Source: Ramlibacter pallidus (GTDB lineage: Bacteria > Pseudomonadota > Gammaproteobacteria > Burkholderiales > Burkholderiaceae_C). Taken from it: DNA of 64,000 nucleotides. This document shows, one piece after another, positions 1 to 64,000 of the stretch (position 1 is the first letter of the stretch; the number at the start of each line of letters is the position of its first letter). A model generated the notes under the pieces. It ran no database searches. It was given only the letters and a program-made list of their open reading frames with translations, and was not told the DNA's origin. The DNA lies in NCBI RefSeq assembly GCF_015070875.1, contig NZ_JADDIV010000005.1:1-64000 (forward strand). Direction: 5' to 3'. The translations under genes and the position numbers were made by a program.

Positions 1-28
1 CCAGCCCTCCCCCAGGGGGGGAGGGAGG
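1..28. repeat. Dispersed GC palindromic repeat, copy 1
   Basis: The motif CCCTCCCCCAGGGGGGGAGGG is an almost perfect palindrome, and the same unit recurs at 34463-34497, 34528-34563 and 51337-51378. Here it lies within the open upstream frame of urtC. It may be cut by the window edge. Confidence 0.7.
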
Positions 29-1125
29 AAGAGGCGCTGCCGCAGCGCGCGCCGCTGCTCACGAAGACCGGCTGGACGGCTTTCCTCGTCGCGCTCGTCG
101 CCGTGTGTGCCCTCGCGCCGCTGCTGAACCTGGTCGTCCCTGCGTCCAGCGCGTTCCACATGAGCGACTACGCCGTGGCGCTGGTCGGCAAGATCATGTG
201 CTACGCCATCTGCGCCCTGGCGATGGACCTGATCTGGGGCTACACCGGCATCCTGTCGCTGGGCCATGGCCTGTTCTTCGCGCTGGGCGGCTACGTGATG
301 GGCATGTACCTCATGCGGCAGATCGGCCGCGACGGCCACTACAAGAGCGACCTGCCGGACTTCATGGTGTTCCTGGACTGGAAGGAACTGCCCTGGCACT
401 GGGCGCTCTCCGACAGCTTCGCCGCCACGCTGTTCCTGGTGGTCGCCGTGCCCGGGGTCGTCGCCTTCGTGTTCGGCTACTTCGCCTTCCGCTCGCGCAT
501 CAAGGGCGTGTACTTCTCCATCATCACGCAGGCGCTCACCTTCGCCGCCATGCTGCTGTTCTTCCGCAACGAGACGGGCTTCGGCGGCAACAACGGCTTC
601 ACCGACTTCAAGCGCATCGTGGGCATCGCCATCGCCACGCCGCAGACGCGCATGACGCTGTTCGTCCTCACCGGCCTCACGCTGCTCGGCTTCTTCCTGC
701 TGGCGCGTTTCCTCGTCGCCAGCAAGTTCGGCCGCGTGCTGCAGGCGATCCGCGACGCCGAATCGCGGGTGATGTTCTCGGGCTACAACCCGATCGGCTA
801 CAAGCTCGCGATCTGGACGCTTAGCGCCGTGATGTGCGGCGTGGCCGGCGCGCTCTACGTGCCGCAGGTGGGCATCATCAACCCGGGCGAGATGAGCGCG
901 GCCAACTCCATCGAGATCGCCGTCTGGGCGGCCGTGGGCGGCCGCGGCTCGCTGGTCGGCCCGATCGTCGGCGCCTTCCTGGTGAACGGCGCCAAGAGCT
1001 GGCTGACCGTGACGGCACCGGAATTCTGGCTGTACTTCCTGGGCGCGCTGTTCATCGCGGTCACCCTGTTCCTGCCGAACGGCGTGGTCGGCCTGGCGCG
1101 CAAGCTGCGCAAGGAGCGTGCATGA
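1..1125 (+). CDS. urtC: Urea ABC transporter permease UrtC (5' partial)
   Basis: This is an inner-membrane permease of the UrtABCDE high-affinity urea uptake system (branched-chain amino acid permease/LivM family). The protein has many hydrophobic segments and the family region 'GHGLFFALGGYVMGMYLMRQ'. The frame is open to the left edge. The first start-like codon inside the window is the GTG at 103, but family members are longer and codons 20 to 35 (LLTKTGWTAFL) already look like the UrtC N-terminus, so the true start lies off the window. Bases 1 to 28 of the open frame are a copy of the palindromic CCCTCCCCC repeat. The stop overlaps the urtD start as ATGA. Confidence 0.92.
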   Translation, partial: PALPQGGREEEALPQRAPLLTKTGWTAFLVALVAVCALAPLLNLVVPASSAFHMSDYAVALVGKIMCYAICALAMDLIWGYTGILSLGHGLFFALGGYVMGMYLMRQIGRDGHYKSDLPDFMVFLDWKELPWHWALSDSFAATLFLVVAVPGVVAFVFGYFAFRSRIKGVYFSIITQALTFAAMLLFFRNETGFGGNNGFTDFKRIVGIAIATPQTRMTLFVLTGLTLLGFFLLARFLVASKFGRVLQAIRDAESRVMFSGYNPIGYKLAIWTLSAVMCGVAGALYVPQVGIINPGEMSAANSIEIAVWAAVGGRGSLVGPIVGAFLVNGAKSWLTVTAPEFWLYFLGALFIAVTLFLPNGVVGLARKLRKERA

Positions 1126-1967
1126 CGCCGCATCTGATGGAAGAGGGCGCCCGGCGCCTGGCCACGGCCTCCGGCGGGCGCTCCGCCGGCTTTTCGCGGG
1201 TGGCCGTTGCGGGTGAAGTGGACGTGACGCACGGCCGCATCCTGTACCTGGAAGACGTCAGCGTCAGCTTCGACGGCTTCCGCGCCATCAACAAGCTGTC
1301 GCTGGACATCGCGCCCGGCGAACTGCGCTGCATCATCGGACCGAACGGCGCCGGCAAGACCACCATGATGGACATCATCACCGGCAAGACGCGGCCGGAC
1401 GCCGGCACCGTCTTCTTCGGCAGCACCATCGACCTGCTGCGCTACAAGGAATCGGACATCGCGCAGATGGGCATCGGCCGCAAGTTCCAGAAGCCGACCG
1501 TGTTCGAACAGCTCACGGTGGTCGAGAACCTGGAGCTGGCGCTCAAGACCGACAAGGGCGTGCGCGCGTCGATCTTCTTCCGGCCGGACTCCGCCGAAAG
1601 CGACCGCCTTGCCGAAGTGCTGCGCACCATCCACCTCGCGGGCAGCGCGGCGCGCCTGGCCGGCACCCTCAGCCACGGGCAGAAGCAGTGGCTGGAGATC
1701 GGCATGCTGCTGATGCAGGACCCGAAGCTGCTGCTGCTCGACGAGCCGGTGGCCGGCATGACCGACGAGGAGACCGCGCGCACGGCGGAACTGTTCCTGT
1801 CGCTCAAGGGGCAGCACTCCCTCATGGTCGTCGAGCACGACATGAGCTTCATCAAGACGATCTCCGAGAAGGTCACCGTGCTGCACGAGGGCGCGGTGCT
1901 GGCCGAAGGCACGCTGGAGCAGGTGCAGTCGGACGAGCGGGTGATCGAGGTCTACCTGGGGCGCTGA
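1122..1967 (+). CDS. urtD: Urea ABC transporter ATP-binding protein UrtD
   Basis: A 281-residue cytoplasmic ATPase of the urea importer. It shows Walker A GPNGAGKTT near residue 70, a signature region LSHGQKQWLEIG, Walker B LLLLDEP and the H-loop VEHD. It has the long N-terminal extension often seen before the ABC core in UrtD. The ATG at 1122 overlaps the urtC stop (ATGA), and its own stop overlaps the urtE start in the same way, so the three genes are translationally coupled. Known role: one half of the UrtDE ATPase pair that powers urea uptake through UrtBC. Confidence 0.95.
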   Translation: MTPHLMEEGARRLATASGGRSAGFSRVAVAGEVDVTHGRILYLEDVSVSFDGFRAINKLSLDIAPGELRCIIGPNGAGKTTMMDIITGKTRPDAGTVFFGSTIDLLRYKESDIAQMGIGRKFQKPTVFEQLTVVENLELALKTDKGVRASIFFRPDSAESDRLAEVLRTIHLAGSAARLAGTLSHGQKQWLEIGMLLMQDPKLLLLDEPVAGMTDEETARTAELFLSLKGQHSLMVVEHDMSFIKTISEKVTVLHEGAVLAEGTLEQVQSDERVIEVYLGR

Positions 1968-2659
1968 TGCTGTCCATCCAGAACATCCACCAGTACTACG
2001 GCGGCTCCCACATCCTGCGCGACGTGTCGCTGGAGGCGAAGCCGGGCCAGGTCACCGTCGTGCTGGGACGCAACGGCGTCGGCAAGACCACCCTGCTGAA
2101 ATCGCTGATGGGCCTGGTGCCCATCAAGAGCGGAACGATCGCGTTCGAAGGGCGGCCGCTGCAGGGCCGCACGCCGTACGAGCGGGCGCGTGCAGGCATC
2201 GGCTTCGTGCCGCAGGGCCGCGAGATCTTCGCGCGCCTGACCGTGGAAGAGAACCTGCGCATGGGGCTGGCGACACAGCCCGGCCGCACGCCGGTGCCGG
2301 CGGAGCTCTACGAGCTGTTCCCGGTGCTCCGGCAGATGCTCCACCGGCGCGGCGGCGACCTGTCGGGCGGCCAGCAGCAGCAGCTCGCCATCGCCCGCGC
2401 GCTCGCGGCGAAGCCCCGGCTGCTGGTGCTGGACGAACCCACGGAAGGCATCCAGCCCAGCATCATCAAGGACATCGGCCGCGTGATCCGCATGCTGGCG
2501 CAGCGGGGCGACATGGCGATCCTGCTGGTGGAGCAGTACTACGACTTCGCGCAGGAGCTCGCGGATGCCTACGTGGTGATGGAGCGCGGCGAAGTGGTCG
2601 CCCGCGGCGCCGGCAAGGACATGGAAAGGGACGGCGTGCGCCAGCGGGTGGCCATCTGA
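1967..2659 (+). CDS. urtE: Urea ABC transporter ATP-binding protein UrtE
   Basis: A 230-residue ABC ATPase (LivF-like) that is last in the urt operon. Walker A is GRNGVGKTT, the signature is LSGGQQQQLAIARAL, and Walker B is LLVLDEPTEG followed by IQPSI, typical of UrtE. The ATG at 1967 shares its A with the urtD stop codon. About 110 bases separate it from the next small gene, so it probably ends the operon. The family has a well-established role in urea import; the urtA and urtB genes would lie left of the window. Confidence 0.95.
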   Translation: MLSIQNIHQYYGGSHILRDVSLEAKPGQVTVVLGRNGVGKTTLLKSLMGLVPIKSGTIAFEGRPLQGRTPYERARAGIGFVPQGREIFARLTVEENLRMGLATQPGRTPVPAELYELFPVLRQMLHRRGGDLSGGQQQQLAIARALAAKPRLLVLDEPTEGIQPSIIKDIGRVIRMLAQRGDMAILLVEQYYDFAQELADAYVVMERGEVVARGAGKDMERDGVRQRVAI

Positions 2660-2770
2660 CCGGTGCTCCCCCTGGACGGAGGGCTCCTACCGGGCCTCCC
2701 GCAGGCTCCCGGCAGAAGGGCGCCGGCCGTTTCCCTAAGGTGGACAGCACCATCCACAAGGAGAACAACC

Positions 2771-2845
2771 ATGGCCGTCATCCTCTGGCTCCTCGGCGTC
2801 CCGCTCGGCATCGTGCTGCTGCTGATGCTGTTCGGCGTGTTCTGA
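2771..2845 (+). CDS. Membrane micropeptide 1 (24 aa), tandem paralogue
   Basis: This reading frame of 24 codons starts at ATG 2771, seven bases after an AAGGAG ribosome-binding site. The product is almost entirely one hydrophobic helix (core ILWLLGVPLG) with no charged residues. It is nearly identical to the 22-residue product at 2957-3025. Conservation between the two copies is in the coding part, the ribosome site and some upstream words (CCTAC about 80 bases before the start, and a GGTGG word 30 bases before it), which argues it is a real gene. The function is unknown. A single-pass membrane peptide acting in the envelope is inference. Confidence 0.7.
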   Translation: MAVILWLLGVPLGIVLLLMLFGVF

Positions 2846-2862
2846 CGCCGGGTGGCGCGACC

Positions 2863-2878
2863 GTAGGCTGCTGCCTAC
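2863..2878. promoter_or_regulatory. GTAGGC/GCCTAC inverted repeat upstream of micropeptide 2
   Basis: A perfect 6-base inverted repeat with a 4-base spacer (GTAGGC tgct GCCTAC) lies about 80 bases before the second micropeptide. Similar GTAGG...CCTAC pairs occur at 4004-4035 and 62435-62450. It may be a regulator site; no factor can be named. Confidence 0.35.
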
Positions 2879-2956
2879 CGCCAGAGCCGAGCCTGCCTTC
2901 CAAGCTGCGGGGGCTGCGCGGGTTACCTTGGTGGCAACACTTCAAAGGAGCACACC

Positions 2957-3025
2957 ATGCCCGTCATCCTCTGGCTACTCGGCGTCCCGCTCGGCCTGAT
3001 CCTGCTGTTCATGCTGATCTTCTGA
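2957..3025 (+). CDS. Membrane micropeptide 2 (22 aa), tandem paralogue
   Basis: A reading frame of 22 codons with an AAAGGAG ribosome-binding site ending 6 bases before the ATG. The product shares the core VILWLLGVPLG with the peptide at 2771-2845 and ends in a short hydrophobic tail, so it should be a single membrane-spanning helix. A good hairpin terminator follows at 3046-3085. Too small for most gene finders. No function is known to me. Confidence 0.7.
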   Translation: MPVILWLLGVPLGLILLFMLIF

Positions 3026-3045
3026 GCGCCCCACGCGACGCGGTG

Positions 3046-3085
3046 ACCCGCGGCAGGCCTTCCGGCCTCCGCGGGTTTCCTTTTT
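3046..3085 (+). terminator. Rho-independent terminator after micropeptide 2
   Basis: The arms ACCCGCGG (3046-3053) and CCGCGGGT (3069-3076) pair, with an inner AGGCC/GGCCT stem, followed by TTTCCTTTTTTC. It ends transcription of the micropeptide pair just before the convergent gene at 3086-3316. Confidence 0.8.
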
Positions 3086-3316
3086 TCAGGGCTTGCGCTT
3101 CACGTCCTCGAGCTGCTCGAGGTTGCGGCCGGAGGCATCGCCGCGGTTGCCCGCTTCATGTTCCCTCGCGCTGGCCGGGCCCTGCTCCTCGCTGCCCTGG
3201 TTGGCGTAGGGCTGCGCACCCTTGCCGCCGTCCCAGCTGACTTCGTTGCGGTAGCCGTGCTTCGCGTGGCCGTCGCCTTCGGCTTCGCCGGGGTCACGGG
3301 GTTCGTGGTGGTTCAT
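3086..3316 (-). CDS. Small hydrophilic conserved hypothetical protein
   Basis: A 76-residue, strongly hydrophilic and charged protein containing GGKGAQPYANQG and a C-terminal SGRNLEQLEDV. It has no signal peptide or membrane segment. The ATG at 3316 has GGAGAG five to six bases upstream; an in-frame TTG 12 bases earlier has no better site. Proteins of this composition occur in Comamonadaceae as uncharacterised, possibly disordered stress-type proteins, but I cannot assign a role. A GTAGG half-site lies about 56 bases upstream (3372-3376). Confidence 0.6.
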   Translation of the reverse strand: MNHHEPRDPGEAEGDGHAKHGYRNEVSWDGGKGAQPYANQGSEEQGPASAREHEAGNRGDASGRNLEQLEDVKRKP

Positions 3317-3420
3317 CGCTCTCTCCAAATGGATGACCCGCCCAAGGGTAGCCCTTGCGGCGGGTCGAGGTGTAGGACGCCGGCGCGCCGCCAGGGCGGC
3401 ACCCGCCGGAATCGTCGCGC

Positions 3421-3894
3421 TTAGCGGTTGCCCATCGTGGAGGTCGAGGGCACCAGCACCACCGGGTCGGCGGTCTGCGGCTGGATGGTCACCGAGTTCT
3501 GGCCCTCGGGCATGACCACGGTTTCCACTTCACGGATCAGCCCGCCGCCGGCGACGCTGCCGCCAGTGCTGCCCATGCCCATAATGCGGGCCTGGCAAGC
3601 AGCCTTGTCCTCGGCGACCTGGTGCACGTCGCAGCGCGCCATGGCGTGCGACTCGTGGGCGCCGTAGGTCTCCAGGTGGCCGCGCTGCTTCTCAGCGCGG
3701 GCGTTGCGCGCTTCCTTCATGCAGGTGTCGCGGTCCTGCTGGGTCTGGCCGCTCATGCAGGCCTGGACTTCGGACTGGTAGCTGCCGGTCGCGTCGATGC
3801 CCGTCGCGACCTGGGCGGTGGCGGCGCCGACCGCCAGCAGGGCGATGGCACCGAAGGAGACGAGGCTCTTGCGCGAGCGTGCATCGGATTTCAT
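3421..3894 (-). CDS. Secreted conserved hypothetical protein
   Basis: A 157-residue protein. The start is ATG 3894 (MKSDARSRKS), preceded by AGGAG. A signal peptide with basic N-region, hydrophobic core LVSFGAIALLAVGAA and likely cleavage after TAQ suggests periplasmic location. The mature part has six cysteines in the stretch QACMSG...DTCMKE...ARCDVH...AACQAR and a Gly/Ser-rich region before a C-terminal tail. It resembles exported proteins of Comamonadaceae with no assigned function. The reading frame extends further upstream, but the signal peptide and ribosome site favour this start. Confidence 0.65.
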   Translation of the reverse strand: MKSDARSRKSLVSFGAIALLAVGAATAQVATGIDATGSYQSEVQACMSGQTQQDRDTCMKEARNARAEKQRGHLETYGAHESHAMARCDVHQVAEDKAACQARIMGMGSTGGSVAGGGLIREVETVVMPEGQNSVTIQPQTADPVVLVPSTSTMGNR

Positions 3895-4003
3895 GGGGGC
3901 TCTCCTGGGGTTCTTGGATTCGATGGCGCCAGTGTGCGCAAGGCTTCGATGGCGCACTGCCGGAGAGATGCCCCCATGCGGGCCGCAGCGGGCCCATGGT
4001 CGG

Positions 4004-4035
4004 GTAGGACGCAACCTTGCCGTCCGGTTGCCTAC
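4004..4035. promoter_or_regulatory. Nested inverted repeat GTAGG...GGTTGCCTAC
   Basis: GTAGGACGCAACC pairs imperfectly with GGTTGCCTAC across a 9-base spacer. It lies about 110 bases upstream of the secreted-protein gene at 3421-3894 and just past the ureD stop. It could be the ureD terminator hairpin without a T-run, or a regulator site related to those at 2863 and 62435. Confidence 0.35.
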
Positions 4036-4057
4036 ACCGCCGGACGCCGGGCGGGCC

Positions 4058-4888
4058 TCAGACGTGCCAGCCGCGCGGCTCGGCGCCCTGGACGTCCCAC
4101 AGCAGGGGCCGCCATGCCACGCGGATCGCCCGCAACAGCTGGATCGCGGGTTCGACCAACGGGGCCAGCACCCGGACCACGACCACCCGCGGTCCGGGCG
4201 CCGTCGCGCCGGCGGTGGCCGCCAAGGCGCTGCGCGCGATGTGCTCCCGCGCGCAGTCCAGCAGCGCTTCGCGGCGGGCGCGCCCCAGTTCGTCGCCGCA
4301 CGCGAGGAAAAGGCTGGCCAGGCAGCGGTGGCCGGCCAGGCCCAGCGGTCCGTCCATCAGGGCCGTGTCCTCTGCGGCGAGGTGGCCGCGCTCCAGCCAG
4401 TGCCCACGGAGTTCGAGGTGTTGCAGCACTTCGCCCTTCAGGAAGGGCTGGCCGGCCTGCGGCAGCCCCAGGGCGGCGATGTCCCAGCCCAGCAGCTCGG
4501 CCCCGGGCGCCACTTCCATGACCAGGCGGTTCTCCGCGCGGCAGCCGCTGTAGTAGAGCGCTTCCAGCGGCAGCCATTCCAGCCGCGCCCTTTCGTCGAG
4601 GACGATGTGCACGTCCTGCAGGGCGCTCTCTCCCTCGCTGCGGTAGAAGCGCGAGGCGCCCGGCGTCGTCACCAGGCCGTGGCTGCCACCGGCGGCGTGC
4701 ACGCGGACCTGGAGCGTGTCGCCGCCCACCAGCCCGCCGGGCGGATGCACCAGCACGTTGTGGCAGGTGGCATCGCCCTCGGGATAGAGGCTTTGCAGGA
4801 TGCGCAGCGGACCGTCGTGCGCGAAGCGGGCGACCGTGCGGCCGCCCTCCAGCGCGTAGTCCAGCCGCAGGCCGGCGTGCCAGGCCAT
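4058..4888 (-). CDS. ureD: Urease accessory protein UreD
   Basis: A 276-residue urease maturation chaperone (UreD/UreH family). The family landmarks HVLVHPPGGLVGGDTL, LVTTPGASRFYRS and EALYYSGCRAENR-type blocks are all visible. UreD binds apo-urease and, with UreF and UreG, delivers nickel to the active site. It starts 6 bases after the stop of the ABC permease gene, so it is the last gene of that operon. The urease structural genes are not downstream on this strand and are not in the window. The nearest urea gene is the convergent urt operon. Confidence 0.9.
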   Translation of the reverse strand: MAWHAGLRLDYALEGGRTVARFAHDGPLRILQSLYPEGDATCHNVLVHPPGGLVGGDTLQVRVHAAGGSHGLVTTPGASRFYRSEGESALQDVHIVLDERARLEWLPLEALYYSGCRAENRLVMEVAPGAELLGWDIAALGLPQAGQPFLKGEVLQHLELRGHWLERGHLAAEDTALMDGPLGLAGHRCLASLFLACGDELGRARREALLDCAREHIARSALAATAGATAPGPRVVVVRVLAPLVEPAIQLLRAIRVAWRPLLWDVQGAEPRGWHV

Positions 4889-4894
4889 GCAGGC

Positions 4895-5665
4895 TCAGGC
4901 GGCCTGCGAGCCGCGGTGCGCCCAGCCGGTGGTGTGCTTCTCCACGTAGCTGAAGAACTCGTACATCGCCATGGCCATCACGCTGATCGCCACCAGGCCG
5001 GCGAAGGCCAGGGGCATGCGCTGCTGGCTGCCGGCGGTGAGGATCAGGTTGCCGATGCCCGCATCGCCCGCCGTCATCTCGGCGAGCACGGTCCCGACGA
5101 AGGCCAGCGTGATGGCGATCTTGAGCGAGCCGAAGAAGTACGGCATCGAGCGCGGCAGGCCCACTTTCACCAGGACGTCCCAGCGGCGGGCGCCCAGCAC
5201 GCGCAGCACGTCTTCCAGCTCCGGCTCCAGCGTCGCCAGGCCCGTGGCGATGTTCACCATGATCGGGAAGAAGGAAATCAGGAAGGCCGTCACGATCGCC
5301 GGCCAGATCCCGATGCCCCACCACACCACCAGGATGGGCACGATCGCCGCCTTCGGCACGGCGTTGAAGCCGACCATCAGCGGGTACATCGCGGCGTAGG
5401 CGATGCGCGACGATCCGATCAGGAAGCCGAGCAGCACGCCCACGACGATCGACAGCCCGAAGCCGACCATGGTGACCCAGAAGGTGCTCCAGGCGGCGGC
5501 CATGATGGGTTGGCGGAACTCCACCATCTGCTGCGCGATCTGCAGGGGGCCCGGGAAGATGAATTCCTCGACCCGGAAGACCGTCACGCCCAGCTGCCAG
5601 AACAGCAGCACGGCGGCCAGCAGCAGCACCGGCGCCCAGCGCTCGAAGCGGCGGTTGCGCGTCAT
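4895..5665 (-). CDS. NitT/TauT-type ABC transporter permease
   Basis: A 256-residue inner-membrane permease of the SsuC/TauC family (BPD_transp_1), with about six hydrophobic segments and the cytoplasmic EAA-like loop (DVLRVLGARRWDVLVKVGLP). The ATG at 5665 overlaps the ATPase stop by four bases (ATGA), and the ureD start follows 6 bases after its stop. It forms the importer with the ATPase and the NMT1-like binding protein upstream. The substrate cannot be read from the sequence; the link to ureD suggests a nitrogen compound. Confidence 0.88.
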   Translation of the reverse strand: MTRNRRFERWAPVLLLAAVLLFWQLGVTVFRVEEFIFPGPLQIAQQMVEFRQPIMAAAWSTFWVTMVGFGLSIVVGVLLGFLIGSSRIAYAAMYPLMVGFNAVPKAAIVPILVVWWGIGIWPAIVTAFLISFFPIMVNIATGLATLEPELEDVLRVLGARRWDVLVKVGLPRSMPYFFGSLKIAITLAFVGTVLAEMTAGDAGIGNLILTAGSQQRMPLAFAGLVAISVMAMAMYEFFSYVEKHTTGWAHRGSQAA

Positions 5666-6486
5666 GACGGCACCGCCGAAGTCCTGCGCACCGCGCCGAT
5701 CTGGCTGCGAAGCTCGAACACGATGTCCGTGAACTCCTTGGTGTAGGTGACCTCCAGCTCGCGCGGGCGCGGCAGGTCGATCTCGCGCTTGGCGACGAAG
5801 CGGCCGGGACTCTTGCTCATGACGTAGACGGTGTCGGCGAGGAACACGGATTCGCGCAGGTCGTGCGTGACGAGCACGACGTTGAACCGCTGTTCGGTCC
5901 ACAGGTCGCGCAGGATGCACCACAGCTCCTCGCGGGTGAAGGCATCGAGCGCGCCGAAGGGCTCGTCGAGCAGCAGCATCTTGGGCTCGTGGATCAGCGC
6001 GCGGCAGATGCTGGCGCGCTGCTGCATGCCGCCGGAGAGCTGCCAGGGGAACTTGTCCTCGTAGCCGCCGAGGCCGACCTTCTGCAGCAGGGCCCGGGCG
6101 CGCGCCTCGTACTCCTTGCGCTTGCTCTTGAAGTTGCTGCGGAAGGGCTCGACGATCTCCAGCGGCAGCATCACGTTGTCGACCGTCGTGCGCCAGGGCA
6201 GCAGCGACGGCGCCTGGAACGCCATGCCGGAGATCTTCAGCGGCCCGGTGACGGGCTGCCCGTCGATCAGGATGCGGCCGCGCGACGGCGGCCGCAGCCC
6301 CGTCGCCAGCTTCATGAACGTGGACTTGCCGCAACCGGACGGCCCGACGATGGCGATGAACTCGCCCTGCCGCACCTGCAGGTCGATGGCCTCCACCGCG
6401 AACTGCCCCGCGCGGAGCAGCTCGTCGTTGTAGGCCAGCCAGACGTCGCGGAAATCGATGAAGGACCGGTCTTCCGCTCCCGTCAT
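5662..6486 (-). CDS. NitT/TauT-type ABC transporter ATP-binding protein
   Basis: A 274-residue ATPase with Walker A GPSGCGKST, signature LSGGMQQRASICRAL, Walker B LLLDEPFGALD and the H-loop THD, matching the SsuB/TauB group. The start ATG 6486 overlaps the binding-protein stop (ATGA), and its own stop overlaps the permease start. It is the middle gene of a binding protein - ATPase - permease - ureD operon. The frame runs further upstream as an artefact of overlap with the binding-protein gene. Confidence 0.9.
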   Translation of the reverse strand: MTGAEDRSFIDFRDVWLAYNDELLRAGQFAVEAIDLQVRQGEFIAIVGPSGCGKSTFMKLATGLRPPSRGRILIDGQPVTGPLKISGMAFQAPSLLPWRTTVDNVMLPLEIVEPFRSNFKSKRKEYEARARALLQKVGLGGYEDKFPWQLSGGMQQRASICRALIHEPKMLLLDEPFGALDAFTREELWCILRDLWTEQRFNVVLVTHDLRESVFLADTVYVMSKSPGRFVAKREIDLPRPRELEVTYTKEFTDIVFELRSQIGAVRRTSAVPS

Positions 6487-7520
6487 TTCTTCGCCGGGGG
6501 CAGCACGTTCAGGTCGGCCTTCGCAGGCAGGAAGCTCGCGTTCCAGACGTCGTCGGCCTTGACGCGCGTCTTGGTGTTGAAGGCGTCGGAGACCTGCGAC
6601 GCCATCAGCGACAGGCGGCCCGGGTTCACCTGGCCGAAGCCTTCGGCGCGGGCGTCGGGGCTCGCCACCACGGAGTCGATCGCCATGCGCAGGCGGCGCT
6701 TCTCCAGGTCTTCGTTGATGATCCCGTCGCGCGCCTTGACGTACTGGATGGCGGCGTCCGGGTTCGCCATCACTTCCTTGGCGCCCTTGGCGAACGCGGC
6801 GAGGAAGGACTTGATGGCCTGCGGGTTCTCGCGCACCAGCTTCGGCGACGCGATGATCACGTTGCCATAGAGCTTCACGCCGTGCTCGGCGTACGGGAAG
6901 GTCACCACGTCGGCCAGCTTGACGCCGCGCGCCTCGAGGTTCAGCAGCGAGGTGAAGCCGAAGCCGGTGATGGCGTCGATGTCGCCGCGGGCCAGCATCG
7001 TCTCGCGCAGCGGCGGGTCCATGGAGACCCAGGTCACGCTGCTGATGTTGTTGGCCTTCTGGAAGATCGGGAAGCCGCGGCGGCCGGCATCGAAGACCGG
7101 CGCGCCCAGCTTCTTGCCGGCCAGGTCGGCGGGCGACTTGATGCCCGACTTCTTCAGCGCCATCACGGCGGCCGGCGTGTTGTTGTAGACCATCATCACC
7201 GCCACCGGCTTGTTGGGCGCGTCGGGGTTGTTGGCATGGAACTCCATCAGCGCCGCCAGGTCGGCGAAGCCCATGTCGTAGGTGCCGGTGGCCACGCGCT
7301 GCACGGCGGCACCCGAGCCGGTGCCGGCGTCGACCTGCACGTCCAGCCCGGCCGACTTGAAGTAGCCCTTGGCCGCGGGCTGCAGGAACAGGGCGGCGGG
7401 CCCTTCGAACCGCCAGTCGAGCAGGAACTTGATGGGCGTGGCGGTCTGCGCGCTGGCGGGCAGGACGGCGGCGGTCAGGGCCAGGGCGGCGGCAGCCTGG
7501 AGAAGGACCCTCTTTTGCAT
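6483..7520 (-). CDS. NMT1/THI5-like ABC transporter substrate-binding protein
   Basis: A 345-residue periplasmic binding protein with a clear signal peptide (MQKRVLLQAAAALALTAAV, cleavage near SAQ). The NMT1-type fold is indicated by 'IKFLLDWRFEGPAALFLQPA' near the N-terminus, typical of nitrate/taurine/riboflavin/pyrimidine importers. It is the first gene of the operon that ends in ureD. Candidate ligands include pyrimidine or purine-derived nitrogen compounds, cyanate or sulfonates. The sequence alone does not decide. Confidence 0.85.
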   Translation of the reverse strand: MQKRVLLQAAAALALTAAVLPASAQTATPIKFLLDWRFEGPAALFLQPAAKGYFKSAGLDVQVDAGTGSGAAVQRVATGTYDMGFADLAALMEFHANNPDAPNKPVAVMMVYNNTPAAVMALKKSGIKSPADLAGKKLGAPVFDAGRRGFPIFQKANNISSVTWVSMDPPLRETMLARGDIDAITGFGFTSLLNLEARGVKLADVVTFPYAEHGVKLYGNVIIASPKLVRENPQAIKSFLAAFAKGAKEVMANPDAAIQYVKARDGIINEDLEKRRLRMAIDSVVASPDARAEGFGQVNPGRLSLMASQVSDAFNTKTRVKADDVWNASFLPAKADLNVLPPAKK

Positions 7521-7860
7521 CTGGATGGCTCCGGAAAATGACGAATCGGTGAAGTGCCTGGACTAGCAAGATCGGTGCCGTCGAGCTGCCAGGGCGCGCC
7601 CCTCCATTGTCGCGTCGTCCGCGGGGCACGCCCTTGGGGGCTAACCCGTGAAATAAAACGCATCCCGGTGGGGTGTTGTCCGACGCCGCCACGCGCCCGC
7701 CCCGCACTCCCTTGCTTTACGGGCGACTACGCCCGCGCTTGGCGGGCCCAACCATAGTGAGCAGCACCGGCCCCCAGCGGGCAGGTGGACGCGGACCCGG
7801 TTCCCCGGGAATGCGGCCCGACATCAACAACACGCCGTTCGCGGCACAAGGAGTGCGACT
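7521..7860. other. Divergent intergenic region
   Basis: About 340 bases lie between the binding-protein gene (minus strand) and the GlsB-family gene (plus strand), so both promoters must be here. It contains a stretch with lower GC (GTGAAATAAAACGCATCC near 7646-7663) and a short GGGCG/CGCCC inverted repeat near 7721-7735. I see no convincing RNA gene or long open frame. Confidence 0.4.
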
Positions 7861-8127
7861 ATGGGTTTTCTGATTTGGTTGATCGTTGGCGGTATCGTCG
7901 GTTGGCTGGCCAGCCTGGTCATGCGCACTGACGGCCAGCAGGGCATCCTGCTGAACGTGGTGGTGGGTATCGTCGGCGCCCTGCTGGGTGGCTGGCTGAT
8001 CTCCCCGCTGGTGGGCGTGGGCACCATCAACGACGGCATCAGCATCGGTTCCGTGGTGGTTTCGCTGATCGGCGCCATCATCCTGCTGGCCATCGTGAAC
8101 CTGTTCCGCCGCGGCCGCGTCCGCTAA
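7861..8127 (+). CDS. GlsB/YeaQ/YmgE family stress membrane protein
   Basis: An 88-residue inner-membrane protein of the transglycosylase-associated family (GlsB/YeaQ/YmgE). Three hydrophobic, glycine-rich helices are visible, beginning FLIWLIVGGIVGWLASLVM and followed by the family block QQGILLNVVVGIVGA and GGWLI. The AAGGAG site sits 7 bases before the ATG. Members are often induced by envelope or general stress, but the biochemical role is unknown. A strong terminator at 8175-8201 follows. Confidence 0.93.
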   Translation: MGFLIWLIVGGIVGWLASLVMRTDGQQGILLNVVVGIVGALLGGWLISPLVGVGTINDGISIGSVVVSLIGAIILLAIVNLFRRGRVR

Positions 8128-8174
8128 GCCGGGACACAACAAGATTCCCGCGGGCGCCCGTCGCCCGCACCCTC

Positions 8175-8201
8175 GGGGCGCCGCTGGCGCCCCTTCTTTT
8201 T
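8175..8201 (+). terminator. Rho-independent terminator after GlsB-family gene
   Basis: GGGGCGCC and GGCGCCCC form an 8-bp stem with a GCT loop, followed by TTCTTTTT. Confidence 0.88.
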
Positions 8202-8333
8202 GCCCGGGCGGACCGTACCGCTCAGGAGGCAGGCCTTACCGGAAGGGAGGCGCTGCTCCGACGCCCGCTGCCGGACCGTACAGGCCAGCCGTTGGCCCGC
8301 GCCGCTCCACCATGACAGCAAGGAGCGAACGAC

Positions 8334-8678
8334 ATGTACAACACGGACTCGATGGACTTCGTGCAGGAGCGGCTGCGGCACAACACCGCCTCGGTGATCA
8401 CGCGTGAACTGCGGCTGCGGCCGGCGCCGCGCGTCAAGCGGCGCTTTGCGCTGCGGATGGCGCAGGGCGAGGCCCGCACCTTCGAGCGGGTGGACGACAG
8501 CGTCTACGTGCGCTGCACGAAGGGCAGCCTCTGGATCACGCACGACGGCGACCCGAAGGACGTGATCCTCTCGCCGCAGGAAGGCTACCGGGCGCAGCGC
8601 GAGGACGCGATGCACGTGTTCGCGCTGCAGCCCTGCGTGCTGGAGATCGAATTCGACGACGACGTCACGGAGCATTGA
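8334..8678 (+). CDS. DUF2917 domain-containing protein
   Basis: A 114-residue cytoplasmic protein. The C-terminal half has the DUF2917 pattern, with SLWITHDGDPKDVILSPQEG near residues 63-82, a cupin-like small beta fold. AAGGAG lies 9 bases before the ATG. The upstream region carries GGACCGTAC twice (8210 and 8272). DUF2917 proteins have no established function; the THDGDP block is similar to what is seen in many betaproteobacterial homologues. It converges on the dehydrogenase gene with an 11-base gap. Confidence 0.85.
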   Translation: MYNTDSMDFVQERLRHNTASVITRELRLRPAPRVKRRFALRMAQGEARTFERVDDSVYVRCTKGSLWITHDGDPKDVILSPQEGYRAQREDAMHVFALQPCVLEIEFDDDVTEH

Positions 8679-8689
8679 GCCCCGCAGGT

Positions 8690-9646
8690 TCACGCGGCCT
8701 GGCTGGGCAGGGGCTGGCCGGCGTAGAACGCCGACAGGTTGTCCAGCACGCGCTGCGCCATCGCCTCGCGCGTCTGCACCGTCGCGCTCGCGATGTGCGG
8801 CGCGAGCACGACGTTCTCCAGCGCGAAGAGCTCGGGCGGCACGTGCGGTTCGCGCTCGAACACGTCCAGTCCGGCGCCCGCGATGCGCTTTTCCTGCAGG
8901 GCGCGCACCAGGGCCGCCTCGTCGATGACGGTGCCGCGGGCGACGTTGACGAGGTAGCCCTTGGTGCCGAGGGCGTCCAGCACCTCGGCGTTCACCAGGT
9001 GGCGCGTTTCCGCGCCGCCCGCGGTGATGACGACGAGGAAGTCGCACCACCGCGCCAACTCCAACAGGGAGGGCTCGTGTGGCCACGCCACGCCTTCGAC
9101 GGCGCGGCGGCTGTGGTACCGCACCTCCATGTCGAAGCCGCCGGCACGGCGGGCGATGGTCTTGCCGATGCGGCCCAGGCCGACGATGCCCAGCTTCGCG
9201 CCGCTCACCTGGCGGCCCAGCGCAAAAGACTTCGCGGGTTGCGCCGTCCAGCTTCCGGCACGCACGTAGCGGTCGGCCTCCGGAATGCGCCGCGCGATCG
9301 CCAGCAGCAGCGCGAAAGCCTGGTCGGCCACGCAGTCGTTCAGCACGTCGGGCGTGTAGCCGACCGGGATGCCCCGGCGCTTCGCCGCGTCGAGGTCCAG
9401 CGTGTCGAGGCCGACGCCGAAGCTGGAGATGATGCGCAGCCGGGGGAGTGCGTCGATCAGCGCCGCGCTCGCGCCGGCGCCGGCGGAAGTCACCAGCGCT
9501 TCGACTTCGCCCGCGCGGGCCGCCAGGAAGGCGTCGCGTTCGGTCCCCGGCGGCGGGAGGCGATGGACCGTGTAGTTCTCATCGAGCCGGCGCTCGAGCG
9601 AGGGCAGCAGGCCGGTGGCCTGCAGGAGGACGGGACGGGCGTTCAT
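8690..9646 (-). CDS. D-2-hydroxyacid dehydrogenase (glyoxylate/hydroxypyruvate reductase-like)
   Basis: A 318-residue NAD(P)-dependent D-isomer-specific 2-hydroxyacid dehydrogenase. The Rossmann motif GLGRIGKTIA lies mid-protein, VNVARGTVIDE carries the catalytic arginine region, the catalytic Glu is in GLDVFEREP, and His is in LAPHIASAT. It resembles GhrB-like or phosphoglycerate-dehydrogenase-like enzymes that reduce glyoxylate or hydroxypyruvate. It starts two bases after the stop of the YeeE-like gene, so they are coupled. A metabolic link to sulfur transport is not obvious. Confidence 0.88.
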   Translation of the reverse strand: MNARPVLLQATGLLPSLERRLDENYTVHRLPPPGTERDAFLAARAGEVEALVTSAGAGASAALIDALPRLRIISSFGVGLDTLDLDAAKRRGIPVGYTPDVLNDCVADQAFALLLAIARRIPEADRYVRAGSWTAQPAKSFALGRQVSGAKLGIVGLGRIGKTIARRAGGFDMEVRYHSRRAVEGVAWPHEPSLLELARWCDFLVVITAGGAETRHLVNAEVLDALGTKGYLVNVARGTVIDEAALVRALQEKRIAGAGLDVFEREPHVPPELFALENVVLAPHIASATVQTREAMAQRVLDNLSAFYAGQPLPSQAA

Positions 9647-9648
9647 GT

Positions 9649-10791
9649 TCAGCGGGCGGTGGCGGCCACGGTGCCGGAGGGCAGGGCGCCGCTGCGCATC
9701 TGCCGCACCAGCGCCAGCCAGGCACCGGCGGTGATGCCGGCGGTGGCGATCAGTGCGCCGGTCGACAGCATGGCCGCGCCGGTCACGCCGTTGCCCAGCG
9801 AGCAGCCCAGCGCGGTGATGCCGCCGAAGCCCATGAGGACGGCGCCGCCGGTGTGCGCGCCGAGCTCGCCGGGCGTCTTGAAGGATTCCAGCTTGAAGTC
9901 GCCACGCAACCTGGCCGCCACGAAGGCGCCGAGCAGGGTGCCGAGCGCCACCATCACGCCGAAGGTCGCCACCGTGGCCTTGTCGGACCACAGCGTGAGC
10001 AGGTCGAGCGCGTGGCCGAGCGGCGCGGAGAACGACAGGCCCTCGGGGCGGCGCGACTGCGTGCCGAGCCAGGCGGGCTCCAGCGTCTCCGGGTGTTCCG
10101 CCAGGAAGCCGATGCGGCCGGTGAGGAAGAAGGCGGCCGCGAGCAGCAGCCCGACGGCGATGCCGCCCAGCCAGTGGGCGCGTTCGACCTGGCGGCGCAT
10201 GCGCCACGCGAAGGCGAGCACGGCGCCGGCGAGCGCCAGCGCGACCACCCAGCGCAGGGCGCCGGCCGGCAGCGACAACGTGCGGGCGATCATGGCGCCC
10301 AGGTCCTGCGGCCCGGCCAGCGTGACGCTGACGGCGTCCAGGCCGTTGGCGCGCCAGCCCGCGAACGCGCCGCGCAGCGTCATCAGCGAGACGATCGCGA
10401 TCACCACCAAGGTGGCCGCCGCCTTCAGGTTGCCGGAGCCGGCCTTTACCAGGCAGCGCTGCGGGCAGCCGCCCGCCAGGATCATCCCGTACCCGAACAG
10501 CAGGCCGCCCACCAGGTAGGACAGCCAGGGGAAGCGCTCGCTCCAGTAGATCGTGCGGCCGGCGTCGAACACGTTCGCGCTCACCATCAGCTGGATCGCG
10601 ACCGCGCCGACCGCGATGGCCAGCAGCCAGGAGACCAGCCGGCCGGGGCCCTTGAAGACGACCCAGTCGGCGATGGCGCCGCGCACGCAGAAGCGCGTGG
10701 CCTGGCCGACGGCGCCCAGCGCCATGCCGAGCACGAGCGCGCCCCAGACGACGAACTGGGTCAGGGTTTGGGGAGCGGTTTCGGGCGACAT
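9649..10791 (-). CDS. YeeE/YedE (TsuA-like) sulfur-compound transporter
   Basis: A 380-residue membrane protein of the YeeE/YedE family (sulf_transp). It has many hydrophobic helices and two conserved cysteine motifs, GGCPQRCLVKAG and GCSLGNGVTG. In characterised TsuA, cysteines in such motifs relay thiosulfate across the membrane. The ATG at 10791 is the first good start. Lying at the edge of a sox cluster, it likely imports thiosulfate or another reduced sulfur species. A paralogue at 20253-21371 flanks the other end of the sox genes. Confidence 0.88.
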   Translation of the reverse strand: MSPETAPQTLTQFVVWGALVLGMALGAVGQATRFCVRGAIADWVVFKGPGRLVSWLLAIAVGAVAIQLMVSANVFDAGRTIYWSERFPWLSYLVGGLLFGYGMILAGGCPQRCLVKAGSGNLKAAATLVVIAIVSLMTLRGAFAGWRANGLDAVSVTLAGPQDLGAMIARTLSLPAGALRWVVALALAGAVLAFAWRMRRQVERAHWLGGIAVGLLLAAAFFLTGRIGFLAEHPETLEPAWLGTQSRRPEGLSFSAPLGHALDLLTLWSDKATVATFGVMVALGTLLGAFVAARLRGDFKLESFKTPGELGAHTGGAVLMGFGGITALGCSLGNGVTGAAMLSTGALIATAGITAGAWLALVRQMRSGALPSGTVAATAR

Positions 10792-10859
10792 GCTGCTCGC
10801 GGGGGAGTGGGCGGAACCGCGAATTTTAGCTGCGCGGTCCTGCCCCTGCCCGCGGCAGG

Positions 10860-11696
10860 TCAGGGCTGGGGACCCAGCCAGTCCAGCAGGTCGGCCAGGC
10901 GCTGGCCGGTCGTGAGGTCGAAGCCTTCGATGCCCACCGTCTTCAGCACGGCCTGGTCGGCCGCGTTGTCGGTCATGGCGGCCAGCGACTTGCGGATCTC
11001 GGCGCGCTGGGGCTCCGTCACGTGCTTCGCGGCGATGAGGGGGAAGTAGGGCTGGGCGCGGCTCTTGTGCAGCACCACGCCGCCTTCCTTGACCCACTTC
11101 TTCGCGACGCCGGAATAGGAGGCGATCCCGCCCACGTCGGCGAACTTGTTGTCGATGTAGAACGCCACCGCCCCCTGCTCGCGCACGTACTGCACGTTCT
11201 CCCTGGCCAGGTCGATGCCGCGGTCTCGCAGTTCGGCCTTGCAGAACTTCGTCATGTACGCGGCGGGTTCCGGCAGCACGATGCGCTTGCCCTTGATGTC
11301 CGCGATGGTCTTCATCCCGGAAGCCTTGCCCGCGACGATCAGGCACTGGCCGTCGGGCTTGGCGCTCGCCAGGAAGTGGTAACCATAGAGCTTCACGCCG
11401 CGGGCCGGGTAGTCGCTGGGGCGCGCGATGACGAAGTCGAAGCGGTTCTGCTTCATGCCTTCCTCGAGCTGGGCGAACTCGCGCGCGAAGACGACGTTCA
11501 CCTTGCGCTTGATGCTGCGGCCGATCACGTCGGCCAGGCCCTGGTACTTGATGACGACCTGGGCGTGGTCCAGGCCGCCGGAGGTGCCCTCGCTCACGCC
11601 CATCACCAGGTCCTGCTGCGGCGGCGGCTGCTGCGCCCCGGCGGACACGGACAGCAGCAGTGCGGCGGCCAGCGCCGCCAGCTTCTTCTTCCCCAT
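10860..11696 (-). CDS. PhnD-like periplasmic substrate-binding protein
   Basis: A 278-residue exported protein of the phosphate/phosphite/phosphonate binding family (PhnD-like). The start MGKKKLAALA at 11696 gives a clean signal peptide cut near AGAQ; the longer frame upstream has none. Typical blocks are DVIGRSIKRKVNVVF, FVIARPSDYPARGV and a C-terminal region LTTGQRLADLL. Its divergent placement against the DsrE-soxR operon and next to a YeeE transporter suggests a role in sensing or binding a sulfur oxyanion rather than phosphonate; that is inference. Confidence 0.78.
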   Translation of the reverse strand: MGKKKLAALAAALLLSVSAGAQQPPPQQDLVMGVSEGTSGGLDHAQVVIKYQGLADVIGRSIKRKVNVVFAREFAQLEEGMKQNRFDFVIARPSDYPARGVKLYGYHFLASAKPDGQCLIVAGKASGMKTIADIKGKRIVLPEPAAYMTKFCKAELRDRGIDLARENVQYVREQGAVAFYIDNKFADVGGIASYSGVAKKWVKEGGVVLHKSRAQPYFPLIAAKHVTEPQRAEIRKSLAAMTDNAADQAVLKTVGIEGFDLTTGQRLADLLDWLGPQP

Positions 11697-11756
11697 GGCT
11701 TTCCCCTCGTTCTCCTTGGAACGGGTCGAGGATTCCGCTGCATCGCCACAGAAGCA

Positions 11757-11778
11757 AGTAGTGATATTCTTAAGCGAG
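11757..11778. promoter_or_regulatory. AT-rich promoter/operator between PhnD-like and DsrE-like genes
   Basis: The word GATATTCTTAAGC stands out against the GC-rich background immediately upstream of the DsrE-like gene. Read on the minus strand it begins GCTTA, as do words at 12595 and 13609 before soxH and soxC. It is a candidate site for the SoxR-like ArsR repressor encoded just downstream. Confidence 0.35.
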
Positions 11779-11788
11779 GAGACTTCCG

Positions 11789-12217
11789 ATGACACGTTTC
11801 ACCCGCCTGCTGGCCCTGTTCGCCGCCGCCTGGCTGTTCGCCGTGCCGGCCCTCGCGCAGGACCGCGTCGTGTACCACATCGACGATGCCGAGGCGCAGG
11901 CGACCAAGGGGCTGCGCAACATCCGCAACCACCTCGACGTGGCGCCGGAGACGAAGATCATCGTCGTCACGCATGCCAACGGCGTCGACTTCCTCCTGGA
12001 CGGCGCCAAGGACAAGAAGAACCCGGACATCGACTACGCCGCCCTGGTGAGCGCGCTCAAGGCGCGCGGCGTGCGCTTCGAGGTCTGCGAGATCACGTTG
12101 CGCAACCGCAACCTGAAGAAGGACCAGTTCACGATGGACGCGGAGTTCACGCCGTCCGGGGTCGCCCGCATCGGGCAGCTCCAGTCGCGCGAGCGGCACG
12201 CCTACATCAAGCCCTGA
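11789..12217 (+). CDS. Secreted DsrE-family protein
   Basis: A 142-residue protein with a signal peptide (RLLALFAAAWLFAVPALAQ) and a DsrE/DsrF-like fold. The block RVVYHIDDAEAQATKGLRNIRNHL is typical of periplasmic DsrE-like proteins found with sox genes. One cysteine (EVCEITLRNRNL) could carry sulfane sulfur as in DsrE/TusD proteins. It is followed after 11 bases by the SoxR-like gene. Likely role: sulfur carrier or sulfur-oxidation accessory protein in the periplasm. Confidence 0.8.
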   Translation: MTRFTRLLALFAAAWLFAVPALAQDRVVYHIDDAEAQATKGLRNIRNHLDVAPETKIIVVTHANGVDFLLDGAKDKKNPDIDYAALVSALKARGVRFEVCEITLRNRNLKKDQFTMDAEFTPSGVARIGQLQSRERHAYIKP

Positions 12218-12228
12218 GGAGCGAAGGC

Positions 12229-12573
12229 ATGGTCCGCAGGGCGACGGCAGCGTTGGAGCAGGACAGCACCTTCGAGACCGACGAGGTGTTCGAGGCCGCG
12301 GCGGAAGTGTTCCGCGTGATGTCGGCGCCGATGCGGCTGAAGATCATCAGCAGCCTGTGCAACGGCGAGAAGAACGTGACCCAGCTGCTGGAGGAGATTG
12401 CCACCACGCAGCCGAACATGTCGCAGCATCTCAACACGCTGTACCAGGCCGGCGTCATCGGCAAGCGGCGCGAAGGCGTCCAGATCTTCTACCGGATCAT
12501 CAACGACCGGGTCGTGACGCTGTGCCGCGCGGTCTGCACCCAGATCGCGATCGAGTCGGACCTGAAGGGCTAG
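12229..12573 (+). CDS. soxR: ArsR/SmtB-family repressor (SoxR/BigR-like)
   Basis: A 114-residue winged-helix repressor. Residues 24-90 match ArsR proteins (MSAPMRLKIISSLCNGEKNV, recognition helix region TTQPNMSQHLNTLYQAG). Cys44, at the position that in SqrR/BigR persulfide sensors is one of the paired cysteines, is present, together with Cys99 and Cys103 in the C-terminal helix. Together with its location at the head of the sox genes, this suggests derepression by reactive sulfur species. GGAG lies 9 bases before the ATG. The soxR name is a family-level call. Confidence 0.82.
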   Translation: MVRRATAALEQDSTFETDEVFEAAAEVFRVMSAPMRLKIISSLCNGEKNVTQLLEEIATTQPNMSQHLNTLYQAGVIGKRREGVQIFYRIINDRVVTLCRAVCTQIAIESDLKG

Positions 12574-12578
12574 CGTTC

Positions 12579-12601
12579 CTATAATCAGCTCCGGCTTATA
12601 G
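12579..12601. promoter_or_regulatory. CTATAA/TTATAG inverted repeat before soxH
   Basis: A 6-base inverted repeat (CTATAA and TTATAG, 11-base spacer) lies in the gap between soxR and the SoxH-like gene. The left arm contains TATAAT, a good -10 element. A repressor bound here would cover the promoter. Confidence 0.5.
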
Positions 12602-12614
12602 AGCGGGAGGTCGG

Positions 12615-13559
12615 ATGGCGCTGCGCAAGGGATGGGCCGGTTTCGTGTTCGCGCTGGCGGCGGCGCTCGCGACCGCGCAGGAGGCGCCGCGCAAGGTGGC
12701 GCCGCAGCAGGTGTCCCCTTCGGCGTGGTTCGTCCAGGGCGAGGCGGCGCTCGGGTCGCCCGCCAACCGCAACTTCATCTCCAATGCCGGCTTCGTCGTC
12801 ACGCCTGCCGGCGTCGTGGTGGTTGACGCGCTCGGCTCGCCGCAGCTGGCCCGCGAACTGCTGGCCGAGATCGCGCGGGTCACGCCGCAGCCGGTGACGC
12901 ACGTCGTCGTGACGCACTACCACGCGGACCATGTCTACGGCCTGCAGGAGTTCCGCAAGGCGGGCGCGAAGATCGTCGCCCACCGCGCCGCGCTGGAGTA
13001 CCTGAACTCCGAGACCGCGCGGCAGCGGCTGGAGGTCTCGCGGACCGACCTGGCGCCGTGGATCGACGCGCAGACGCAGCTGGTCGAGCCCGACCAGTGG
13101 ATCACCGCCGCCACCGAGCTGGTGGTGGGCGGCGTGCGCCTGCAGCTGCAGCCGGTCGGCCCGGCCCACACGCCCGAGGACCTGGTGGTGATGTTTCCGG
13201 CCGAGCGCGTGCTGTTCGCGGGCGACATGGTGTTCCGTGGCCGCATCCCCTTCGTCGGGCAGGCCGACAGCCGCCAGTGGATCGCCGCGCTCGACGCGCT
13301 GCTGAAGCTGGACCCGCGCGTGGTCGTGCCGGGACATGGCGCGCTGTCGACGTCCGCGCGGCAGGACCTGGAGCTCACGCGCGACTACCTGGCCTACCTG
13401 CGCGAGGCGATGGGCGCCGCCGCGCGCGACATGGAGCCCTTCGACGATGCCTACGCGCGCACCGACTGGTCGCGCTTCGAGCACCTGCCGCTGTTCAAGG
13501 CGGCGAACCGCATGAACGCGTACAACACCTATCTGCTCATGGAGCGGCAGGGACGCTAG
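12615..13559 (+). CDS. soxH: SoxH-like metallo-beta-lactamase-fold protein
   Basis: A 314-residue exported metallo-beta-lactamase-fold hydrolase. It has a signal peptide (GFVFALAAALATAQ), the metal-binding motif THYHADH (His101, His103, Asp105, His106), and further ligands in GPAHTPED, FAGDMVF and PGHG. It matches SoxH of sox clusters, whose exact reaction is not settled (thiol hydrolase or sulfane-related). It stands between soxR and soxC under its own AT-rich promoter region. Assignment to the fold is certain; to SoxH it rests on context and length. Confidence 0.85.
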   Translation: MALRKGWAGFVFALAAALATAQEAPRKVAPQQVSPSAWFVQGEAALGSPANRNFISNAGFVVTPAGVVVVDALGSPQLARELLAEIARVTPQPVTHVVVTHYHADHVYGLQEFRKAGAKIVAHRAALEYLNSETARQRLEVSRTDLAPWIDAQTQLVEPDQWITAATELVVGGVRLQLQPVGPAHTPEDLVVMFPAERVLFAGDMVFRGRIPFVGQADSRQWIAALDALLKLDPRVVVPGHGALSTSARQDLELTRDYLAYLREAMGAAARDMEPFDDAYARTDWSRFEHLPLFKAANRMNAYNTYLLMERQGR

Positions 13560-13602
13560 GGTATTCACCGACCCGCGCGGGGTGGCGAACCTCATCGATT
13601 AG

Positions 13603-13618
13603 CGTATGCTTATATTCG
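13603..13618. promoter_or_regulatory. AT-rich promoter/operator word before soxC
   Basis: GCGTATGCTTATATTCGC is the lowest-GC word between soxH and soxC. It contains GCTTATA as in the site at 12595-12600. It overlaps the ATG at 13606, which makes that ATG less likely to be the start of soxC. Confidence 0.4.
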
Positions 13619-13644
13619 CCCCTCCCAATGAAGAGAACGAGCGC

Positions 13645-14988
13645 GTGACACCGAATCCCCCTGCCGGCCGCCTGCGCAAGGCCCCGGAGAACTTCATCGC
13701 CGGCGCGGACGTCCGCCGGGTCTTCGCCGAGGCGAAGGAAGGCCGGCGCGATTTCCTGCGCGGCGCCTTCGCGGCGGCGGCCAGCGGCCTGGCCGCCGCC
13801 GGGGCGGCAGCCCAGCCCCAGGGCGACCCGAACATCCTCGAGCTGCCGGAACACACCCGCGGCCTCGGCCAGCCGGTGGTGACCGACGGCTACGGCAAGC
13901 CCTCGCAATACGAGCGCAACGTGCAGCGCCGGCAAAGCCCGGGCCTGACGCAGACCCGCCAGGCTTCGGTGTCGTTCGCGCCGCTGCAGTCGCTGTTCGG
14001 CATCGTCACGCCCAGCGGCCTGCACTTCGAGCGCCACCACCAGGGCTGGTGGGACGTCGACCCGGGCAAGCACCGGCTGATGGTCAACGGCCTCGTGAAG
14101 ACCCCGAAGGTCTTCACGATGGACGACCTGATGCGGCTGCCCTCCGTCTCGCGCTTCCACTTCATCGAGTGCGGCGCCAACACCGGCATGGAGTGGGGCA
14201 ACGTCGCGGTGCCCACCTGCCAGTACACGCACGGCATGCTCTCGTGCAGCGAGTTCACCGGCGTGCCGCTGATCACCGTGCTGCAGATGGCCGGCGCCGA
14301 CCTGAAGAAGGGCCGCTTCCTGCTCGCCGAGGGCGCGGACGGCTCGTCGATGACGCGCACCATCCCGATGGCGCTGATCGAATCGGGCGAGGTGCTGCTG
14401 GCCTACGGCCAGAACGGCGAGATGCTGCGGCCCGAGAACGGCTACCCGCTGCGCCTGGTGGTGCCGGGCGTGCAGGGCGTGAGCTGGGTGAAGTACCTGC
14501 GGCGGGTGGAGGTGGGCGACCAGCCCTGGGCGAGCAAGGACGAAGCGATCCATTACGTCGACCTGATGCCGGACGGCCGGCACCGCCAGTACACCAGCAT
14601 CCAGGAGTGCAAGAGCGTGGTGACCACGCCCTCGGGCGGCCAGGTGCTGCTGGACAAGGGCTTCTACAGCATCAACGGGCTGGCCTGGTCGGGCCGCGGC
14701 AAGGTCGCGAAGGTCGACGTCTCGGTCGACGGCGGGCGCAATTGGCGCAGCGCGCGCCTGCAGGACCCGGTCATGAGCAAGTGCCTCACGCGCTTCAGCC
14801 TCGACTGGGTCTGGGACGGCAAGCCCGCCATCATCCAGAGCCGCGCCACCGACGACACGGGGTACGTGCAGCCCACGCAGCGGCAGCTGCGCGGCGTGCG
14901 CGGCACCCGCTCGATCTACCACAACAACGCGATCCAGTCGTGGCTGGTGCAGGAAAGCGGCGAGGTGAAGAATGTCCAGCTCGCCTAA
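13645..14988 (+). CDS. soxC: Sulfite dehydrogenase SoxC (sulfane dehydrogenase molybdenum subunit)
   Basis: A 447-residue molybdopterin protein of the sulfite oxidase family. It carries a twin-arginine signal (RRDFLRG at residues 34-40), the molybdenum-binding cysteine in FHFIECGANTG (Cys176), and an Mo-co dimerisation domain. With SoxD it oxidises the protein-bound sulfane sulfur on SoxYZ. I prefer the GTG at 13645 because the protein then starts as other SoxC proteins do, and because the in-frame ATG at 13606 overlaps promoter-like sequence. Its last 17 bases overlap soxD. Confidence 0.95.
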   Translation: MTPNPPAGRLRKAPENFIAGADVRRVFAEAKEGRRDFLRGAFAAAASGLAAAGAAAQPQGDPNILELPEHTRGLGQPVVTDGYGKPSQYERNVQRRQSPGLTQTRQASVSFAPLQSLFGIVTPSGLHFERHHQGWWDVDPGKHRLMVNGLVKTPKVFTMDDLMRLPSVSRFHFIECGANTGMEWGNVAVPTCQYTHGMLSCSEFTGVPLITVLQMAGADLKKGRFLLAEGADGSSMTRTIPMALIESGEVLLAYGQNGEMLRPENGYPLRLVVPGVQGVSWVKYLRRVEVGDQPWASKDEAIHYVDLMPDGRHRQYTSIQECKSVVTTPSGGQVLLDKGFYSINGLAWSGRGKVAKVDVSVDGGRNWRSARLQDPVMSKCLTRFSLDWVWDGKPAIIQSRATDDTGYVQPTQRQLRGVRGTRSIYHNNAIQSWLVQESGEVKNVQLA

Positions 14989-16027
14989 GGCCCTGCTCCT
15001 GGCCGTCCTCGCCGCGACGGCCTTCGCCGCGCAGGCGCAGGGCTTCCCCGGGATCGGCCGTGCCGCGACCCCGGCGGAAGTGAAGGCCTGGGACATCGAC
15101 GTGCGCCCGGATCTCCAGGGCCTGCCCGGGGGCTCCGGCTCGGTCGCCCGGGGCCAGCAGGTCTGGGAGGGGAAGTGCGCGAGCTGCCACGGCGTGTTCG
15201 GCGAATCCAACGAAGTGTTCAACCCGCTGGTGGGGGGCACGACGGCGGACGACATCCGGACGGGTCGCGTGGCGAACCTGCAGCGCCCCGATTACCCGGG
15301 CCGGACCACGCTGATGAAGCTTTCGACGGTGTCGACGCTGTGGGACTACATCAACCGCGCGATGCCGTGGAACCAGCCGAAGTCGTTGTCGGTGGAAGAG
15401 GTGTACGCCGTCACCGCGTACATGCTGAACCTCGGCGGGATCGTCGCCGACGATTTCGTTCTGTCCGATGCCAACATGGCGCAGGTGCAGCAACGCCTTC
15501 CCAACCGCAACGGCATGACGACCGCCCACGCCCTGTGGCCAGGGCGCGACCTGCCCGGCGTGGCCGGCGCGCCGGACGTGAAGGCGGCGGCCTGCATGCG
15601 CAACTGCGCCGTCGAACCCCGGGTGGCGTCGATCCTGCCGGACTTCGCGCGCAACGCGCACGGCAACCTGGCCGACCAGAACCGGCCGGTGGGGCCGCAA
15701 CGCGGCGCGGTCACAGCCACGGCCGCCGCCACGCCGCGGGCCCAGGCCGGCGCCGCCGCGGCAGCGGCCCGCGCGTCTGCGAAAATCCCGGCCGACCTCC
15801 TGCAGAAGAACACCTGCACCGCCTGCCACGCGCAGGACGCGAAGCTGGTGGGACCGAGCTGGAGCGACGTGGCGCGAAAGCACGCCGGGAAGGCGGAGTA
15901 CCTGGCCGGCAAGATCCGCGCTGGCGGCGCGGGCGTCTGGGGCAGCATCCCGATGCCGCCGCAGGCGATCAGCGCGGAGGATGCCGGGCGCATCGCCGGA
16001 TGGCTGGCCTCCGGCGCCGCGCCCTGA
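14972..16027 (+). CDS. soxD: Diheme cytochrome c SoxD
   Basis: A 351-residue exported c-type cytochrome subunit of sulfane dehydrogenase. It has a signal peptide ending near AFAAQAQ, a first heme site CASCH (Cys69-His73) and a second CTACH (Cys282-His286). An Ala-rich linker (residues 247-270) separates the two heme domains. It overlaps soxC by 17 bases, so the two are coupled. Known role: accepts electrons from SoxC and passes them to the respiratory chain. Confidence 0.94.
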   Translation: MSSSPKALLLAVLAATAFAAQAQGFPGIGRAATPAEVKAWDIDVRPDLQGLPGGSGSVARGQQVWEGKCASCHGVFGESNEVFNPLVGGTTADDIRTGRVANLQRPDYPGRTTLMKLSTVSTLWDYINRAMPWNQPKSLSVEEVYAVTAYMLNLGGIVADDFVLSDANMAQVQQRLPNRNGMTTAHALWPGRDLPGVAGAPDVKAAACMRNCAVEPRVASILPDFARNAHGNLADQNRPVGPQRGAVTATAAATPRAQAGAAAAAARASAKIPADLLQKNTCTACHAQDAKLVGPSWSDVARKHAGKAEYLAGKIRAGGAGVWGSIPMPPQAISAEDAGRIAGWLASGAAP

Positions 16028-16063
16028 GGCGCAGGGAATTTCCGTATCGGCGCAACGGCCCGG

Positions 16064-16092
16064 CTGAACTAGTATTTGTTTGAATATTTCCT
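16064..16092. promoter_or_regulatory. AT-rich promoter region before soxY
   Basis: The segment with TAGTATTTGTTTGAATATTTCC is markedly AT-rich. It lies between soxD and soxY and ends just before the GGAG ribosome site, so soxYZAX probably has its own promoter here, perhaps under SoxR control. Confidence 0.4.
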
Positions 16093-16103
16093 GGAGAGCA
16101 GCA

Positions 16104-16559
16104 ATGCAGAATCGTCGTGAAGTCCTGAAGCAGTCGATGGCCGTCGCCGGCCTGCTCGGCGCCACCGGCCTGTTCCCGCAGTACGCCTTCGCGTTCAACA
16201 AGAACGCGTTCGAGGCCAAGAGCATGGCCGACGTGGTCAAGGCCTACGGCGCCGGCGCGCCGGCCGAGAGCAAGGACGTCACCCTGACGGCACCCGACAT
16301 CGCCGAGAACGGCGCCGTGGTGCCGATGGCGGCGGCGACCGGCCTGTCCGGCGTGAAGCACCTGCTGGTGCTGGTCGAGAAGAACCCCAACACGCTGGTG
16401 GCCAAGTTCGACGTGACCGACGCCGTGGAGGCCAATTTCTCCACCCGCGCCAAGATGTCGCAGACTTCCGACGTCTACGCCGTCGCCATCATGAACGACG
16501 GCAAGGCCCTGTACACCAAGAAGGAAGTGAAGGTCACCCTCGGCGGCTGCGGCGGCTGA
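16104..16559 (+). CDS. soxY: Sulfur carrier protein SoxY
   Basis: A 151-residue substrate-carrying subunit of SoxYZ. It has a Tat-like signal (NRREVLKQSMAVAGLLGATG), and it ends with the diagnostic swinging-arm motif GGCGG, whose Cys149 covalently carries the sulfur substrate. The ATG at 16104 has GGAG about 8 bases upstream; an in-frame start at 16080 would extend the signal region without a ribosome site. SoxZ follows after 53 bases. Confidence 0.96.
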   Translation: MQNRREVLKQSMAVAGLLGATGLFPQYAFAFNKNAFEAKSMADVVKAYGAGAPAESKDVTLTAPDIAENGAVVPMAAATGLSGVKHLLVLVEKNPNTLVAKFDVTDAVEANFSTRAKMSQTSDVYAVAIMNDGKALYTKKEVKVTLGGCGG

Positions 16560-16612
16560 CCGGCGTTCCACTTCCACCCACCCCGAACACAGCACAGATC
16601 CAGGAGTCCCCC

Positions 16613-16924
16613 ATGGCAGACCCGATGCGCATCCGCGCCCAGTCCCAGGGCAACAACGCCGTTGTCCGCGTCCTCATGAGCCACGAGATGGAAACCGGCC
16701 AGCGCAAGGACAGCGCCGGCAAGACCATCCCGGCGTGGCACATCACCAACGTCAGCGCCACCCACAACGGCAAGCCCGTCATGAGCGCGGAGTGGGGCCC
16801 GGCGGTGGCCAAGAACCCGTTCCTGCAGTTCACCGTCAAGGGTGCCAAGGCCGGCGACAAGATCGCGGTGACCTGGAAGGACAACCGCGGCGACACGCGC
16901 ACCGACGAAGCGACGGTCAGCTGA
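16613..16924 (+). CDS. soxZ: SoxZ, partner of the sulfur carrier SoxY
   Basis: A 103-residue beta-sandwich protein without signal peptide; SoxZ is exported with SoxY as a complex. The family blocks KVLMSHEMETGQR-like (RVLMSHEMETGQRKD) and GPAVAKNPFLQF are visible. AGGAG precedes the ATG. Known role: it forms the SoxYZ heterodimer that presents the Cys arm to SoxAX, SoxB and SoxCD. Confidence 0.95.
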   Translation: MADPMRIRAQSQGNNAVVRVLMSHEMETGQRKDSAGKTIPAWHITNVSATHNGKPVMSAEWGPAVAKNPFLQFTVKGAKAGDKIAVTWKDNRGDTRTDEATVS

Positions 16925-16950
16925 AGACGAGCGAACAAGGAGGAGACAGG

Positions 16951-17751
16951 ATGCGGACGAACCACCTGCTGGCGGCGCTGGCCCTCGCGGGCCTCGCGGC
17001 CGGCGCGGCGGCGCAGAAGAGCGCCAGCGAAGCCATCGACGAATACCGGGCCATGCTGGCCGACGGCAACCCCGCGGAGCTGTTCGAGGCCAAGGGCGAG
17101 GACCTGTGGAAGCAGAAGCGCGGCCCGAAGGCCGCATCGCTGCAGGCCTGCGACCTGGGCAAGGGGCCGGGCGTGGTGAAGGGGGCCTTCGTCGAACTCC
17201 CGCGCTACTTCGCCGACACCGGCAAGGTGCAGGACCTCGAGTCGCGGCTGGTCACGTGCATGGAGCGCCTGCAGGGCTTCGACGCCGCCGAGATCGCCAA
17301 GACCCCGTTCGGCCGCGGCGAGATGGCCAACGTCACGGCGCTCGCCACCTGGGTCGCGGCCGAGTCCAAGGGCATGCAGTTCAACCTGCCGCAGGGCCAT
17401 CCGCAGGAGCGCACCTTCTACGAAGCCGGCAAGCGCATCTTCTTCATGCGCGGCGGCACCCACGACTTCTCCTGCGCCTCCTGCCACGGCGAGGACGGCA
17501 AGCGCATCCGCCTGCAGGACCTGCCCAACCTGACGAAGAACCCCGGCGACGGCGTCGGCTTCGCGGCCTGGCCGGCCTACCGCGTGTCCAACGGCCAGAT
17601 GTGGAGCATGCAGCTGCGCCTGAACGACTGCTACCGCCAGCAGCGCTTCCCGTACCCGGAGTTCGGCAGCGACGCGCTCACCGCGCTGTCCACCTACCTG
17701 GGCGTCAATGCCAAGGGCGCCAAGTCGGCGGCCCCCACCATCAAGCGCTGA
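16951..17751 (+). CDS. soxA: Cytochrome c SoxA (monoheme type)
   Basis: A 266-residue exported cytochrome that joins thiosulfate to the SoxY cysteine. It has a signal peptide ending near AGAAAQ, a single heme site CASCH (Cys175-His179) and the axial/active-site cysteine in NDCYRQQ (Cys227). The N-terminal domain keeps Cys67 and Cys103 without a CXXCH, as in SoxA proteins where a disulfide replaces the first heme. GGAGGAG lies before the ATG. SoxX follows after 13 bases. Confidence 0.95.
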   Translation: MRTNHLLAALALAGLAAGAAAQKSASEAIDEYRAMLADGNPAELFEAKGEDLWKQKRGPKAASLQACDLGKGPGVVKGAFVELPRYFADTGKVQDLESRLVTCMERLQGFDAAEIAKTPFGRGEMANVTALATWVAAESKGMQFNLPQGHPQERTFYEAGKRIFFMRGGTHDFSCASCHGEDGKRIRLQDLPNLTKNPGDGVGFAAWPAYRVSNGQMWSMQLRLNDCYRQQRFPYPEFGSDALTALSTYLGVNAKGAKSAAPTIKR

Positions 17752-17764
17752 ACGAGGAGCCCGC

Positions 17765-18421
17765 ATGAAGAAGACTCCCCTCATCGTCACCACGCTGCTG
17801 GCCGCCATCGGCATCGCCGGCTGCGCCGCGCTCCCGGGCAGCACCGCCAACTACGACCAGGTCGCCGACGACATGGTGAAAGCGGCCTTCCGCACGCAGG
17901 GCATCGCCACCGTCGACCGCGTGACCCAGATCGACGAGACGCTGAAGCTGTGCAACGCCGCGGACGTCGCCGGCAAGCCGCTCGACGCGGCGACCGCCAA
18001 GCGCATCGAGGAAGCGAACCTCAAGACCGTGAAGTGGCCCGGCGACGGCAAGTTCTTGGGCGACTGGAAGCAGGGTGAAGCCATCGCCCAGAGCGGCCGC
18101 GGCCTCACCTGGACGGACACGGCGGGCTCCGCCAACGGCGGCAACTGCTACAACTGCCACCAGATCTCCAAGGAGGAGATCTCCTTCGGAACGATAGGCC
18201 CCAGCCTCTACAACTACGGCAAGCTGCGCGGCGTCACCGACCCGGACAGCGCCGCCGCCAAGCCGATCGTGGAATACACGTGGGGCAAGATCTGGAACGC
18301 CAAGGCCTACAACGCCTGCTCCAACATGCCGCGCTCCGGCCACATGGGCAACCTGAGCGAGACGCAGATCAAGCACATCATGGCGCTGCTGCTCGACCCG
18401 GCTTCCCCCGTCAACAAATAG
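17765..18421 (+). CDS. soxX: Cytochrome c SoxX
   Basis: A 218-residue monoheme cytochrome partner of SoxA. The heme site is CYNCH (Cys128-His132) and the distal Met lies in CSNMPRSGHMG. The N-terminus ends in a lipobox-like IGIAGC with Cys20, so the protein may be a lipoprotein anchored in the periplasm rather than soluble, and it has an N-terminal extension of about 90 residues before the heme domain. A strong terminator follows 21 bases after the stop. Confidence 0.94.
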   Translation: MKKTPLIVTTLLAAIGIAGCAALPGSTANYDQVADDMVKAAFRTQGIATVDRVTQIDETLKLCNAADVAGKPLDAATAKRIEEANLKTVKWPGDGKFLGDWKQGEAIAQSGRGLTWTDTAGSANGGNCYNCHQISKEEISFGTIGPSLYNYGKLRGVTDPDSAAAKPIVEYTWGKIWNAKAYNACSNMPRSGHMGNLSETQIKHIMALLLDPASPVNK

Positions 18422-18441
18422 GCGCCAGGGACGGCGCATGC

Positions 18442-18468
18442 AGCCCGGGCGCGCCCGGGCTTTTTTTT
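18442..18468 (+). terminator. Strong rho-independent terminator between soxX and soxB
   Basis: AGCCCGGG and CCCGGGCT form an 8-bp stem (a 20-base perfect palindrome with CGCG at the centre), followed directly by eight T residues. It ends only 16 bases before the soxB start. Confidence 0.92.
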
Positions 18469-18483
18469 CGAAGGTAGTTCCAA

Positions 18484-20220
18484 GTGAACCTGTCCAAGCG
18501 CGAATTCCTGCAGGTGATGGGCGCGGCCAGCGTGGCCGGCATGGGGCTGGGCCGCTGGGCGTCGGCCGACGCGGCCACCGCTGCCGGCGCCCTCTACGAC
18601 GTCCCGAAGTTCGGCAACGTGTCGTTCCTGCACATGACGGACTGCCATGCGCAGCTGAAGCCGATCCACTTCCGCGAGCCGAGCGTGAACCTCGGCGTGG
18701 CCGACATGAAGGGGCGCCTGCCGCACCTCGTGGGCGACCACCTGCTGCGGGCGGCGAAGGTGCCGCGCGGCAGCGCCGAGGCGCACGCGCTCACCTACCT
18801 CGACTTCGAACAGGCCGCGCGCCGCTACGGCAAGGTCGGCGGCTTCGCGCACCTCGCCACGCTGGTCCAGCGCCTGAAGGCCAGCCGCCCCGGTGCGCTG
18901 CTGCTCGATGGCGGCGACACCTGGCAGGGCTCCGCCACCGCGTTGTGGACCCGGGGGCAGGACATGGTCGAGGCCTGCAAGCTGCTGGGCGTCGACGTGA
19001 TGACCGGCCACTGGGAGTTCACGCTGGGCATGGAACGCGTGAAGGAGATCGTGGAGAAGGATTTCGCCGGCAAGGTCGACTTCATCGCGCAGAACGTGAA
19101 GACCACCGATTTCGGCGACCCGGTGTTCAAGCCGTACACGCTGCGTGAAATGAACGGCGTGCCGGTCGCCATCATCGGCCAGGCCTTCCCTTACACGCCG
19201 ATCGCCAACCCGCGCTACTTCGTGGCCGACTGGGAGTTCGGCATCCGCGACGCCGAGATGCAGAAGGTGGTGGACGAGGTGCGCGGCAAGGGCGCGCAGG
19301 TCGTCGTGCTGCTGTCGCACAACGGCATGGACGTCGACCTCAAGCTGGCGAGCCGCGTCACGGGAATCGACGCGATCTTCGGCGGCCACACGCACGACGG
19401 CATGCCGGTGGCGACGGTGGTCGCCAACAAGTCGGGCCAGACGCTGGTGACCAACGCCGGGTCGAACGGCAAGTTCCTGGGCGTCATGGACTTCGACGTG
19501 AAGGGCGGCAAGGTGTCGGCCTTCCGCTACCGGCTCCTGCCGGTGTTCGCCAACATGCTGCCCGCCGACCCGGCCATGGACGCGCTCATCACCCGCATCC
19601 GCGCACCGTACGAAGCGAAGCTCGCCGAGCAGCTGGCGGTCACCGAAGGCACGCTGTACCGGCGCGGCAACTTCAACGGCTCGGGCGACCAGCTGCTGCT
19701 GGACGCGCTGATGGAAGTTCAGGGCGCGGAGATCGCCTTCTCGCCGGGCTTCCGCTGGGGCACTTCGCTGTTGGCCGGACAGGCCATCACGCGCGAGTGG
19801 CTGATGGACATGACGGCGACCACGTACTCGTACACCACCGTCAGCGACATGAGCGGCGAGATGCTCAAGACGGTGCTGGAAGACGTGGCCGACAACCTGT
19901 TCAACCCGGACCCGTACTACCAGCAGGGCGGCGACATGGTGCGCGTGGGCGGCCTGCAATACAGCTGCAACCCTTTGGCCGCTGCCGGCCGGCGCATCGA
20001 GGACATGCGCCTGAACGGCAAGCCCATCGAGGCTTCGCGCACCTACAAGGTGGCCGGCTGGGCGCCCGTGTCGGAGGAAGCGGCGAAAGCCAATACCCGC
20101 CCGGTGTGGGACCTCGTGGAGCAATGGCTCCGGGCGCGGGGCGGGAAGGTGGCGCCGCGGCAGGTGAACGTCCCGCGCCTCACGGGCGCGCTGCCGAACC
20201 CGGGATACGCGCAGGCCTGA
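18484..20220 (+). CDS. soxB: Thiosulfohydrolase SoxB
   Basis: A 578-residue dimanganese enzyme of the 5'-nucleotidase/metallophosphatase superfamily. It hydrolyses the sulfone sulfate from SoxYZ-bound thiosulfonate. Metal ligands are visible in MTDCHAQLKP (Asp53, His55), GGDTWQGS, SHNGMD and GGHTHDGMP. The N-terminus SKREFLQVMG is a Tat-type signal (KR variant). The start is GTG 18484, after AAGGTAG. It sits directly after a terminator, so its expression may depend on readthrough. Confidence 0.95.
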   Translation: MNLSKREFLQVMGAASVAGMGLGRWASADAATAAGALYDVPKFGNVSFLHMTDCHAQLKPIHFREPSVNLGVADMKGRLPHLVGDHLLRAAKVPRGSAEAHALTYLDFEQAARRYGKVGGFAHLATLVQRLKASRPGALLLDGGDTWQGSATALWTRGQDMVEACKLLGVDVMTGHWEFTLGMERVKEIVEKDFAGKVDFIAQNVKTTDFGDPVFKPYTLREMNGVPVAIIGQAFPYTPIANPRYFVADWEFGIRDAEMQKVVDEVRGKGAQVVVLLSHNGMDVDLKLASRVTGIDAIFGGHTHDGMPVATVVANKSGQTLVTNAGSNGKFLGVMDFDVKGGKVSAFRYRLLPVFANMLPADPAMDALITRIRAPYEAKLAEQLAVTEGTLYRRGNFNGSGDQLLLDALMEVQGAEIAFSPGFRWGTSLLAGQAITREWLMDMTATTYSYTTVSDMSGEMLKTVLEDVADNLFNPDPYYQQGGDMVRVGGLQYSCNPLAAAGRRIEDMRLNGKPIEASRTYKVAGWAPVSEEAAKANTRPVWDLVEQWLRARGGKVAPRQVNVPRLTGALPNPGYAQA

Positions 20221-20252
20221 AGGGGCCACCGCATCGAACCTAGAATCTGCCG

Positions 20253-21371
20253 ATGACCCCGGCAGAGCTGTCCGCGCTGAACCAGCAGGTGCTGTGGGCC
20301 GCGTTCGCCATCGCGGCGGCCTTCGGCGCGCTGGTGCAGCGCACCGGCTTCTGCACCATGGGCGCGGTCAGCGACGTCGCCGCGATGGGCGACTGGACGC
20401 GCATGCGCCAGTGGACGCTGGCCGCCGCCGTCGCCACCCTCGGGTTCGCGCTGCTCTCCTTCGCCGGCCTGGTGCGGGCGCCGCAGACCCTCTATGCCTC
20501 GCCGCAGTGGCTGTGGCTGTCGGCACTGGTCGGGGGCTCGGTCTTCGGCTTCGGCATGGTGCTGTCGTCCGGCTGCGTGAGCAAGACGCTGGTGCGGGTC
20601 GGCGGCGGCAGCCTCAAGTCGCTGGTGGTCACCCTGGTCACCGGCATCGCCGCCTTCGCCACGCTGAAGGGTCTGACGGCCGTGTGGCGCGTCCACACCG
20701 TGGACCGCGTGGCCGTCGACCTCGGCATGAACGCCGACGTCGCGACGCTGCTCGCCCGCGGCGCCGACCTCTCGCCCGGTGCCGCGGCGCTCGCGGCGGG
20801 ATTCACCGCCGGCAGCGTGCTGCTGGCCTTCTCGCTGGCCTCGCGCGAATCCCGCCGTCCGCTCAACCTCGTCGCCGGCGCGGGTGTCGGCTTGCTGGTG
20901 CTGGGCATGTTCTGGGTCACCGGCCACCTCGGGCATCTCGCGGAGCATCCCGAGACGCTGGAGGAGAGCTGGCTCGCCACCAACTCCACGCGCGCCGAAG
21001 GACTGAGCTTCGTCGCGCCCGTGGCCTTCGCGCTGGACTGGGTGCTGTTCTTCAGCGACGCGTCCAAGCGCCTCACCGTGGGCATCGTGTCGGTCGCCGG
21101 CGTCGTGCTCGGATCGGCGGCGATGGCGGCCTGGCGCCGCAGCTTCCGCTGGGAAGGCTTCGCGGGCACGCCGGACCTGGGCCACCATCTCGCCGGCGGC
21201 GTGCTGATGGGCGTCGGGGGCGTCACCGCGATGGGCTGCAGCATCGGGCAGGGCGTCACGGGCTTGTCCACCTTGTCGCTGACCAGTATCGTGGCGGCAT
21301 GCTCGATGGTCGGCGGCGCGCTGGCCGGGGTGAGGTACCAGATGTGGAGGCTGGAACGTGATGCGGAATGA
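20253..21371 (+). CDS. YeeE/YedE (TsuA-like) sulfur-compound transporter, second copy
   Basis: A 372-residue polytopic membrane protein paralogous to the one at 9649-10791. The cysteine motifs SGCVSKTLVRVGGGSLKS and GCSIGQGVTG match the family. It begins 32 bases after soxB, with a TAGAAT -10-like word between them. Thiosulfate or polysulfide import is the likely role. The first acetyltransferase gene overlaps its 3' end. Confidence 0.88.
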   Translation: MTPAELSALNQQVLWAAFAIAAAFGALVQRTGFCTMGAVSDVAAMGDWTRMRQWTLAAAVATLGFALLSFAGLVRAPQTLYASPQWLWLSALVGGSVFGFGMVLSSGCVSKTLVRVGGGSLKSLVVTLVTGIAAFATLKGLTAVWRVHTVDRVAVDLGMNADVATLLARGADLSPGAAALAAGFTAGSVLLAFSLASRESRRPLNLVAGAGVGLLVLGMFWVTGHLGHLAEHPETLEESWLATNSTRAEGLSFVAPVAFALDWVLFFSDASKRLTVGIVSVAGVVLGSAAMAAWRRSFRWEGFAGTPDLGHHLAGGVLMGVGGVTAMGCSIGQGVTGLSTLSLTSIVAACSMVGGALAGVRYQMWRLERDAE

Positions 21372-21822
21372 GGTGCGGGTCAGGCCCGTCGAACGCGGCG
21401 ACCGCGAGGCTTGGCGCCTGCTCTGGGACGGCTACAACGCGTTCTACGGACGCAGCGGCCCGACGGCGCTCGACGAGCGCATCACGGCACGGACCTGGGA
21501 ATGGTTCTTCACGCCGGGGTCCGGCGTGCACGCCTTCGTCGCCGTGCGGGAGGGGCAGGTGGTCGGCCTCGTGCACTACCTCTTCCACCGCAGCACCTCG
21601 CGCCTGAACGACGTCTGCTACCTGCAGGACCTGTTCACCCGCGCCGAGCACCGGGGCCTGGGCGTCGGCCGCGCCCTGATCGAGCGGGTGGCCGCGACGG
21701 CGAAGGAAGCGGGGAGCTCGCGCCTGTACTGGACGACCCAGGAGACCAATGCCGCGGGCCGCGCGCTCTACGACAAGCTGGCCGAGCACCGCGGCTTCAT
21801 CGTCTATTCCCGTGAACTCTGA
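21361..21822 (+). CDS. GNAT-family N-acetyltransferase 1
   Basis: A 153-residue acyl-CoA-dependent acetyltransferase. The acetyl-CoA binding motif is RAEHRGLGVGRALIE, and the C-terminal block NAAGRALYDKLAEHRGFIVY is typical. The ATG at 21361 lies inside the end of the upstream transporter gene; the adjacent GTG at 21358 is an alternative start one codon earlier. The substrate is unknown. Confidence 0.85.
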   Translation: MRNEVRVRPVERGDREAWRLLWDGYNAFYGRSGPTALDERITARTWEWFFTPGSGVHAFVAVREGQVVGLVHYLFHRSTSRLNDVCYLQDLFTRAEHRGLGVGRALIERVAATAKEAGSSRLYWTTQETNAAGRALYDKLAEHRGFIVYSREL

Positions 21823-21832
21823 GGAAGGTTCC

Positions 21833-22306
21833 ATGCGGATCGAGCGCGACGACCTGACCCGGCCCGCCATCCACGCGCTGCTGGAGGAGCACCTGCGGAA
21901 CATGCGCGAGCTGTCGCCGCCGGAGAGCGTCCATGCCCTGGACCTGGAGCGCCTGCGCCGGCCGGAGATCACGTTCTGGTCGGCATGGGACGGCGACGTC
22001 CTGCTCGGATGCGGCGCGCTCAAGGAACTGGATGCCGTGCACGGCGAGATCAAGTCCATGCGGACGCCGGCCGCGCTGCGGCGCCGCGGTGCGGGGCGCG
22101 CGATCCTCGGGCACATCGTCGACGTCGCGCGTGAACGCCGCTACGAACGATTGAGCCTGGAGACCGGGTCGATGGACGCCTTCCGGCCCGCGCATCGGCT
22201 GTACGAAAGCTTCGGCTTCCGCTTCTGCGGCCCGTTCGGAGACTACGGGCCGGACCCGCACAGCGCCTTCATGACGCTGCAGCTGCAACCGTCGTCGCCC
22301 GGCTAG
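21833..22306 (+). CDS. GNAT-family N-acetyltransferase 2
   Basis: A 157-residue acetyltransferase beginning MRIERDDLTRP at ATG 21833, 8 bases after an AGGAAGG site and 10 bases after the first GNAT gene. The CoA-binding motif is LRRRGAGRAILGHIV; the end SFGFRFCGPFGDYGPDPHS resembles YhbS/ElaA-like amino-acid or peptide acetyltransferases. Its stop overlaps the convergent crcB stop. Substrate not predicted. Confidence 0.85.
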   Translation: MRIERDDLTRPAIHALLEEHLRNMRELSPPESVHALDLERLRRPEITFWSAWDGDVLLGCGALKELDAVHGEIKSMRTPAALRRRGAGRAILGHIVDVARERRYERLSLETGSMDAFRPAHRLYESFGFRFCGPFGDYGPDPHSAFMTLQLQPSSPG

Positions 22307-22695
22307 CGCCAGGCCCCCGCGGACTGCAGCCAGCCGTAGCTCGCGATGCCGAGCGCCGTCAGCGCCAGGCTGCCGAGCACGTGCAGGACGACGGTGGCCA
22401 GCGCGAAGCCGGTCCGTCCATTCGCCAGGTTCTCCACCACTTCCGCCGAGAACGCCGAGAACGTCGTGAAGCCGCCCAGGAACCCGGTGATCGCCAGCAG
22501 CCGCCATTCCGGCGGCAGGTCCGGGCGGGCGGCGAAGAACGCCACCGCCACCCCCACCAGGTAGCCGCCCACGAGATTGGCGCACAGCGTCCCGAGCGGC
22601 AGGCCGCTCAGCATCGGGTTCAGCCAGGTGGCCAGCCGCCACCGCAGCAGCGCGCCGGCGGAGGCGCCGGCGGCGATCGAGAGGATGGATCCCAT
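22303..22695 (-). CDS. crcB: Fluoride efflux channel CrcB (Fluc)
   Basis: A 130-residue inner-membrane fluoride channel with four hydrophobic helices. The family motifs LGTLCANLVGGYLVG and GFLGGFTTFSAFSAE are intact, the latter carrying the Phe and Ser/Thr track of Fluc channels. A single copy suggests a homodimeric channel. Two starts are possible, ATG 22695 and ATG 22710; neither has a strong ribosome site and I chose the shorter, which matches the usual length. No fluoride riboswitch is evident upstream. Confidence 0.9.
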   Translation of the reverse strand: MGSILSIAAGASAGALLRWRLATWLNPMLSGLPLGTLCANLVGGYLVGVAVAFFAARPDLPPEWRLLAITGFLGGFTTFSAFSAEVVENLANGRTGFALATVVLHVLGSLALTALGIASYGWLQSAGAWR

Positions 22696-22724
22696 GGCGC
22701 GAGTATCCATGCGCGGGAGGCCGG

Positions 22725-23663
22725 TCACACCACCAAGCGTCCCTGGCGTTGCGCCGGCGCGATGACGGCTTCCATGCCCGCCGTGAAGCGCAGGAAGTCG
22801 TTTTCCATGCCGTCGGAGAAGATCACGCCGTTCTCCGGCATGCGCGAGCGCAGGCGCAGCGGCTGCGCCGCGTCGACGTGGCCGAAGACGATCGTGGCCT
22901 GCGAGGCCCGGCTCGGGAAGGGCTCCCGCACGGCGAAGGTCAGTGCCGGCGTGTCCCAGGGCGCGGGCCGGTAGGCGGGGGCGGCCTCCGCGCCCACCGC
23001 GTGGGAGATCGCCAGCGAACCGGTCACGATGCTCTTCAGCCAGGCCGTGGAACCCATGCCCGTCGACACGATCAGGCCGGAGGAGGACTGCAGTTCGCTG
23101 CGGCCCGCGTGACCGATCTCGTACAGCGCCGACGTGTGGCTGCGCGGGCCGATGAAGAGGTCGTTCACCGCCAGCAGCCGCTGGCCGTCGCTCATGCGCG
23201 CCTCCGCCATCGTGACGGAGCGCAGCTCGCGCCGGCCGGCGGCCACCTCCGGCAGCAGCGTGGGCAGGTCCTCCGGCCGGAAGGGCAGCAGGATGCCGTC
23301 CCACCGCGTGGCCTCGGGGTTCACGCCGACCAGGCTGTGGCCGTCCAGGTACTTCATGGTGTTCGCCACCAGGCCGTCCTGTCCGAGGGCGACCACGACG
23401 TCCTTCGCATCGAAGACGAAGTTCGCGAGCAGGGAGCGGTCGACGACCTGGTAGCGGCCCCACTGCTCCAGGGCTTCCACCGTCACGCGCAGGCTGCGGC
23501 TGTAGGCCTCGTCCTCCCGCAGGTAGTCGCCGAAGTCGGCCTGCAGGTGTTCGAGGTAGAAGCGCGCCTGCGCCAGCGTGTTGTGGCGGGCCACCAGTTC
23601 CTGCAGGCGCGTCTGCCGGGTGACCAGGATGACGCGCCGGTCGCGGCCTTCGCCCACGGTCAC
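22725..23663 (-). CDS. Divergent NAD kinase-like protein
   Basis: A 312-residue protein of the ATP-NAD kinase/diacylglycerol-kinase fold. The glycine-rich loop is GQDGLVANT (canonical enzymes have GGDG) and the second signature is STGMGSTAW (canonical STPTGSTAY-like). An N-terminal region of about 100 residues precedes the kinase core. The GTG start at 23663 overlaps the SPFH stop (GTGA), so the two are co-translated. Activity on NAD is plausible, but the altered motifs leave the substrate open. Confidence 0.72.
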   Translation of the reverse strand: MTVGEGRDRRVILVTRQTRLQELVARHNTLAQARFYLEHLQADFGDYLREDEAYSRSLRVTVEALEQWGRYQVVDRSLLANFVFDAKDVVVALGQDGLVANTMKYLDGHSLVGVNPEATRWDGILLPFRPEDLPTLLPEVAAGRRELRSVTMAEARMSDGQRLLAVNDLFIGPRSHTSALYEIGHAGRSELQSSSGLIVSTGMGSTAWLKSIVTGSLAISHAVGAEAAPAYRPAPWDTPALTFAVREPFPSRASQATIVFGHVDAAQPLRLRSRMPENGVIFSDGMENDFLRFTAGMEAVIAPAQRQGRLVV

Positions 23664-24694
23664 CCCAGCCTCTTGCCCGCCGCGGCGCCGCCCAGCAGGG
23701 AGTTGAGCAGTTCCGGGGAGACGTTCAGCTGCCCGATGCGTTCGGCCTTTTCCGCGATGCCGCCGAACGCCTGCGCGATCAGCTGGCCGGGTTGCATGCC
23801 GGACGCGGCCAGCGCCTGCACGATGCGGGGATCCGCCGTTTCCAGCGCCGCCATCACCGCGCGCACCCGGTGCGCTTCGGCCTCGGCGATGGCGCGCGTG
23901 TTCTCGGACTGGCTGGCGACCAGCGCCTTGCGGCTTTCCTCCAGTTCCACGTCGGCGGCCATCTGTTCGCCGCGCACCTCGTTCTCGCGCCGCAGCAGGG
24001 CGGCCCGGGCTTCCATCTGCGTTTCCTGGATCTGGCGCTTCTTGTCCTCGACGGCGATCTCGGTGTCCAGTTCGTTCTGGCGGATGGAGCGTTCGTTCTG
24101 CACCGCCGCCATGCGCCGCTGGTAGATCGCGTCGTCGGCGGACTTCAGGTTGGCTTCGCGCGCTTCCGCCTCGAGCGCCCGTGCGATGTCGGGCGTGGGC
24201 TTGATCGCGATGATGGCGACGCCCAGCACCTCGAGGCCGAGGGCGCGGATCTCCGGATGCGCCGCCAGCTGCTGCTGCGCGGCGCGGGCGATCGTCGCCG
24301 ACGCCGTGAGCGCCTGCTTGAGCGCCAGCGCCTGCACCGCCTGCTGGACGATCACCTTCACCTGCATCACCACCCGGTCGCGCAGGCGCTTGGGGTCCTC
24401 CGAGGCGTAGGTGCGGCCGTCCGGCTGCAGCGAGAAGTCCATCAGCGCCGCGGTGCGCTGCGGGTCGCCCACGCGGTAGGTGACCTGGCCCTGCACGGTG
24501 ACGCCCTGGAAGTCGCCGGTCACCAGTTCGAGCATGAAGCCGGCGTCCTGGCTCGCCACCGGCACCGCCACGACGGTGCTGGTCGGTGCGTAATACAGGA
24601 ACGAGAGGCCGGCCCCTTCGCGCACCAGGCGTCCCTTGCGGAACTGCATGAGGTGGGTGGTCGGCTGGGTCTTGATGAAGCGCAGGCCTAGCAT
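23660..24694 (-). CDS. SPFH (band 7) domain protein
   Basis: A 344-residue protein. Residues about 15-200 form a band-7/SPFH domain (stomatin/prohibitin family, with RYVGDPQRTA and DPKRLRDRVVMQVKV-like blocks), followed by a long charged coiled coil (about 205-285) and a C-terminal tail. No N-terminal membrane anchor is obvious. A strong AAGGAGG ribosome site precedes ATG 24694. It shares a promoter region with the NrtR-like gene and is coupled to the NAD-kinase-like gene. SPFH proteins form oligomeric scaffolds; the role here is unknown. Confidence 0.82.
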   Translation of the reverse strand: MLGLRFIKTQPTTHLMQFRKGRLVREGAGLSFLYYAPTSTVVAVPVASQDAGFMLELVTGDFQGVTVQGQVTYRVGDPQRTAALMDFSLQPDGRTYASEDPKRLRDRVVMQVKVIVQQAVQALALKQALTASATIARAAQQQLAAHPEIRALGLEVLGVAIIAIKPTPDIARALEAEAREANLKSADDAIYQRRMAAVQNERSIRQNELDTEIAVEDKKRQIQETQMEARAALLRRENEVRGEQMAADVELEESRKALVASQSENTRAIAEAEAHRVRAVMAALETADPRIVQALAASGMQPGQLIAQAFGGIAEKAERIGQLNVSPELLNSLLGGAAAGKRLG

Positions 24695-24714
24695 GGCTTT
24701 CTCCTTCCTTGTGA

Positions 24715-24729
24715 GTTGTACTGTGCAAC
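24715..24729. promoter_or_regulatory. NrtR-like operator 1
   Basis: GTTGTACTGTGCAAC is an inverted repeat (GTTG-N7-CAAC), 20 bases upstream of the SPFH start. It matches the second site at 24737-24753. Likely bound by the regulator encoded at 24778-25491. Confidence 0.6.
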
Positions 24730-24736
24730 CTTTGAT

Positions 24737-24753
24737 GGTTGTATAGTACAACC
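24737..24753. promoter_or_regulatory. NrtR-like operator 2 overlapping the Nudix regulator promoter
   Basis: GGTTGTATAGTACAACC is a nearly perfect palindrome 25 bases before the regulator ATG. It contains TATAGT, so binding would block the regulator's own promoter. Spacing to site 1 is about two helical turns. Confidence 0.65.
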
Positions 24754-24777
24754 CGGATCGACGATGTCAAGGCCGCC

Positions 24778-25491
24778 ATGAAGAAAGACCCTGATCGCGC
24801 CAAGCTCGCCTTCGAGCGCCCGCTCGTCTCCGTCGACGTGGCGATCTTCTCGGTGCTGGAAGGCGAGCTGCGCGTGCTGCTGGCGCGCCGCCCCGAGGGC
24901 GAGGGCGAACCGCATCCCGGCCGCTGGTCGCTGCCGGGCGGCTTCGTCGACGTGCACCGCGACGCGAGCCTGCAGGCCTGCGCGCTGCGCAAGCTGAAGG
25001 AGAAGACCGGCGTGGCCTCGCCCTATCTCGAGCAGCTGGGAAGCTGGGGCGACGCGAAGCGCGATCCGCGCGGCTGGTCGAGCACGCACGCCTACTTCGC
25101 GCTGATCCCCGCGCCGGCGCCGGCCGAAGCCGGCACGGCGGTGGCCGAATGGGTGCAGGCCGACGAAGCCGTGCGCCGCCGCCTGGCCTTCGACCACGGG
25201 GAGATCCTGGCCGCGGCCGTGGAGCGGCTGCGCGGGAAGGTGGAGTACACCTCGCTGCCGGCGTTCCTGCTGCCGGAGCCGTTCACGCTGCCGGAGCTGC
25301 AGCACGCCTACGAAATCGTGCTCGCCCGGCCGCTGGACAAGAGCGCCTTCCGCAAGCGCATGCTCGACGCCGGGTTCCTGGAGGACGCCGGGCCGGTCAG
25401 CGGGGCATCGGGCCGCACGGCGATGGGCTACCGCGTGCGCGAGCGCGCGCGGCCCGCGGTCTTCCCGCGCACCTTCCGCTCGGGCGAATAG
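24778..25491 (+). CDS. NrtR-like Nudix-domain transcriptional regulator
   Basis: A 237-residue protein with an N-terminal Nudix fold (about residues 15-145) and a C-terminal winged-helix domain (about 150-230: LPEPFTLPELQHAYEIVLARPLDKSAFRKRML, a hallmark of NrtR). The Nudix box reads GGFVDVHRDASLQA...RKLKEKTG, so the catalytic REUxEE is degraded to RKLKEK, as expected for a ligand-sensing repressor. NrtR regulators respond to ADP-ribose and control NAD metabolism. The in-frame start at 24739 lies inside the operator, so ATG 24778 is preferred. Confidence 0.82.
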   Translation: MKKDPDRAKLAFERPLVSVDVAIFSVLEGELRVLLARRPEGEGEPHPGRWSLPGGFVDVHRDASLQACALRKLKEKTGVASPYLEQLGSWGDAKRDPRGWSSTHAYFALIPAPAPAEAGTAVAEWVQADEAVRRRLAFDHGEILAAAVERLRGKVEYTSLPAFLLPEPFTLPELQHAYEIVLARPLDKSAFRKRMLDAGFLEDAGPVSGASGRTAMGYRVRERARPAVFPRTFRSGE

Positions 25492-25507
25492 CGGCCGGCC
25501 GCTGCCT

Positions 25508-25774
25508 TCAGCGGGTTTCCTGGCCGCTCTTCTCGAGCTGCTCGGTCTTGCGCAGCCCGCGCACGTTCATGAGCGCCAGCGCCACCTGCAGCACGATCAG
25601 CGCATAGGCCTTGGTGTGCACGCCCCACACGGTCCACAGCACGTTGCTCAGGAGAAACACCCAGAAGCCGATGTTGCGCCGGTGCGCGCGCGTGGAGGCG
25701 ACCAGCCAGGCGGCCAGCAGGCTGGCCAGCATCGCGGGCCACTGCAGGAGGTCGACGAGGGAAGAGAAATCCAT
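25508..25774 (-). CDS. Small PQ-loop/SemiSWEET-like membrane protein
   Basis: An 88-residue protein with three hydrophobic helices (about 9-27, 34-52 and 56-72), including the block LLSNVLWTVWGVHTKAYALI and a short basic tail. Three helices in about 90 residues, with Pro in helix 1 and NVLW in helix 2, resemble half-transporters of the SemiSWEET group, which share a fold with PnuC nicotinamide-riboside carriers. Homology is uncertain. It converges on the NrtR-like gene with a 16-base gap. Confidence 0.6.
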   Translation of the reverse strand: MDFSSLVDLLQWPAMLASLLAAWLVASTRAHRRNIGFWVFLLSNVLWTVWGVHTKAYALIVLQVALALMNVRGLRKTEQLEKSGQETR

Positions 25775-25938
25775 GCGGCCAGTCTAGCCGCGCAAGTTGC
25801 GGCGCCGGTACAACGCTTGGGTTGCGGCGGCGCACGCGCTCCGTTACAACCTTTGCGAACGGCGCGCGGCAGTTGCGTGGCGTGGGAGGGACAGCGTTGG
25901 GAACAGGGACAGCTCGTGCGCACGGCCGCGGCTGGCGC

Positions 25939-27693
25939 ATGGGCGCCGGCTGGCTCGTCCTCGTCCTCGCACTGTGCTGCGCGCAGGCCCGCGCGAACCA
26001 TTCCCTCGACGTGGTGCGGCTCGACCCCGCGCGCCCGGAACTGCCGATGACGGAGGTGGTGGGCTGGTTCGGGCCCCAGCCGCGCGGCGGCATCAGCACG
26101 GCGGCCGGCGGGGGACTGCCGTTCGCGCACCTGCCCGAACAGATCCTGCCCTTCCGCGAAGGGCGTTCGTTGTGGCTGCGCTTGCGCGTGCGGCCTCCCG
26201 CCGGCACGCAGGACGCCTGGTTGCTCGAGGTGCCGGTGCCCGTCATCGACCACGTGGCCCTGTACCAGCAGGACGCCTCGGGGCGGTGGTTCGCCCGCAG
26301 CGCCGGCGACCTGGTGCCCATGCGGGACTGGCCACAGCCGGGCCGCTACCCCTTCTTCCAGCTGCAGCTGCGGCCCGGCGCGCCGACGGAGCTGTACCTC
26401 GAGGTGCGCCACTCCACCTCCATCGCGGTCCCGGTGCGGGTCGTCACGGCGACCACCCACCACCAGCGCAGCCAGATGGAATACCTCGGCCTCGGGCTGG
26501 CCATCGGTGCGCTCGGGCTGCTGGCCCTGGGCGCGCTGGTGCGGGCCGTCGTGCAGCGGGATGCGGCCTTCGGGTGGTACGCGGCGTACGGGCTGGTCGC
26601 GACCCTGGGCCTGGCCGGATTCACCGGGGTGGCCGGCCACCTGCTGTGGGGCGATGCGGGCGCGTGGGTCGACCGCGCGCCCGGCTTCCTCGCGATCCTG
26701 GGCGCGTCGCTTGTCCTCGTCATCGTCGGACGGCTCAGCCGCGTGCTCGCGCGGGTGCGCTGGCTGGGACGCATCCTGCAGTGGCTGGCGGCGCTGGGGC
26801 CGGCGCTGGCCTTGCTGTACCTGCTGCCGGACAAGCGTTCGGGCGTGATGATCCTCGCTGCGTACCTGATCGCCGTGGCGATCGCCAGCCTGTGCGCGGC
26901 CGCGATCACCCTGCGGCGGCGCGACCGCGTCGGCGTGTGGATGCTGCTGGGCGCGCTGCCGCTGGCGATCTGCGTGGTGATCGCGCTCGGCCGCGTCACG
27001 GGATGGCTCCAGCCCTCGTGGCTGACCGAATACGTGCTGGCGCTGGCGCTCACCGTGGACCTGCCGCTGCTGCTCGGCGCGCTCAACGCGCGCTCGCAGG
27101 AGCGCCGCAGCCTCGAACTGCGCCGGCTGGCGGCCGAGCACCAGGACGCGCTGACGGGGCTCATGAAGCGCGAACCGTTCACCGCGAAGCTGCGCCAGGC
27201 CATCGGGCGCTACACGCGCCGCGGCGAAGGCGCCGCCGTCGCCATCATCGAACTCGCCAACCATGCCTGGGTGCAGAAGACGCTGGGCGCCGAGCGCAGC
27301 GAGGAGGCCCTGCTGCGCACGGTGATCAAGCTGCGCCGGCTGGTGCGCGACATCGACACGGTGGGGCGGCTGGGGGAGAACCGGTTCGGCCTCATCCTCG
27401 AAGGCGCGGCGATGCGCAAGCCGATGGCGAACTTCGGCGCCCGCCTGGTCGCTTCGGGACTGATGGAAGAGCCGGGGCGGCCGAAGGACGTGCCGCTGCA
27501 CTTCCACGTGGCTGCCGTCGTGCTGCACGAACGTTCCGGGTCGGCCGACGAGCTGATGCAGGCGCTCGGCGACCTGCTGGCGGAGATGGGCGCGCGCACG
27601 CACAAGCCCGTGCGCTTCCTCGACGCCGGAGAACCCTCGACGGTGTCCGACGGGACGTCGCCGGCCGAAGGACGCAGCACGGCACTGGCCTGA
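25939..27693 (+). CDS. 7TMR-DISM membrane protein with degenerate GGDEF domain
   Basis: A 584-residue signalling protein. It has a signal peptide (MGAGWLVLVLALCCAQARA), an extracytoplasmic 7TMR-DISM ectodomain (about 20-180), seven hydrophobic helices (about 185-395) and a C-terminal GGDEF-type domain (about 410-575) beginning DALTGLMKREPF. The active-site loop reads GENRF instead of GGDEF/GGEEF, so cyclic di-GMP synthesis is unlikely and a binding or inactive role is inferred. The frame is open upstream, but the signal peptide fits the ATG at 25939. Confidence 0.8.
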   Translation: MGAGWLVLVLALCCAQARANHSLDVVRLDPARPELPMTEVVGWFGPQPRGGISTAAGGGLPFAHLPEQILPFREGRSLWLRLRVRPPAGTQDAWLLEVPVPVIDHVALYQQDASGRWFARSAGDLVPMRDWPQPGRYPFFQLQLRPGAPTELYLEVRHSTSIAVPVRVVTATTHHQRSQMEYLGLGLAIGALGLLALGALVRAVVQRDAAFGWYAAYGLVATLGLAGFTGVAGHLLWGDAGAWVDRAPGFLAILGASLVLVIVGRLSRVLARVRWLGRILQWLAALGPALALLYLLPDKRSGVMILAAYLIAVAIASLCAAAITLRRRDRVGVWMLLGALPLAICVVIALGRVTGWLQPSWLTEYVLALALTVDLPLLLGALNARSQERRSLELRRLAAEHQDALTGLMKREPFTAKLRQAIGRYTRRGEGAAVAIIELANHAWVQKTLGAERSEEALLRTVIKLRRLVRDIDTVGRLGENRFGLILEGAAMRKPMANFGARLVASGLMEEPGRPKDVPLHFHVAAVVLHERSGSADELMQALGDLLAEMGARTHKPVRFLDAGEPSTVSDGTSPAEGRSTALA

Positions 27694-27721
27694 AGCGCCC
27701 CCGCGCGGCGCGGCCCAACCC

Positions 27722-27727
27722 TATACT
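27722..27727 (+). promoter_or_regulatory. -10 element TATACT before the transglycosylase
   Basis: TATACT lies 27 bases upstream of the ATG at 27754, in an otherwise GC-rich 60-base gap. No clear -35 is visible. Confidence 0.4.
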
Positions 27728-27753
27728 GGCCCGCCACCTCCGCCCCGCTGCCC

Positions 27754-29028
27754 ATGCGCTTCCTCCGCCGTCTGGCCGCAGCCGTGATCGCGCTGCCGGC
27801 CGTGCTCCCTGCCCTGGCCCAGTCCCTGGTCGAGCAGCCGATGCCCCCGGAACAGTTCGCTGCCTGCGTGCAGGGCCTCGCCGAGCAGACGGCCACCGCC
27901 GGGCGGCCGCTGCGGCGCGAGGACTTCCTGCGCATCGCGTCGGCCGGCCGCTACGACGACCGCGTGCGTCAATCGATGCTGGTGCGCAGCGACGAGCCGA
28001 CGTTCTGGTGGGACGAACTGGCCGCCACCACGGATGCCGAGCGCGTGCTGCAGGGCCGCGGCATCCTGGAGGCCCACGCGGCCGCGCTGCAGCGGATCGA
28101 GGCGCGCTTCGGCGTCCCGCGCGAGATCGTCGTCGCGGTCTACGGCATCGAGACGAACTACGGGCCGGCGGCCGGCCGCATTCCCGTGCTCGACGCGGCG
28201 TTGACGCTCGCCTGCCTGCGTCCCTGCGGCGACACGGCGTCATCCGCCTGCCTGTCGCGCGAGCGTGCCTATGCGACCGTGCGCCTGCTGCGGGACGCGC
28301 GGGTGCCGGCGGAGAATTTCGTCGGTTCCTGGGCGGCCGCCTTCGGGCGCACGCAGTTCGTGCCGGACACGTTCGAGATGATCGCCGTGGACGGCGACGG
28401 CGATGGCGTGATCGACATCATCCAGTCCGAACAGGATGCCTGGGCCTCGACCGCCAACCACCTGCAGCGCCGCGGCGGCTGGCGCCCGGAGCAGCCGGTG
28501 TATCTCGAGGTGGCCGTGCCCCCGGACCAGCAGGCGCAATTCGCGCCCAGCGACACGTCGGTCCGGCTGCCGGCCCAGGCGAAGCCCTTGTCGCAATGGG
28601 TGGCGCAGGGCTGGCGCGTGCTGGCCGCCTCGCGGCCGCCGGCCCTGGCGGCCGGGGATCCGGAGGTCTATCCCTTCCTGCCCGTCGGGCTGCCGGGGCC
28701 GGCGTTCCTCGTCACGCGCAACTTCGACACCATCCGGCGCTACAACTTCTCCGACCGTTACGTGATGGAGGTCGCGCTGCTGGCGAACAAGCTGGCGGGA
28801 GGGACCGACTTCGTCACGCCGTGGCCGACGGACGACCCCGGCCTCAGCCGCGCGGAGGTGCGTGCGCTGCAGGCGTGGCTGCAGCAACGCGGTCACGCAC
28901 AGGTGTCGGCCGATGGCGTGATGGGCCGGCTCACGCGCGACGCGATCGCGGCGGAGCGCGCGGCGCGCGGCCTGCCGGCGGGCCGCCGCGTCGGGCAGCG
29001 GACCCTGCGTGAACTGATGCAGCCTTGA
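27754..29028 (+). CDS. Lytic murein transglycosylase (MltB family)
   Basis: A 424-residue exported peptidoglycan lyase. It has a signal peptide ending near ALAQ, an SLT_2 catalytic domain with the catalytic Glu in YGIETNYG (about residue 133), the family blocks SWAAAFGRTQFVPDTF and DGDGDGVIDI, and a C-terminal peptidoglycan-binding domain (about 360-424: LSRAEVRALQAWLQQRG...DGVMGRLTRDAI). It cleaves glycan strands to 1,6-anhydro ends in the periplasm during cell-wall turnover. No lipobox is seen. Confidence 0.92.
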   Translation: MRFLRRLAAAVIALPAVLPALAQSLVEQPMPPEQFAACVQGLAEQTATAGRPLRREDFLRIASAGRYDDRVRQSMLVRSDEPTFWWDELAATTDAERVLQGRGILEAHAAALQRIEARFGVPREIVVAVYGIETNYGPAAGRIPVLDAALTLACLRPCGDTASSACLSRERAYATVRLLRDARVPAENFVGSWAAAFGRTQFVPDTFEMIAVDGDGDGVIDIIQSEQDAWASTANHLQRRGGWRPEQPVYLEVAVPPDQQAQFAPSDTSVRLPAQAKPLSQWVAQGWRVLAASRPPALAAGDPEVYPFLPVGLPGPAFLVTRNFDTIRRYNFSDRYVMEVALLANKLAGGTDFVTPWPTDDPGLSRAEVRALQAWLQQRGHAQVSADGVMGRLTRDAIAAERAARGLPAGRRVGQRTLRELMQP

Positions 29029-29041
29029 TCCCGCGCCGGGG

Positions 29042-29072
29042 GGCTTAAGCGAATCCCTCAAGGGCCTAAGCC
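29042..29072. repeat. GGCTTAAGC/GGCCTAAGCC inverted repeat
   Basis: Two 9- to 10-base arms (GGCTTAAGC and GGCCTAAGCC) separated by a 12-base spacer form an imperfect hairpin, in the 118-base gap before the cyclase-like gene. There is no T-run, so it may be an operator rather than a terminator. Confidence 0.4.
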
Positions 29073-29146
29073 TTATTCGTCTTGTCACCGCTTGTGGCAC
29101 GGGCAACAATTTGAAACATCAGCCCAGCTCAATGCAGGAGAACCGG

Positions 29147-29788
29147 ATGGACACCCAAGGTACCGCCAATGCAGGCGCCTACGCGCTGATCGACGCCCTG
29201 TCGCAGCGGATGATGCGCCACGGCGACATGGAAGCCTGGCGCGCCCTGTTCCTGGGCCCCCGCTACGACACCATCCGCTTCGAGACGCTGCAGCTTTCGA
29301 TGGTGTCCGCCGACGCGCCGCAGGACGGCATCAGCGACGACGAGCGCCTGGCGCTCGCCCTGCGCTTCGACGGCATGATGCAGCCGTCGCGCAAGGTCGA
29401 CCTGATCCTCTGCTTCCAGGACGCGGCCATGGCGCTCAAGGCGGCGATGGCGCTGCAGCGCCTCGGCGGTTCACGCAGGGTGCGCACGGCGCTGACCACG
29501 TCCGCCTGCAATGTCGCCTTCTTCCGCGGCGAGCAGGGTGACGAGTGCCTGGTGATCGGCTCCGGCATCGAGGAAGCGGAGCAGGCGCTCGCTGCCGCGC
29601 CGCACGGCACCGTGTCGGTCTGCGGACGCACGTACGGCCTGCTCGAGGAGGGCCTCGGCCAGCACGTCCAGAACGCTCTGGTGATGACCGAGCACGACGA
29701 GGACACGGTGACCGGCGCGTCCATCACGCTGGCGCCCACGCAGTCGGCCGCATTGAGCACGTTCGCGGGCCTCGGCCTCAGCACCTGA
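29147..29788 (+). CDS. Degenerate class III nucleotide-cyclase-like protein
   Basis: A 213-residue cytoplasmic protein. The order of elements, FETLQLSMVSADAPQDG, then VDLILCFQDAAMALKAAMALQR, then IGSGIEEAEQALAAAPHGTVSVCG, follows the class III adenylate/guanylate cyclase domain, including the late 'AAxxGxxxVS' region. The two metal-binding aspartates of active cyclases are not visible, so it is probably catalytically dead. The ATG at 29147 has AGGAG 7 bases upstream. Remote homology only; it could be a conserved hypothetical of another fold. Confidence 0.55.
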   Translation: MDTQGTANAGAYALIDALSQRMMRHGDMEAWRALFLGPRYDTIRFETLQLSMVSADAPQDGISDDERLALALRFDGMMQPSRKVDLILCFQDAAMALKAAMALQRLGGSRRVRTALTTSACNVAFFRGEQGDECLVIGSGIEEAEQALAAAPHGTVSVCGRTYGLLEEGLGQHVQNALVMTEHDEDTVTGASITLAPTQSAALSTFAGLGLST

Positions 29789-29824
29789 GCCCCGCGGCCG
29801 GGCGCTCCCCGCGACAATCGCGGG

Positions 29825-30871
29825 ATGGACCCCGGCACGCACTTCGAATGGGCCGTCTGCATCGGCCGCTTCCAGCTGTTCCACGACGCGCAGCTGGCGC
29901 TGCTGCGGCAGGCGCTGGCGATCGCCGGCCGCTGCGCGGTCCTGGTCGGCTCCGCGCGGCAGTCCCGTTCCCCGCGCAACCCCTTCACCTTCGCCGAGCG
30001 CGTCGAGGCGATCCGGCTGGCGCTGACGGAGGACGAGCGCGCCCGCGTCACCTTCGTGCCGTTGCGCGACACCTGGGACGAACGGCGCTGGGTGGCGGAT
30101 GCGCAGCAGGCCGTGGCGGAACTCACCGGGTCTGCCCGTTCGCGCGTGGTGCTCGTGGGGCATCGAAAGGACGCCACCACCGACTACCTGCATGCCTTTC
30201 CGGGATGGAGCGTGCATGACGTGGGCCGGCTCGGCGAAGTGCACGGCAAGGCCCTGCGCGCCGCGCTCTACACCGGCGGGACGCTGGAGGCCTCGCTCGC
30301 GGCGCTCTCGGGACAGGTGCCGCCTTCGATGCTCGAGTTCCTGCGCGCATGGGCGCAGCTGCCCTTCCTGGCGCGGCTGAAGCAGGAGTGGGCGGAACTC
30401 GCGGAGGAGCACGACAAGTGGGCCGGCTCGCCGTACCCGCCGGTGTTCGTCACCGTGGATGCGGTGGTGCGCATCCGCGACCAGGTGTTGCTGATCCGCC
30501 GCGGACGCGCACCGGGCAAGGGCCTGCTGGCCGTGCCCGGCGGCTTCATCGAACAGCGCGAGACCGCCTACCAGTCGGCGGTGCGCGAGCTGCAGGAGGA
30601 GACGGGCTTCCACCTCCTGCCGTCGGAGATGGAGCACGCCTGCCAGGCGATGCGCGTGTTCGACCACCCGGACCGCAGCCAGCGCGGCCGCGTGATCACG
30701 CACGCCTTCTACTTCGACCTGGGCGACCGCATGCTGCCGGAGATCGCCGGCAGCGACGACGCCGCCGAGGCGCGCTGGGTGCCGATCTCGGAACTGCCCT
30801 CGCTGGAGGAGCAGTTCCACGACGACCACTTCCACATCCTCGACGCCTTCCTCGACATCAATCCAGCTTGA
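29825..30871 (+). CDS. Bifunctional NMN adenylyltransferase/Nudix hydrolase (NadM-Nudix-like)
   Basis: A 348-residue fusion. Residues 8-175 are a nucleotidylyltransferase domain (GRFQLFH near 14-20); residues 205-345 are a Nudix hydrolase with an intact box (GGFIEQRE...RELQEETGF, 239-262). NadM-Nudix proteins make NAD from NMN and ATP and hydrolyse ADP-ribose. Unusually, the HxGH nucleotidyl-transfer motif reads HDAQ (His20-Gln23), so the second catalytic His is missing. The 3' end overlaps the convergent Bug gene by 14 bases. Confidence 0.85.
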   Translation: MDPGTHFEWAVCIGRFQLFHDAQLALLRQALAIAGRCAVLVGSARQSRSPRNPFTFAERVEAIRLALTEDERARVTFVPLRDTWDERRWVADAQQAVAELTGSARSRVVLVGHRKDATTDYLHAFPGWSVHDVGRLGEVHGKALRAALYTGGTLEASLAALSGQVPPSMLEFLRAWAQLPFLARLKQEWAELAEEHDKWAGSPYPPVFVTVDAVVRIRDQVLLIRRGRAPGKGLLAVPGGFIEQRETAYQSAVRELQEETGFHLLPSEMEHACQAMRVFDHPDRSQRGRVITHAFYFDLGDRMLPEIAGSDDAAEARWVPISELPSLEEQFHDDHFHILDAFLDINPA

Positions 30872-31826
30872 TCTTCGCGGCGTCGACGACGGCCGCCCAG
30901 CGCTTGCGTTCCTGTGCGAAGAACTGGTCCTGTTCGGCCGGCGTCATCGTCACCACTTCGGCGCCCTGGCCCGCCAGGCGCGCGCGCACGTCGGCACTGC
31001 GGATCGCCTGGATCAGTGCGGCATTGAGCTTCTGCACCACGGCATCCGGCGTCGCCTTGGGCACCAGCACGCCCTGCCACGTGCCGGACTCGAAGCCGGG
31101 CACGCCCTGTTCCGCGATCGTCGGCGTGTCGCCGATCAGCGGCATGCGCGTGCGCTTGGACACGCCGAGCATCTTGAGCTTGCCGCTCTGCACGTGCGGC
31201 AGCGTCGCCAGCATGCCGTTCATGAGCACCTGCGTCTGCCCGCCCACCGTGTCCTGGATCGCCTGGATCCCGCCCTTGTAGGGCACGTACTCCCAGCGCG
31301 CGTTGACGGCACGCTGCAACGCCACGCCGGCCAGGTGCGGCGCGCTGCCGGTCGCGGTCACCGCGAAGTTCAGGTCGCGCGTCTTCGACAGCGCCACCAG
31401 TTCCTTCAAGTTGTTGGCGGGCACCGAGGGATGCACAACCAGCAGGTGGGGCGAGTAGGCCAGCATCGTCACGCCGCGCAGGTCCCTGGACGGGTCGAAG
31501 GCCAGCTTGGTGTAGACCGATGGCGTGATCGCCAGCGCGCCGACGTCGCACAGCACGAAGGTGTGGCCGTCCGGCGCCGACTTGGCGACGAAGTCGGTGC
31601 CGAGGTTGCCGTTGGCGCCGGCCTTGTTCTCCACGATCACGGTCTGCTTCAGCGAATCCTGCAGCAGGTTCTGGATCGAGCGCGCGATGATGTCCGAGGA
31701 GCCTCCCGGCGGGTAGGGCACGACGATGCGCACGGTCTTGGTGGGCCAGGCCTGCTGCGCGAAGAGGGAAGGGGCAGCCACGGCCGCAGCGGTGGCGGCC
31801 AGGGCATGGCGGCGGGTGAGGGTCAT
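30858..31826 (-). CDS. Bug/TctC-family tripartite tricarboxylate binding protein 1
   Basis: A 322-residue periplasmic binding protein of the Bug (TctC-like) family. It has a Tat-like signal (TRRHALAATAAAVAAPSLFAQ) and the family hallmark VPYPPGGSSDIIARS; further blocks AGANGNLGTDFVAKSAPDG and VPYKGGIQAIQDTVGGQ are typical. The ATG at 31826 follows AAGGAG. It lies at the end of the uronate cluster, after the lactonase gene. No tctA/tctB membrane genes are nearby, as is common for Bug proteins in Burkholderiales. The ligand may be an aldaric or uronic acid. Confidence 0.9.
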   Translation of the reverse strand: MTLTRRHALAATAAAVAAPSLFAQQAWPTKTVRIVVPYPPGGSSDIIARSIQNLLQDSLKQTVIVENKAGANGNLGTDFVAKSAPDGHTFVLCDVGALAITPSVYTKLAFDPSRDLRGVTMLAYSPHLLVVHPSVPANNLKELVALSKTRDLNFAVTATGSAPHLAGVALQRAVNARWEYVPYKGGIQAIQDTVGGQTQVLMNGMLATLPHVQSGKLKMLGVSKRTRMPLIGDTPTIAEQGVPGFESGTWQGVLVPKATPDAVVQKLNAALIQAIRSADVRARLAGQGAEVVTMTPAEQDQFFAQERKRWAAVVDAAKIKLD

Positions 31827-31854
31827 GGGAAGTCTCCTTGGGAATGGTTCGGGA

Positions 31855-32967
31855 TCAGGTGGCGCCGTGGCTCTCGACGTACAGCGCATAGAGCGAATGC
31901 GAGCTGGCCATGTACAGCCGGTTGTTCTTCGGCCCGCCGAAGGTGAGGTTGGCGCAGCGTTCCGGCAGGCGGATGAAGGCGAGGGCCTTGCCTTGCGGGT
32001 TGAACACCATCACCCCGTCGAGGTCCTCGGAGCGCCCGCGCAGCTGGAACACCTTGCGTCCGCCGACGTCCGCGGGCTCGGCCTGCAGCGCGCCGTTGCT
32101 GCCCCAGCCGCACCACAGGTTGCCGTCGCGGTCGACCTTGAAGCCGTCGAGCGCGCCCTGGTCGGCGGCGTCGACCAGTTTCGTCTTGTTCGACACCGTG
32201 CCGTCGGCGGCCACGTCGAAGCTCCAGATGCTGCGGTTGGGCGTGCCGCGCCACTCCACCACGTACAGCTTCTTCTCGTCGGGCGAGAAGGCCAGGCCGT
32301 TCGGGTTCACGATGTCCGTGACCACGGCCGTGATGCGGCCTCCGGCATCGACGCGGTAGACGTTGGTCGTCGCCTGCTCCGGGCGCGCGCGAGAGCCTTC
32401 CCATTCGCCGTTGATGCCGAACAGCGGGTCGGTGAACCAGATGCTGTCGTCGGACGTCACGACCACGTCGTTGGGCGCGTTGAGGCGCTTGCCCTCGAAG
32501 CTGTCGGCCACCACCGTGATCCGCCCGTCGCGTTCGGTGCGCACCACGCGCCGCGTGACCGAGTGCTCGCAGGTGACCAGCCGCCCCTGGCGGTCGCGCG
32601 CGTTCCCGTTCGCGTAGTTCGCGTTGGCGCGGAACACCGTGAAGGCGCCGCTGCGCTCCTCGAACTTCATGATCCGGTTGTTCGGGATGTCGCTCACGAG
32701 CACGTAGCCGCCGTCCGGAAAGTAGACCGGGCCTTCGGCCCAGCGCATGCCGGTGGCGACCTGTTCCACCGTGCTGCTGTAGATGCGGTACTTGGCGAAG
32801 CCGGGATCGAGGATCAGGACGGCCGGGTCCGGATAGCGCTGGTTGGGGGTGAACGGGAAGGCTTGCGCGAGGGCGCTGCCGCCGAGGCCGGCCAGGCCGG
32901 CCGCCGCGACGGTGCGCAGCAGGCGGCGGCGGGAGGCTTGCGGCACTTCGTGTCCTTCTTCTTGCAT
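31855..32967 (-). CDS. SMP-30/gluconolactonase-family protein 1 (exported)
   Basis: A 370-residue six-bladed beta-propeller lactonase. An RRRLLR twin-arginine signal precedes the propeller, which has the blocks WAEGPVYFPDGGYVLVSDIPNN, NAPNDVVV and NGLAFSPDE of the SMP-30 family (metal ligands Glu, Asn and Asp). It likely hydrolyses sugar acid lactones, such as those made by uronate dehydrogenase, but in the periplasm because of the Tat signal. It is closely related to the cytoplasmic paralogue at 44444-45394. Confidence 0.88.
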   Translation of the reverse strand: MQEEGHEVPQASRRRLLRTVAAAGLAGLGGSALAQAFPFTPNQRYPDPAVLILDPGFAKYRIYSSTVEQVATGMRWAEGPVYFPDGGYVLVSDIPNNRIMKFEERSGAFTVFRANANYANGNARDRQGRLVTCEHSVTRRVVRTERDGRITVVADSFEGKRLNAPNDVVVTSDDSIWFTDPLFGINGEWEGSRARPEQATTNVYRVDAGGRITAVVTDIVNPNGLAFSPDEKKLYVVEWRGTPNRSIWSFDVAADGTVSNKTKLVDAADQGALDGFKVDRDGNLWCGWGSNGALQAEPADVGGRKVFQLRGRSEDLDGVMVFNPQGKALAFIRLPERCANLTFGGPKNNRLYMASSHSLYALYVESHGAT

Positions 32968-33011
32968 GCTGTCTCCTTCGTTGTCTCGCGGCGGCCGGCC
33001 GCGCCGGATGC

Positions 33012-34451
33012 TCAGGCCTGCGTGTACGAGGTCTTCACCGTGGTGTAGAACTCCGCCGCGTAGCGCCCCTGTTCACGCGGGCCGTAGCTGGAGCCCTTGC
33101 GGCCGCCGAACGGCACGTGGTAGTCCACGCCGGCGGTGGGCAGGTTCACCATCACCATGCCGGCCTGCGAATGGCGCTTGAAGTGCGAGGCGTGCTTCAG
33201 CGAGGTGGTCGCGATGCCGGCGGCCAGGCCGAACTCGGTGTCGTTGGCCATCGCCAGCGCCTCGTCGTAGTCCTTCGCCCGCAGCACGCTCACCACCGGC
33301 CCGAAGATCTCCTCGCGGTTGATGCGCATGGCGGCCGTCGTCTCCGTGAACAGGGCGGGGCGCATGTAGTAGCCGGGCGCGCCGTCCGCATTGCGCTCGA
33401 TCGCATCTCCGCCGGTGACCAGGCGCGCGCCCTCCGACTTGCCGATGGCCATGTACTCCAGGTCCTGCGCCAGCTGCTTCTCGTCGACGACCGGGCCGAT
33501 GTCGGTGCCTGCCTTGCGGGCGTCGTCGACCTTCAGCGACTGCATCTTCTTCGCCATCGCATCGACGAAGCGGTCATGGATGCCCTGCGTGACGATCAGC
33601 CGCGACGACGCCGTGCAGCGCTGGCCGGTGGAGAAGAAGCCGCTGTTGACGGCGGCGTGGACCGCGACGTCGAGGTCGGCGTCGTCCAGCACGACCATCG
33701 GGTTCTTGCCGCCCATTTCCAGCTGGAACTTGGCCATGCGGGCGACGCACGCCTGAGCGATGCGCTGGCCGGTGGCCACGGAGCCGGTGAAGCTGATGGC
33801 GTGGACGCGCCTGTCGTCCAGCAGCACCTGGCCGACTTCGGAGCCGCGGCCCATGACCAGGTTGAAGACCCCGGCGGGGAGGCCGGCCCGGTGCAGGATG
33901 TCGGCGAGCGCCCAGGCGCTGCCGGGCACGAGGTCGGCCGGCTTCAGGACGACGGCGTTGCCGAAGGCCAGCGCCGGCGCGATCTTCCACGCCGGGATGG
34001 CGATGGGGAAGTTCCACGGCGTGATGAGGCCGACGACGCCGACCGGCTCGCGCGTGACCTCGACCCCGACGCCCGGACGCACGGAGGGGATGACGTCGCC
34101 TTGCAGGCGCAGGGCCTCGCCCGCGAAGAACTTGAAGATGTTGCCGGCACGGGCGACTTCGCCGATCGCTTCGGGCAGCGTCTTGCCTTCCTCGCGGGCC
34201 AGCAGGTCGCCGAGCTCCGCCTTGCGCGCCAGGATCTCGGTGCCGGCGGCGTCCAGGATGTCGAAGCGCTGCTGCGGCGTGGAGAGTCCCCAGGCGTGCT
34301 GCGCCATCGCCGCGGCGGCGATGGCCTGGCGCGCCTGCTCGGCGTCCGCTTGCGCGTACTCGCCGACGACGTCGCGCGTGTCGGAGGGGTTGATGTTGCG
34401 GGAGACGCGGGCGCCTTCGACCCACTCGCCGCCGATCAGGTTCTTGAACAT
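33012..34451 (-). CDS. 2-oxoglutarate semialdehyde (2,5-dioxovalerate) dehydrogenase
   Basis: A 479-residue NAD(P)-dependent aldehyde dehydrogenase. The catalytic Cys is in GFFSTGQRCTASSR (Cys279), the general base Glu is in LEMGGKNP (Glu245) and the Asn of TPWNFP is Asn147. The start is ATG 34451 (MFKNLIGGEW) after GAAGGAG; the upstream frame is only repeat DNA. It performs the last step of oxidative uronate/aldarate catabolism, 2-oxoglutarate semialdehyde to 2-oxoglutarate. It is in the gudD-kdgD group. Confidence 0.9.
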   Translation of the reverse strand: MFKNLIGGEWVEGARVSRNINPSDTRDVVGEYAQADAEQARQAIAAAAMAQHAWGLSTPQQRFDILDAAGTEILARKAELGDLLAREEGKTLPEAIGEVARAGNIFKFFAGEALRLQGDVIPSVRPGVGVEVTREPVGVVGLITPWNFPIAIPAWKIAPALAFGNAVVLKPADLVPGSAWALADILHRAGLPAGVFNLVMGRGSEVGQVLLDDRRVHAISFTGSVATGQRIAQACVARMAKFQLEMGGKNPMVVLDDADLDVAVHAAVNSGFFSTGQRCTASSRLIVTQGIHDRFVDAMAKKMQSLKVDDARKAGTDIGPVVDEKQLAQDLEYMAIGKSEGARLVTGGDAIERNADGAPGYYMRPALFTETTAAMRINREEIFGPVVSVLRAKDYDEALAMANDTEFGLAAGIATTSLKHASHFKRHSQAGMVMVNLPTAGVDYHVPFGGRKGSSYGPREQGRYAAEFYTTVKTSYTQA

Positions 34452-34462
34452 GTTTCGTCTTT

Positions 34463-34497
34463 CTCCTTCCCCCTCTGGGGGAAGGTCGGGATGGGGG
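34463..34497. repeat. Dispersed GC palindromic repeat, copy 2
   Basis: CCCCCTCTGGGGG with flanking GAAGGTCGGGATGGGGG lies between gudD and the aldehyde dehydrogenase gene, in the opposite orientation to copy 3, so that the two copies can fold onto each other. Confidence 0.75.
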
Positions 34498-34527
34498 CGC
34501 TCCCGCGTTCCATTTCGGCGCCGGGGT

Positions 34528-34563
34528 GCCCCCACCCCAGCCCTCCCCCGGAGGGGGAGGGAG
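34528..34563. repeat. Dispersed GC palindromic repeat, copy 3
   Basis: CCCTCCCCCGGAGGGGGAGGG preceded by GCCCCCACCCCAG. Copies 2 and 3 are inverted relative to each other and about 30 bases apart in the 121-base gap between gudD and the dehydrogenase gene. The pair may affect mRNA stability between the two. Confidence 0.75.
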
Positions 34564-34572
34564 CAAGTCAGC

Positions 34573-35898
34573 TCATCGCACCATGCACGGACGCTTCGGG
34601 TCGAACTTCCAGCCTGGCACCAGGAACTGCATCGCGATCGCGTCGTCGCGCGCGCCCAGGCCGTGCTGCTGGTACAGCGCGTGGGCCTTCTCGACTTCCG
34701 CCATGTCCAGCTCGATGCCCAGGCCGGGCTTCTTCGGCACCTGCACGTAGCCGCCGCGGATCTGCAGCGGTTCCTTCGTCAGGCGCTGCCCGTCCTGCCA
34801 GATCCAGTGCGTGTCGATCGCCGTCACCTTGCCGGGCGCGGCCGCGCCGACGTGGGTGAACATCGCCAGCGAGATGTCGAAGTGGTTGTTGGAGTGCGAG
34901 CCCCAGGTCAGCCCCCAGTCGCGGCAGGTCTGCGCCACGCGCACCGAGCCGGCCATCGTCCAGAAGTGCGGGTCGGCCAGCGGGATGTCCACCGATTGGA
35001 GCGCAAGGGCGTGGGCCATCTGGCGCCAGTCGGTGGCGACCATGTTGGTGGCGGTCGGCAGGCCGGTGGCGCGGCGGAACTCCGCCATGACTTCGCGACC
35101 GGAGAAACCGTCTTCCGCACCGCACGGGTCTTCCGCGTACGCCACGACGCCGCGCATCTTGTGGCCCAGGCGGATCGCGTCCTTCAGCAGCCAGCCGCCG
35201 TTCGGGTCGAGCGTCACGCGCGCGTCGGGGAAGCGCTCGTGCAGGGCCTCCACCGCTTCGACTTCCGCGTCGCCGCTCAGCACGCCGCCCTTCAACTTGA
35301 AGTCCTGGAAGCCGTAGCGCTTCTGCGCGGCCTCGGCGAGGCGCACGATCGCCTCCGGCGTCATGGCTTCCTCGTGGCGCAGGCGGAGCCAGTCGTCCTG
35401 GGCTTCCGGCTCGCTGGCGTAGGGCAGGTCGGTCTTGCGGCGGTCGCCGACGTAGAACAGGTAGCCGAGCATCTGCACGGCCTCGCGCTGCTGTCCTTCG
35501 CCGAGCAGCGCCGCCACGGGGACGCCCAGGTGCTGTCCCTGCAGGTCCAGCAGCGCGGATTCGACCGCGGTGACCGCGTGGATGGTCGTGCGCAGGTCGA
35601 AGGTCTGCAGGCCGCGGCCGCCGGCATCGCGGTCCGCGAACTTCGTGCGCATCGCGTTCAGGATGGCCTGCAGGTTGCCGACAGCCTGGCCTTCGACCAG
35701 CGGACGTGCGTCTTCCAGCGTCTGCCGGATCTTCTCGCCGCCCGGAACTTCACCGAGCCCGGTGTGGCCCGCGTTGTCGGTGACGACGACGATGTTGCGC
35801 GTGAAAAAGGGCGCATGCGCGCCCGAGAGATTGAGCAGCATGCCGTCCCGGCCCGCGACCGGGATGACGCGCATGCTGCGGACGACCGGAGAGCTCAT
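34573..35898 (-). CDS. gudD: Glucarate dehydratase GudD
   Basis: A 441-residue member of the enolase superfamily that dehydrates D-glucarate (and possibly L-idarate) to 5-dehydro-4-deoxy-D-glucarate. The proximal catalytic Lys is in DFKLKGGVL (KxK motif), the metal ligands lie in [14 protein letters not shown] and ATNM, and the His/Asp pair is near [20 protein letters not shown]. It starts one base before the upstream Bug gene stop, so they are coupled. Part of the KdgD pathway here. Confidence 0.93.
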
Positions 35899-35899
35899 C

Positions 35900-36859
35900 T
35901 CAGTCGGCCGTGATCTTGCGGGTTTCGATCAGTTGCTTCCACTTGGCGTATTCCGCCGCCTGGAACTTCGCGAATTCCTCCGGCGTGTTGGCGACGATCT
36001 CGAAGCCTTGCGCCAGCAACTTTTCCTTGACGGCCGGGTCGTTGAGCGCCGCCTTGATCTCGGCCTGCAGCTTCACCTTCACGTCCGCCGGCAGCCCCTT
36101 CGGGCCGGCCACGGCCTGCCAGGACTGCACTTCGGCGCCCTTGACGCCCTGTTCCTGCAGCGTCGCCAGCTCCGGCAGCAGCGGGTTGCGCTTCTCCGAG
36201 GAGATGCCCAGCGCGCGGACCTTGCCGGCCTTGATGTGCTGGATGATGCTGTTGATGTTGACGAAGGCCGCGTCCACCTGGCCGCCCAGCAGGTCGTTGA
36301 TGGCGGGACCGCCGCCCTTGTACGGGATGTGCAGGCCTTCGGTGCCGCTCTGCTGCCAGAACAGTTCGGCGGACAGGTGGTCCGACGAACCGTTGCCGGA
36401 AGATGCGAAGCTCACCTTGCCCGGCGTCTTCTTCAGGCCCGCCAGCAGGTCGGCGACGTTCTTGTACGGCGAGTTGGCCGGCACGACGAGGACGTTGGGT
36501 GCCTGGACGGCCACGGTGATGGGGTCCAGGTCCTTCAGCGCGTCGTACTGCACGCCCTTGATCAGGTGCGGCGCGATCACGAAGGGGCCGAGCGACGACA
36601 CGAACAGCGTGTAGCCGTCGGGGGCCGCGCGCTTGACGAAGGCCGCGCCGATGGTGCCGGTGGCGCCGGCCTTGTTGTCGACGACGAAGCTCTGGCCGAG
36701 CTTTTCCTGCAGCTTCTGGCCGATCACGCGTGCGATGGCGTCGGTGGACCCGCCGGGCGGGAAGGGCACGACCAGGGTCACGGTCTTGTCGGGATAGGCA
36801 GCGAGGGCGCCGGCGGCGACGCCCAGGGCCAGGGCGATGCCCAGCAGGGTCTTCTTCAT
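35900..36859 (-). CDS. Bug/TctC-family tripartite tricarboxylate binding protein 2
   Basis: A 319-residue periplasmic binding protein with a clear signal peptide ([20 protein letters not shown]) and the Bug motif [15 protein letters not shown]. Placed between kdgD and gudD in one operon (23 bases after kdgD, one base before gudD), its ligand is very likely an aldaric acid such as glucarate or galactarate. There is no tctAB in the window. Confidence 0.92.
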
Positions 36860-36882
36860 GTCTGTCTCCTTCGGTGGATGGT

Positions 36883-37794
36883 TTACTGCGGTCCCAGCTT
36901 GCGGATCAGCGCGGCCAGGTCTTCGGATTCCTGCGGCTTCAGGTCGGACAGCGGGGGCCGCACCGGGCCGGCCGTCTTGCCGACGAGGGTCGCACCGGCC
37001 TTGACGATCGACACCGCGTAGCCTTCGCCCTTGTTGCGAATGGCCAGGTAGGGCAGGAAGAACTCGTCGATCAGGCGCCCGGTGGTCGCGGTGTCGCCGC
37101 TCGCGTAGGCGTTGTAGAACTCGATCGCCGTGCGCGGGATGAAGTTGAACACGGCCGACGAATACGTGGGCACGCCCAGTGCCTTGTACGCGGCCGCATA
37201 GACCTCGTGGGTGGGCATGCCGCCGATGTAGACGAAGCGGTCGCCCAGCTTCTGGCGGATGGAGACGATGCGCTCGATGTCGCCGAGGCCGTCCTTGAAG
37301 CCGATCAGGTTGGGGCAGCGCTCCGCCAGGCGGACGAGCGACTCCGCGGTGAGCTTCGTCGCGCCGCGGTTGTAGACGATGACGCCGATCTTCACGCTCT
37401 TGCACACCGCCTCCACGTGCTGCACCAGGCCATCCTGCGTGGCTTCGGTCAGGTAGTGCGGCAGCAGCAGCACGCCCTGGGCGCCGTTGCGTTCGGCTTC
37501 CTGCGCGTACCGGATCGCCAGGGTGGTGCCGCCGCCGGCACCGGCGACGATGGGGACGCGGCCCTTGCAGGTCTCGGCCGCCGTCTTGATCACGCCGGCG
37601 AATTCCTGCGGTTCCAGCGAGAAGAACTCGCCCGTGCCCCCGGCGGCGAACAGCACGGTGGCGCCGTACGGCATCAGCCACTCGAGGCGGTTCGCATAAC
37701 CCTTGGGGTCGAAGCGCAGCTGGCTGTCGAAATCGGTGAGGGGAAAGGAAAGCAGGCCCGAGGACAGAGCCTTTTTCAGTTCTTGCGGTGACAT
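36883..37794 (-). CDS. kdgD: 5-dehydro-4-deoxyglucarate dehydratase KdgD
   Basis: A 303-residue member of the dihydrodipicolinate-synthase family. The Schiff-base Lys is in GFKDGLGD (Lys167) and the Tyr of VYNRG is Tyr141. It dehydrates and decarboxylates 5-keto-4-deoxyglucarate to 2-oxoglutarate semialdehyde. ATG 37794 ([10 protein letters not shown]) fits the family start; the longer frame begins inside an operator. It is the first gene of the kdgD-bug-gudD-aldehyde dehydrogenase unit. The Shine-Dalgarno is weak. Confidence 0.93.
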
Positions 37795-37811
37795 GGGCGT
37801 CTCGGAAAAGA

Positions 37812-37827
37812 GGTAAGACATCATACA
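37812..37827 (-). promoter_or_regulatory. Uronate regulator operator, site before kdgD
   Basis: On the minus strand this reads TGTATGATGTCTTACC, matching 11 or more positions of the palindrome TGTATGAGGTCGTACA at 39785-39800. It lies 18 to 34 bases before the kdgD start. Confidence 0.6.
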
Positions 37828-37873
37828 ACTCGGGACGCGAGCGACGCAATGGTGACACCACGGGTTGAGGGCA

Positions 37874-37899
37874 AAAAGAAGGGGCGCCCCCGGCGCCCC
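37874..37899 (-). terminator. Rho-independent terminator after the PL1 pectate lyase
   Basis: On the minus strand GGGGCGCC pairs with GGCGCCCC (3-base loop) and is followed by TTCTTTTT. It lies 22 bases after the pectate lyase stop. Confidence 0.85.
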
Positions 37900-37921
37900 C
37901 TTTGTTCCCGGCCCTTGTGCG

Positions 37922-39760
37922 TTAGAGCTTGCCGGCGCCCGCCTGCGCCCGGACCGCGTCGCGCAGGGCAGCCTGGTCCGCGCCGGTCGCGGTGGGCAGC
38001 GCGGTGTACGTATAGGTGCGCTGGGGGTGCCAGAACGAGGCGGGATCCGCGGGGTCGAGCCGCTGCAGCGGTGCGTTGCTGGCGGAACTGCTGGCCTTCA
38101 CCTGCGCCGCTGCATACACGTCGACCAGCACGCCATTCAGGACCGTGCCGGTGTCGAAGTACCAGGTGCCGCATTCGGCGGTGGAGTAGCCGGCCTGCAC
38201 GCAACGCCCGGGCGCCTGGGCCGTCCCCGCGCCGTTCGCCAGAGTGGAGCTGAAGCCGACCAGCCGGCTTGCGTCCATGGTGCCGCCAATGTCGAACAGG
38301 TTGTTCTCGGTCACGATCTTGGCGGCCGTGCCCAGGGTCCACGCCTCGCTGTACAGGTAGTCGTTGCCCCCTGCCGCGCGCGTGCCTTCGTAGTAGTTGT
38401 TGTAGACGTGCACCCGGCCGAAGCGCACGCGCGGCATGCGCTGCACCACGTTCTGCCAGTGGTTGTGGTGGAAGGTCACGTCGATGCGGCCGGGGCCGTA
38501 GCCGAGCAGCGGGTCGGTGAAGTCGGATCCACCCAGCAGGTGGCCCTTGTCGTGCGAGAAGAAGTGGTTGCGCGAGACGGTGACGCGCGTGCCGCCCAGC
38601 GTCACGTCCACGAGGCCGTCGTGGTGCTGCACCTTCTGCGTCGCCTCGTTGAAGATCTGGTAGGGCCGCCCCTCGAAGGTCGTGGTGGTCGTCCACACGC
38701 CGGGGCTCAGTCGGTCGGGACGGGCGCCGTCGCTGAAGCTGTTGCCGTCGATCCAGACCTGCTCCGCGTTCTCCACGGACACCGTGTCGTACTCCGAGTT
38801 CCAGCGGCCGCCGCGGCACTTGTGCGGGCCCTTGTCCGTCCCCGCGTCGTACACGGCCTGGCAGTCCGCCAGGTAGGGCATGCTGTTGGTGCGCCCCGAG
38901 ATGCTGAAGGAGTCCTGCGGGTCCCAGCCCGGGAACATGTCGTAGGAGTCCTCGAAGGCGATGTTGCGGATGACGACGTTCGTGGCCTTGTAGTTCGCCG
39001 CGTCCTGCCGCTGCGGGTCGGCGGGATCGGCGCGCAGCCACCCCAGCCGCAGGTTGCCGCGCACGATCCGCGCGTCGGTGCCCAGCCCGATGATCGAGGT
39101 GTTGGACCCCACGCGCACGACGGCGACGCGCTCCTGCGCCTTCTGGAAGCAGGCGCGCGCCTCCTCCAGCGGGCCGGACACGGGCGGCGGCGCCAGCCGG
39201 CCGTCGCTGGCGCGCGGCACGGCGCCCTGGCGGTTCCACACGTTGGGGTCGTAGGCCGCCTTGTACGCGCCGAAGAAGCCGCCGTTGCCGGACTCGTTGC
39301 GCGTGACGGGGTCGTAGTAGGTGGCGTGCCCGGTGTAGTTGCACCGCGCCATGTACGCTTCTTCGGTGAGCGGCTGGAGGTCGTCGTCGACGTTCAGGTC
39401 GATCGTGCCGCGCACGTAGATGATCTTGGGCGTGTCGTCGGGGGCTTCCCAGCTGTCGTCGGCCCGGGTCGTGCGCGGCTTGCCCGCGTAGAGCGCCTGC
39501 ACCAGCTCGCGCCGGTTGGTGACGGTGAAGGTGTTCTTCGCCAGCGCGCCGCAGCCGCCGGTCACCGCACCGCCCGCCGCCGCCCAGCCGTCGGCGCCGA
39601 GCGACGAGGGGTTCGAGTCGGTTTCCGCCGTGCAGGGGCGCGAGCTCTCTTCGGGTTGGGGCGCGGCGACCGGGAAGGGCGTGCCCCCGTCGCCACCGCC
39701 GCAGCCGGCCACCAGCAGCGCGCCGGCCAGCATCCCGAGCCCCAGGTTTCGTAACAGCAT
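37922..39760 (-). CDS. Pectate lyase, PL1 family, lipoprotein
   Basis: A 612-residue parallel beta-helix lyase. The N-terminus is a lipoprotein signal (LLVAGC, Cys about 20), so it is outer-membrane anchored. PL1 hallmarks are [49 protein letters not shown] and the catalytic Arg in RMPRVRFG. It cleaves polygalacturonate by beta-elimination. The protein is longer than typical PL1 enzymes, with an extra cysteine-rich N-terminal region. The start ([10 protein letters not shown]) follows AGGAG. Confidence 0.88.
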
Positions 39761-39784
39761 GATGGGTTTGTCTCCTGTGAATGT

Positions 39785-39800
39785 TGTATGAGGTCGTACA
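39785..39800. promoter_or_regulatory. Uronate regulator operator, site before the PL1 lyase
   Basis: TGTATGAGGTCGTACA is a near-perfect palindrome 25 to 40 bases upstream of the pectate lyase start. This is the best example of the three sites. Confidence 0.65.
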
Positions 39801-39866
39801 TCATCCACAAGACGCACCTGTGCCGGTGTGTCGGTGACTTCCTGAAACAATTTGGGGAGCGGAGGC

Positions 39867-40595
39867 TCAGCCGGCTTCGGCGGCGAGCCGCCGGCGGCGC
39901 TCGCGGCTGTTGGCCAGGTGCGTGCGCATCGCGGCGCGCGCGCCTTCCGGATCCTGCTGCGCGATGGCGTCGATGATGCTTTCGTGCTCGGCGTTCACCC
40001 GGCGCAGGTAGGCCTGCCGCTCCGGCGTGGGAGGCCCGGCCGGTTCCAGCCGCGCCCGCGGGATCATCATGCCGCCCAGCGTGGCCATCAGGTCCACGAA
40101 GTGCTGGTTCTGGGTGGCGCGCGCGACTTCCAGGTGGAACTGGAAGTCGGGAGCGACCGCGTCGCGGCCTTCCTCGACCGCGCTGATGAAGGCCGCCAGC
40201 GCCGTGCGCAGGTTGGCCACGTGCTCCGGGGTGCGCCGTACCGCCGCGATGGCCGCCGCTTCGGTCTCGACGGCGATGCGCAGCTCGAGCACGGCGATCA
40301 CGTCCTGCAGCGTGCCCAGCTGCTCGCGCGAGATGCGGAAGGCCGCGCCGTCGCCCAGGCCGACGACGAAGGTGCCGACACCATGCCGCGTCTCGACCAG
40401 GCCGGCCGCCTGCAGCCGGGAGATCGCCTCGCGCACGACCGTGCGGCTGACCCCGAACTCCTCCATGATCGCGGCCTCGGTCGGCAGCTTCTCGCCGGGC
40501 GCCAGCTGCCCTTCGCGGATGCGGCCGCTCAGCCCGTCGACGAGGTCGTGGGCCAGGCCGCGCGGCCGGCGGCGGACGGTGGCGAGGTCGTTCAT
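39867..40595 (-). CDS. GntR-family (FCD) transcriptional regulator of uronate genes
   Basis: A 242-residue regulator. Residues 10-75 form the GntR winged helix (EKLPTEAAIMEEFGVSRTVVREAISRLQAAGLVETRHGVGTFV), and residues about 95-225 form an all-helical FCD ligand domain with the metal-binding His/Asp pattern (DFQFHLEVARATQN). It resembles ExuR/LgoR/UxuR-type regulators that sense uronates. It is divergent from the uronate dehydrogenase gene, and three related palindromes in front of kdgD, pectate lyase and itself fit a repressor role. Confidence 0.88.
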   Translation of the reverse strand: MNDLATVRRRPRGLAHDLVDGLSGRIREGQLAPGEKLPTEAAIMEEFGVSRTVVREAISRLQAAGLVETRHGVGTFVVGLGDGAAFRISREQLGTLQDVIAVLELRIAVETEAAAIAAVRRTPEHVANLRTALAAFISAVEEGRDAVAPDFQFHLEVARATQNQHFVDLMATLGGMMIPRARLEPAGPPTPERQAYLRRVNAEHESIIDAIAQQDPEGARAAMRTHLANSRERRRRLAAEAG

Positions 40596-40639
40596 GCGGG
40601 AAAACCCTCTGCTTTCATCGGCAAGTCACATGGAATAGT

Positions 40640-40655
40640 TGTACGACAACAGATG
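40640..40655. promoter_or_regulatory. Uronate regulator operator, site in the gntR-udh gap
   Basis: TGTACGACAACAGATG shares the left half of the palindrome at 39785 but a weaker right half. It also contains the smaller palindrome TTGTACGACAA. It lies between the divergent gntR and udh genes. Confidence 0.5.
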
Positions 40656-40702
40656 ACCGATGACAAGCCTGTGGCCCGAATGTAGCAGGCCTCGCCCCGA
40701 AC

Positions 40703-41521
40703 ATGAACCCTGCCAACCCGCAACACTCCCTGGGCCGCCTGCTCCTGACCGGCGCCGCGGGCGGACTCGGCCGCGTGCTCCGGCCGCGGCTGCGTGCCCG
40801 CAGCAGCCTGCTGCGCGTGAGCGACATCTCCGCCATGGACCCCGCGGCCGCCGGCGAGGAGGTCGTGCAGGCCGCCCTCGAGGACCGCGCCGCCGTGCAC
40901 TGCCTGCTGGAAGGCATCGATGCCGTGGTGCACCTGGGCGGCCTCTCGACCGAACATCCCTTCGACGCGATCCTGCAGGCGAACATCGTCGGCACGTACA
41001 ACGTCTACGAGGCCGCGCGCCGGCACGGCGTCAAGCGCATCGTGTTCGCCAGCTCCAACCACGTGACCGGCTTCTACCGGCAGGACCAGGTCATCGACGC
41101 GAACGCGCCGGCACGCCCGGACGGCTACTACGGCCTGTCCAAGGCCTTCGGCGAGGACCTCTCGCGCTTCTACTTCGACCGCTACGGCATCGAGACGGTG
41201 TGCCTGCGCATCGGCTCCTCGTTCCCGGAACCGAAGGACCGCCGCATGCTGGCCACGTGGCTCAGCTACGACGACCTGGAGCGGCTGGTGGTTGCCAGCT
41301 TGACCGCGCCCGTGGTCGGCCACAGCATCATCTTCGGCATGTCCGACAACACGACCACCTGGTGGGACAACTCCCTGGCCCGCCACATCGGCTTCCGTCC
41401 CCAGGACAGCTCCGAGCCGTTCCGCGCCGCGCGCGAGGCGGCGCAGCCCACGCTGGACCGCAACGATCCCGCGGTGCTGTACCAGGGCGGCGCGTTCGTG
41501 CGCACGGGCCCGTTCGAGTGA
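40703..41521 (+). CDS. udh: Uronate dehydrogenase
   Basis: A 272-residue short-chain dehydrogenase/epimerase-fold enzyme. The NAD-binding motif is TGAAGGLGR, the catalytic triad includes Tyr143-x3-Lys147 (YYGLSK) and the Ser region FASSNHVTG. It oxidises D-galacturonate or D-glucuronate to the aldarolactone. It is divergent from the GntR gene and first in the TRAP-lactonase-PL10 unit. This is the entry point of the oxidative uronate pathway. Confidence 0.93.
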   Translation: MNPANPQHSLGRLLLTGAAGGLGRVLRPRLRARSSLLRVSDISAMDPAAAGEEVVQAALEDRAAVHCLLEGIDAVVHLGGLSTEHPFDAILQANIVGTYNVYEAARRHGVKRIVFASSNHVTGFYRQDQVIDANAPARPDGYYGLSKAFGEDLSRFYFDRYGIETVCLRIGSSFPEPKDRRMLATWLSYDDLERLVVASLTAPVVGHSIIFGMSDNTTTWWDNSLARHIGFRPQDSSEPFRAAREAAQPTLDRNDPAVLYQGGAFVRTGPFE

Positions 41522-41557
41522 CCTTCACCTTTCGCTAGACAACCACAGGAGACTCCC

Positions 41558-42523
41558 ATGAAGAAGTTCATGCTGCCCATCGCATTCGCCGCGGCGCTCG
41601 CCGCCACCGGCGCCCAGGCCGTCGAGTTCCGCTCGTCCGACGTGCACAACAGCGACGACTACCCGACGGTCGCGGCCGTCAAGCACATGAGCGAGCTGCT
41701 CAAGCAGGCCACCGGCGGCAAGCACTCGATCAAGGTGTTCAACAAGGGCGCCCTCGGCAGCGAGAAGGAGACGATCGACCAGACCAAGATCGGCGCGCTG
41801 GAGATGACGCGGGTGAACATCAGCCCGATGAACGCCATCTGCCCCAAGACCATGGTGCCCACCATGCCCTTCCTGTTCCGCTCCGTGGAGCACATGCGCA
41901 AGGTGCTGGACGGCCCGGTCGGGGAGGAGATCCTGAAGGACTGCGAGCAGTACGGCTTCGTCGGACTGGCCTTCTACGACTCGGGCGCGCGCTCCATCTA
42001 CGGCAAGAAGGCGGTGAAGTCGCTCGCAGACGCCAAGGGCATGAAGATCCGCGTGCAGCAGTCCGACCTGTGGGTCGCGCTGGTCGGCGCGATGGGCGCC
42101 AACCCCACGCCCATGCCCATCGGCGAGGTCTACACCGGCCTCAAGACCGGCCTGATCGACGCCGCCGAGAACAACGTGCCCTCGTACGACGGCTTCAAGC
42201 ACTACGAGGCCGTCAAGTACTACAGCCGCACCGAGCACTCCATGGCGCCCGAGATGCTCCTCATGAGCAAGGTCGTCTACGACAAGCTGTCGCCCGCGGA
42301 CCAGCAGGCCATCCGCAAGGCGGCCAAGGAGTCCGTGGCGTTCCAGCGCAAGAAGTGGGACGAGCAGGAAGCCAAGTCGATGGCCGCGGTCAAGGCCGGC
42401 GGCGCCGAGATCGTCGAAGTCGACAAGGCGTCCTTCCAGAAGGCCATGGGCCCCGTGTACGACAAGTTCATCACCTCGCCGGACCTGAAGCGCCTGGTGA
42501 AAGCGGTGCAGGACACGAAGTGA
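41558..42523 (+). CDS. TRAP transporter substrate-binding protein DctP
   Basis: A 321-residue periplasmic binding protein of the TRAP/DctP family, with signal peptide [21 protein letters not shown]. Family blocks [19 protein letters not shown] and GVYTGL-like ([17 protein letters not shown]) are visible; the carboxylate-binding Arg region is [10 protein letters not shown]. The location directly after udh points to a uronate ligand. The start follows AGGAG. Confidence 0.92.
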
Positions 42524-43164
42524 CGGTTTCGCGGTCGATCGCAGCGGGCCCGGGCGCCGTGCCGCCCGAAAGCGTCCATCCCGGCCCGCTCGCGGAGGGC
42601 GGCGGTCCCGCCCTGCCGGCGGGCCAGCCCGGCGCGGGGGCGCCTGCGTACCGTGCCGGGAGCCCGCTGCTCGACGGCTACACGCGCCTGTGCGCGTGGC
42701 TGTCGCGCATCAGCCTGGTCGCGGCGGTGCTGCTGCTGCTGGCGGTGGTCCTGTGCGTGCAGTGGCAGGTGGTCGGGCGCTACGTCTTCAACGACACGCC
42801 CACCTGGGCGGAAGCGCTGGCCATGCTGCTGGTGCTGTACATGACGTCGCTCGGCGTGGCCGTCGGCGTGCGCGACGCGGGCCACATCGGCCTGGAGTCG
42901 CTGGTGATGCTGCTGCCCGAAAAGCTGCGGCTGAAGCTCGAGATCCTGATCCATGCGCTGGTCGGCACCTTCGGCTTCCTCATGGCGAAGTCCGGGTGGC
43001 TGTGGGCCACCATGAAATGGAACGAAAGAAAACCCATGCTTCCCGTGCCCGAGGGCGCTGACTACGTGCCGCTGGTGATCGCCGGCGGGCTGATCGTGCT
43101 GTTCTGCGCGGAACACATCATCGCGCTGCTGCGCGGCATCGAAGTGGAGCCGGCGTGGAACTGA
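42520..43164 (+). CDS. TRAP transporter small membrane subunit DctQ
   Basis: A 214-residue membrane protein with four hydrophobic helices after a proline/glycine-rich N-terminal extension of about 45 residues that is not typical of DctQ. The GTG at 42520 overlaps the dctP stop (GTGA). The block [20 protein letters not shown] is a clear DctQ marker. It couples with DctM to form the transporter. Confidence 0.9.
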
Positions 43165-44447
43165 CCGTCCTGGCGATCACCTTCGTCGTCCTGCTCCTCG
43201 TGGGCGTGCCGGTGGCCTTCTCCATCGGCCTCGCGTCGGTGGCGACCATCCTCTATGCCGGCATGCCCAGCGCCGTCGTCTTCCAGAAGATGGTCGGCGG
43301 CATGCAGGTGTTCTCCTTCCTGGCCATCCCGTTCTTCATCTTCGCCGGCGAGCTCATGCTGTACGGCGGCATCGCCGACCGCATCGTGCGCTTCGCCAAC
43401 AGCCTGGTCGGCCACGTGCGCGGCGGGCTGGGCATGAGCAACGTGGTGGGCTGCACCCTGTTCGGCGGCGTCGCCGGCTCGCCGCTGGCGGACGTGTCGG
43501 CGATGGGCAGCGTGATGATCCCCCTGATGAAGAAGGAGGGCTACCACGCCGACTATGCCGTGAACGTGACGACGCATGCCGCGCTCGTCGGCGCGCTGAT
43601 GCCGACGTCGCACAACATCATCATCTTCACCCTGGCGACCACCGGCATCGCGTCGGTGAGCATCCTCGGCCTGATCGTCGCCTGCCTGGTCCCGGCGCTG
43701 CTCCTCACCATCTGCAACCTCGGCGCCGCCTACTGGGTCGCCGTGCGCCGCGGCTACCCGACGCGCGGCGACTTCGCCGGCTGGGGCGAGGTGGCGCGCG
43801 CGTTCGCGGCGGCCTTGCCCGGCCTGCTGGTGATCCTGATCATCCTGGGCGGCATCCTGTCCGGCGTGTTCACCGCCACCGAGTCCGCGGCCACCGCGGT
43901 GCTGTGGGCGCTGATCGTGACGGCGGTGGTGTACCGCACGCTGTCGTGGGAGCACTTCCTGAAGGCCTGCGCCAAGGCCTGCAAGACCACGGGCGTGGTG
44001 CTGCTGCTGATCGGCATCTCGGCCGCCTTCGGCTACTTCATGGCGCTCTACGAGGTGCCGCAGAAGACCGGCGCGCTCATGTCGGCGGTGACGCAGGAGC
44101 CCTGGCTGATCTTCCTGATGGTGAACGTGCTGCTGTTCGTGCTGGGGACCTTCCTCGACATGGCGGCCACCATCCTGATCTGCACGCCCATCTTCCTGCC
44201 CATCTGCGTGCAGTTCGGCATGCACCCGGCGCAGTTCGGCGTGATGATGCTGATCAACTGCGCGCTCGGGCTGAACACTCCGCCCGTGGGGACGACGCAG
44301 TTCGTCGGCTGCGCCATCGGCGGCGTGTCCGTGGGCACCGTGATGCGCACGATCTGGCCGTTCTACGGCGCGCTGATCGCCTGCCTGATGCTGGTGACGT
44401 ACGTCCCGGCCTTCTCCATGTGGCTGCCCAACCTCCTGCTGAAATGA
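43155..44447 (+). CDS. TRAP transporter large membrane subunit DctM
   Basis: A 430-residue secondary-transport subunit with about twelve membrane segments. The family blocks FSFLAIPFFIFAGELM, GSAS-like (GGVAGSPLADVSAMGS) and LNTPPVGTTQFVG are visible. It starts at GTG 43155, overlapping dctQ by 10 bases, and its stop overlaps the lactonase start (ATGA). It drives sodium-linked import of the ligand bound by DctP, probably a uronate. Confidence 0.93.
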   Translation: MELTVLAITFVVLLLVGVPVAFSIGLASVATILYAGMPSAVVFQKMVGGMQVFSFLAIPFFIFAGELMLYGGIADRIVRFANSLVGHVRGGLGMSNVVGCTLFGGVAGSPLADVSAMGSVMIPLMKKEGYHADYAVNVTTHAALVGALMPTSHNIIIFTLATTGIASVSILGLIVACLVPALLLTICNLGAAYWVAVRRGYPTRGDFAGWGEVARAFAAALPGLLVILIILGGILSGVFTATESAATAVLWALIVTAVVYRTLSWEHFLKACAKACKTTGVVLLLIGISAAFGYFMALYEVPQKTGALMSAVTQEPWLIFLMVNVLLFVLGTFLDMAATILICTPIFLPICVQFGMHPAQFGVMMLINCALGLNTPPVGTTQFVGCAIGGVSVGTVMRTIWPFYGALIACLMLVTYVPAFSMWLPNLLLK

Positions 44448-45394
44448 GCGACTTCACCCCCAGCGTGCGCTACCCGGACCCGGCCATCGAGGTGCTGGAC
44501 GAGCGCTTCCTCAAGTTGCGCCTGTTCAGCGCGCACGTCGAACGCCTGGCCACCGGCCTGCGCTGGGCCGAAGGCCCGGTCTGGTTCGGCGACGGCCGCT
44601 TCCTGCTGGTGTCGGACATCCCGAACAACCGCATCGTGCGCTGGGACGAGGCGAGCGGCGCGGTGAGCGACTTCCGCAACCCGTCGAACCACGCCAACGG
44701 CCACTTCCGCGATCGGCAGGGCCGGCTGCTGACCTGCGAACACCTCACGCGCCGCGTCACGCGCACCGAATACGACGGCAGCATCACCGTGCTGGCCGAC
44801 CGCTTCGACGGCAAGCGGCTCAATTCGCCCAACGACATCGTCTGCGCGCGCGACGGCAGCATCTGGTTCACCGACCCGAGCTTCGGCATCGGCGGGTACT
44901 GGGAGGGCGAGCCGGGCGAGCAGGAACTGCCGCACGCCGTGTACCGCATCGCCCCCGATGGCAAGCTGCAGCAGGTGCTGACCGACCTCAACGCACCGAA
45001 CGGCCTGGCGTTCTCGCCGGACGAGTCGGTGCTCTACATCGTGGAGAGCCGCGCGGCGCCGCACCGGAAGATCTGGGCGTACGACCACGGCGGCGGCAGG
45101 CTCTCCAACAAGCGGGTCGCCGCCGACGCGGCGGGGCCCGGCGCCTTCGACGGCTTCCGCGTGGACGTCGAAGGAAACCTCTGGTGCGGTTTCGGCAGCA
45201 ACGGCGCGCCCGGCGTGGACCCGCAAGGTCTCGACGGCGTCCGCGTGTTCGCTCCGGACGGCACGGCCATCGGCCACATCCACCTGCCGGAGCGCTGCGC
45301 CAACGTGTGCTTCGGCGGCAGGAATCGCAACCGGCTCTTCATGGCCGCAAGCCATTCCATCTACAGCCTGTTCGTCAACACGCAGGGCTGCTGA
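44444..45394 (+). CDS. SMP-30/gluconolactonase-family protein 2 (cytoplasmic)
   Basis: A 316-residue beta-propeller lactonase without signal peptide, paralogous to the exported one at 31855-32967. The block WAEGPVWFGDGRFLLVSDIPNN, the Asn of NSPNDIVC, and the Asp in NGLAFSPDES are the SMP-30 metal-site regions. It overlaps dctM by four bases (ATGA) and thus belongs with udh and the TRAP transporter. It should open the aldarolactone made by Udh in the cytoplasm. Confidence 0.88.
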   Translation: MSDFTPSVRYPDPAIEVLDERFLKLRLFSAHVERLATGLRWAEGPVWFGDGRFLLVSDIPNNRIVRWDEASGAVSDFRNPSNHANGHFRDRQGRLLTCEHLTRRVTRTEYDGSITVLADRFDGKRLNSPNDIVCARDGSIWFTDPSFGIGGYWEGEPGEQELPHAVYRIAPDGKLQQVLTDLNAPNGLAFSPDESVLYIVESRAAPHRKIWAYDHGGGRLSNKRVAADAAGPGAFDGFRVDVEGNLWCGFGSNGAPGVDPQGLDGVRVFAPDGTAIGHIHLPERCANVCFGGRNRNRLFMAASHSIYSLFVNTQGC

Positions 45395-45480
45395 CCTTCC
45401 TCTTCGGTTTTTTCGGGCTGCGGGCTGCAACCCAGGCCGCTGCATTGGCTGATCGCTTCTGACAACACTAGGAGACAACC

Positions 45481-47496
45481 ATGGAACGCAGGCTTTTCCT
45501 CACCTCCCTCTCCGCTGCCGCCGTCACCGCGGCGTGCGGCGGCGGGGGCTCCGATCCCGCCCCCGCACCCGGCGCGCCGCCCGCGCCCGGCACGCCCGCC
45601 TATGAACCGCCGGTCGACCCGGACCCCTTCCGCCAGTCCACCAAGGTGGCGATGCGGCGCGCGGCGATCCACATGGACCAGAACGTCTCGTACCGCGGCG
45701 CCTATGTGTGGTCCTGGCTCGCGTCCGACCGCAACAAGCTGTGGGGCGAGATGGAGGCGTACCCGACGATGTGCTGGATGCAGCCGACCGGGACGCCTTC
45801 GGTGGGCAACTGCCTGCTGGACGCCTACAAGGCGACCGGCGACGAGAACTTCTACAAGGCGGCCGAGCGCACCGCGCTGGCCATGATCGAGGCGCAGCAT
45901 CCGTCCGGCGGCTGGAACTACATCTACGACTTCGCCGGCGAAGCCTCGCTCAAGCGCTGGTACCAGACGGTGGGCGCCAACGGGTGGCGACTGGAGGAAT
46001 TCCAGCACTACTACGGCAACGCCACGTTCGACGACGCGACCACGGCGGTCTCCTCGCAGTTCATGCTGCGCATGTACCTGGAGAAGAAGGATCCGCGCTT
46101 CAAGTCCGCCCTGGAGAAGGCGATCGGTTTCGTGCTCGACGCGCAGTTCAAGAGCGGCATCGCCGCCGGTGGCTGGCCGCAGCGCTTCCCCCGCGCCTTC
46201 AACGCGACGCGGTCCATGCCGGCCCCCAACTGGCCGCCCACGGGGCCGGGCTGGGAGCACCTGCAGCCGGGCGCGCAGAACGGCGACTTCATCATCCAGG
46301 GGCCGGGCGGCATCCCGGCGCGGCCGGGCTACACCGGGGTCTTCAGCGGCATGGAGGACGGCGACTACACCAATTTCGTGACCTTCAACGACGACGTCAT
46401 GGGCGAGAACATCAAGTTCCTGCTGCTGTGCGTTTTCGGCCTGGGGGACACCAGCCTCAAGGCGCCGGTCGTGGCCGCCATGGACTGCATGTACAACATC
46501 ATGTACGAGTACGACGGCGTTCCGGCCAACTCCAGCAACCCGAACGCCGGCACGACGCCGCAGGCGGGCTGGGGCCTGCAGCACCTGTCGTCCGATTCCG
46601 TCGATGCCTACGGCGTGCTGCGCCGCGCGGGCCTGCCGGCGGCGGCCCGCAGCTACGAGCCGCGCGGCCTGAGCCCGTCGGTCTCGATCACCAACGCCAA
46701 CCAGCTGTTCCACTACTTCCGCCTCACCGGCGACCGCAAGTACATCGCCAAGCTGGGTCGCGTGTTCGACTGGATCGACACCTGCGCGCTGCGCGCCAAC
46801 CAGCGGGCCGGCGGCGACCCGGAAAGCATCCTCACCGGGACGCACGCGCGCGTGGTCGAACTCGATTCGAACCGGCCGCGCTTCCCGCACCGCTACGGCA
46901 CCAACATCCACAACGGCGCCTACTACTTCGACTACGACTGGCGCCGCACGCCCAGCCACTACAACGCCTCCCAGAACGCCAGCACCGCCACCCCGCGGGC
47001 CACGCTGGCCCGGCTGCAGGCGCTGTCGAACGCGGAGATCGCCGCGATGGTCGCCAACTCGCCGCTGAACGTGGACGGCGAGCGCCCGCTGCCGAAGTAC
47101 TTCTCCGTCAACGGTGAAGTCGACTTCCCCCACCTGTGGGCAAACTCGGTGAAGGGCACGGCGACGCGCACGGCGGAACAGACGCAGGCGCTGATCGACA
47201 ACCTGGGCGAGAAGAACTTCTGGGGCACGAACCAGTCGCTGTTCACCAACCCGTACACGCAGGACGGCCCGAGCGCGCCCTACCTCGGCAAGGAGTACAT
47301 GAGCACGCACGTCGGCGACGTCTACGACACCTCGCCCTATGGCGTGAACCAGCGGCCGAACGTGGAGCCGTATGCGTCCAACCCGCCCGCGGTCAACACG
47401 GTGATCGAGAGCACGACCTTCGTGAACAACCTCGGCAACCTGATCTCGTTCATCGAGCCGGTCACGCCCGTCACGGACCCGGCCTACAAGGCCTGA
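45481..47496 (+). CDS. Pectate lyase, PL10 family, lipoprotein
   Basis: A 671-residue exported pectate lyase of the (alpha/alpha)-barrel PL10 type. The N-terminus is a lipoprotein signal (VTAACGGGG, Cys19) followed by a Pro/Ala-rich linker. GGWPQRFPRAF is the characteristic PL10 region, with further blocks PSGGWNYIYDFAG and GWGLQHLSSDSVDAYGVLRRAG. It cleaves polygalacturonate outside the cell. It follows the lactonase gene after 86 bases and ends overlapping the convergent ATPase gene by 13 bases. Confidence 0.85.
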   Translation: MERRLFLTSLSAAAVTAACGGGGSDPAPAPGAPPAPGTPAYEPPVDPDPFRQSTKVAMRRAAIHMDQNVSYRGAYVWSWLASDRNKLWGEMEAYPTMCWMQPTGTPSVGNCLLDAYKATGDENFYKAAERTALAMIEAQHPSGGWNYIYDFAGEASLKRWYQTVGANGWRLEEFQHYYGNATFDDATTAVSSQFMLRMYLEKKDPRFKSALEKAIGFVLDAQFKSGIAAGGWPQRFPRAFNATRSMPAPNWPPTGPGWEHLQPGAQNGDFIIQGPGGIPARPGYTGVFSGMEDGDYTNFVTFNDDVMGENIKFLLLCVFGLGDTSLKAPVVAAMDCMYNIMYEYDGVPANSSNPNAGTTPQAGWGLQHLSSDSVDAYGVLRRAGLPAAARSYEPRGLSPSVSITNANQLFHYFRLTGDRKYIAKLGRVFDWIDTCALRANQRAGGDPESILTGTHARVVELDSNRPRFPHRYGTNIHNGAYYFDYDWRRTPSHYNASQNASTATPRATLARLQALSNAEIAAMVANSPLNVDGERPLPKYFSVNGEVDFPHLWANSVKGTATRTAEQTQALIDNLGEKNFWGTNQSLFTNPYTQDGPSAPYLGKEYMSTHVGDVYDTSPYGVNQRPNVEPYASNPPAVNTVIESTTFVNNLGNLISFIEPVTPVTDPAYKA

Positions 47497-48002
47497 CCCG
47501 CGTCCGTGCGCACGAAGCGCACGTCGCGGCCTTCGCACTCGCCGGCGTCCGGTGCTTCCCACCGGTCGCTGGCGAGGTCGAAGATCGCGTCCGGCACTTC
47601 CATGCTGAAGGTCGGCCCGCGTTCCAGGTTGCGCTGCCGCACCCGCGCGCGGCGCACTTCGCGGTCCGCCTCCAGGACGTGGAGCACCAGCGGGATGCCG
47701 GCCGCCTCGGCGCGGGCGTAGACCCGCTCGCGGTCGGCGCGCGTCAGCAGCCCGAGCTCCAGCACCGCGTCCGATCCGCAGCGCACCAGGTCGCAACCCA
47801 GCGACCAGAGCTGCTCGATGCAGCGCCATTTGCGTTCGGCGTACCAGGGCATGACGCCCGCGGCCGGGCGGTCGGGGCTGAAGAGGGCCACGAACCAGGC
47901 GTCGAGGTTCAGGTGCGGCGCGGCGCGGCCGGCCGCCAGCCGGGCGGCGAAAGTGCTCTTGCCGGCGCCGACGGGGCCCTCGACGAGGTGGATGCTTGCC
48001 AT
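47484..48002 (-). CDS. Small P-loop ATPase/kinase-like protein
   Basis: A 172-residue AAA_33-type P-loop protein with Walker A GPVGAGKST at residues 9-17 and no obvious second domain. It resembles gluconate-kinase/zeta-toxin-like small kinases; the block VLHVLEADREVRRARVRQRN looks like a lid region with arginines for phosphate binding. The start is ATG 48002. It lies beyond tandem terminators that separate it from the MYG1 gene. Substrate unknown. Confidence 0.75.
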   Translation of the reverse strand: MASIHLVEGPVGAGKSTFAARLAAGRAAPHLNLDAWFVALFSPDRPAAGVMPWYAERKWRCIEQLWSLGCDLVRCGSDAVLELGLLTRADRERVYARAEAAGIPLVLHVLEADREVRRARVRQRNLERGPTFSMEVPDAIFDLASDRWEAPDAGECEGRDVRFVRTDAGQAL

Positions 48003-48018
48003 TCGGGTCTCCGGAAAC

Positions 48019-48081
48019 GAAAAGGCCCTGCCGCGAACGGAAGGGCCTGGCCAATGAAAAACGGGCTCCAGGGAGCCCGTT
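48019..48081 (-). terminator. Tandem rho-independent terminators after the MYG1-family gene
   Basis: On the minus strand AACGGGCTCC/GGAGCCCGTT (2-base loop) is followed by TTTTC, then AGGCCCT/AGGGCCT followed by TTTTCG. They end the purine operon before the P-loop gene. Confidence 0.8.
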
Positions 48082-48135
48082 GCGGATCCACCTTCGAGGT
48101 GGTGGTTGCAATGTAGCGGCGCCCGCGCGGCGCGG

Positions 48136-49089
48136 TCAAGTGACCCGCGCCACGTCCAGCGCGAGCTGCGCCATGCGCAAGGCCCCATCGAAGCTGCGCG
48201 CCACCGCGATGAACACGTTGGTGTGGCAGAACAGTGCGTCCGGCACGCCGCAGGCCGCGGCCAACTGCTGGTCGCGCAAGCCGGCCCAGGCGCGCGGCAG
48301 GTCCAGGCGCGACGCGAAGGACCCGACCTGCGCCGGCACCGTCCGCAGCACGTAGCGCTCGCCGCTTTCGTCCGCCTCCGGATAGAGCACGAACAGCACG
48401 TCCGGCATCTCCTGCACCACGACCGAAGTCCAGGGCATGCCGCCTTCGGCGAGGTGCAGCACGCGGCCGCCCAGCAGGCGTTCGCTCGCACGCACCCGGT
48501 GGGCGGCCAGGTCCTGGCCGATGCGCCGCAGCACGAGGCGCTGCAGGAAGCGCTGCACCGTGGCCATGGCTTCCCGGAACCGCTCCAGCTGCAGCGCGGC
48601 CCGGCCACCGGTGTCGAGTGGCTGCTCCTCGAGCCAGGTGCTGTTCAGCGCCGCGACCTGGCTGGACAAACCGAACGCGCCCGGCGCGACGAGGTCGGCG
48701 CCCGTGTCGACCAGGTCGAGGTAGCGCACCAAGGCGCCGTCGATGTCCTGCGCGATGCGCGACGCTGCATCGTCGGGCAAGGCATGGCCCAGCCCGTCCG
48801 CGACCTGCCGCACGTAGGCGTGGCCGAACTCCCGCCACACCAGGCCGGCGCTCGCATACCCTTCCGCACCGGCCCGCGCCCCATCGAAACCGCGCTGGTG
48901 GTGGTCGAAGCGGCCGCGGGCCGGGTCCCATTCGCCGCCGACGTCGACGGCGAAATCCGCCCGCGCGATCTCCGCAGCGTCCCGCGTGCGCACCAGTGCA
49001 TGCGAGGGGAAGAGGGCCGCGAGCACCGCCACCCCGAAGACGTCGTCGGCGTGGAAGGAGCCGCTGTGCGTGGCGATGCGCTTCGCCAT
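48136..49089 (-). CDS. MYG1-family DHH-like metal-dependent protein
   Basis: A 317-residue protein of the MYG1/UPF0160 family (DHH superfamily). THSGSFHADDVFGVAVLAAL at the N-terminus, FDHHQRGF and DLVDTGAD are the metal-binding DHH motifs. Eukaryotic MYG1 has 3'-5' RNA exonuclease activity; bacterial roles are not established. It starts one base after the M20 peptidase stop and is last in the purine/ureide operon. Confidence 0.88.
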   Translation of the reverse strand: MAKRIATHSGSFHADDVFGVAVLAALFPSHALVRTRDAAEIARADFAVDVGGEWDPARGRFDHHQRGFDGARAGAEGYASAGLVWREFGHAYVRQVADGLGHALPDDAASRIAQDIDGALVRYLDLVDTGADLVAPGAFGLSSQVAALNSTWLEEQPLDTGGRAALQLERFREAMATVQRFLQRLVLRRIGQDLAAHRVRASERLLGGRVLHLAEGGMPWTSVVVQEMPDVLFVLYPEADESGERYVLRTVPAQVGSFASRLDLPRAWAGLRDQQLAAACGVPDALFCHTNVFIAVARSFDGALRMAQLALDVARVT

Positions 49090-49090
49090 C

Positions 49091-50314
49091 TCAGGCCAGC
49101 AGGTCGTAGAGCGTGCGCGCCACGACCTGCGTGGCGCGACGCAGGTCCGCGAGCTCCAGCCGCTCGTCCGCACGCTTGGCATGCGACTCGAGCACGGTGC
49201 GCGGACCGGCGCCGTAGATCACGCCCGGGATGCCGGCCTCGCCATACAGGCGCACGTCGGTGTACAGCGGCGTGCCCATGGCGGGAATGTCCTCGCCGAA
49301 GACGGCCTTGCCGTGCTTCTGCAGGGCGGCCACCAGCGGCTGGTTGCCCGGCAGCGGCTGGAGTGCATTGGCGAGCAGCAGGCGACGGATCTCCACGGTG
49401 ATGCCGGGAAATTCCTTCGCCGCGGCGGCGATCACCTGGCGGATGTTCGCCTCGACTTCCTGCGGGTTCTCCTCGGGGATCATGCGGCGGTCCAGCTTGA
49501 ACGCGACCTTGCCCGGCACCACGTTGGTGTTGGTGCCACCCTCGATGCGGCCCACGTTCAGGTACGGGTGCCGGATGCCGGCCACTTTCGACGTGACCTG
49601 CTTGTAGAGCGCGTTCTGCGCGTAGAGCGCGTTCAGGATCTGCACGGCGCCCTGCAGCGCATCGACCCCGGTGTCCGGGATGGCGGCGTGCGCCATCTTT
49701 CCGTGCACCGTCACCTCCATCTGCAGGCAGCCGTTGTGCGCGGTGACCACTTCGTAGCTGAAGCCCGCGGCGATCATCAGGTCCGGCCGGGTCAGCCTGT
49801 TCTTCAGCAGCCAGCCCGGACCGAGCTCGCCGCCCATTTCCTCGTCGTAGGTGAAGTGCAGCTCGACGCCGCCCTTCAGCGGCGCCTGCAGCGACTCCAA
49901 CGCCCGCACCGCGAAGGTGAAGCTGGCGAAGTCGCTCTTGCTCACCGCCGCCGCGCGGCCATAGATCCTGCCGTCGGCGATCTCGCCGCCGTAGGGGTCG
50001 TGCGTCCAGCCCTCGCCGGGCGGCACGACGTCGCCGTGCGCGTTGAGTGCCACCGTGCGGCCCTCGCCGTAGCGGCGGCGCACGATCAGGTTGGTGATGG
50101 ATTGCAGTCCATGCGCCTTCACTTCCGCGTCGGGCACCGGATGCTTCTCGGCCTGCAGGCCCATGGCCTGCAGCAGTTCGGCGGTGCGTTCCGCGTGCGG
50201 CGCGTTGTGGCCCGGCGGCGTATCGGTCGGCACGCGCACCAGCTCCTGCAGGAAGCGCACCTCTTCGTCGAAGTGCGACGCGATCCAGGCGTCGAGGCGG
50301 TCGTAGGCGGTCAT
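49091..50314 (-). CDS. M20-family metallopeptidase (ArgE/DapE-like)
   Basis: A 407-residue M20 peptidase. The zinc ligands are in LNAHGDVVPPG and YDEEMGGELG, with a dimerisation domain in the middle and the late SHAKRADE. It deacylates or decarbamoylates an amino-acid-type substrate; in an operon with allantoate amidohydrolase, a ureide derivative is plausible. It starts 4 bases inside the end of the OHCU decarboxylase/allantoate amidohydrolase gene. Confidence 0.85.
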   Translation of the reverse strand: MTAYDRLDAWIASHFDEEVRFLQELVRVPTDTPPGHNAPHAERTAELLQAMGLQAEKHPVPDAEVKAHGLQSITNLIVRRRYGEGRTVALNAHGDVVPPGEGWTHDPYGGEIADGRIYGRAAAVSKSDFASFTFAVRALESLQAPLKGGVELHFTYDEEMGGELGPGWLLKNRLTRPDLMIAAGFSYEVVTAHNGCLQMEVTVHGKMAHAAIPDTGVDALQGAVQILNALYAQNALYKQVTSKVAGIRHPYLNVGRIEGGTNTNVVPGKVAFKLDRRMIPEENPQEVEANIRQVIAAAAKEFPGITVEIRRLLLANALQPLPGNQPLVAALQKHGKAVFGEDIPAMGTPLYTDVRLYGEAGIPGVIYGAGPRTVLESHAKRADERLELADLRRATQVVARTLYDLLA

Positions 50315-52119
50315 GGGGTCTCTTTCGCCAGCTGGTCCAGCAGGTGCCGGAAAGCCTCCACCGCCAGCTGGATGTCGTCGCTGGTCGTGGATTCCAGGGG
50401 GTTGTGGCTGATGCCGGCGTTCTGCCCGCGCACGAACAGCATGGCCTGCGGCATCACCTCGTGCAGCTTCATGGCGTCGTGGCCGGCGCCGCTGGGCATG
50501 CGGTACACGGGCACGCCCAGCGCATCGACGGCGCGCTCCCAGCGCTGCTGCCATCCGGGCGCGCTGGGCGCGGCGGCGGCCCGCATCGTTTCCTCGACGG
50601 CGTGGCGCAAGCCGCGCCGCTTGCAGATCTCCGCCAGCTGGGCCAGCACATCGGCCACCAGCGCGTCGCGTTGCGGATCGTTGGGTGCGCGCAGGTCCAG
50701 CGAGAACAGGCAGCGGCCGGGCACGACGTTGATCGAGCCGCTGGGCACTTCCAGCATGCCGATGGTGCCGACCGAATCGCCGTCGCGGCGTGCGCGCTCC
50801 TCGACGAACAGCGCGAGCTCCGCCACCGCCACCGCGGCGTCGCGCCGGCGGTCCATGGGCGTCGTGCCCGCGTGGCTGGCCATGCCGGTGACTTCGCACT
50901 GGAAGCGCACGCCCCCGTTGATGGACGTGACGACGCCCAGCGGCAGGTCCAGCTCGTTGAGCACCGGCCCCTGTTCGATGTGCACCTCGACGAAGCCGAG
51001 GTAGCGCGCCGGGTCGCGCTTCAACGCCGCGATCGCCTCCAGCGTGGCGGGCAGGCCGGCGTTGCGCATCGCCTCGCGCATGGGGATGCCCGCGGCATCC
51101 TTCTGGTCCAGCCAGGCCGGGTGGAAGGCGCCCAGCAGCGCACCCGACCCGAGGAAGGTCGCCTTGTAGCGCTGGCCTTCTTCCTCGGAGAAGGCGACCA
51201 CCTCGATGCCGAAGGTCAGCCGCCGGCCCGCGCGTGCCAGTTCGCGCACGCAGGCCATCGGCGTGAAGATGCCGAGGCGGCCGTCGTACTTGCCGCCGTT
51301 GCGCACCGTGTCGTAGTGCGAGCCGGTGAGCAGCCATTTCTCTCCCTCCCCCTCTGGGGGAGGGTTGGGGTCGGGGCGCCGCGGCGCATAACGGCCCACC
51401 ACGTTCCCGACCGCATCGACCTCCACTTCGTCGAAGCCGCAGTCCCGCATGGTGTCCACGATCTCCCGCGCGGCGGCCCGGTGCGCATCGGTGAGGTAGG
51501 TCACCGTCAGCTGGCCCTTCTCCGCGTAGCCGGGGTCGCTGTGCTCCGCCAGCCTTTCCTGCCAGTCCCACACCAGGTTGCCCAGCACGGGTTCGGCACC
51601 GAACTTGTCGTTCAGGCGCAGTTCGGCGATGCGGTGGATGTTGCGCAGCGCCTCGGCCCGTTCGAAGTCGGCGGGGTTGTCCAGGCGCCGCGCGAAGGTC
51701 GCGATGATCTCGCGCCGGTGCAGCCCGGTGCCGCGCGGGCCGCGCACCGCGAGGATGAAGGGGAAGCCGAACTTCGCGTTGTAGTCCGCATTGAGCTGCT
51801 GGATGCGCGCGAATTCCTCCGGCGTGCAGTCGGTCAGGCCGGCCTTGCCCTGTTCGTTCGTGGATTCGCTGGTGAGCGTCTTCGCCACCATGGCCTTGCC
51901 GGCCAGCTCCGGGTGGGCGCGGATCAGCGCGAGCTGCCGGTCCGCGGTGGCGTTGCCCACGACCTCGGCCAGCGCATGTTTCAGGTGGGCCAGGGAGCGG
52001 AAGGGCCGTTGCGCCAGCGCCGCCTGCGCGATCCACGGCGAGTGCTCGTAGACACCGTCGAGCAGGCGTGCCGCTTCGGCCGGGTCGCCAACGTTGATCT
52101 GTTCCAGGGTGAGGGCCAT
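50311..52119 (-). CDS. OHCU decarboxylase/allantoate amidohydrolase fusion
   Basis: A 602-residue fusion. Residues 1-170 are 2-oxo-4-hydroxy-4-carboxy-5-ureidoimidazoline decarboxylase (UraD; His69 in RAHPELAGK, and SESTNEQ), and residues 175-600 are an allantoate amidohydrolase (M20; metal ligands His268 and Asp279 in GSHYDTVRNGGKYDG, Glu312/313 in SEEEGQ, His379 in EVHIEQG). It performs two non-adjacent steps of urate breakdown. Residues 246-260 are encoded by a palindromic repeat and are absent from what I expect of the family. Confidence 0.9.
   Translation of the reverse strand: MALTLEQINVGDPAEAARLLDGVYEHSPWIAQAALAQRPFRSLAHLKHALAEVVGNATADRQLALIRAHPELAGKAMVAKTLTSESTNEQGKAGLTDCTPEEFARIQQLNADYNAKFGFPFILAVRGPRGTGLHRREIIATFARRLDNPADFERAEALRNIHRIAELRLNDKFGAEPVLGNLVWDWQERLAEHSDPGYAEKGQLTVTYLTDAHRAAAREIVDTMRDCGFDEVEVDAVGNVVGRYAPRRPDPNPPPEGEGEKWLLTGSHYDTVRNGGKYDGRLGIFTPMACVRELARAGRRLTFGIEVVAFSEEEGQRYKATFLGSGALLGAFHPAWLDQKDAAGIPMREAMRNAGLPATLEAIAALKRDPARYLGFVEVHIEQGPVLNELDLPLGVVTSINGGVRFQCEVTGMASHAGTTPMDRRRDAAVAVAELALFVEERARRDGDSVGTIGMLEVPSGSINVVPGRCLFSLDLRAPNDPQRDALVADVLAQLAEICKRRGLRHAVEETMRAAAAPSAPGWQQRWERAVDALGVPVYRMPSGAGHDAMKLHEVMPQAMLFVRGQNAGISHNPLESTTSDDIQLAVEAFRHLLDQLAKETP
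51337..51378. repeat. Dispersed GC palindromic repeat, copy 4, within a coding region
   Basis: CTCCCTCCCCCTCTGGGGGAGGG followed by TTGGGGTCGGGGCGCC matches copies 1 to 3, but lies in frame inside the allantoate amidohydrolase domain and encodes RRPDPNPPPEGEGE. Confidence 0.8.
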
Positions 52120-52120
52120 G

Positions 52121-53065
52121 TCAGTTCGAGGGGCAGGGATGGGCCTGCGTCCAGTGGCGGGCGATGTCGATGCGGCGGCACACCCAAACGCGGTCGTGCG
52201 CGGCGATGTGGTCCAGGAAGCGCTGCAGCGCGATGATGCGGCCGGGTCGCCCGAGCAGGCGGCAGTGCATGCCGATGCTCATCATCTTCGGCGCTTCGTC
52301 GCCCTCGGCGTACAGCACGTCGAAGGTGTCGCGCAGGTACTGGAAGAACGGGTCCGCGTGCGAGAAGCCCTGGGGCAGCGCGAAGCGCATGTCGTTGCAG
52401 TCCAGTGTGTACGGCACCACGAGGTGCGGCACGGCCTGGCCGTCGCTCTTGCGCACCTTCATCCAGAAGGGCAGGTCGTCGCCGTAGTAGTCGCTGTCGT
52501 AGGCGAAGCCGCCGTAGTCGGCGACGAGCCGGCGCGTGTTGGGGCTGTCGCGCCCGGTGTACCAGCCGAGCGGCCGCTCGCCGGTGAGGCGGACGATGCC
52601 TTCCATGGCCAGCCGCATGTGCTCGCGTTCGGTGGCTTCGTCGACGTTCTGGTAGTGGATCCACTTCCAGCCATGGCAGGCGATCTCGTGGCCGAGCTCG
52701 ACGAAGGCCTGCGTCAGTTCCGGGTGGCGCTGCAGCGCGGTGGTCACGCCGAACACCGTCAGCGGCAGGCGGCGCTGTTCGAACTCCCGCAGCAGGCGCC
52801 ACACGCCGACGCGCGACCCGTATTCGTAGATGCCCTCCATGCTCAGATGCCGGTCCGGATAGGCGGCCGGATTGAACATCTCGGAGAGGAACTGTTCGGA
52901 GGCGGGATCGCCGTGCAGCACGCTGTTCTCGCCGCCTTCTTCGTAGTTCAGCACGAACTGGACGGCGACGCGGGCATGGCCCGGCCAGCGGGCGTGGGGC
53001 GGGTTGCGGCCGTAGCCCACGAGGTCGCGCGGGTAGGCGGCGGTGGAGTCGTAGATGGGATTCAT
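52121..53065 (-). CDS. puuE: Allantoinase PuuE (polysaccharide-deacetylase family)
   Basis: A 314-residue allantoinase of the cofactor-independent PuuE type. The NodB-like fold is shown by [46 protein letters not shown] and [13 protein letters not shown]. It converts allantoin to allantoate, the substrate of the next enzyme in the operon. It is followed after one base by the UraD-AllC fusion. It is divergent from uraH. Confidence 0.93.
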
Positions 53066-53121
53066 GCGGGCACCGGGGGGACCGGGCAAGAATACACTCC
53101 CGCGAAACACGGAGATCCCGC

Positions 53122-53475
53122 ATGGGCCTGAGCACCCACGTCCTCGACACGATGCACGGCACGCCGGCCGCCGGCATGGCCGTGGAGCTGCATGCCATCG
53201 CGGGAGGCCAGCCACAGTTGGTGAAGCGTTTCGTTCTCAACGCCGACGGCCGCAATGCCGATGGGCCGCTGTTCGACAACGCGAGCCTGAAGAAGGGCAC
53301 CTACCGCCTGGTGTTCGACGTCGCCGCGTACTTCCGCGGCCGCGGGGTCACGCTGCCGGACCCGCCGTTCCTGGACCGGGTCAGCCTCGACTTCGGCATC
53401 GCCTCCGTGGACCAGCACTACCACGTGCCGCTGCTGGTGAGCCCGTGGAGCTATTCGACCTACCGCGGGTCCTGA
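53122..53475 (+). CDS. uraH: 5-hydroxyisourate hydrolase (UraH)
   Basis: A 117-residue transthyretin-like enzyme. His6 (HVLDTMHG), Arg in GRNADGP-type block, and the C-terminal YRGS signature are intact. It hydrolyses 5-hydroxyisourate to OHCU. The ATG follows GGAG. A bidirectional terminator lies after it at 53482. The -10-like TACACT is in the 56-base gap shared with puuE. Confidence 0.95.
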
Positions 53476-53481
53476 AACGAA

Positions 53482-53504
53482 AAAGCGCCGCGGCGCGGCG
53501 CTTT
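53482..53504. terminator. Bidirectional hairpin terminator
   Basis: AAAGCGCCGC and GCGGCGCTTT form a 10-bp stem with a 3-base loop, between the convergent uraH and lipoprotein genes. Confidence 0.8.
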
Positions 53505-53524
53505 CGCGGCGGTGCCGGCCCCGT

Positions 53525-54052
53525 TCAGTCCTGGCCTTCCGTCAGCGTGTCCAGCTGGAACTGGCCGCTCTTGTGCCAGAGCCAGGTGTCCGTCCACACC
53601 ACCTTGCCCATGCGCGCCGGCATGGGGTAGGGCGCGGCGGCCCGCACCGTGCGTTCGATCTCGGCGATCACTTCCGGCGCGTGTTTCGGCGCGCGCATCC
53701 AGTTCAGGGTGCGCACGTTGCCTTCGCGGTCGACCTCCACCTGCAGCACGCCGATCGCGTACAGCAGCGGCGGCAGGCGGCCCTTCCAGATGCGTTCGCC
53801 GTTCATGCTGTACACGTGCTGGGCGGCATCGGCGCGGTAGGCGCGCGGGTTGGCGGCGTTGGAGGTCTTGATCACCATGGGGGAGTGTTGCGGGGCCTGC
53901 GCGCTGGCCGGCGCGCCCATGTCGGGCGAGACGGTGGCGCGCGGCGGCTCCGGGGGGAGCGGCGTGGACGTGCAGGACGCGAGCAGCACGGTGGCCGTGG
54001 CGAGCACGGCGGGCGTCAGGGTACGCAAGGTGGGTTGATACTTCGTCATCAT
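53525..54052 (-). CDS. Conserved lipoprotein
   Basis: A 175-residue lipoprotein. The lipobox is TVLLASCTST (Cys27). The mature part has a Pro-rich linker and a C-terminal domain with LYAIGVLQVEVDREGNVRTLNWMRAPKHAPEVIAEIERTVRAAAPYP, resembling a TonB C-terminal-like fold. It lies between purine genes but has no obvious role in them. Function unknown. Confidence 0.75.
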   Translation of the reverse strand: MMTKYQPTLRTLTPAVLATATVLLASCTSTPLPPEPPRATVSPDMGAPASAQAPQHSPMVIKTSNAANPRAYRADAAQHVYSMNGERIWKGRLPPLLYAIGVLQVEVDREGNVRTLNWMRAPKHAPEVIAEIERTVRAAAPYPMPARMGKVVWTDTWLWHKSGQFQLDTLTEGQD

Positions 54053-54169
54053 GGATCCTGGCAGTCACGCGGCGAGGCGCCGGGGGAATCTACAACGGCC
54101 GCGCTTGCGGCAATGATGACCCTGGTTACCAATCGTTGGATGTCCGTGCCGGCGGCTACACGGTAAAGA

Positions 54170-54964
54170 ATGCGCCCCATCAAAGAAGTCACGACGCGGC
54201 TCGCCGCCGAAGACGCGGTGTTGGTCACCGTCGACAGCACGCAAGGCTCCGTGCCGCGCGAGGCCGGCGCCTGGATGGCCGTCTTCGCTCAGGCGGTGGT
54301 CGGCACCATCGGCGGCGGCCACCTGGAATTGCAGGCGATCGGCGAAGCGCGCCGGCGCCTGGCCGGATCCGAAGGCGAGCCGGTGCTGCGCTATCCGCTC
54401 GGCCCGTCGCTCGGGCAGTGTTGCGGCGGCGTGGTGCGTTTACGTTTCCAGCGCATCACGCGCAGCGATGCTGTCCCCCTGCCGCAACGGCTGTCGGCGC
54501 CCGGCACCCCCGTCGCCCTGTTCGGCGGCGGCCACGTGGGCCGCGCCATCATCGAGGTGCTCGGCCCGTTGCCGTTCGACGTCACCTGGATCGACAGCCG
54601 CGACGAGATCTTCCCGGACACCGTGCCGGACAACGTGCGGTGCGAGCACTCCGATCCCGTGCAGGCCGCCGTCGCCGCGCTGGCGCCCGGCTCGCGCGTG
54701 CTCGTCATGAGCTTCAGCCACGCCGAGGACCTGGACATCGTCGCGGCCTGCCTGCGGCGGCTGCGCGAGCGCGGCGACCTGCCCTTCGTCGGGCTGATCG
54801 GCAGCAGGACGAAGTGGGCCACCTTCCGCCACCGCCTGGTGGAGCGCGGATTCGCGGAAGACGAACTGGCGCGCATCACCTGCCCGATCGGCATCCCGGG
54901 CATCGGGGGCAAGGAGCCCGAGGTGATCGCCGTGGCGGTGGCGGCGCAGCTGCTGCAAAGCTAA
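54170..54964 (+). CDS. xdhC: Xanthine dehydrogenase accessory protein XdhC
   Basis: A 264-residue XdhC/CoxI-family maturation factor. The N-terminal domain has GSVPREAGAWMAV and GTIGGGHLELQA, and the C-terminal Rossmann domain has VALFGGGHVGRAI and GLIGSRTK. It inserts sulfurated molybdenum cofactor into xanthine dehydrogenase. The structural genes xdhAB are not in the window. The PuuD gene follows after 126 bases. Confidence 0.93.
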   Translation: MRPIKEVTTRLAAEDAVLVTVDSTQGSVPREAGAWMAVFAQAVVGTIGGGHLELQAIGEARRRLAGSEGEPVLRYPLGPSLGQCCGGVVRLRFQRITRSDAVPLPQRLSAPGTPVALFGGGHVGRAIIEVLGPLPFDVTWIDSRDEIFPDTVPDNVRCEHSDPVQAAVAALAPGSRVLVMSFSHAEDLDIVAACLRRLRERGDLPFVGLIGSRTKWATFRHRLVERGFAEDELARITCPIGIPGIGGKEPEVIAVAVAAQLLQS

Positions 54965-55090
54965 ACTCGGCCACTTCGCCGCAGCGGCGCTCGTGACGGA
55001 CCTTCCCCTGCCGGGGCGGGCCGCCGCGATGTGCGCGGCCTTCTTCCTGCTCAGAGCGCCCGCGGTGGTGAGCAGTCCAGAACGAAAGCC

Positions 55091-56287
55091 ATGGAAAGCT
55101 ATCTTCTCGACTGGGCCAACCTGCTGCTGCGCTGGCTGCACGTGATCACCGCCATCGCGTGGGTGGGCTCCTCCTTCTACTTCGTCTTCCTCGACAGCAG
55201 CCTCACGCCGCCCGCCGATGCGAAGCTGCGCGAGGAGGGCGCCACCGGCGAACTGTGGGCCGTCCACGGCGGCGGCTTCTACCACCCGGTGAAGTACGCG
55301 GTGCGGCCGCCCCAGTTGCCGCCGCACCTGCACTGGTTCTTCTGGGAAAGCTACTCGACCTGGCTCTCCGGCTTCGCGCTCTTCACGGTCTCGTACATCT
55401 GGAACGCGGGCAGCTACCTGGTGGACCGCTCGCTGATGGACTGGTCGCCCGGCGCGGCGGTGTCCGTGGCCCTGTCCTTCCTGGTGGTGTTCTGGATCCT
55501 CTACGACGCGATCTGCCAGCTGTTCGGCCAGCGGAAGAACGGCGGAGCCATCGTCGGCGCGCTGGTGCTGCTGCTGGTGTGCGTGGCCTCGTGGCTGGCC
55601 TGCCAGTGGTTCGCGGGGCGCGCGGCCTTCCTGCTGGTGGGCGCCATGCTGGCCACGGCGATGAGCGCCAACGTGTTCTTCTGGATCATCCCGGGCCAGA
55701 AGAAGGTGATCGCGTCGATCAAGGCAGGCGAACCCGTGGACCCCATCCACGGCCAGCGGGGCAAGCAGCGCAGCGTGCACAACACCTACTTCACCCTGCC
55801 GGTGCTGTTCGCAATGCTGTCCAACCACTACAGCTTCCTCTACACGCACGCGCACAACTGGGTCGTGCTGATCCTGATGATGTTCGCCGGCGCCGCGATC
55901 CGCCAGTTCTTCGTGATGCGGCACGGCTGGAAGCTCGGGCGCAACCGCCATCCCGCCGGCTACGCGCTCGTCGGCATCGCCGCGATCGTCGCCACCATCG
56001 CCTGGCTCACCCCGCGCCAGGAGGCGACTGCGGCCGCACCAGCCACCGCGAACTACGCGGCCGTGCAGAAGGTGCTGGAGCAGCGCTGCTATCAATGTCA
56101 CGGCGCGCAGGTCCAGATGAAGAACGTGCGCCTCGACTCCGCCGAGGCGGTGAAGCAGCACGCGCAGGCGGTGTACCTGCAGTCGGTGGTGGCGAAGACG
56201 ATGCCGCTGAACAACGCGACGCAGATGACGGACGTGGAGCGGGCGTTGGTGGGGCGGTGGTTCCAGGCGGGGGCGCGGACGGATTGA
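55091..56287 (+). CDS. puuD: Membrane urate oxidase PuuD with cytochrome c domain
   Basis: A 398-residue urate hydroxylase with eight or so membrane segments in residues 10-310 and a C-terminal cytochrome c domain with heme site CYQCH (about residue 335). It oxidises urate to 5-hydroxyisourate and passes electrons to the respiratory chain rather than making H2O2. ATG 55091 matches the family start. UraH, UraD and PuuE for the following steps are nearby. Confidence 0.93.
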   Translation: MESYLLDWANLLLRWLHVITAIAWVGSSFYFVFLDSSLTPPADAKLREEGATGELWAVHGGGFYHPVKYAVRPPQLPPHLHWFFWESYSTWLSGFALFTVSYIWNAGSYLVDRSLMDWSPGAAVSVALSFLVVFWILYDAICQLFGQRKNGGAIVGALVLLLVCVASWLACQWFAGRAAFLLVGAMLATAMSANVFFWIIPGQKKVIASIKAGEPVDPIHGQRGKQRSVHNTYFTLPVLFAMLSNHYSFLYTHAHNWVVLILMMFAGAAIRQFFVMRHGWKLGRNRHPAGYALVGIAAIVATIAWLTPRQEATAAAPATANYAAVQKVLEQRCYQCHGAQVQMKNVRLDSAEAVKQHAQAVYLQSVVAKTMPLNNATQMTDVERALVGRWFQAGARTD

Positions 56288-56340
56288 GTCTTCCTCCTTC
56301 CGGCTTCTTCCGGTTCTTCCGGGGCGATCGGCGGTTCAGG

Positions 56341-56712
56341 GCGAGGTTGGGGGCCGGGGGCCCGCCCTCCGGTCCGGCTCGCGCAATCCGCGGCCATGGA
56401 GAACGAGAGCCTCCAATGCGGACGAGCGGTCAGGTGCACCAGGCGCCAGGTAGCGCGAATCGTCCCTGCGGTCGGACCCCCAACCCCCAACCTCATCACG
56501 CCGTTCATTCAGGGCACGGCCGGCGCGGGACAGTTCGCGCGCAGTCGACCCAGGGACGGGGGTTCGGGTTCCCGCTCGGAGGGACGATTCGCTCCCCCAC
56601 GGACAGCATTGCACCAAGCCGCTCGTCCGCAGCAAAGCCTCCCGTTCTCCATGACCGACCATAGAGCGAGCCTGGACCGTAGAGCGGGTGCCCGGCCCCC
56701 CGGCCCGCCCTG
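56341..56712. repeat. Long imperfect inverted repeat (two arms of about 150 bases)
   Basis: The 488-base gap after puuD holds no gene. Its left arm (56341-56492) and right arm (56554-56712, reverse complement) align along their length: CATGGAGAACG, TGCGGACGAGCGG, GGTGCA, GCGAATCGTCCCT-type words recur in the same order on opposite strands. About 60 bases separate the arms. I judge identity near 65-70 % by eye. The centre and arms have no long credible open frame. Confidence 0.8.
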
Positions 56713-56775
56713 TCACTCATAGCGGAAGGAAAGCGGCAGCGAAGCCTGCCGCACAATGCGGTGCAAGGATCCCCC

Positions 56776-58092
56776 ATGCCAGCGCCCGACCCCCGCCAAG
56801 ACCCCCGCGCCTTCCTCGAGCACCTCTACCGCGCCGCGGTGCATCGCGCCCTGCCGCTGCACAACACCGCGGCCTACCTGCCGGCGCCGCCGCGGGGGCG
56901 AACGCTGGTCCTCGGCGCGGGCAAGGCAGGAGGCGCGATGGCGCAGGCGGTCGAGGCGCATTGGCCGGCCGACGCGCCGCTTTCCGGCCTGGCCGTGACG
57001 CGCTACCACCACACGCCGCCGCGCCCGGCCGGCCTGCCGCGCCGGATCGAGGTGGTCGAGGCCGCGCATCCCGTTCCCGATGCCGCGGGCCTGCACGCCG
57101 CCGAACGCATCCTCGCGCTTGCGCATGGCCTCACGCCCGACGACCTGGTGCTGTGCCTCATCTCCGGCGGCGGCTCCGCGCTGCTCACGCTGCCCGCCGA
57201 AGGCCTGTCGCTGGAGGACAAGCAGCGCATCAACCGCGCGCTGCTGGACTCGGGCGCCAACATCACCGAGATGAACTGCGTGCGCAAGCACCTGTCGCGC
57301 ATCAAGGGCGGGCGCCTGGCGGCCGCGTGTGCACCGGCACGCGTCGTGACGCTGACGATCAGCGACGTTCCGGGGGACGATCCTTCGGTCATCGCCAGCG
57401 GGCCGACCGTGCCCGACACGACGACCTGCGCCGACGCGGTCGCGATCCTGCAGCGTTATGGCATCGAGGTGCCGGGCGCCATCATGAGCCTGCTGGAGCA
57501 GGGCGCGCTGGAAACGCCGAAACCCGGCGACGCCGTGTTCCAGGGCCAGCAGGTGCACATGATCGCGACGCCGCAGCAGTCGCTGGAAGCCGCGGCCTCC
57601 GCGGCAAGGGCCGCCGGCGTCGAGGCGCACATCCTCAGCGACGAGATGGAAGGCGAGTCGCGCGAGGTCGGCAAGGTGCATGCGGCGCTGGCGCGCGCGG
57701 TGGCCCTGCGCGGCCAGCCTTTCCACCGGCCGTGCGTGATCCTGTCCGGCGGCGAGACGACCGTGACGGTGCGCAAGGTGCCGGAGGGCACGCCGCGCGG
57801 CCGTGGCGGCCGCGCCGGCGAGTTCTGCCTGGGGCTGGCCGAGGCGCTGCAGGGCCAGCCCGGCGTGTTCGCGCTCGCGGCCGACACCGACGGCATCGAC
57901 GGCAGCGAGGACAACGCCGGCGCCTTCGTGGCGCCGGACACGCTGCGGCGCGCGCAGGCGCAAGGCCTGAAGATCGCCGCCCACCTGGCGCGCAACGATG
58001 CCTACGGCTACTTCCAGGCGCTCGGCGACCTGGTGGTCACGGGGCCCACCCACACCAACGTCAACGACTTCCGCGCGCTGCTGGTGCTCTGA
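56776..58092 (+). CDS. Glycerate 2-kinase (GK-II, MOFRL family)
   Basis: A 438-residue glycerate kinase of the TtuD/GckA type, making 2-phosphoglycerate. The glycine-rich region LISGGGSALL and block LGAGKAGGAMA lie in the N-terminal domain, and the C-terminal MOFRL domain carries GGETTVTV...GRGGRAGEF and AADTDGIDG. It supports use of tartrate or other C2-C4 acids with the TtuC-like dehydrogenase downstream. It begins after the inverted repeat; ATG 56776 is preferred over GTG 56761. Confidence 0.92.
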   Translation: MPAPDPRQDPRAFLEHLYRAAVHRALPLHNTAAYLPAPPRGRTLVLGAGKAGGAMAQAVEAHWPADAPLSGLAVTRYHHTPPRPAGLPRRIEVVEAAHPVPDAAGLHAAERILALAHGLTPDDLVLCLISGGGSALLTLPAEGLSLEDKQRINRALLDSGANITEMNCVRKHLSRIKGGRLAAACAPARVVTLTISDVPGDDPSVIASGPTVPDTTTCADAVAILQRYGIEVPGAIMSLLEQGALETPKPGDAVFQGQQVHMIATPQQSLEAAASAARAAGVEAHILSDEMEGESREVGKVHAALARAVALRGQPFHRPCVILSGGETTVTVRKVPEGTPRGRGGRAGEFCLGLAEALQGQPGVFALAADTDGIDGSEDNAGAFVAPDTLRRAQAQGLKIAAHLARNDAYGYFQALGDLVVTGPTHTNVNDFRALLVL

Positions 58093-58095
58093 ACG

Positions 58096-59004
58096 CTAGA
58101 GCGCCGCGCTGCCGAAGTGCGCGGCGAGGTGCTCGACGAAGAGCCGCACCCGCGCGGTGTGGGCCTGGGCTGCCGGGTAGACGGCGTAGATGTCCGCCGG
58201 GGGCGCCAGCCAGTTTTCCAGCACCGGGCGCAGGCGGCCGCTGCGCAGGTAGCGCGCGACGTCCCATTCCGCGCGCAGCACGATGCCGTGGCCGGCCAGC
58301 GCCCAGTGGACGGCCACTTCGCCGTCGTTGGTGGACAGCCGCCCGCGCACCTTCACGGTTTCGGTCTTGCGGCCGGCGCGCAGCTTCAGCACGCCGTAAG
58401 GATCGTTGCCCTGCCGGATCGCAATGAGGCCGTGTTCCAGCAGGTCCTGCGGTTCCTCCGGCGTTCCGTGGCGGGCGAGGTAGGCGGGCGCGGCGCACAG
58501 CAGCCGCCGGTTGGGCGCCAGGCGCCGGGCGATCACCCGTGCGTCCGGCGGCTCGCCGAAGCGCACGCACACGTCGAAGCTGTCCTCCGCCAGCGCCGGC
58601 GGGTTCGCGGACAGCTGCAGCTGCACGTCGACCTGCGGGTGCTTGCGGGCGAAGCCGGCGATCAGCGGCGCCACGTGCATGCGGCCGAAGCCGAGGGTGG
58701 CGTTCACCCGCAACAGCCCACGCGCCTGCGCGCGCGTGCCGCGCAGTTCGCCTTCGGCCGCCTCGATCTCGGCCAGGATGCGCCGGGCATGCTGCAGGTA
58801 GGTCTCGCCCTCGGCCGTCACCCCGATGCGCCGCGTGGTGCGGTGGAGCAGGGGCACGCCCAGGCGAGCCTCCAGCTGCGCGAGCCGCTTGCTGACGGCC
58901 GCGGTGCTCACCTGGAGCTCGCGGGCGGCCGCCGACAGGCTGCCGGAGCGCACCAGGTCGCTGAAGAACTGCATGTCGGTGGAGGAGGCGGCGGCGCTGG
59001 ACAT
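58096..59004 (-). CDS. LysR-family transcriptional regulator (DmlR/TtuA-like)
   Basis: A 302-residue LysR regulator. Residues 10-70 form the helix-turn-helix (SGSLSAAARELQVSTAAVSKRLAQLEARLG), and the rest the two-lobed effector domain. It is similar to regulators of D-malate/tartrate genes. It converges on the glycerate kinase with a 3-base gap and points away from the TIR-like gene and ttuC-like gene. Confidence 0.88.
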   Translation of the reverse strand: MSSAAASSTDMQFFSDLVRSGSLSAAARELQVSTAAVSKRLAQLEARLGVPLLHRTTRRIGVTAEGETYLQHARRILAEIEAAEGELRGTRAQARGLLRVNATLGFGRMHVAPLIAGFARKHPQVDVQLQLSANPPALAEDSFDVCVRFGEPPDARVIARRLAPNRRLLCAAPAYLARHGTPEEPQDLLEHGLIAIRQGNDPYGVLKLRAGRKTETVKVRGRLSTNDGEVAVHWALAGHGIVLRAEWDVARYLRSGRLRPVLENWLAPPADIYAVYPAAQAHTARVRLFVEHLAAHFGSAAL

Positions 59005-59101
59005 GGCTGGTTTTCCCTGGCGGCATTCTCGTCCTGTCTTGCGCGCGCGACAGCGCGGAGCGCCACAACGGTTAAATTCGTGGGTCTACGAGGAGTGCTC
59101 C

Positions 59102-60199
59102 ATGTCCAACGGCAAGCAGAATGCCGGCTCGCACGGGCCGCAGGACCGCGCCGCCATCGAAAGGACGATCGAGAAGATCGCCCGCACCGTGCGCGAACTG
59201 CGCAACACCGACGTTTCCACCATCGAGGACCGCTGGGACACCCGTCTCGACGGCCTGCAGAAGAAGATCAACGGCGTGCTCGCCGAGGCGCTGGGCATCT
59301 CGTCGGCGGAATACAAGAAGGAACAGGTCCCGCCGCTCGACTCCGAGCTGCAGACGACGTTCGGCGAGCGCTACACCGTCGAGGAATACCGGGACATCCT
59401 GCGGCTGGCGCTCCACCAGGCGGCCAACAAGCTGGAGGCGGTGAGCCGCAAGCTGGTGCAGCGCGCCGAAGGCGGCCCGGCCGAAAGCCCGGCCCCCGCG
59501 CCCGCGCCGGAACCCGCACCCGAGCCCGAGCCCGAGGCGGAAATCGAAGAAGAGACGCCCGCAGAAGAACCGGAGCCCGAACCGGCCCCGCCGCCGGCCG
59601 CGACACCGGCTCCCACACCCGCGCCGACACCCGCTCCAACGCCGGCGCCCACCCCGGCCGCGAAGCCGGCTCCGGCTCCCGTCCCTGCGCCCGCGAAGGC
59701 GCCGGCGCCCACGCCCACCCCCGCCCCCGCCCCGACGCCCGTCCCCACACCCGCACCGCAGGAACCCGCCATGAGCGCATCCCCCGCCCCGTCCGCGCAG
59801 AAGCGCAGCATCGCCATCATCTGCGCCACCGCCGACACCAAGAGCGCGCAGTCGCTGTCGAACTACGTCACGCAGCTGGGGCTGTCGCCGGCGCTGCATT
59901 CGCTGGCCAAGGCGGGCACCGACGCGGCGACGCTGGAAGCGCTGGAGGCGGCGCGCGGCGCCGAATATGCCATCGTGCTGGGCGCGGCGGACGCCTCCGC
60001 CATCCCGCCGCTGCACATCGGTTTCCTCCTCGGCCTGGTGGGGCGCAACCGCCTCTGCTTCCTGGGCAAGGGCACGCCGGCCGCCGGCGTCGACGCGGTC
60101 CCGCGCCACACGCTGGACGACGGCGGCCTGTGGAAGCTGCTGGTCGCGCGCGAGATGAAGCAGGCCGGGCTGGACATCGACCTGAACCGCGCGATGTGA
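59102..60199 (+). CDS. TIR-like nucleotide-binding protein with P/A-rich linker
   Basis: A 365-residue protein in three parts. Residues 1-125 are a helical domain (RWDTRLDGLQKKINGVLAEALG...SAEYKK) like those found before TIR-like domains. Residues 126-222 are a low-complexity Pro/Ala/Glu linker (PAPTPAPTPAP repeats). Residues 232-365 match the TIR-like predicted nucleotide-binding family (PF10137): RSIAIICATAD, LEALEAARGAEYAIVLG and a C-terminal WKLLVAREMKQAGLDIDLN. The catalytic Glu expected in the FELG motif is His here (LHIGF). A GAGGAG precedes the ATG. Its partner is unknown. Confidence 0.72.
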   Translation: MSNGKQNAGSHGPQDRAAIERTIEKIARTVRELRNTDVSTIEDRWDTRLDGLQKKINGVLAEALGISSAEYKKEQVPPLDSELQTTFGERYTVEEYRDILRLALHQAANKLEAVSRKLVQRAEGGPAESPAPAPAPEPAPEPEPEAEIEEETPAEEPEPEPAPPPAATPAPTPAPTPAPTPAPTPAAKPAPAPVPAPAKAPAPTPTPAPAPTPVPTPAPQEPAMSASPAPSAQKRSIAIICATADTKSAQSLSNYVTQLGLSPALHSLAKAGTDAATLEALEAARGAEYAIVLGAADASAIPPLHIGFLLGLVGRNRLCFLGKGTPAAGVDAVPRHTLDDGGLWKLLVAREMKQAGLDIDLNRAM

Positions 60200-60211
60200 T
60201 CGCGGCCCATT

Positions 60212-60229
60212 GTTGACCCGTGGGTTAAC
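60212..60229. promoter_or_regulatory. Palindrome GTTGACCCGTGGGTTAAC before the dehydrogenase
   Basis: A near-perfect 18-base palindrome 70 to 88 bases before the ttuC-like gene and 13 after the TIR-like stop. A candidate operator for the LysR regulator or another protein. Confidence 0.6.
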
Positions 60230-60298
60230 GATGGGTTGAGCCTGCGCGAAGGCCCGGCCGCCTTCCGCCGCCTACAGTGGCGGCAGAAAGGACGGCCC

Positions 60299-61369
60299 AT
60301 GAAGACCTATCGCATCGCCTGCATCCCCGGCGACGGCATCGGCAAGGAAGTCATCCCCGCCGGGCAGGAGGTGCTGCAGGCGCTCGCCGCCGCCGGGGCC
60401 GGCTTCGGTTTCGCGTTCACCAGCTTCGGCTGGGGCGGCGACTGGTACCGCGCGCACGGGCAGATGATGCCGGACGACGGCCTGGAGGCCTTGCGCGGCA
60501 TGGACGCGATCCTCTTCGGCTCCGCCGGCGACCCGCAGATCCCCGACCACGTCACCTTGTGGGGCCTGCGGCTGAAGATCTGCCAGGGCTTCGACCAGTA
60601 CGCAAACGTGCGCCCGACGCGCATCCTGCCGGGCATCGACGCCCCGCTGAAGCGCTGCACGCCGAGGGACCTGGACTGGGTCATCGTGCGCGAGAACTCC
60701 GAGGGCGAGTACGCCGGCGTGGGCGGCCGCGCGCACCAGGGCCACCCGATCGAGGTCGCCACCGACGTGAGCATGATGACGCGCGCCGGCGTGGAACGCA
60801 TCATGCGCTTTGCGTTCCGGCTCGCGCAGTCGCGGCCGCGCAAGCTGCTGACGGTGGTCACCAAGTCCAACGCGCAGCGGCACGCCATGGTGATGTGGGA
60901 CCAGATCGCCGCCGAGGTCGCGCGCGAGTTCCCGGACGTGCGCTGGGACAAGGAGCTGGTCGACGCGTGCACGGCGCGCATGGTCAACCGGCCGGCCTCG
61001 CTGGACACGCTGGTGGCCACCAACCTGCACGCCGACATCCTCAGCGACCTCGCGGCGGCGCTGGCGGGCAGCCTGGGCATCGCACCCACCGGCAACATCG
61101 ACCCCGAGCGCCGCTATCCGAGCATGTTCGAGCCGATCCACGGCTCCGCGTTCGACATCATGGGGCAGGGCCTCGCCAATCCCATCGGCACGTTCTGGAG
61201 CTGCGTGATGCTGCTGGAACACCTGGGCGAGCACGAAGCCGCCGCGCGGCTGATGCAGGCGATCGAGTCCGTCACCGCCGACCCCGCCCTGCACACCGGC
61301 GACCTCGGTGGCAAGGCACGCACGGCCGACGTCACGTCCGCGGTGTGCCACCGCTTGAAGAACCGCTGA
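60299..61369 (+). CDS. Tartrate/D-malate dehydrogenase (TtuC/DmlA family)
   Basis: A 356-residue NAD-dependent beta-decarboxylating dehydrogenase of the isocitrate/isopropylmalate family. It begins IACIPGDGIGKEV, with the substrate region RENSEGEYAGVGGR and the metal-binding HADILSDLAAAL; FEPIHGSAFDIMGQG is the NAD-binding signature. It acts on tartrate or D-malate. With the glycerate 2-kinase it would form a tartrate pathway. The ATG follows AAAGGACG. Confidence 0.92.
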   Translation: MKTYRIACIPGDGIGKEVIPAGQEVLQALAAAGAGFGFAFTSFGWGGDWYRAHGQMMPDDGLEALRGMDAILFGSAGDPQIPDHVTLWGLRLKICQGFDQYANVRPTRILPGIDAPLKRCTPRDLDWVIVRENSEGEYAGVGGRAHQGHPIEVATDVSMMTRAGVERIMRFAFRLAQSRPRKLLTVVTKSNAQRHAMVMWDQIAAEVAREFPDVRWDKELVDACTARMVNRPASLDTLVATNLHADILSDLAAALAGSLGIAPTGNIDPERRYPSMFEPIHGSAFDIMGQGLANPIGTFWSCVMLLEHLGEHEAAARLMQAIESVTADPALHTGDLGGKARTADVTSAVCHRLKNR

Positions 61370-61429
61370 TTCCAAGCCACGACGCCGGGACGCCGGCGAG
61401 TGGCGCATTCCCACCAAGGAGACAAGGCG

Positions 61430-62386
61430 ATGAACCGGATTCTTTCCCTGCTCGCGCTCGCGCTGCTGGCGCCCGCGGCCCCGGCACAGGCCCCGGCCTG
61501 TCCCGAGAAGAACGTGCTGTACTGGCAGGCCTTCCCGCCCGGCGGCGAGTCCGACCTGTCCGCGCGGCACCAGCAGGTGGTGCTCAAGAAGCGCTGTCCC
61601 GCCATCGACACCATCATCCAGTACAAGGCCGGCGCCGGCGGCGCGCTGATGTGGACGCAGATGAACCAGCTGCCGGGCGACGGCGCCAACATCGTCGGCG
61701 TCAACCTGCCGCACATCGTGTTCCAGCCCATCGAGGGCCAGGTGCAGTACAAGACCCAGGACGTCACGCCGGTGTTCTGGTTCCACTACACGCCGGACAT
61801 CCTCGTCGTGCCGGAGCAGAGCCCGGTGAAGACCTTCGACGACTTCATCAAGGCCGCCAAGGCGAACCCGGGCAAGCTCAGCCTCGGCGGCTCGGGCTCC
61901 AACTCCGCCAACCATGCCGCCCACGAGCGCATGAACAAGGCCTTCGGCGTGAAGACGATCTACGTGCCGTTCAAGGGCACCGGCGACATGGCCACTTCCG
62001 TGCTGGGCGGCCAGGTCGACGGCGCGATGACGTACACCGCCTTCGCCATCAACAACAAGACGAAGGTGCGGCCGCTCGCGGTCGCCATGGAGAAGCGGCA
62101 TCCGCTGATGCCCGACGTGCCCACGTTCAAGGAGCTGGGCGTCGACTGGGTGGACGGCGCCTACCGCGGCATCGGCGTGCCGAAATCGACGCCGGCCGCG
62201 GAACGCAAGCGGCTGTCCGACCTCTGGCGCTCGCTCAACAACGACCCCGAGATGAAGGAGCTGGCCGCGAAGAGCGGCTTCGAGCTGGTGAACGTCGGCG
62301 TCGAGGAGATGGACGCGTTCATGCAGGGCAAGGTGAAGCTCTACACGGAAGGCGCGGCTCTGCTGGGCCTCGGCGCGAAAAAGTAG
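61430..62386 (+). CDS. Bug/TctC-family tripartite tricarboxylate binding protein 3
   Basis: A 318-residue exported binding protein with a signal peptide (MNRILSLLALALLAPAAPA) and the Bug motif QAFPPGGESDLSARH, more divergent than the other two. It follows the ttuC-like gene after 60 bases, with GGAG 9 bases before the ATG. A hydroxy-dicarboxylate such as tartrate or malate is the likely ligand. No tctAB is nearby. Confidence 0.88.
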   Translation: MNRILSLLALALLAPAAPAQAPACPEKNVLYWQAFPPGGESDLSARHQQVVLKKRCPAIDTIIQYKAGAGGALMWTQMNQLPGDGANIVGVNLPHIVFQPIEGQVQYKTQDVTPVFWFHYTPDILVVPEQSPVKTFDDFIKAAKANPGKLSLGGSGSNSANHAAHERMNKAFGVKTIYVPFKGTGDMATSVLGGQVDGAMTYTAFAINNKTKVRPLAVAMEKRHPLMPDVPTFKELGVDWVDGAYRGIGVPKSTPAAERKRLSDLWRSLNNDPEMKELAAKSGFELVNVGVEEMDAFMQGKVKLYTEGAALLGLGAKK

Positions 62387-62434
62387 TAGTGATGTGCATG
62401 GCATGTGCGTGTGATGTGCGCTCACCCGCGGCGG

Positions 62435-62450
62435 GTAGGCAACTTCCTAC
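62435..62450. promoter_or_regulatory. GTAGG/CCTAC inverted repeat before the sensor kinase
   Basis: GTAGGCAACTTCCTAC lies 67 bases upstream of the kinase start, following two direct repeats of GTGATGTGC (62389-62424). It resembles the words at 2863-2878 and 4004-4035. Confidence 0.4.
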
Positions 62451-62516
62451 AAGGCGTGCCGGCATGGCGCTCTACCATGGAGGACTTCCCCGGCCCCTCC
62501 CCCCGCGCCATCCCCC

Positions 62517-64000
62517 ATGCCCCCTCCCTCGCCCGCGGCGTCGCAGCGCGCCGATGATTTCCTTGCCGGCGGTGGAGAGCTCGGCGCCCTGATCCGGGCG
62601 CACGACTGGCGCGGCAGCCCGCTCGGCGAGCCGGCGCAATGGCCGCGCAGCCTCAAGACTGCGGTGCGCATCATGCTCACCTCGCGCCAGCCCATCTGGA
62701 TCGGATGGGGCCCTGAACTCACCTACCTCTACAACGATCCCTACCAGGCGATCATCGGCGGCAAGCACCCGTGGGCCGTGGGACGGCCGACGTCCGAGGT
62801 GTGGAGCGAGATCTGGCAGGACATCGGCCCGCTGCTCGCCACCGCGATGGCCGGCGACGGCACCTACGTCGAGAACCAGCTCCTCGTCATGGAGCGCAAC
62901 GGCTACCCGGAAGAGACCTACTACACCTTCTCGTACAGCCCGATCCCGGGCGACGATGGCGCTCCGGCCGGCATCATCTGCGCCAACACCGACGAGACGC
63001 AGCGCGTGGTCGGTGAAAGGCAGCTGGCCCTGCTGCGGGAGCTCGGCGAGCGCACCGCCGACGCCCGCACGCCCGAGCAGGCCTGCGAACGCTGCGTCGC
63101 CGCCCTGGAGACCGACGCGCGGGACGTCACCTTCGCGCTGATCTACCTGGCGCCGCCCGGCGAGGAAGACCTGCGCCTGGTCGCCGCGCACGGCATCGAG
63201 CGCGGTGCACCGGGTGCACCGCTGCTGCTGCGGCCGGGCGCGCGGCCGTGGGCCGTCGCGGCCCGGGACGAAGAGTGCACCGTGGTGCCGCTGGATCTCG
63301 GGCTCGGCCCCTGGCCGTCCGGTGCCTGGCGCGAGCCCTCGCGCGAGGCCGTGGTGCTGCCGCTGGCGGCCGGTGGCGAGGCCGGCTCGCACGGGCTGCT
63401 GGTGATCGGACTGAGCCCGGTGCGCCTGTTCGACGAGGACTACCGGGACTTCCTGATGCTGGCCGCCAAGCAGGCGGCCGCCGCGGTCGCGCACGCGGAG
63501 GCGTACCAGGCCGAGCAGCGCCGTGCCGAAGCGCTGGCGGAGATCGACCGCGCGAAGACGCAGTTCTTCTCCAACGTCAGCCACGAATTCCGCACGCCGC
63601 TCACGTTGATGCTCGGCCCGCTGGAGGAAGCCCTCGCGCTGCGCGACGGGCTGTCGCCGCGGCATGCGGAACTGCTCGACCTGGCGCACCGCAACAGCCA
63701 GCGGCTGCTGCGCCTCGTGAACACGCTGCTGGATTTCTCGCGCATCGAGGCCGGGCGCGCGCAGGCCGCCTTCCGTCCGACCGCGCTGGCCGAGTTCACG
63801 CGCGAGCTCGCCTCCAACTTCGAGATGGTGACGGCGCGCGCCGGCCTCACGCTGGCGCTGTCCTGCCCGCCGCTGCCGCAGCCGGTGTACGTCGACCCGG
63901 GGATGTGGGAGAAGATCGTCCTCAACCTGCTGTCGAATGCCTTCAAGTTCACCTTCGAAGGCGGCATCTCGGTGCGCGTGGAGCCGACCGAGGACGGACG
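62517..64000 (+). CDS. PAS/GAF sensor histidine kinase (3' partial)
   Basis: The frame is open to the window end (494 codons so far). The N-terminal part (about residues 25-165: SPLGEPAQWPRSLKTAV, then PIWIGWGPELTYLYNDPYQ) is a PAS-like sensor domain often found in bacterial phytochrome-like hybrid kinases; residues about 180-330 form a GAF-like domain; a HisKA domain with the phospho-His in FFSNVSHEFRTPLTL and the start of the ATPase domain (NLLSNAFKF) follow. A membrane anchor is not seen. The start lacks a good ribosome site. Confidence 0.85.
   Translation, partial: MPPPSPAASQRADDFLAGGGELGALIRAHDWRGSPLGEPAQWPRSLKTAVRIMLTSRQPIWIGWGPELTYLYNDPYQAIIGGKHPWAVGRPTSEVWSEIWQDIGPLLATAMAGDGTYVENQLLVMERNGYPEETYYTFSYSPIPGDDGAPAGIICANTDETQRVVGERQLALLRELGERTADARTPEQACERCVAALETDARDVTFALIYLAPPGEEDLRLVAAHGIERGAPGAPLLLRPGARPWAVAARDEECTVVPLDLGLGPWPSGAWREPSREAVVLPLAAGGEAGSHGLLVIGLSPVRLFDEDYRDFLMLAAKQAAAAVAHAEAYQAEQRRAEALAEIDRAKTQFFSNVSHEFRTPLTLMLGPLEEALALRDGLSPRHAELLDLAHRNSQRLLRLVNTLLDFSRIEAGRAQAAFRPTALAEFTRELASNFEMVTARAGLTLALSCPPLPQPVYVDPGMWEKIVLNLLSNAFKFTFEGGISVRVEPTEDG

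Follow-up and report, generated by a model that had tools for sequence, protein, structure and literature searches.

A degenerate TIR domain encoded beside tartrate and glycerate genes in Ramlibacter, a candidate non-catalytic scaffold

TIR domains are, in the established view, NAD enzymes in prokaryotes and adaptors in animals, and a bacterial TIR-like protein in which the catalytic glutamate is missing poses the question of what such a domain does for its host. The gene considered here lies in a stretch of 64,000 nucleotides of Ramlibacter pallidus DNA, referred to as the window. A reading made from the sequence alone had proposed that the protein may bind a nucleotide without cleaving it, as a sensor or decoy, and could be either a defence remnant or a domesticated regulator. 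Its observation was confirmed by our analyses and its interpretation was partly supported; the linkage of the gene to catabolic genes had been missed.

Table 1. Features of the TIR gene and of its surroundings in the window
Feature	Position	Strand	Basis or remark
OHCU decarboxylase/allantoate amidohydrolase-like fusion, allantoinase PuuE, XdhC, PF06181-type urate oxidase	within 50311-56287		
DUF4147/MOFRL protein, glycerate 2-kinase-like	56761..58092	+	PF13660, PF05161
LysR-type regulator, divergent	58096..59004	-	TtdR-like but below that model's cut-off
TIR gene	59102-60199	+	open ORF, 365 aa; GAGGAG just 5' of ATG
Helical N-terminal domain, conserved	59102..59479 (residues 1-126)	+	AF2; 29-sequence alignment
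Pro/Ala/Thr-rich linker with acidic stretch, 109 residues	59480..59806	+	
Degenerate CAP12/PF10137-type TIR domain	59807..60196	+	model, profile comparison
LHIGF, start of helix alphaC; His where the canonical catalytic Glu sits	60011..60025	+	
WKLLVAREMKQAGLDIDLN, helix alphaE and tail, conserved, also in canonical PF10137 proteins	60131..60187	+	lowest column entropy of domain
Tartrate dehydrogenase ttuC	60299..61369	+	TIGR02089, 548.8 bits (cut-off 470.4)
TctC-type (Bug) tripartite transporter receptor	61430..62386	+	PF03401

The protein has the three-part organization that had been proposed for it. In the AF2 model the N-terminal domain consists of five helices (pLDDT 82.1, with residues 1-11 below 50), and the model of the C-terminal domain, made from an alignment of 41 rows of which 5 were canonical TIRs, has TIR topology (pLDDT 87.6, pTM 0.82) and not a different fold. 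The linker between them, earlier put at about 95 residues, is close to that length at 109 residues with the boundaries as set in this analysis, and is composed of 39% Pro, 27% Ala and 13% Asp/Glu. Such a linker is common to the family (72-159 residues in 30/30 members measured), the window's being the most acidic (13% Asp/Glu versus 0-8% in the 29 others), and in all 30 the N-terminal domain, linker and TIR domain lie in a single reading frame. An antisense ORF of 345 residues (59072-60109, minus strand), which crosses the Pro/Ala linker, probably results from the GC-rich repeat and does not represent a gene. The N-terminal domain had no match in the PDB at E≤0.001, and no strong match in Pfam, where there were only weak, scattered helical ones. 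Kinship with the N-terminal part of a canonical protein (L012) was rejected at an hhalign probability of 1.1 (one sequence against 29), and the idea of a PHA-granule phasin, prompted by amphipathic helices and a dehydrogenase-like neighbour in locus L094, was dropped because no phasin profile was among the Pfam matches of the domain.

The window's C-terminal domain scored as a TIR fold, although nucleotide hydrolases of similar fold score almost as high. In a direct search for PF10137, the family to which the sequence-only reading had referred it, the window remained below threshold (cut-off 24.7 bits; the domain scored 16.3 and the complete protein 12.7), but seven other family members in the genus exceed the cut-off, and a profile built from family members only (34 rows) matched a canonical profile (5 rows) with a probability of 99.8 and an E-value of 7e-28. 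Homology to the canonical PF10137 TIRs is thus secure by profile-profile comparison. Likenesses to CAP12/Pycsar effector TIRs of PF10137, such as the SfSTING TIR and PycTIR, extend from the fold and profile homology to the GF..G..GR stretch of alphaC and to alphaE with its DxN tail. Judged from these comparisons, the proteins form a small family that occurs chiefly in the window's genus and has a common origin with the TIR proteins of CAP12/PF10137 type.

Of the 59 genomes of the genus, 36 (counting that of the window) have a TIR-domain match at E≤1e-4, and the feature is therefore not a chance one. Of the 23 genus genomes without the TIR gene, 18 retain ttuC at an identity of at least 84%, and in two genomes that have no TIR gene (G057 and G022) the LysR gene directly adjoins ttuC. 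A family-wide draw of 398 genomes yielded 19 with a match to the profile of the family. Nine of these scored at least 135 bits, namely the window's genome, three others from its genus, two from genus g94 and three from genus g14; the other ten were below 95 bits, and the five of them that were read (L053-L056 and L087) are of canonical type. An order-wide draw found the N-terminal domain in 1/399 genomes, the window's own, a figure that understates its spread since it is also present in two or more further genera. Plasmids gave no match to the whole protein, and phages none to the TIR domain, both at E 1e-5. Dropped before counting were L014, L016, L022, L049 and L051 (duplicates of one genome) and L010 and L048 (partly N); L027 and L039 end at contig ends. 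In the G014 copy (L042) the TIR gene has a frame break and the ttuC match a TGA, which reflects assembly error or decay; this member was counted among the 37 of the Glu tally and is absent from the 36 of the motif and neighbour tallies.

The active site differs from the canonical one. Canonical proteins read RARQNVxFELGY where the window reads IPPLHIGF, so that Glu is replaced by His and both Arg and Asn are absent, as had been noted from the sequence. The change to His is not fixed among homologues: across 37 family members the position holds Glu in 24, Ala in 8, Gln in 2, and Thr, Ser and His in one each, the member with His being that of the window, whose nearest relative (L008) has Gln; four of the five canonical proteins have the Glu and the fifth (L056) reads Gly. 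The surrounding motifs are lost more widely. Arg at -6 is found in 5/36 members and Asn at -4 in none, Arg-x-Asn is complete in 0/36 compared to 4/5 canonical proteins, and GKTxxEK and EIPSD are found in 0/36 compared to 5/5. The catalytic residue of SfSTING is E84; R78 and N80 are positioned for substrate coordination, and D110, which sits on the DD loop, completes the site from the dimer mate (PMC9402430). An acidic residue elsewhere that could take over was not evident: no alignment column is acidic throughout the 13 rows that lack the Glu and never so in the 21 that have it, and the strongest enrichment, in columns 30 and 70, reached 62% acidic residues among Glu-less rows. The test for the HGH motif is a weak one, since the pieces were trimmed to 140 residues and the motif was missed in 3/5 canonical proteins. 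On a tree of 30 members from which the Glu column had been removed, Glu/non-Glu changes occurred three times, whereas 1000 shuffles averaged 9.1 changes and never gave fewer than 5. Since the tree is a single midpoint-rooted FastTree run in which support is low (0.14-0.38) on several deep branches and 0.63 where L015 joins the window pair, the figure of about three losses is approximate. These patterns are most simply read as an early loss of the pocket in the family, with the Glu disappearing later in about three lineages; loss of the canonical NADase site is well supported. The earlier suggestion of nucleotide binding without cleavage is weakened, because the counterparts of the residues positioned to bind NAD in SfSTING are gone as well.

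Other parts of the domain are strongly conserved. Averaged over columns, entropy had its lowest values, 0.66, 0.76 and 1.08 bits, in alphaE, the tail and alphaC respectively, and rose to a maximum of 2.65 in the CC loop, followed by 2.37 in the DD region. Arg58, Trp117, Leu119, Arg123, Gly129, Asp133 and Asn135 are invariant in 34/34 members, and Arg58, which is Ala, Ser or Thr in 5/5 canonical proteins, is by this alignment a new constraint in the family. In the SfSTING TIR dimer alphaC provides the nonpolar core, and a CC-loop insertion is also involved (PMC9402430). The window pair gave dN/dS values of 0.37 (interval 0.22-0.59) for its TIR domain and 0.49 (0.28-0.80) for its N-terminal domain, showing that both domains are under purifying selection; the TIR gene nevertheless evolves faster than its neighbours (ttuC 0.12, LysR 0.19, receptor 0.26). 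These rates bear on whether the gene is a decaying remnant without function. Its patchy presence and faster evolution would fit decay, as would two Glu-less pairs near neutrality, whose dN/dS of 0.67 and 0.75 have intervals that reach 1 (a third, L036/L045, gave 0.62 with no interval). Against this, intervals lie below 1 in the window pair and two other pairs, seven residues are invariant, and one frame runs through all three parts in every member measured. We consider a functionless remnant improbable, and a defence remnant, one of the two origins suggested earlier, unlikely for the window pair because of the selection on both of its domains.

The genomic setting was unexpected. In the window the order is MOFRL protein, LysR, TIR gene, ttuC and TctC receptor, with ttuC beginning about 100 bp 3' of the TIR gene; the MOFRL gene is called ttuD as a label given in this analysis, NCBIfam glycerate 2-kinase matches being below their cut-offs. 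Among 36 loci, with neighbours counted only at an identity of at least 60%, so that paralogues of the TctC receptor at 25-31% identity, part of them on the opposite strand, were left out, ttuC, ttuD, LysR or the receptor was within 200 bp of the TIR gene in 31 and within 8 kb in 33. When G014/L042, G005/L071, G818, G662 and G835 were added, the numbers were 33/41 and 36/41. Five of the 41 (G051, G054 and three g14 genomes) had none of these genes in the DNA around the TIR gene, although in G051, G194, G662 and G835 the flanking DNA does not reach 8 kb in both directions, and a more distant ttu gene is possible there; in G054 ttuC is far away on the same contig, and in the g14 genomes the TIR gene adjoins an ATPase-like gene (named by eye). 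The orders include LysR-TIR-ttuC, ttuD-TIR-ttuC, ttuD-TIR-receptor, ttuC-TIR-receptor-ttuD and TIR-receptor-ttuC. The gaps of only 20-36 bp between TIR gene and ttuC in L021, L045 and L047 suggest that the two are co-transcribed. These counts show the linkage to catabolic genes, which common descent partly explains. Domestication, which the sequence-only reading had offered as an option, is better supported than a defence remnant.

Several observations were made alongside. Urate-to-allantoate genes lie at 50311-56287 beside the tartrate/glycerate genes, and the C-terminal part of the PF06181 urate oxidase reads CYQCH. Next to the receptor gene a long ORF begins, which covers 62517 to 64000 of the window and continues on the joined contig to about 1280 codons in all. 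In L094, L095 and L097, from another genus, the TIR family adjoins a HerA/DUF853-like ATPase gene, with YebC- and PurD-like genes nearby and no ttu neighbours (all names by eye).

The same neighbourhood could also point to a ligand-sensing regulator, in which the degenerate pocket would bind a metabolite or nucleotide uncut and the N-terminal domain would signal to LysR or the transporter. A divergent LysR lies 59-127 bp from the TIR gene in 12 of the 14 loci where it was located (on the opposite strand in 14/14), every located ttuC, ttuD and receptor in the 36 loci shares the strand of the TIR gene, and the alpha/beta fold resembles many ligand-binding domains. However, the positions placed for NAD in SfSTING are gone, variability within the domain peaks in the CC loop and the DD region, and at several loci the TIR gene neighbours ttuD or the receptor but not LysR. 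We regard a sensor as rather unlikely, and preferring a scaffold to it is a matter of judgement.

Another alternative is that the protein has kept an anti-phage function, as an effector whose chemistry has changed and which oligomerisation activates. PDC-S35, a PADLOC candidate, has profiles that match the TIR domains in 34/34 members at E≤0.01 (no cut-off is given for them), the best stretch in the window being the C-terminal part only; the Glu is kept in 24 of 37 members, and presence in the genus is patchy. Conversely, none of the 10 proteins flanking the TIR gene in the window matched a defence model (PADLOC, 1e-10), in agreement with what had been noted earlier, and none gave a CD-NTase or cyclase match, which together with the loss of the catalytic Glu, Arg-x-Asn and EIPSD sets the window apart from PF10137/Pycsar systems. 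The recurrent setting is metabolic and not defensive, in contrast to that expected of PDC-S35, the pocket motifs are absent in 36/36 members, and the plasmid and phage searches were negative. Retention of an anti-phage role is therefore doubtful in our estimate, a little less so than decay. The gene directly 3' of the canonical PF10137-type TIR gene on a Flavobacteriales contig (L012, 163-2602) was read by eye as DNA adenine methylase-like, and that setting is defence-like, unlike the window's.

The reading that we prefer, with a probability of roughly 0.45, is that the protein is a non-catalytic TIR scaffold or adaptor for the products of the neighbouring catabolic genes. The TIR domain would work without catalysis and may self-associate through alphaC, as in the dimer core of SfSTING, while the face formed by alphaE and the tail would be offered to a partner and the long linker would keep the helical N-terminal domain at a distance. 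Animal TIR adaptors such as MyD88 and MAL use the TIR domain for assembly in immune signalling; the likeness, drawn by description to the class, lies in assembly, and the difference in that they serve animal immunity and not bacterial metabolism. Our literature searches found no paper linking Ramlibacter with a TIR domain, none joining a TIR domain with tartrate dehydrogenase and none on PDC-S35. Domesticated CAP12/Pycsar-type TIRs have been described in Dictyostelium, where TirB and TirD are reported to be inactive on NAD in vitro; they differ from the window's family in being eukaryotic, horizontally acquired and, as described there, in retaining the Glu (PMC13142454).

Taken further, and more tentatively than the scaffold role itself, an immune NAD-cleaving TIR may have turned into a prokaryotic pseudo-TIR that serves as a structural scaffold for tartrate/glycerate, and perhaps purine, catabolism. 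If true, this would be a natural experiment in which an immune enzyme became a structural part: a prokaryotic family without the active site, with its likely assembly surfaces kept, that has settled beside metabolic genes.
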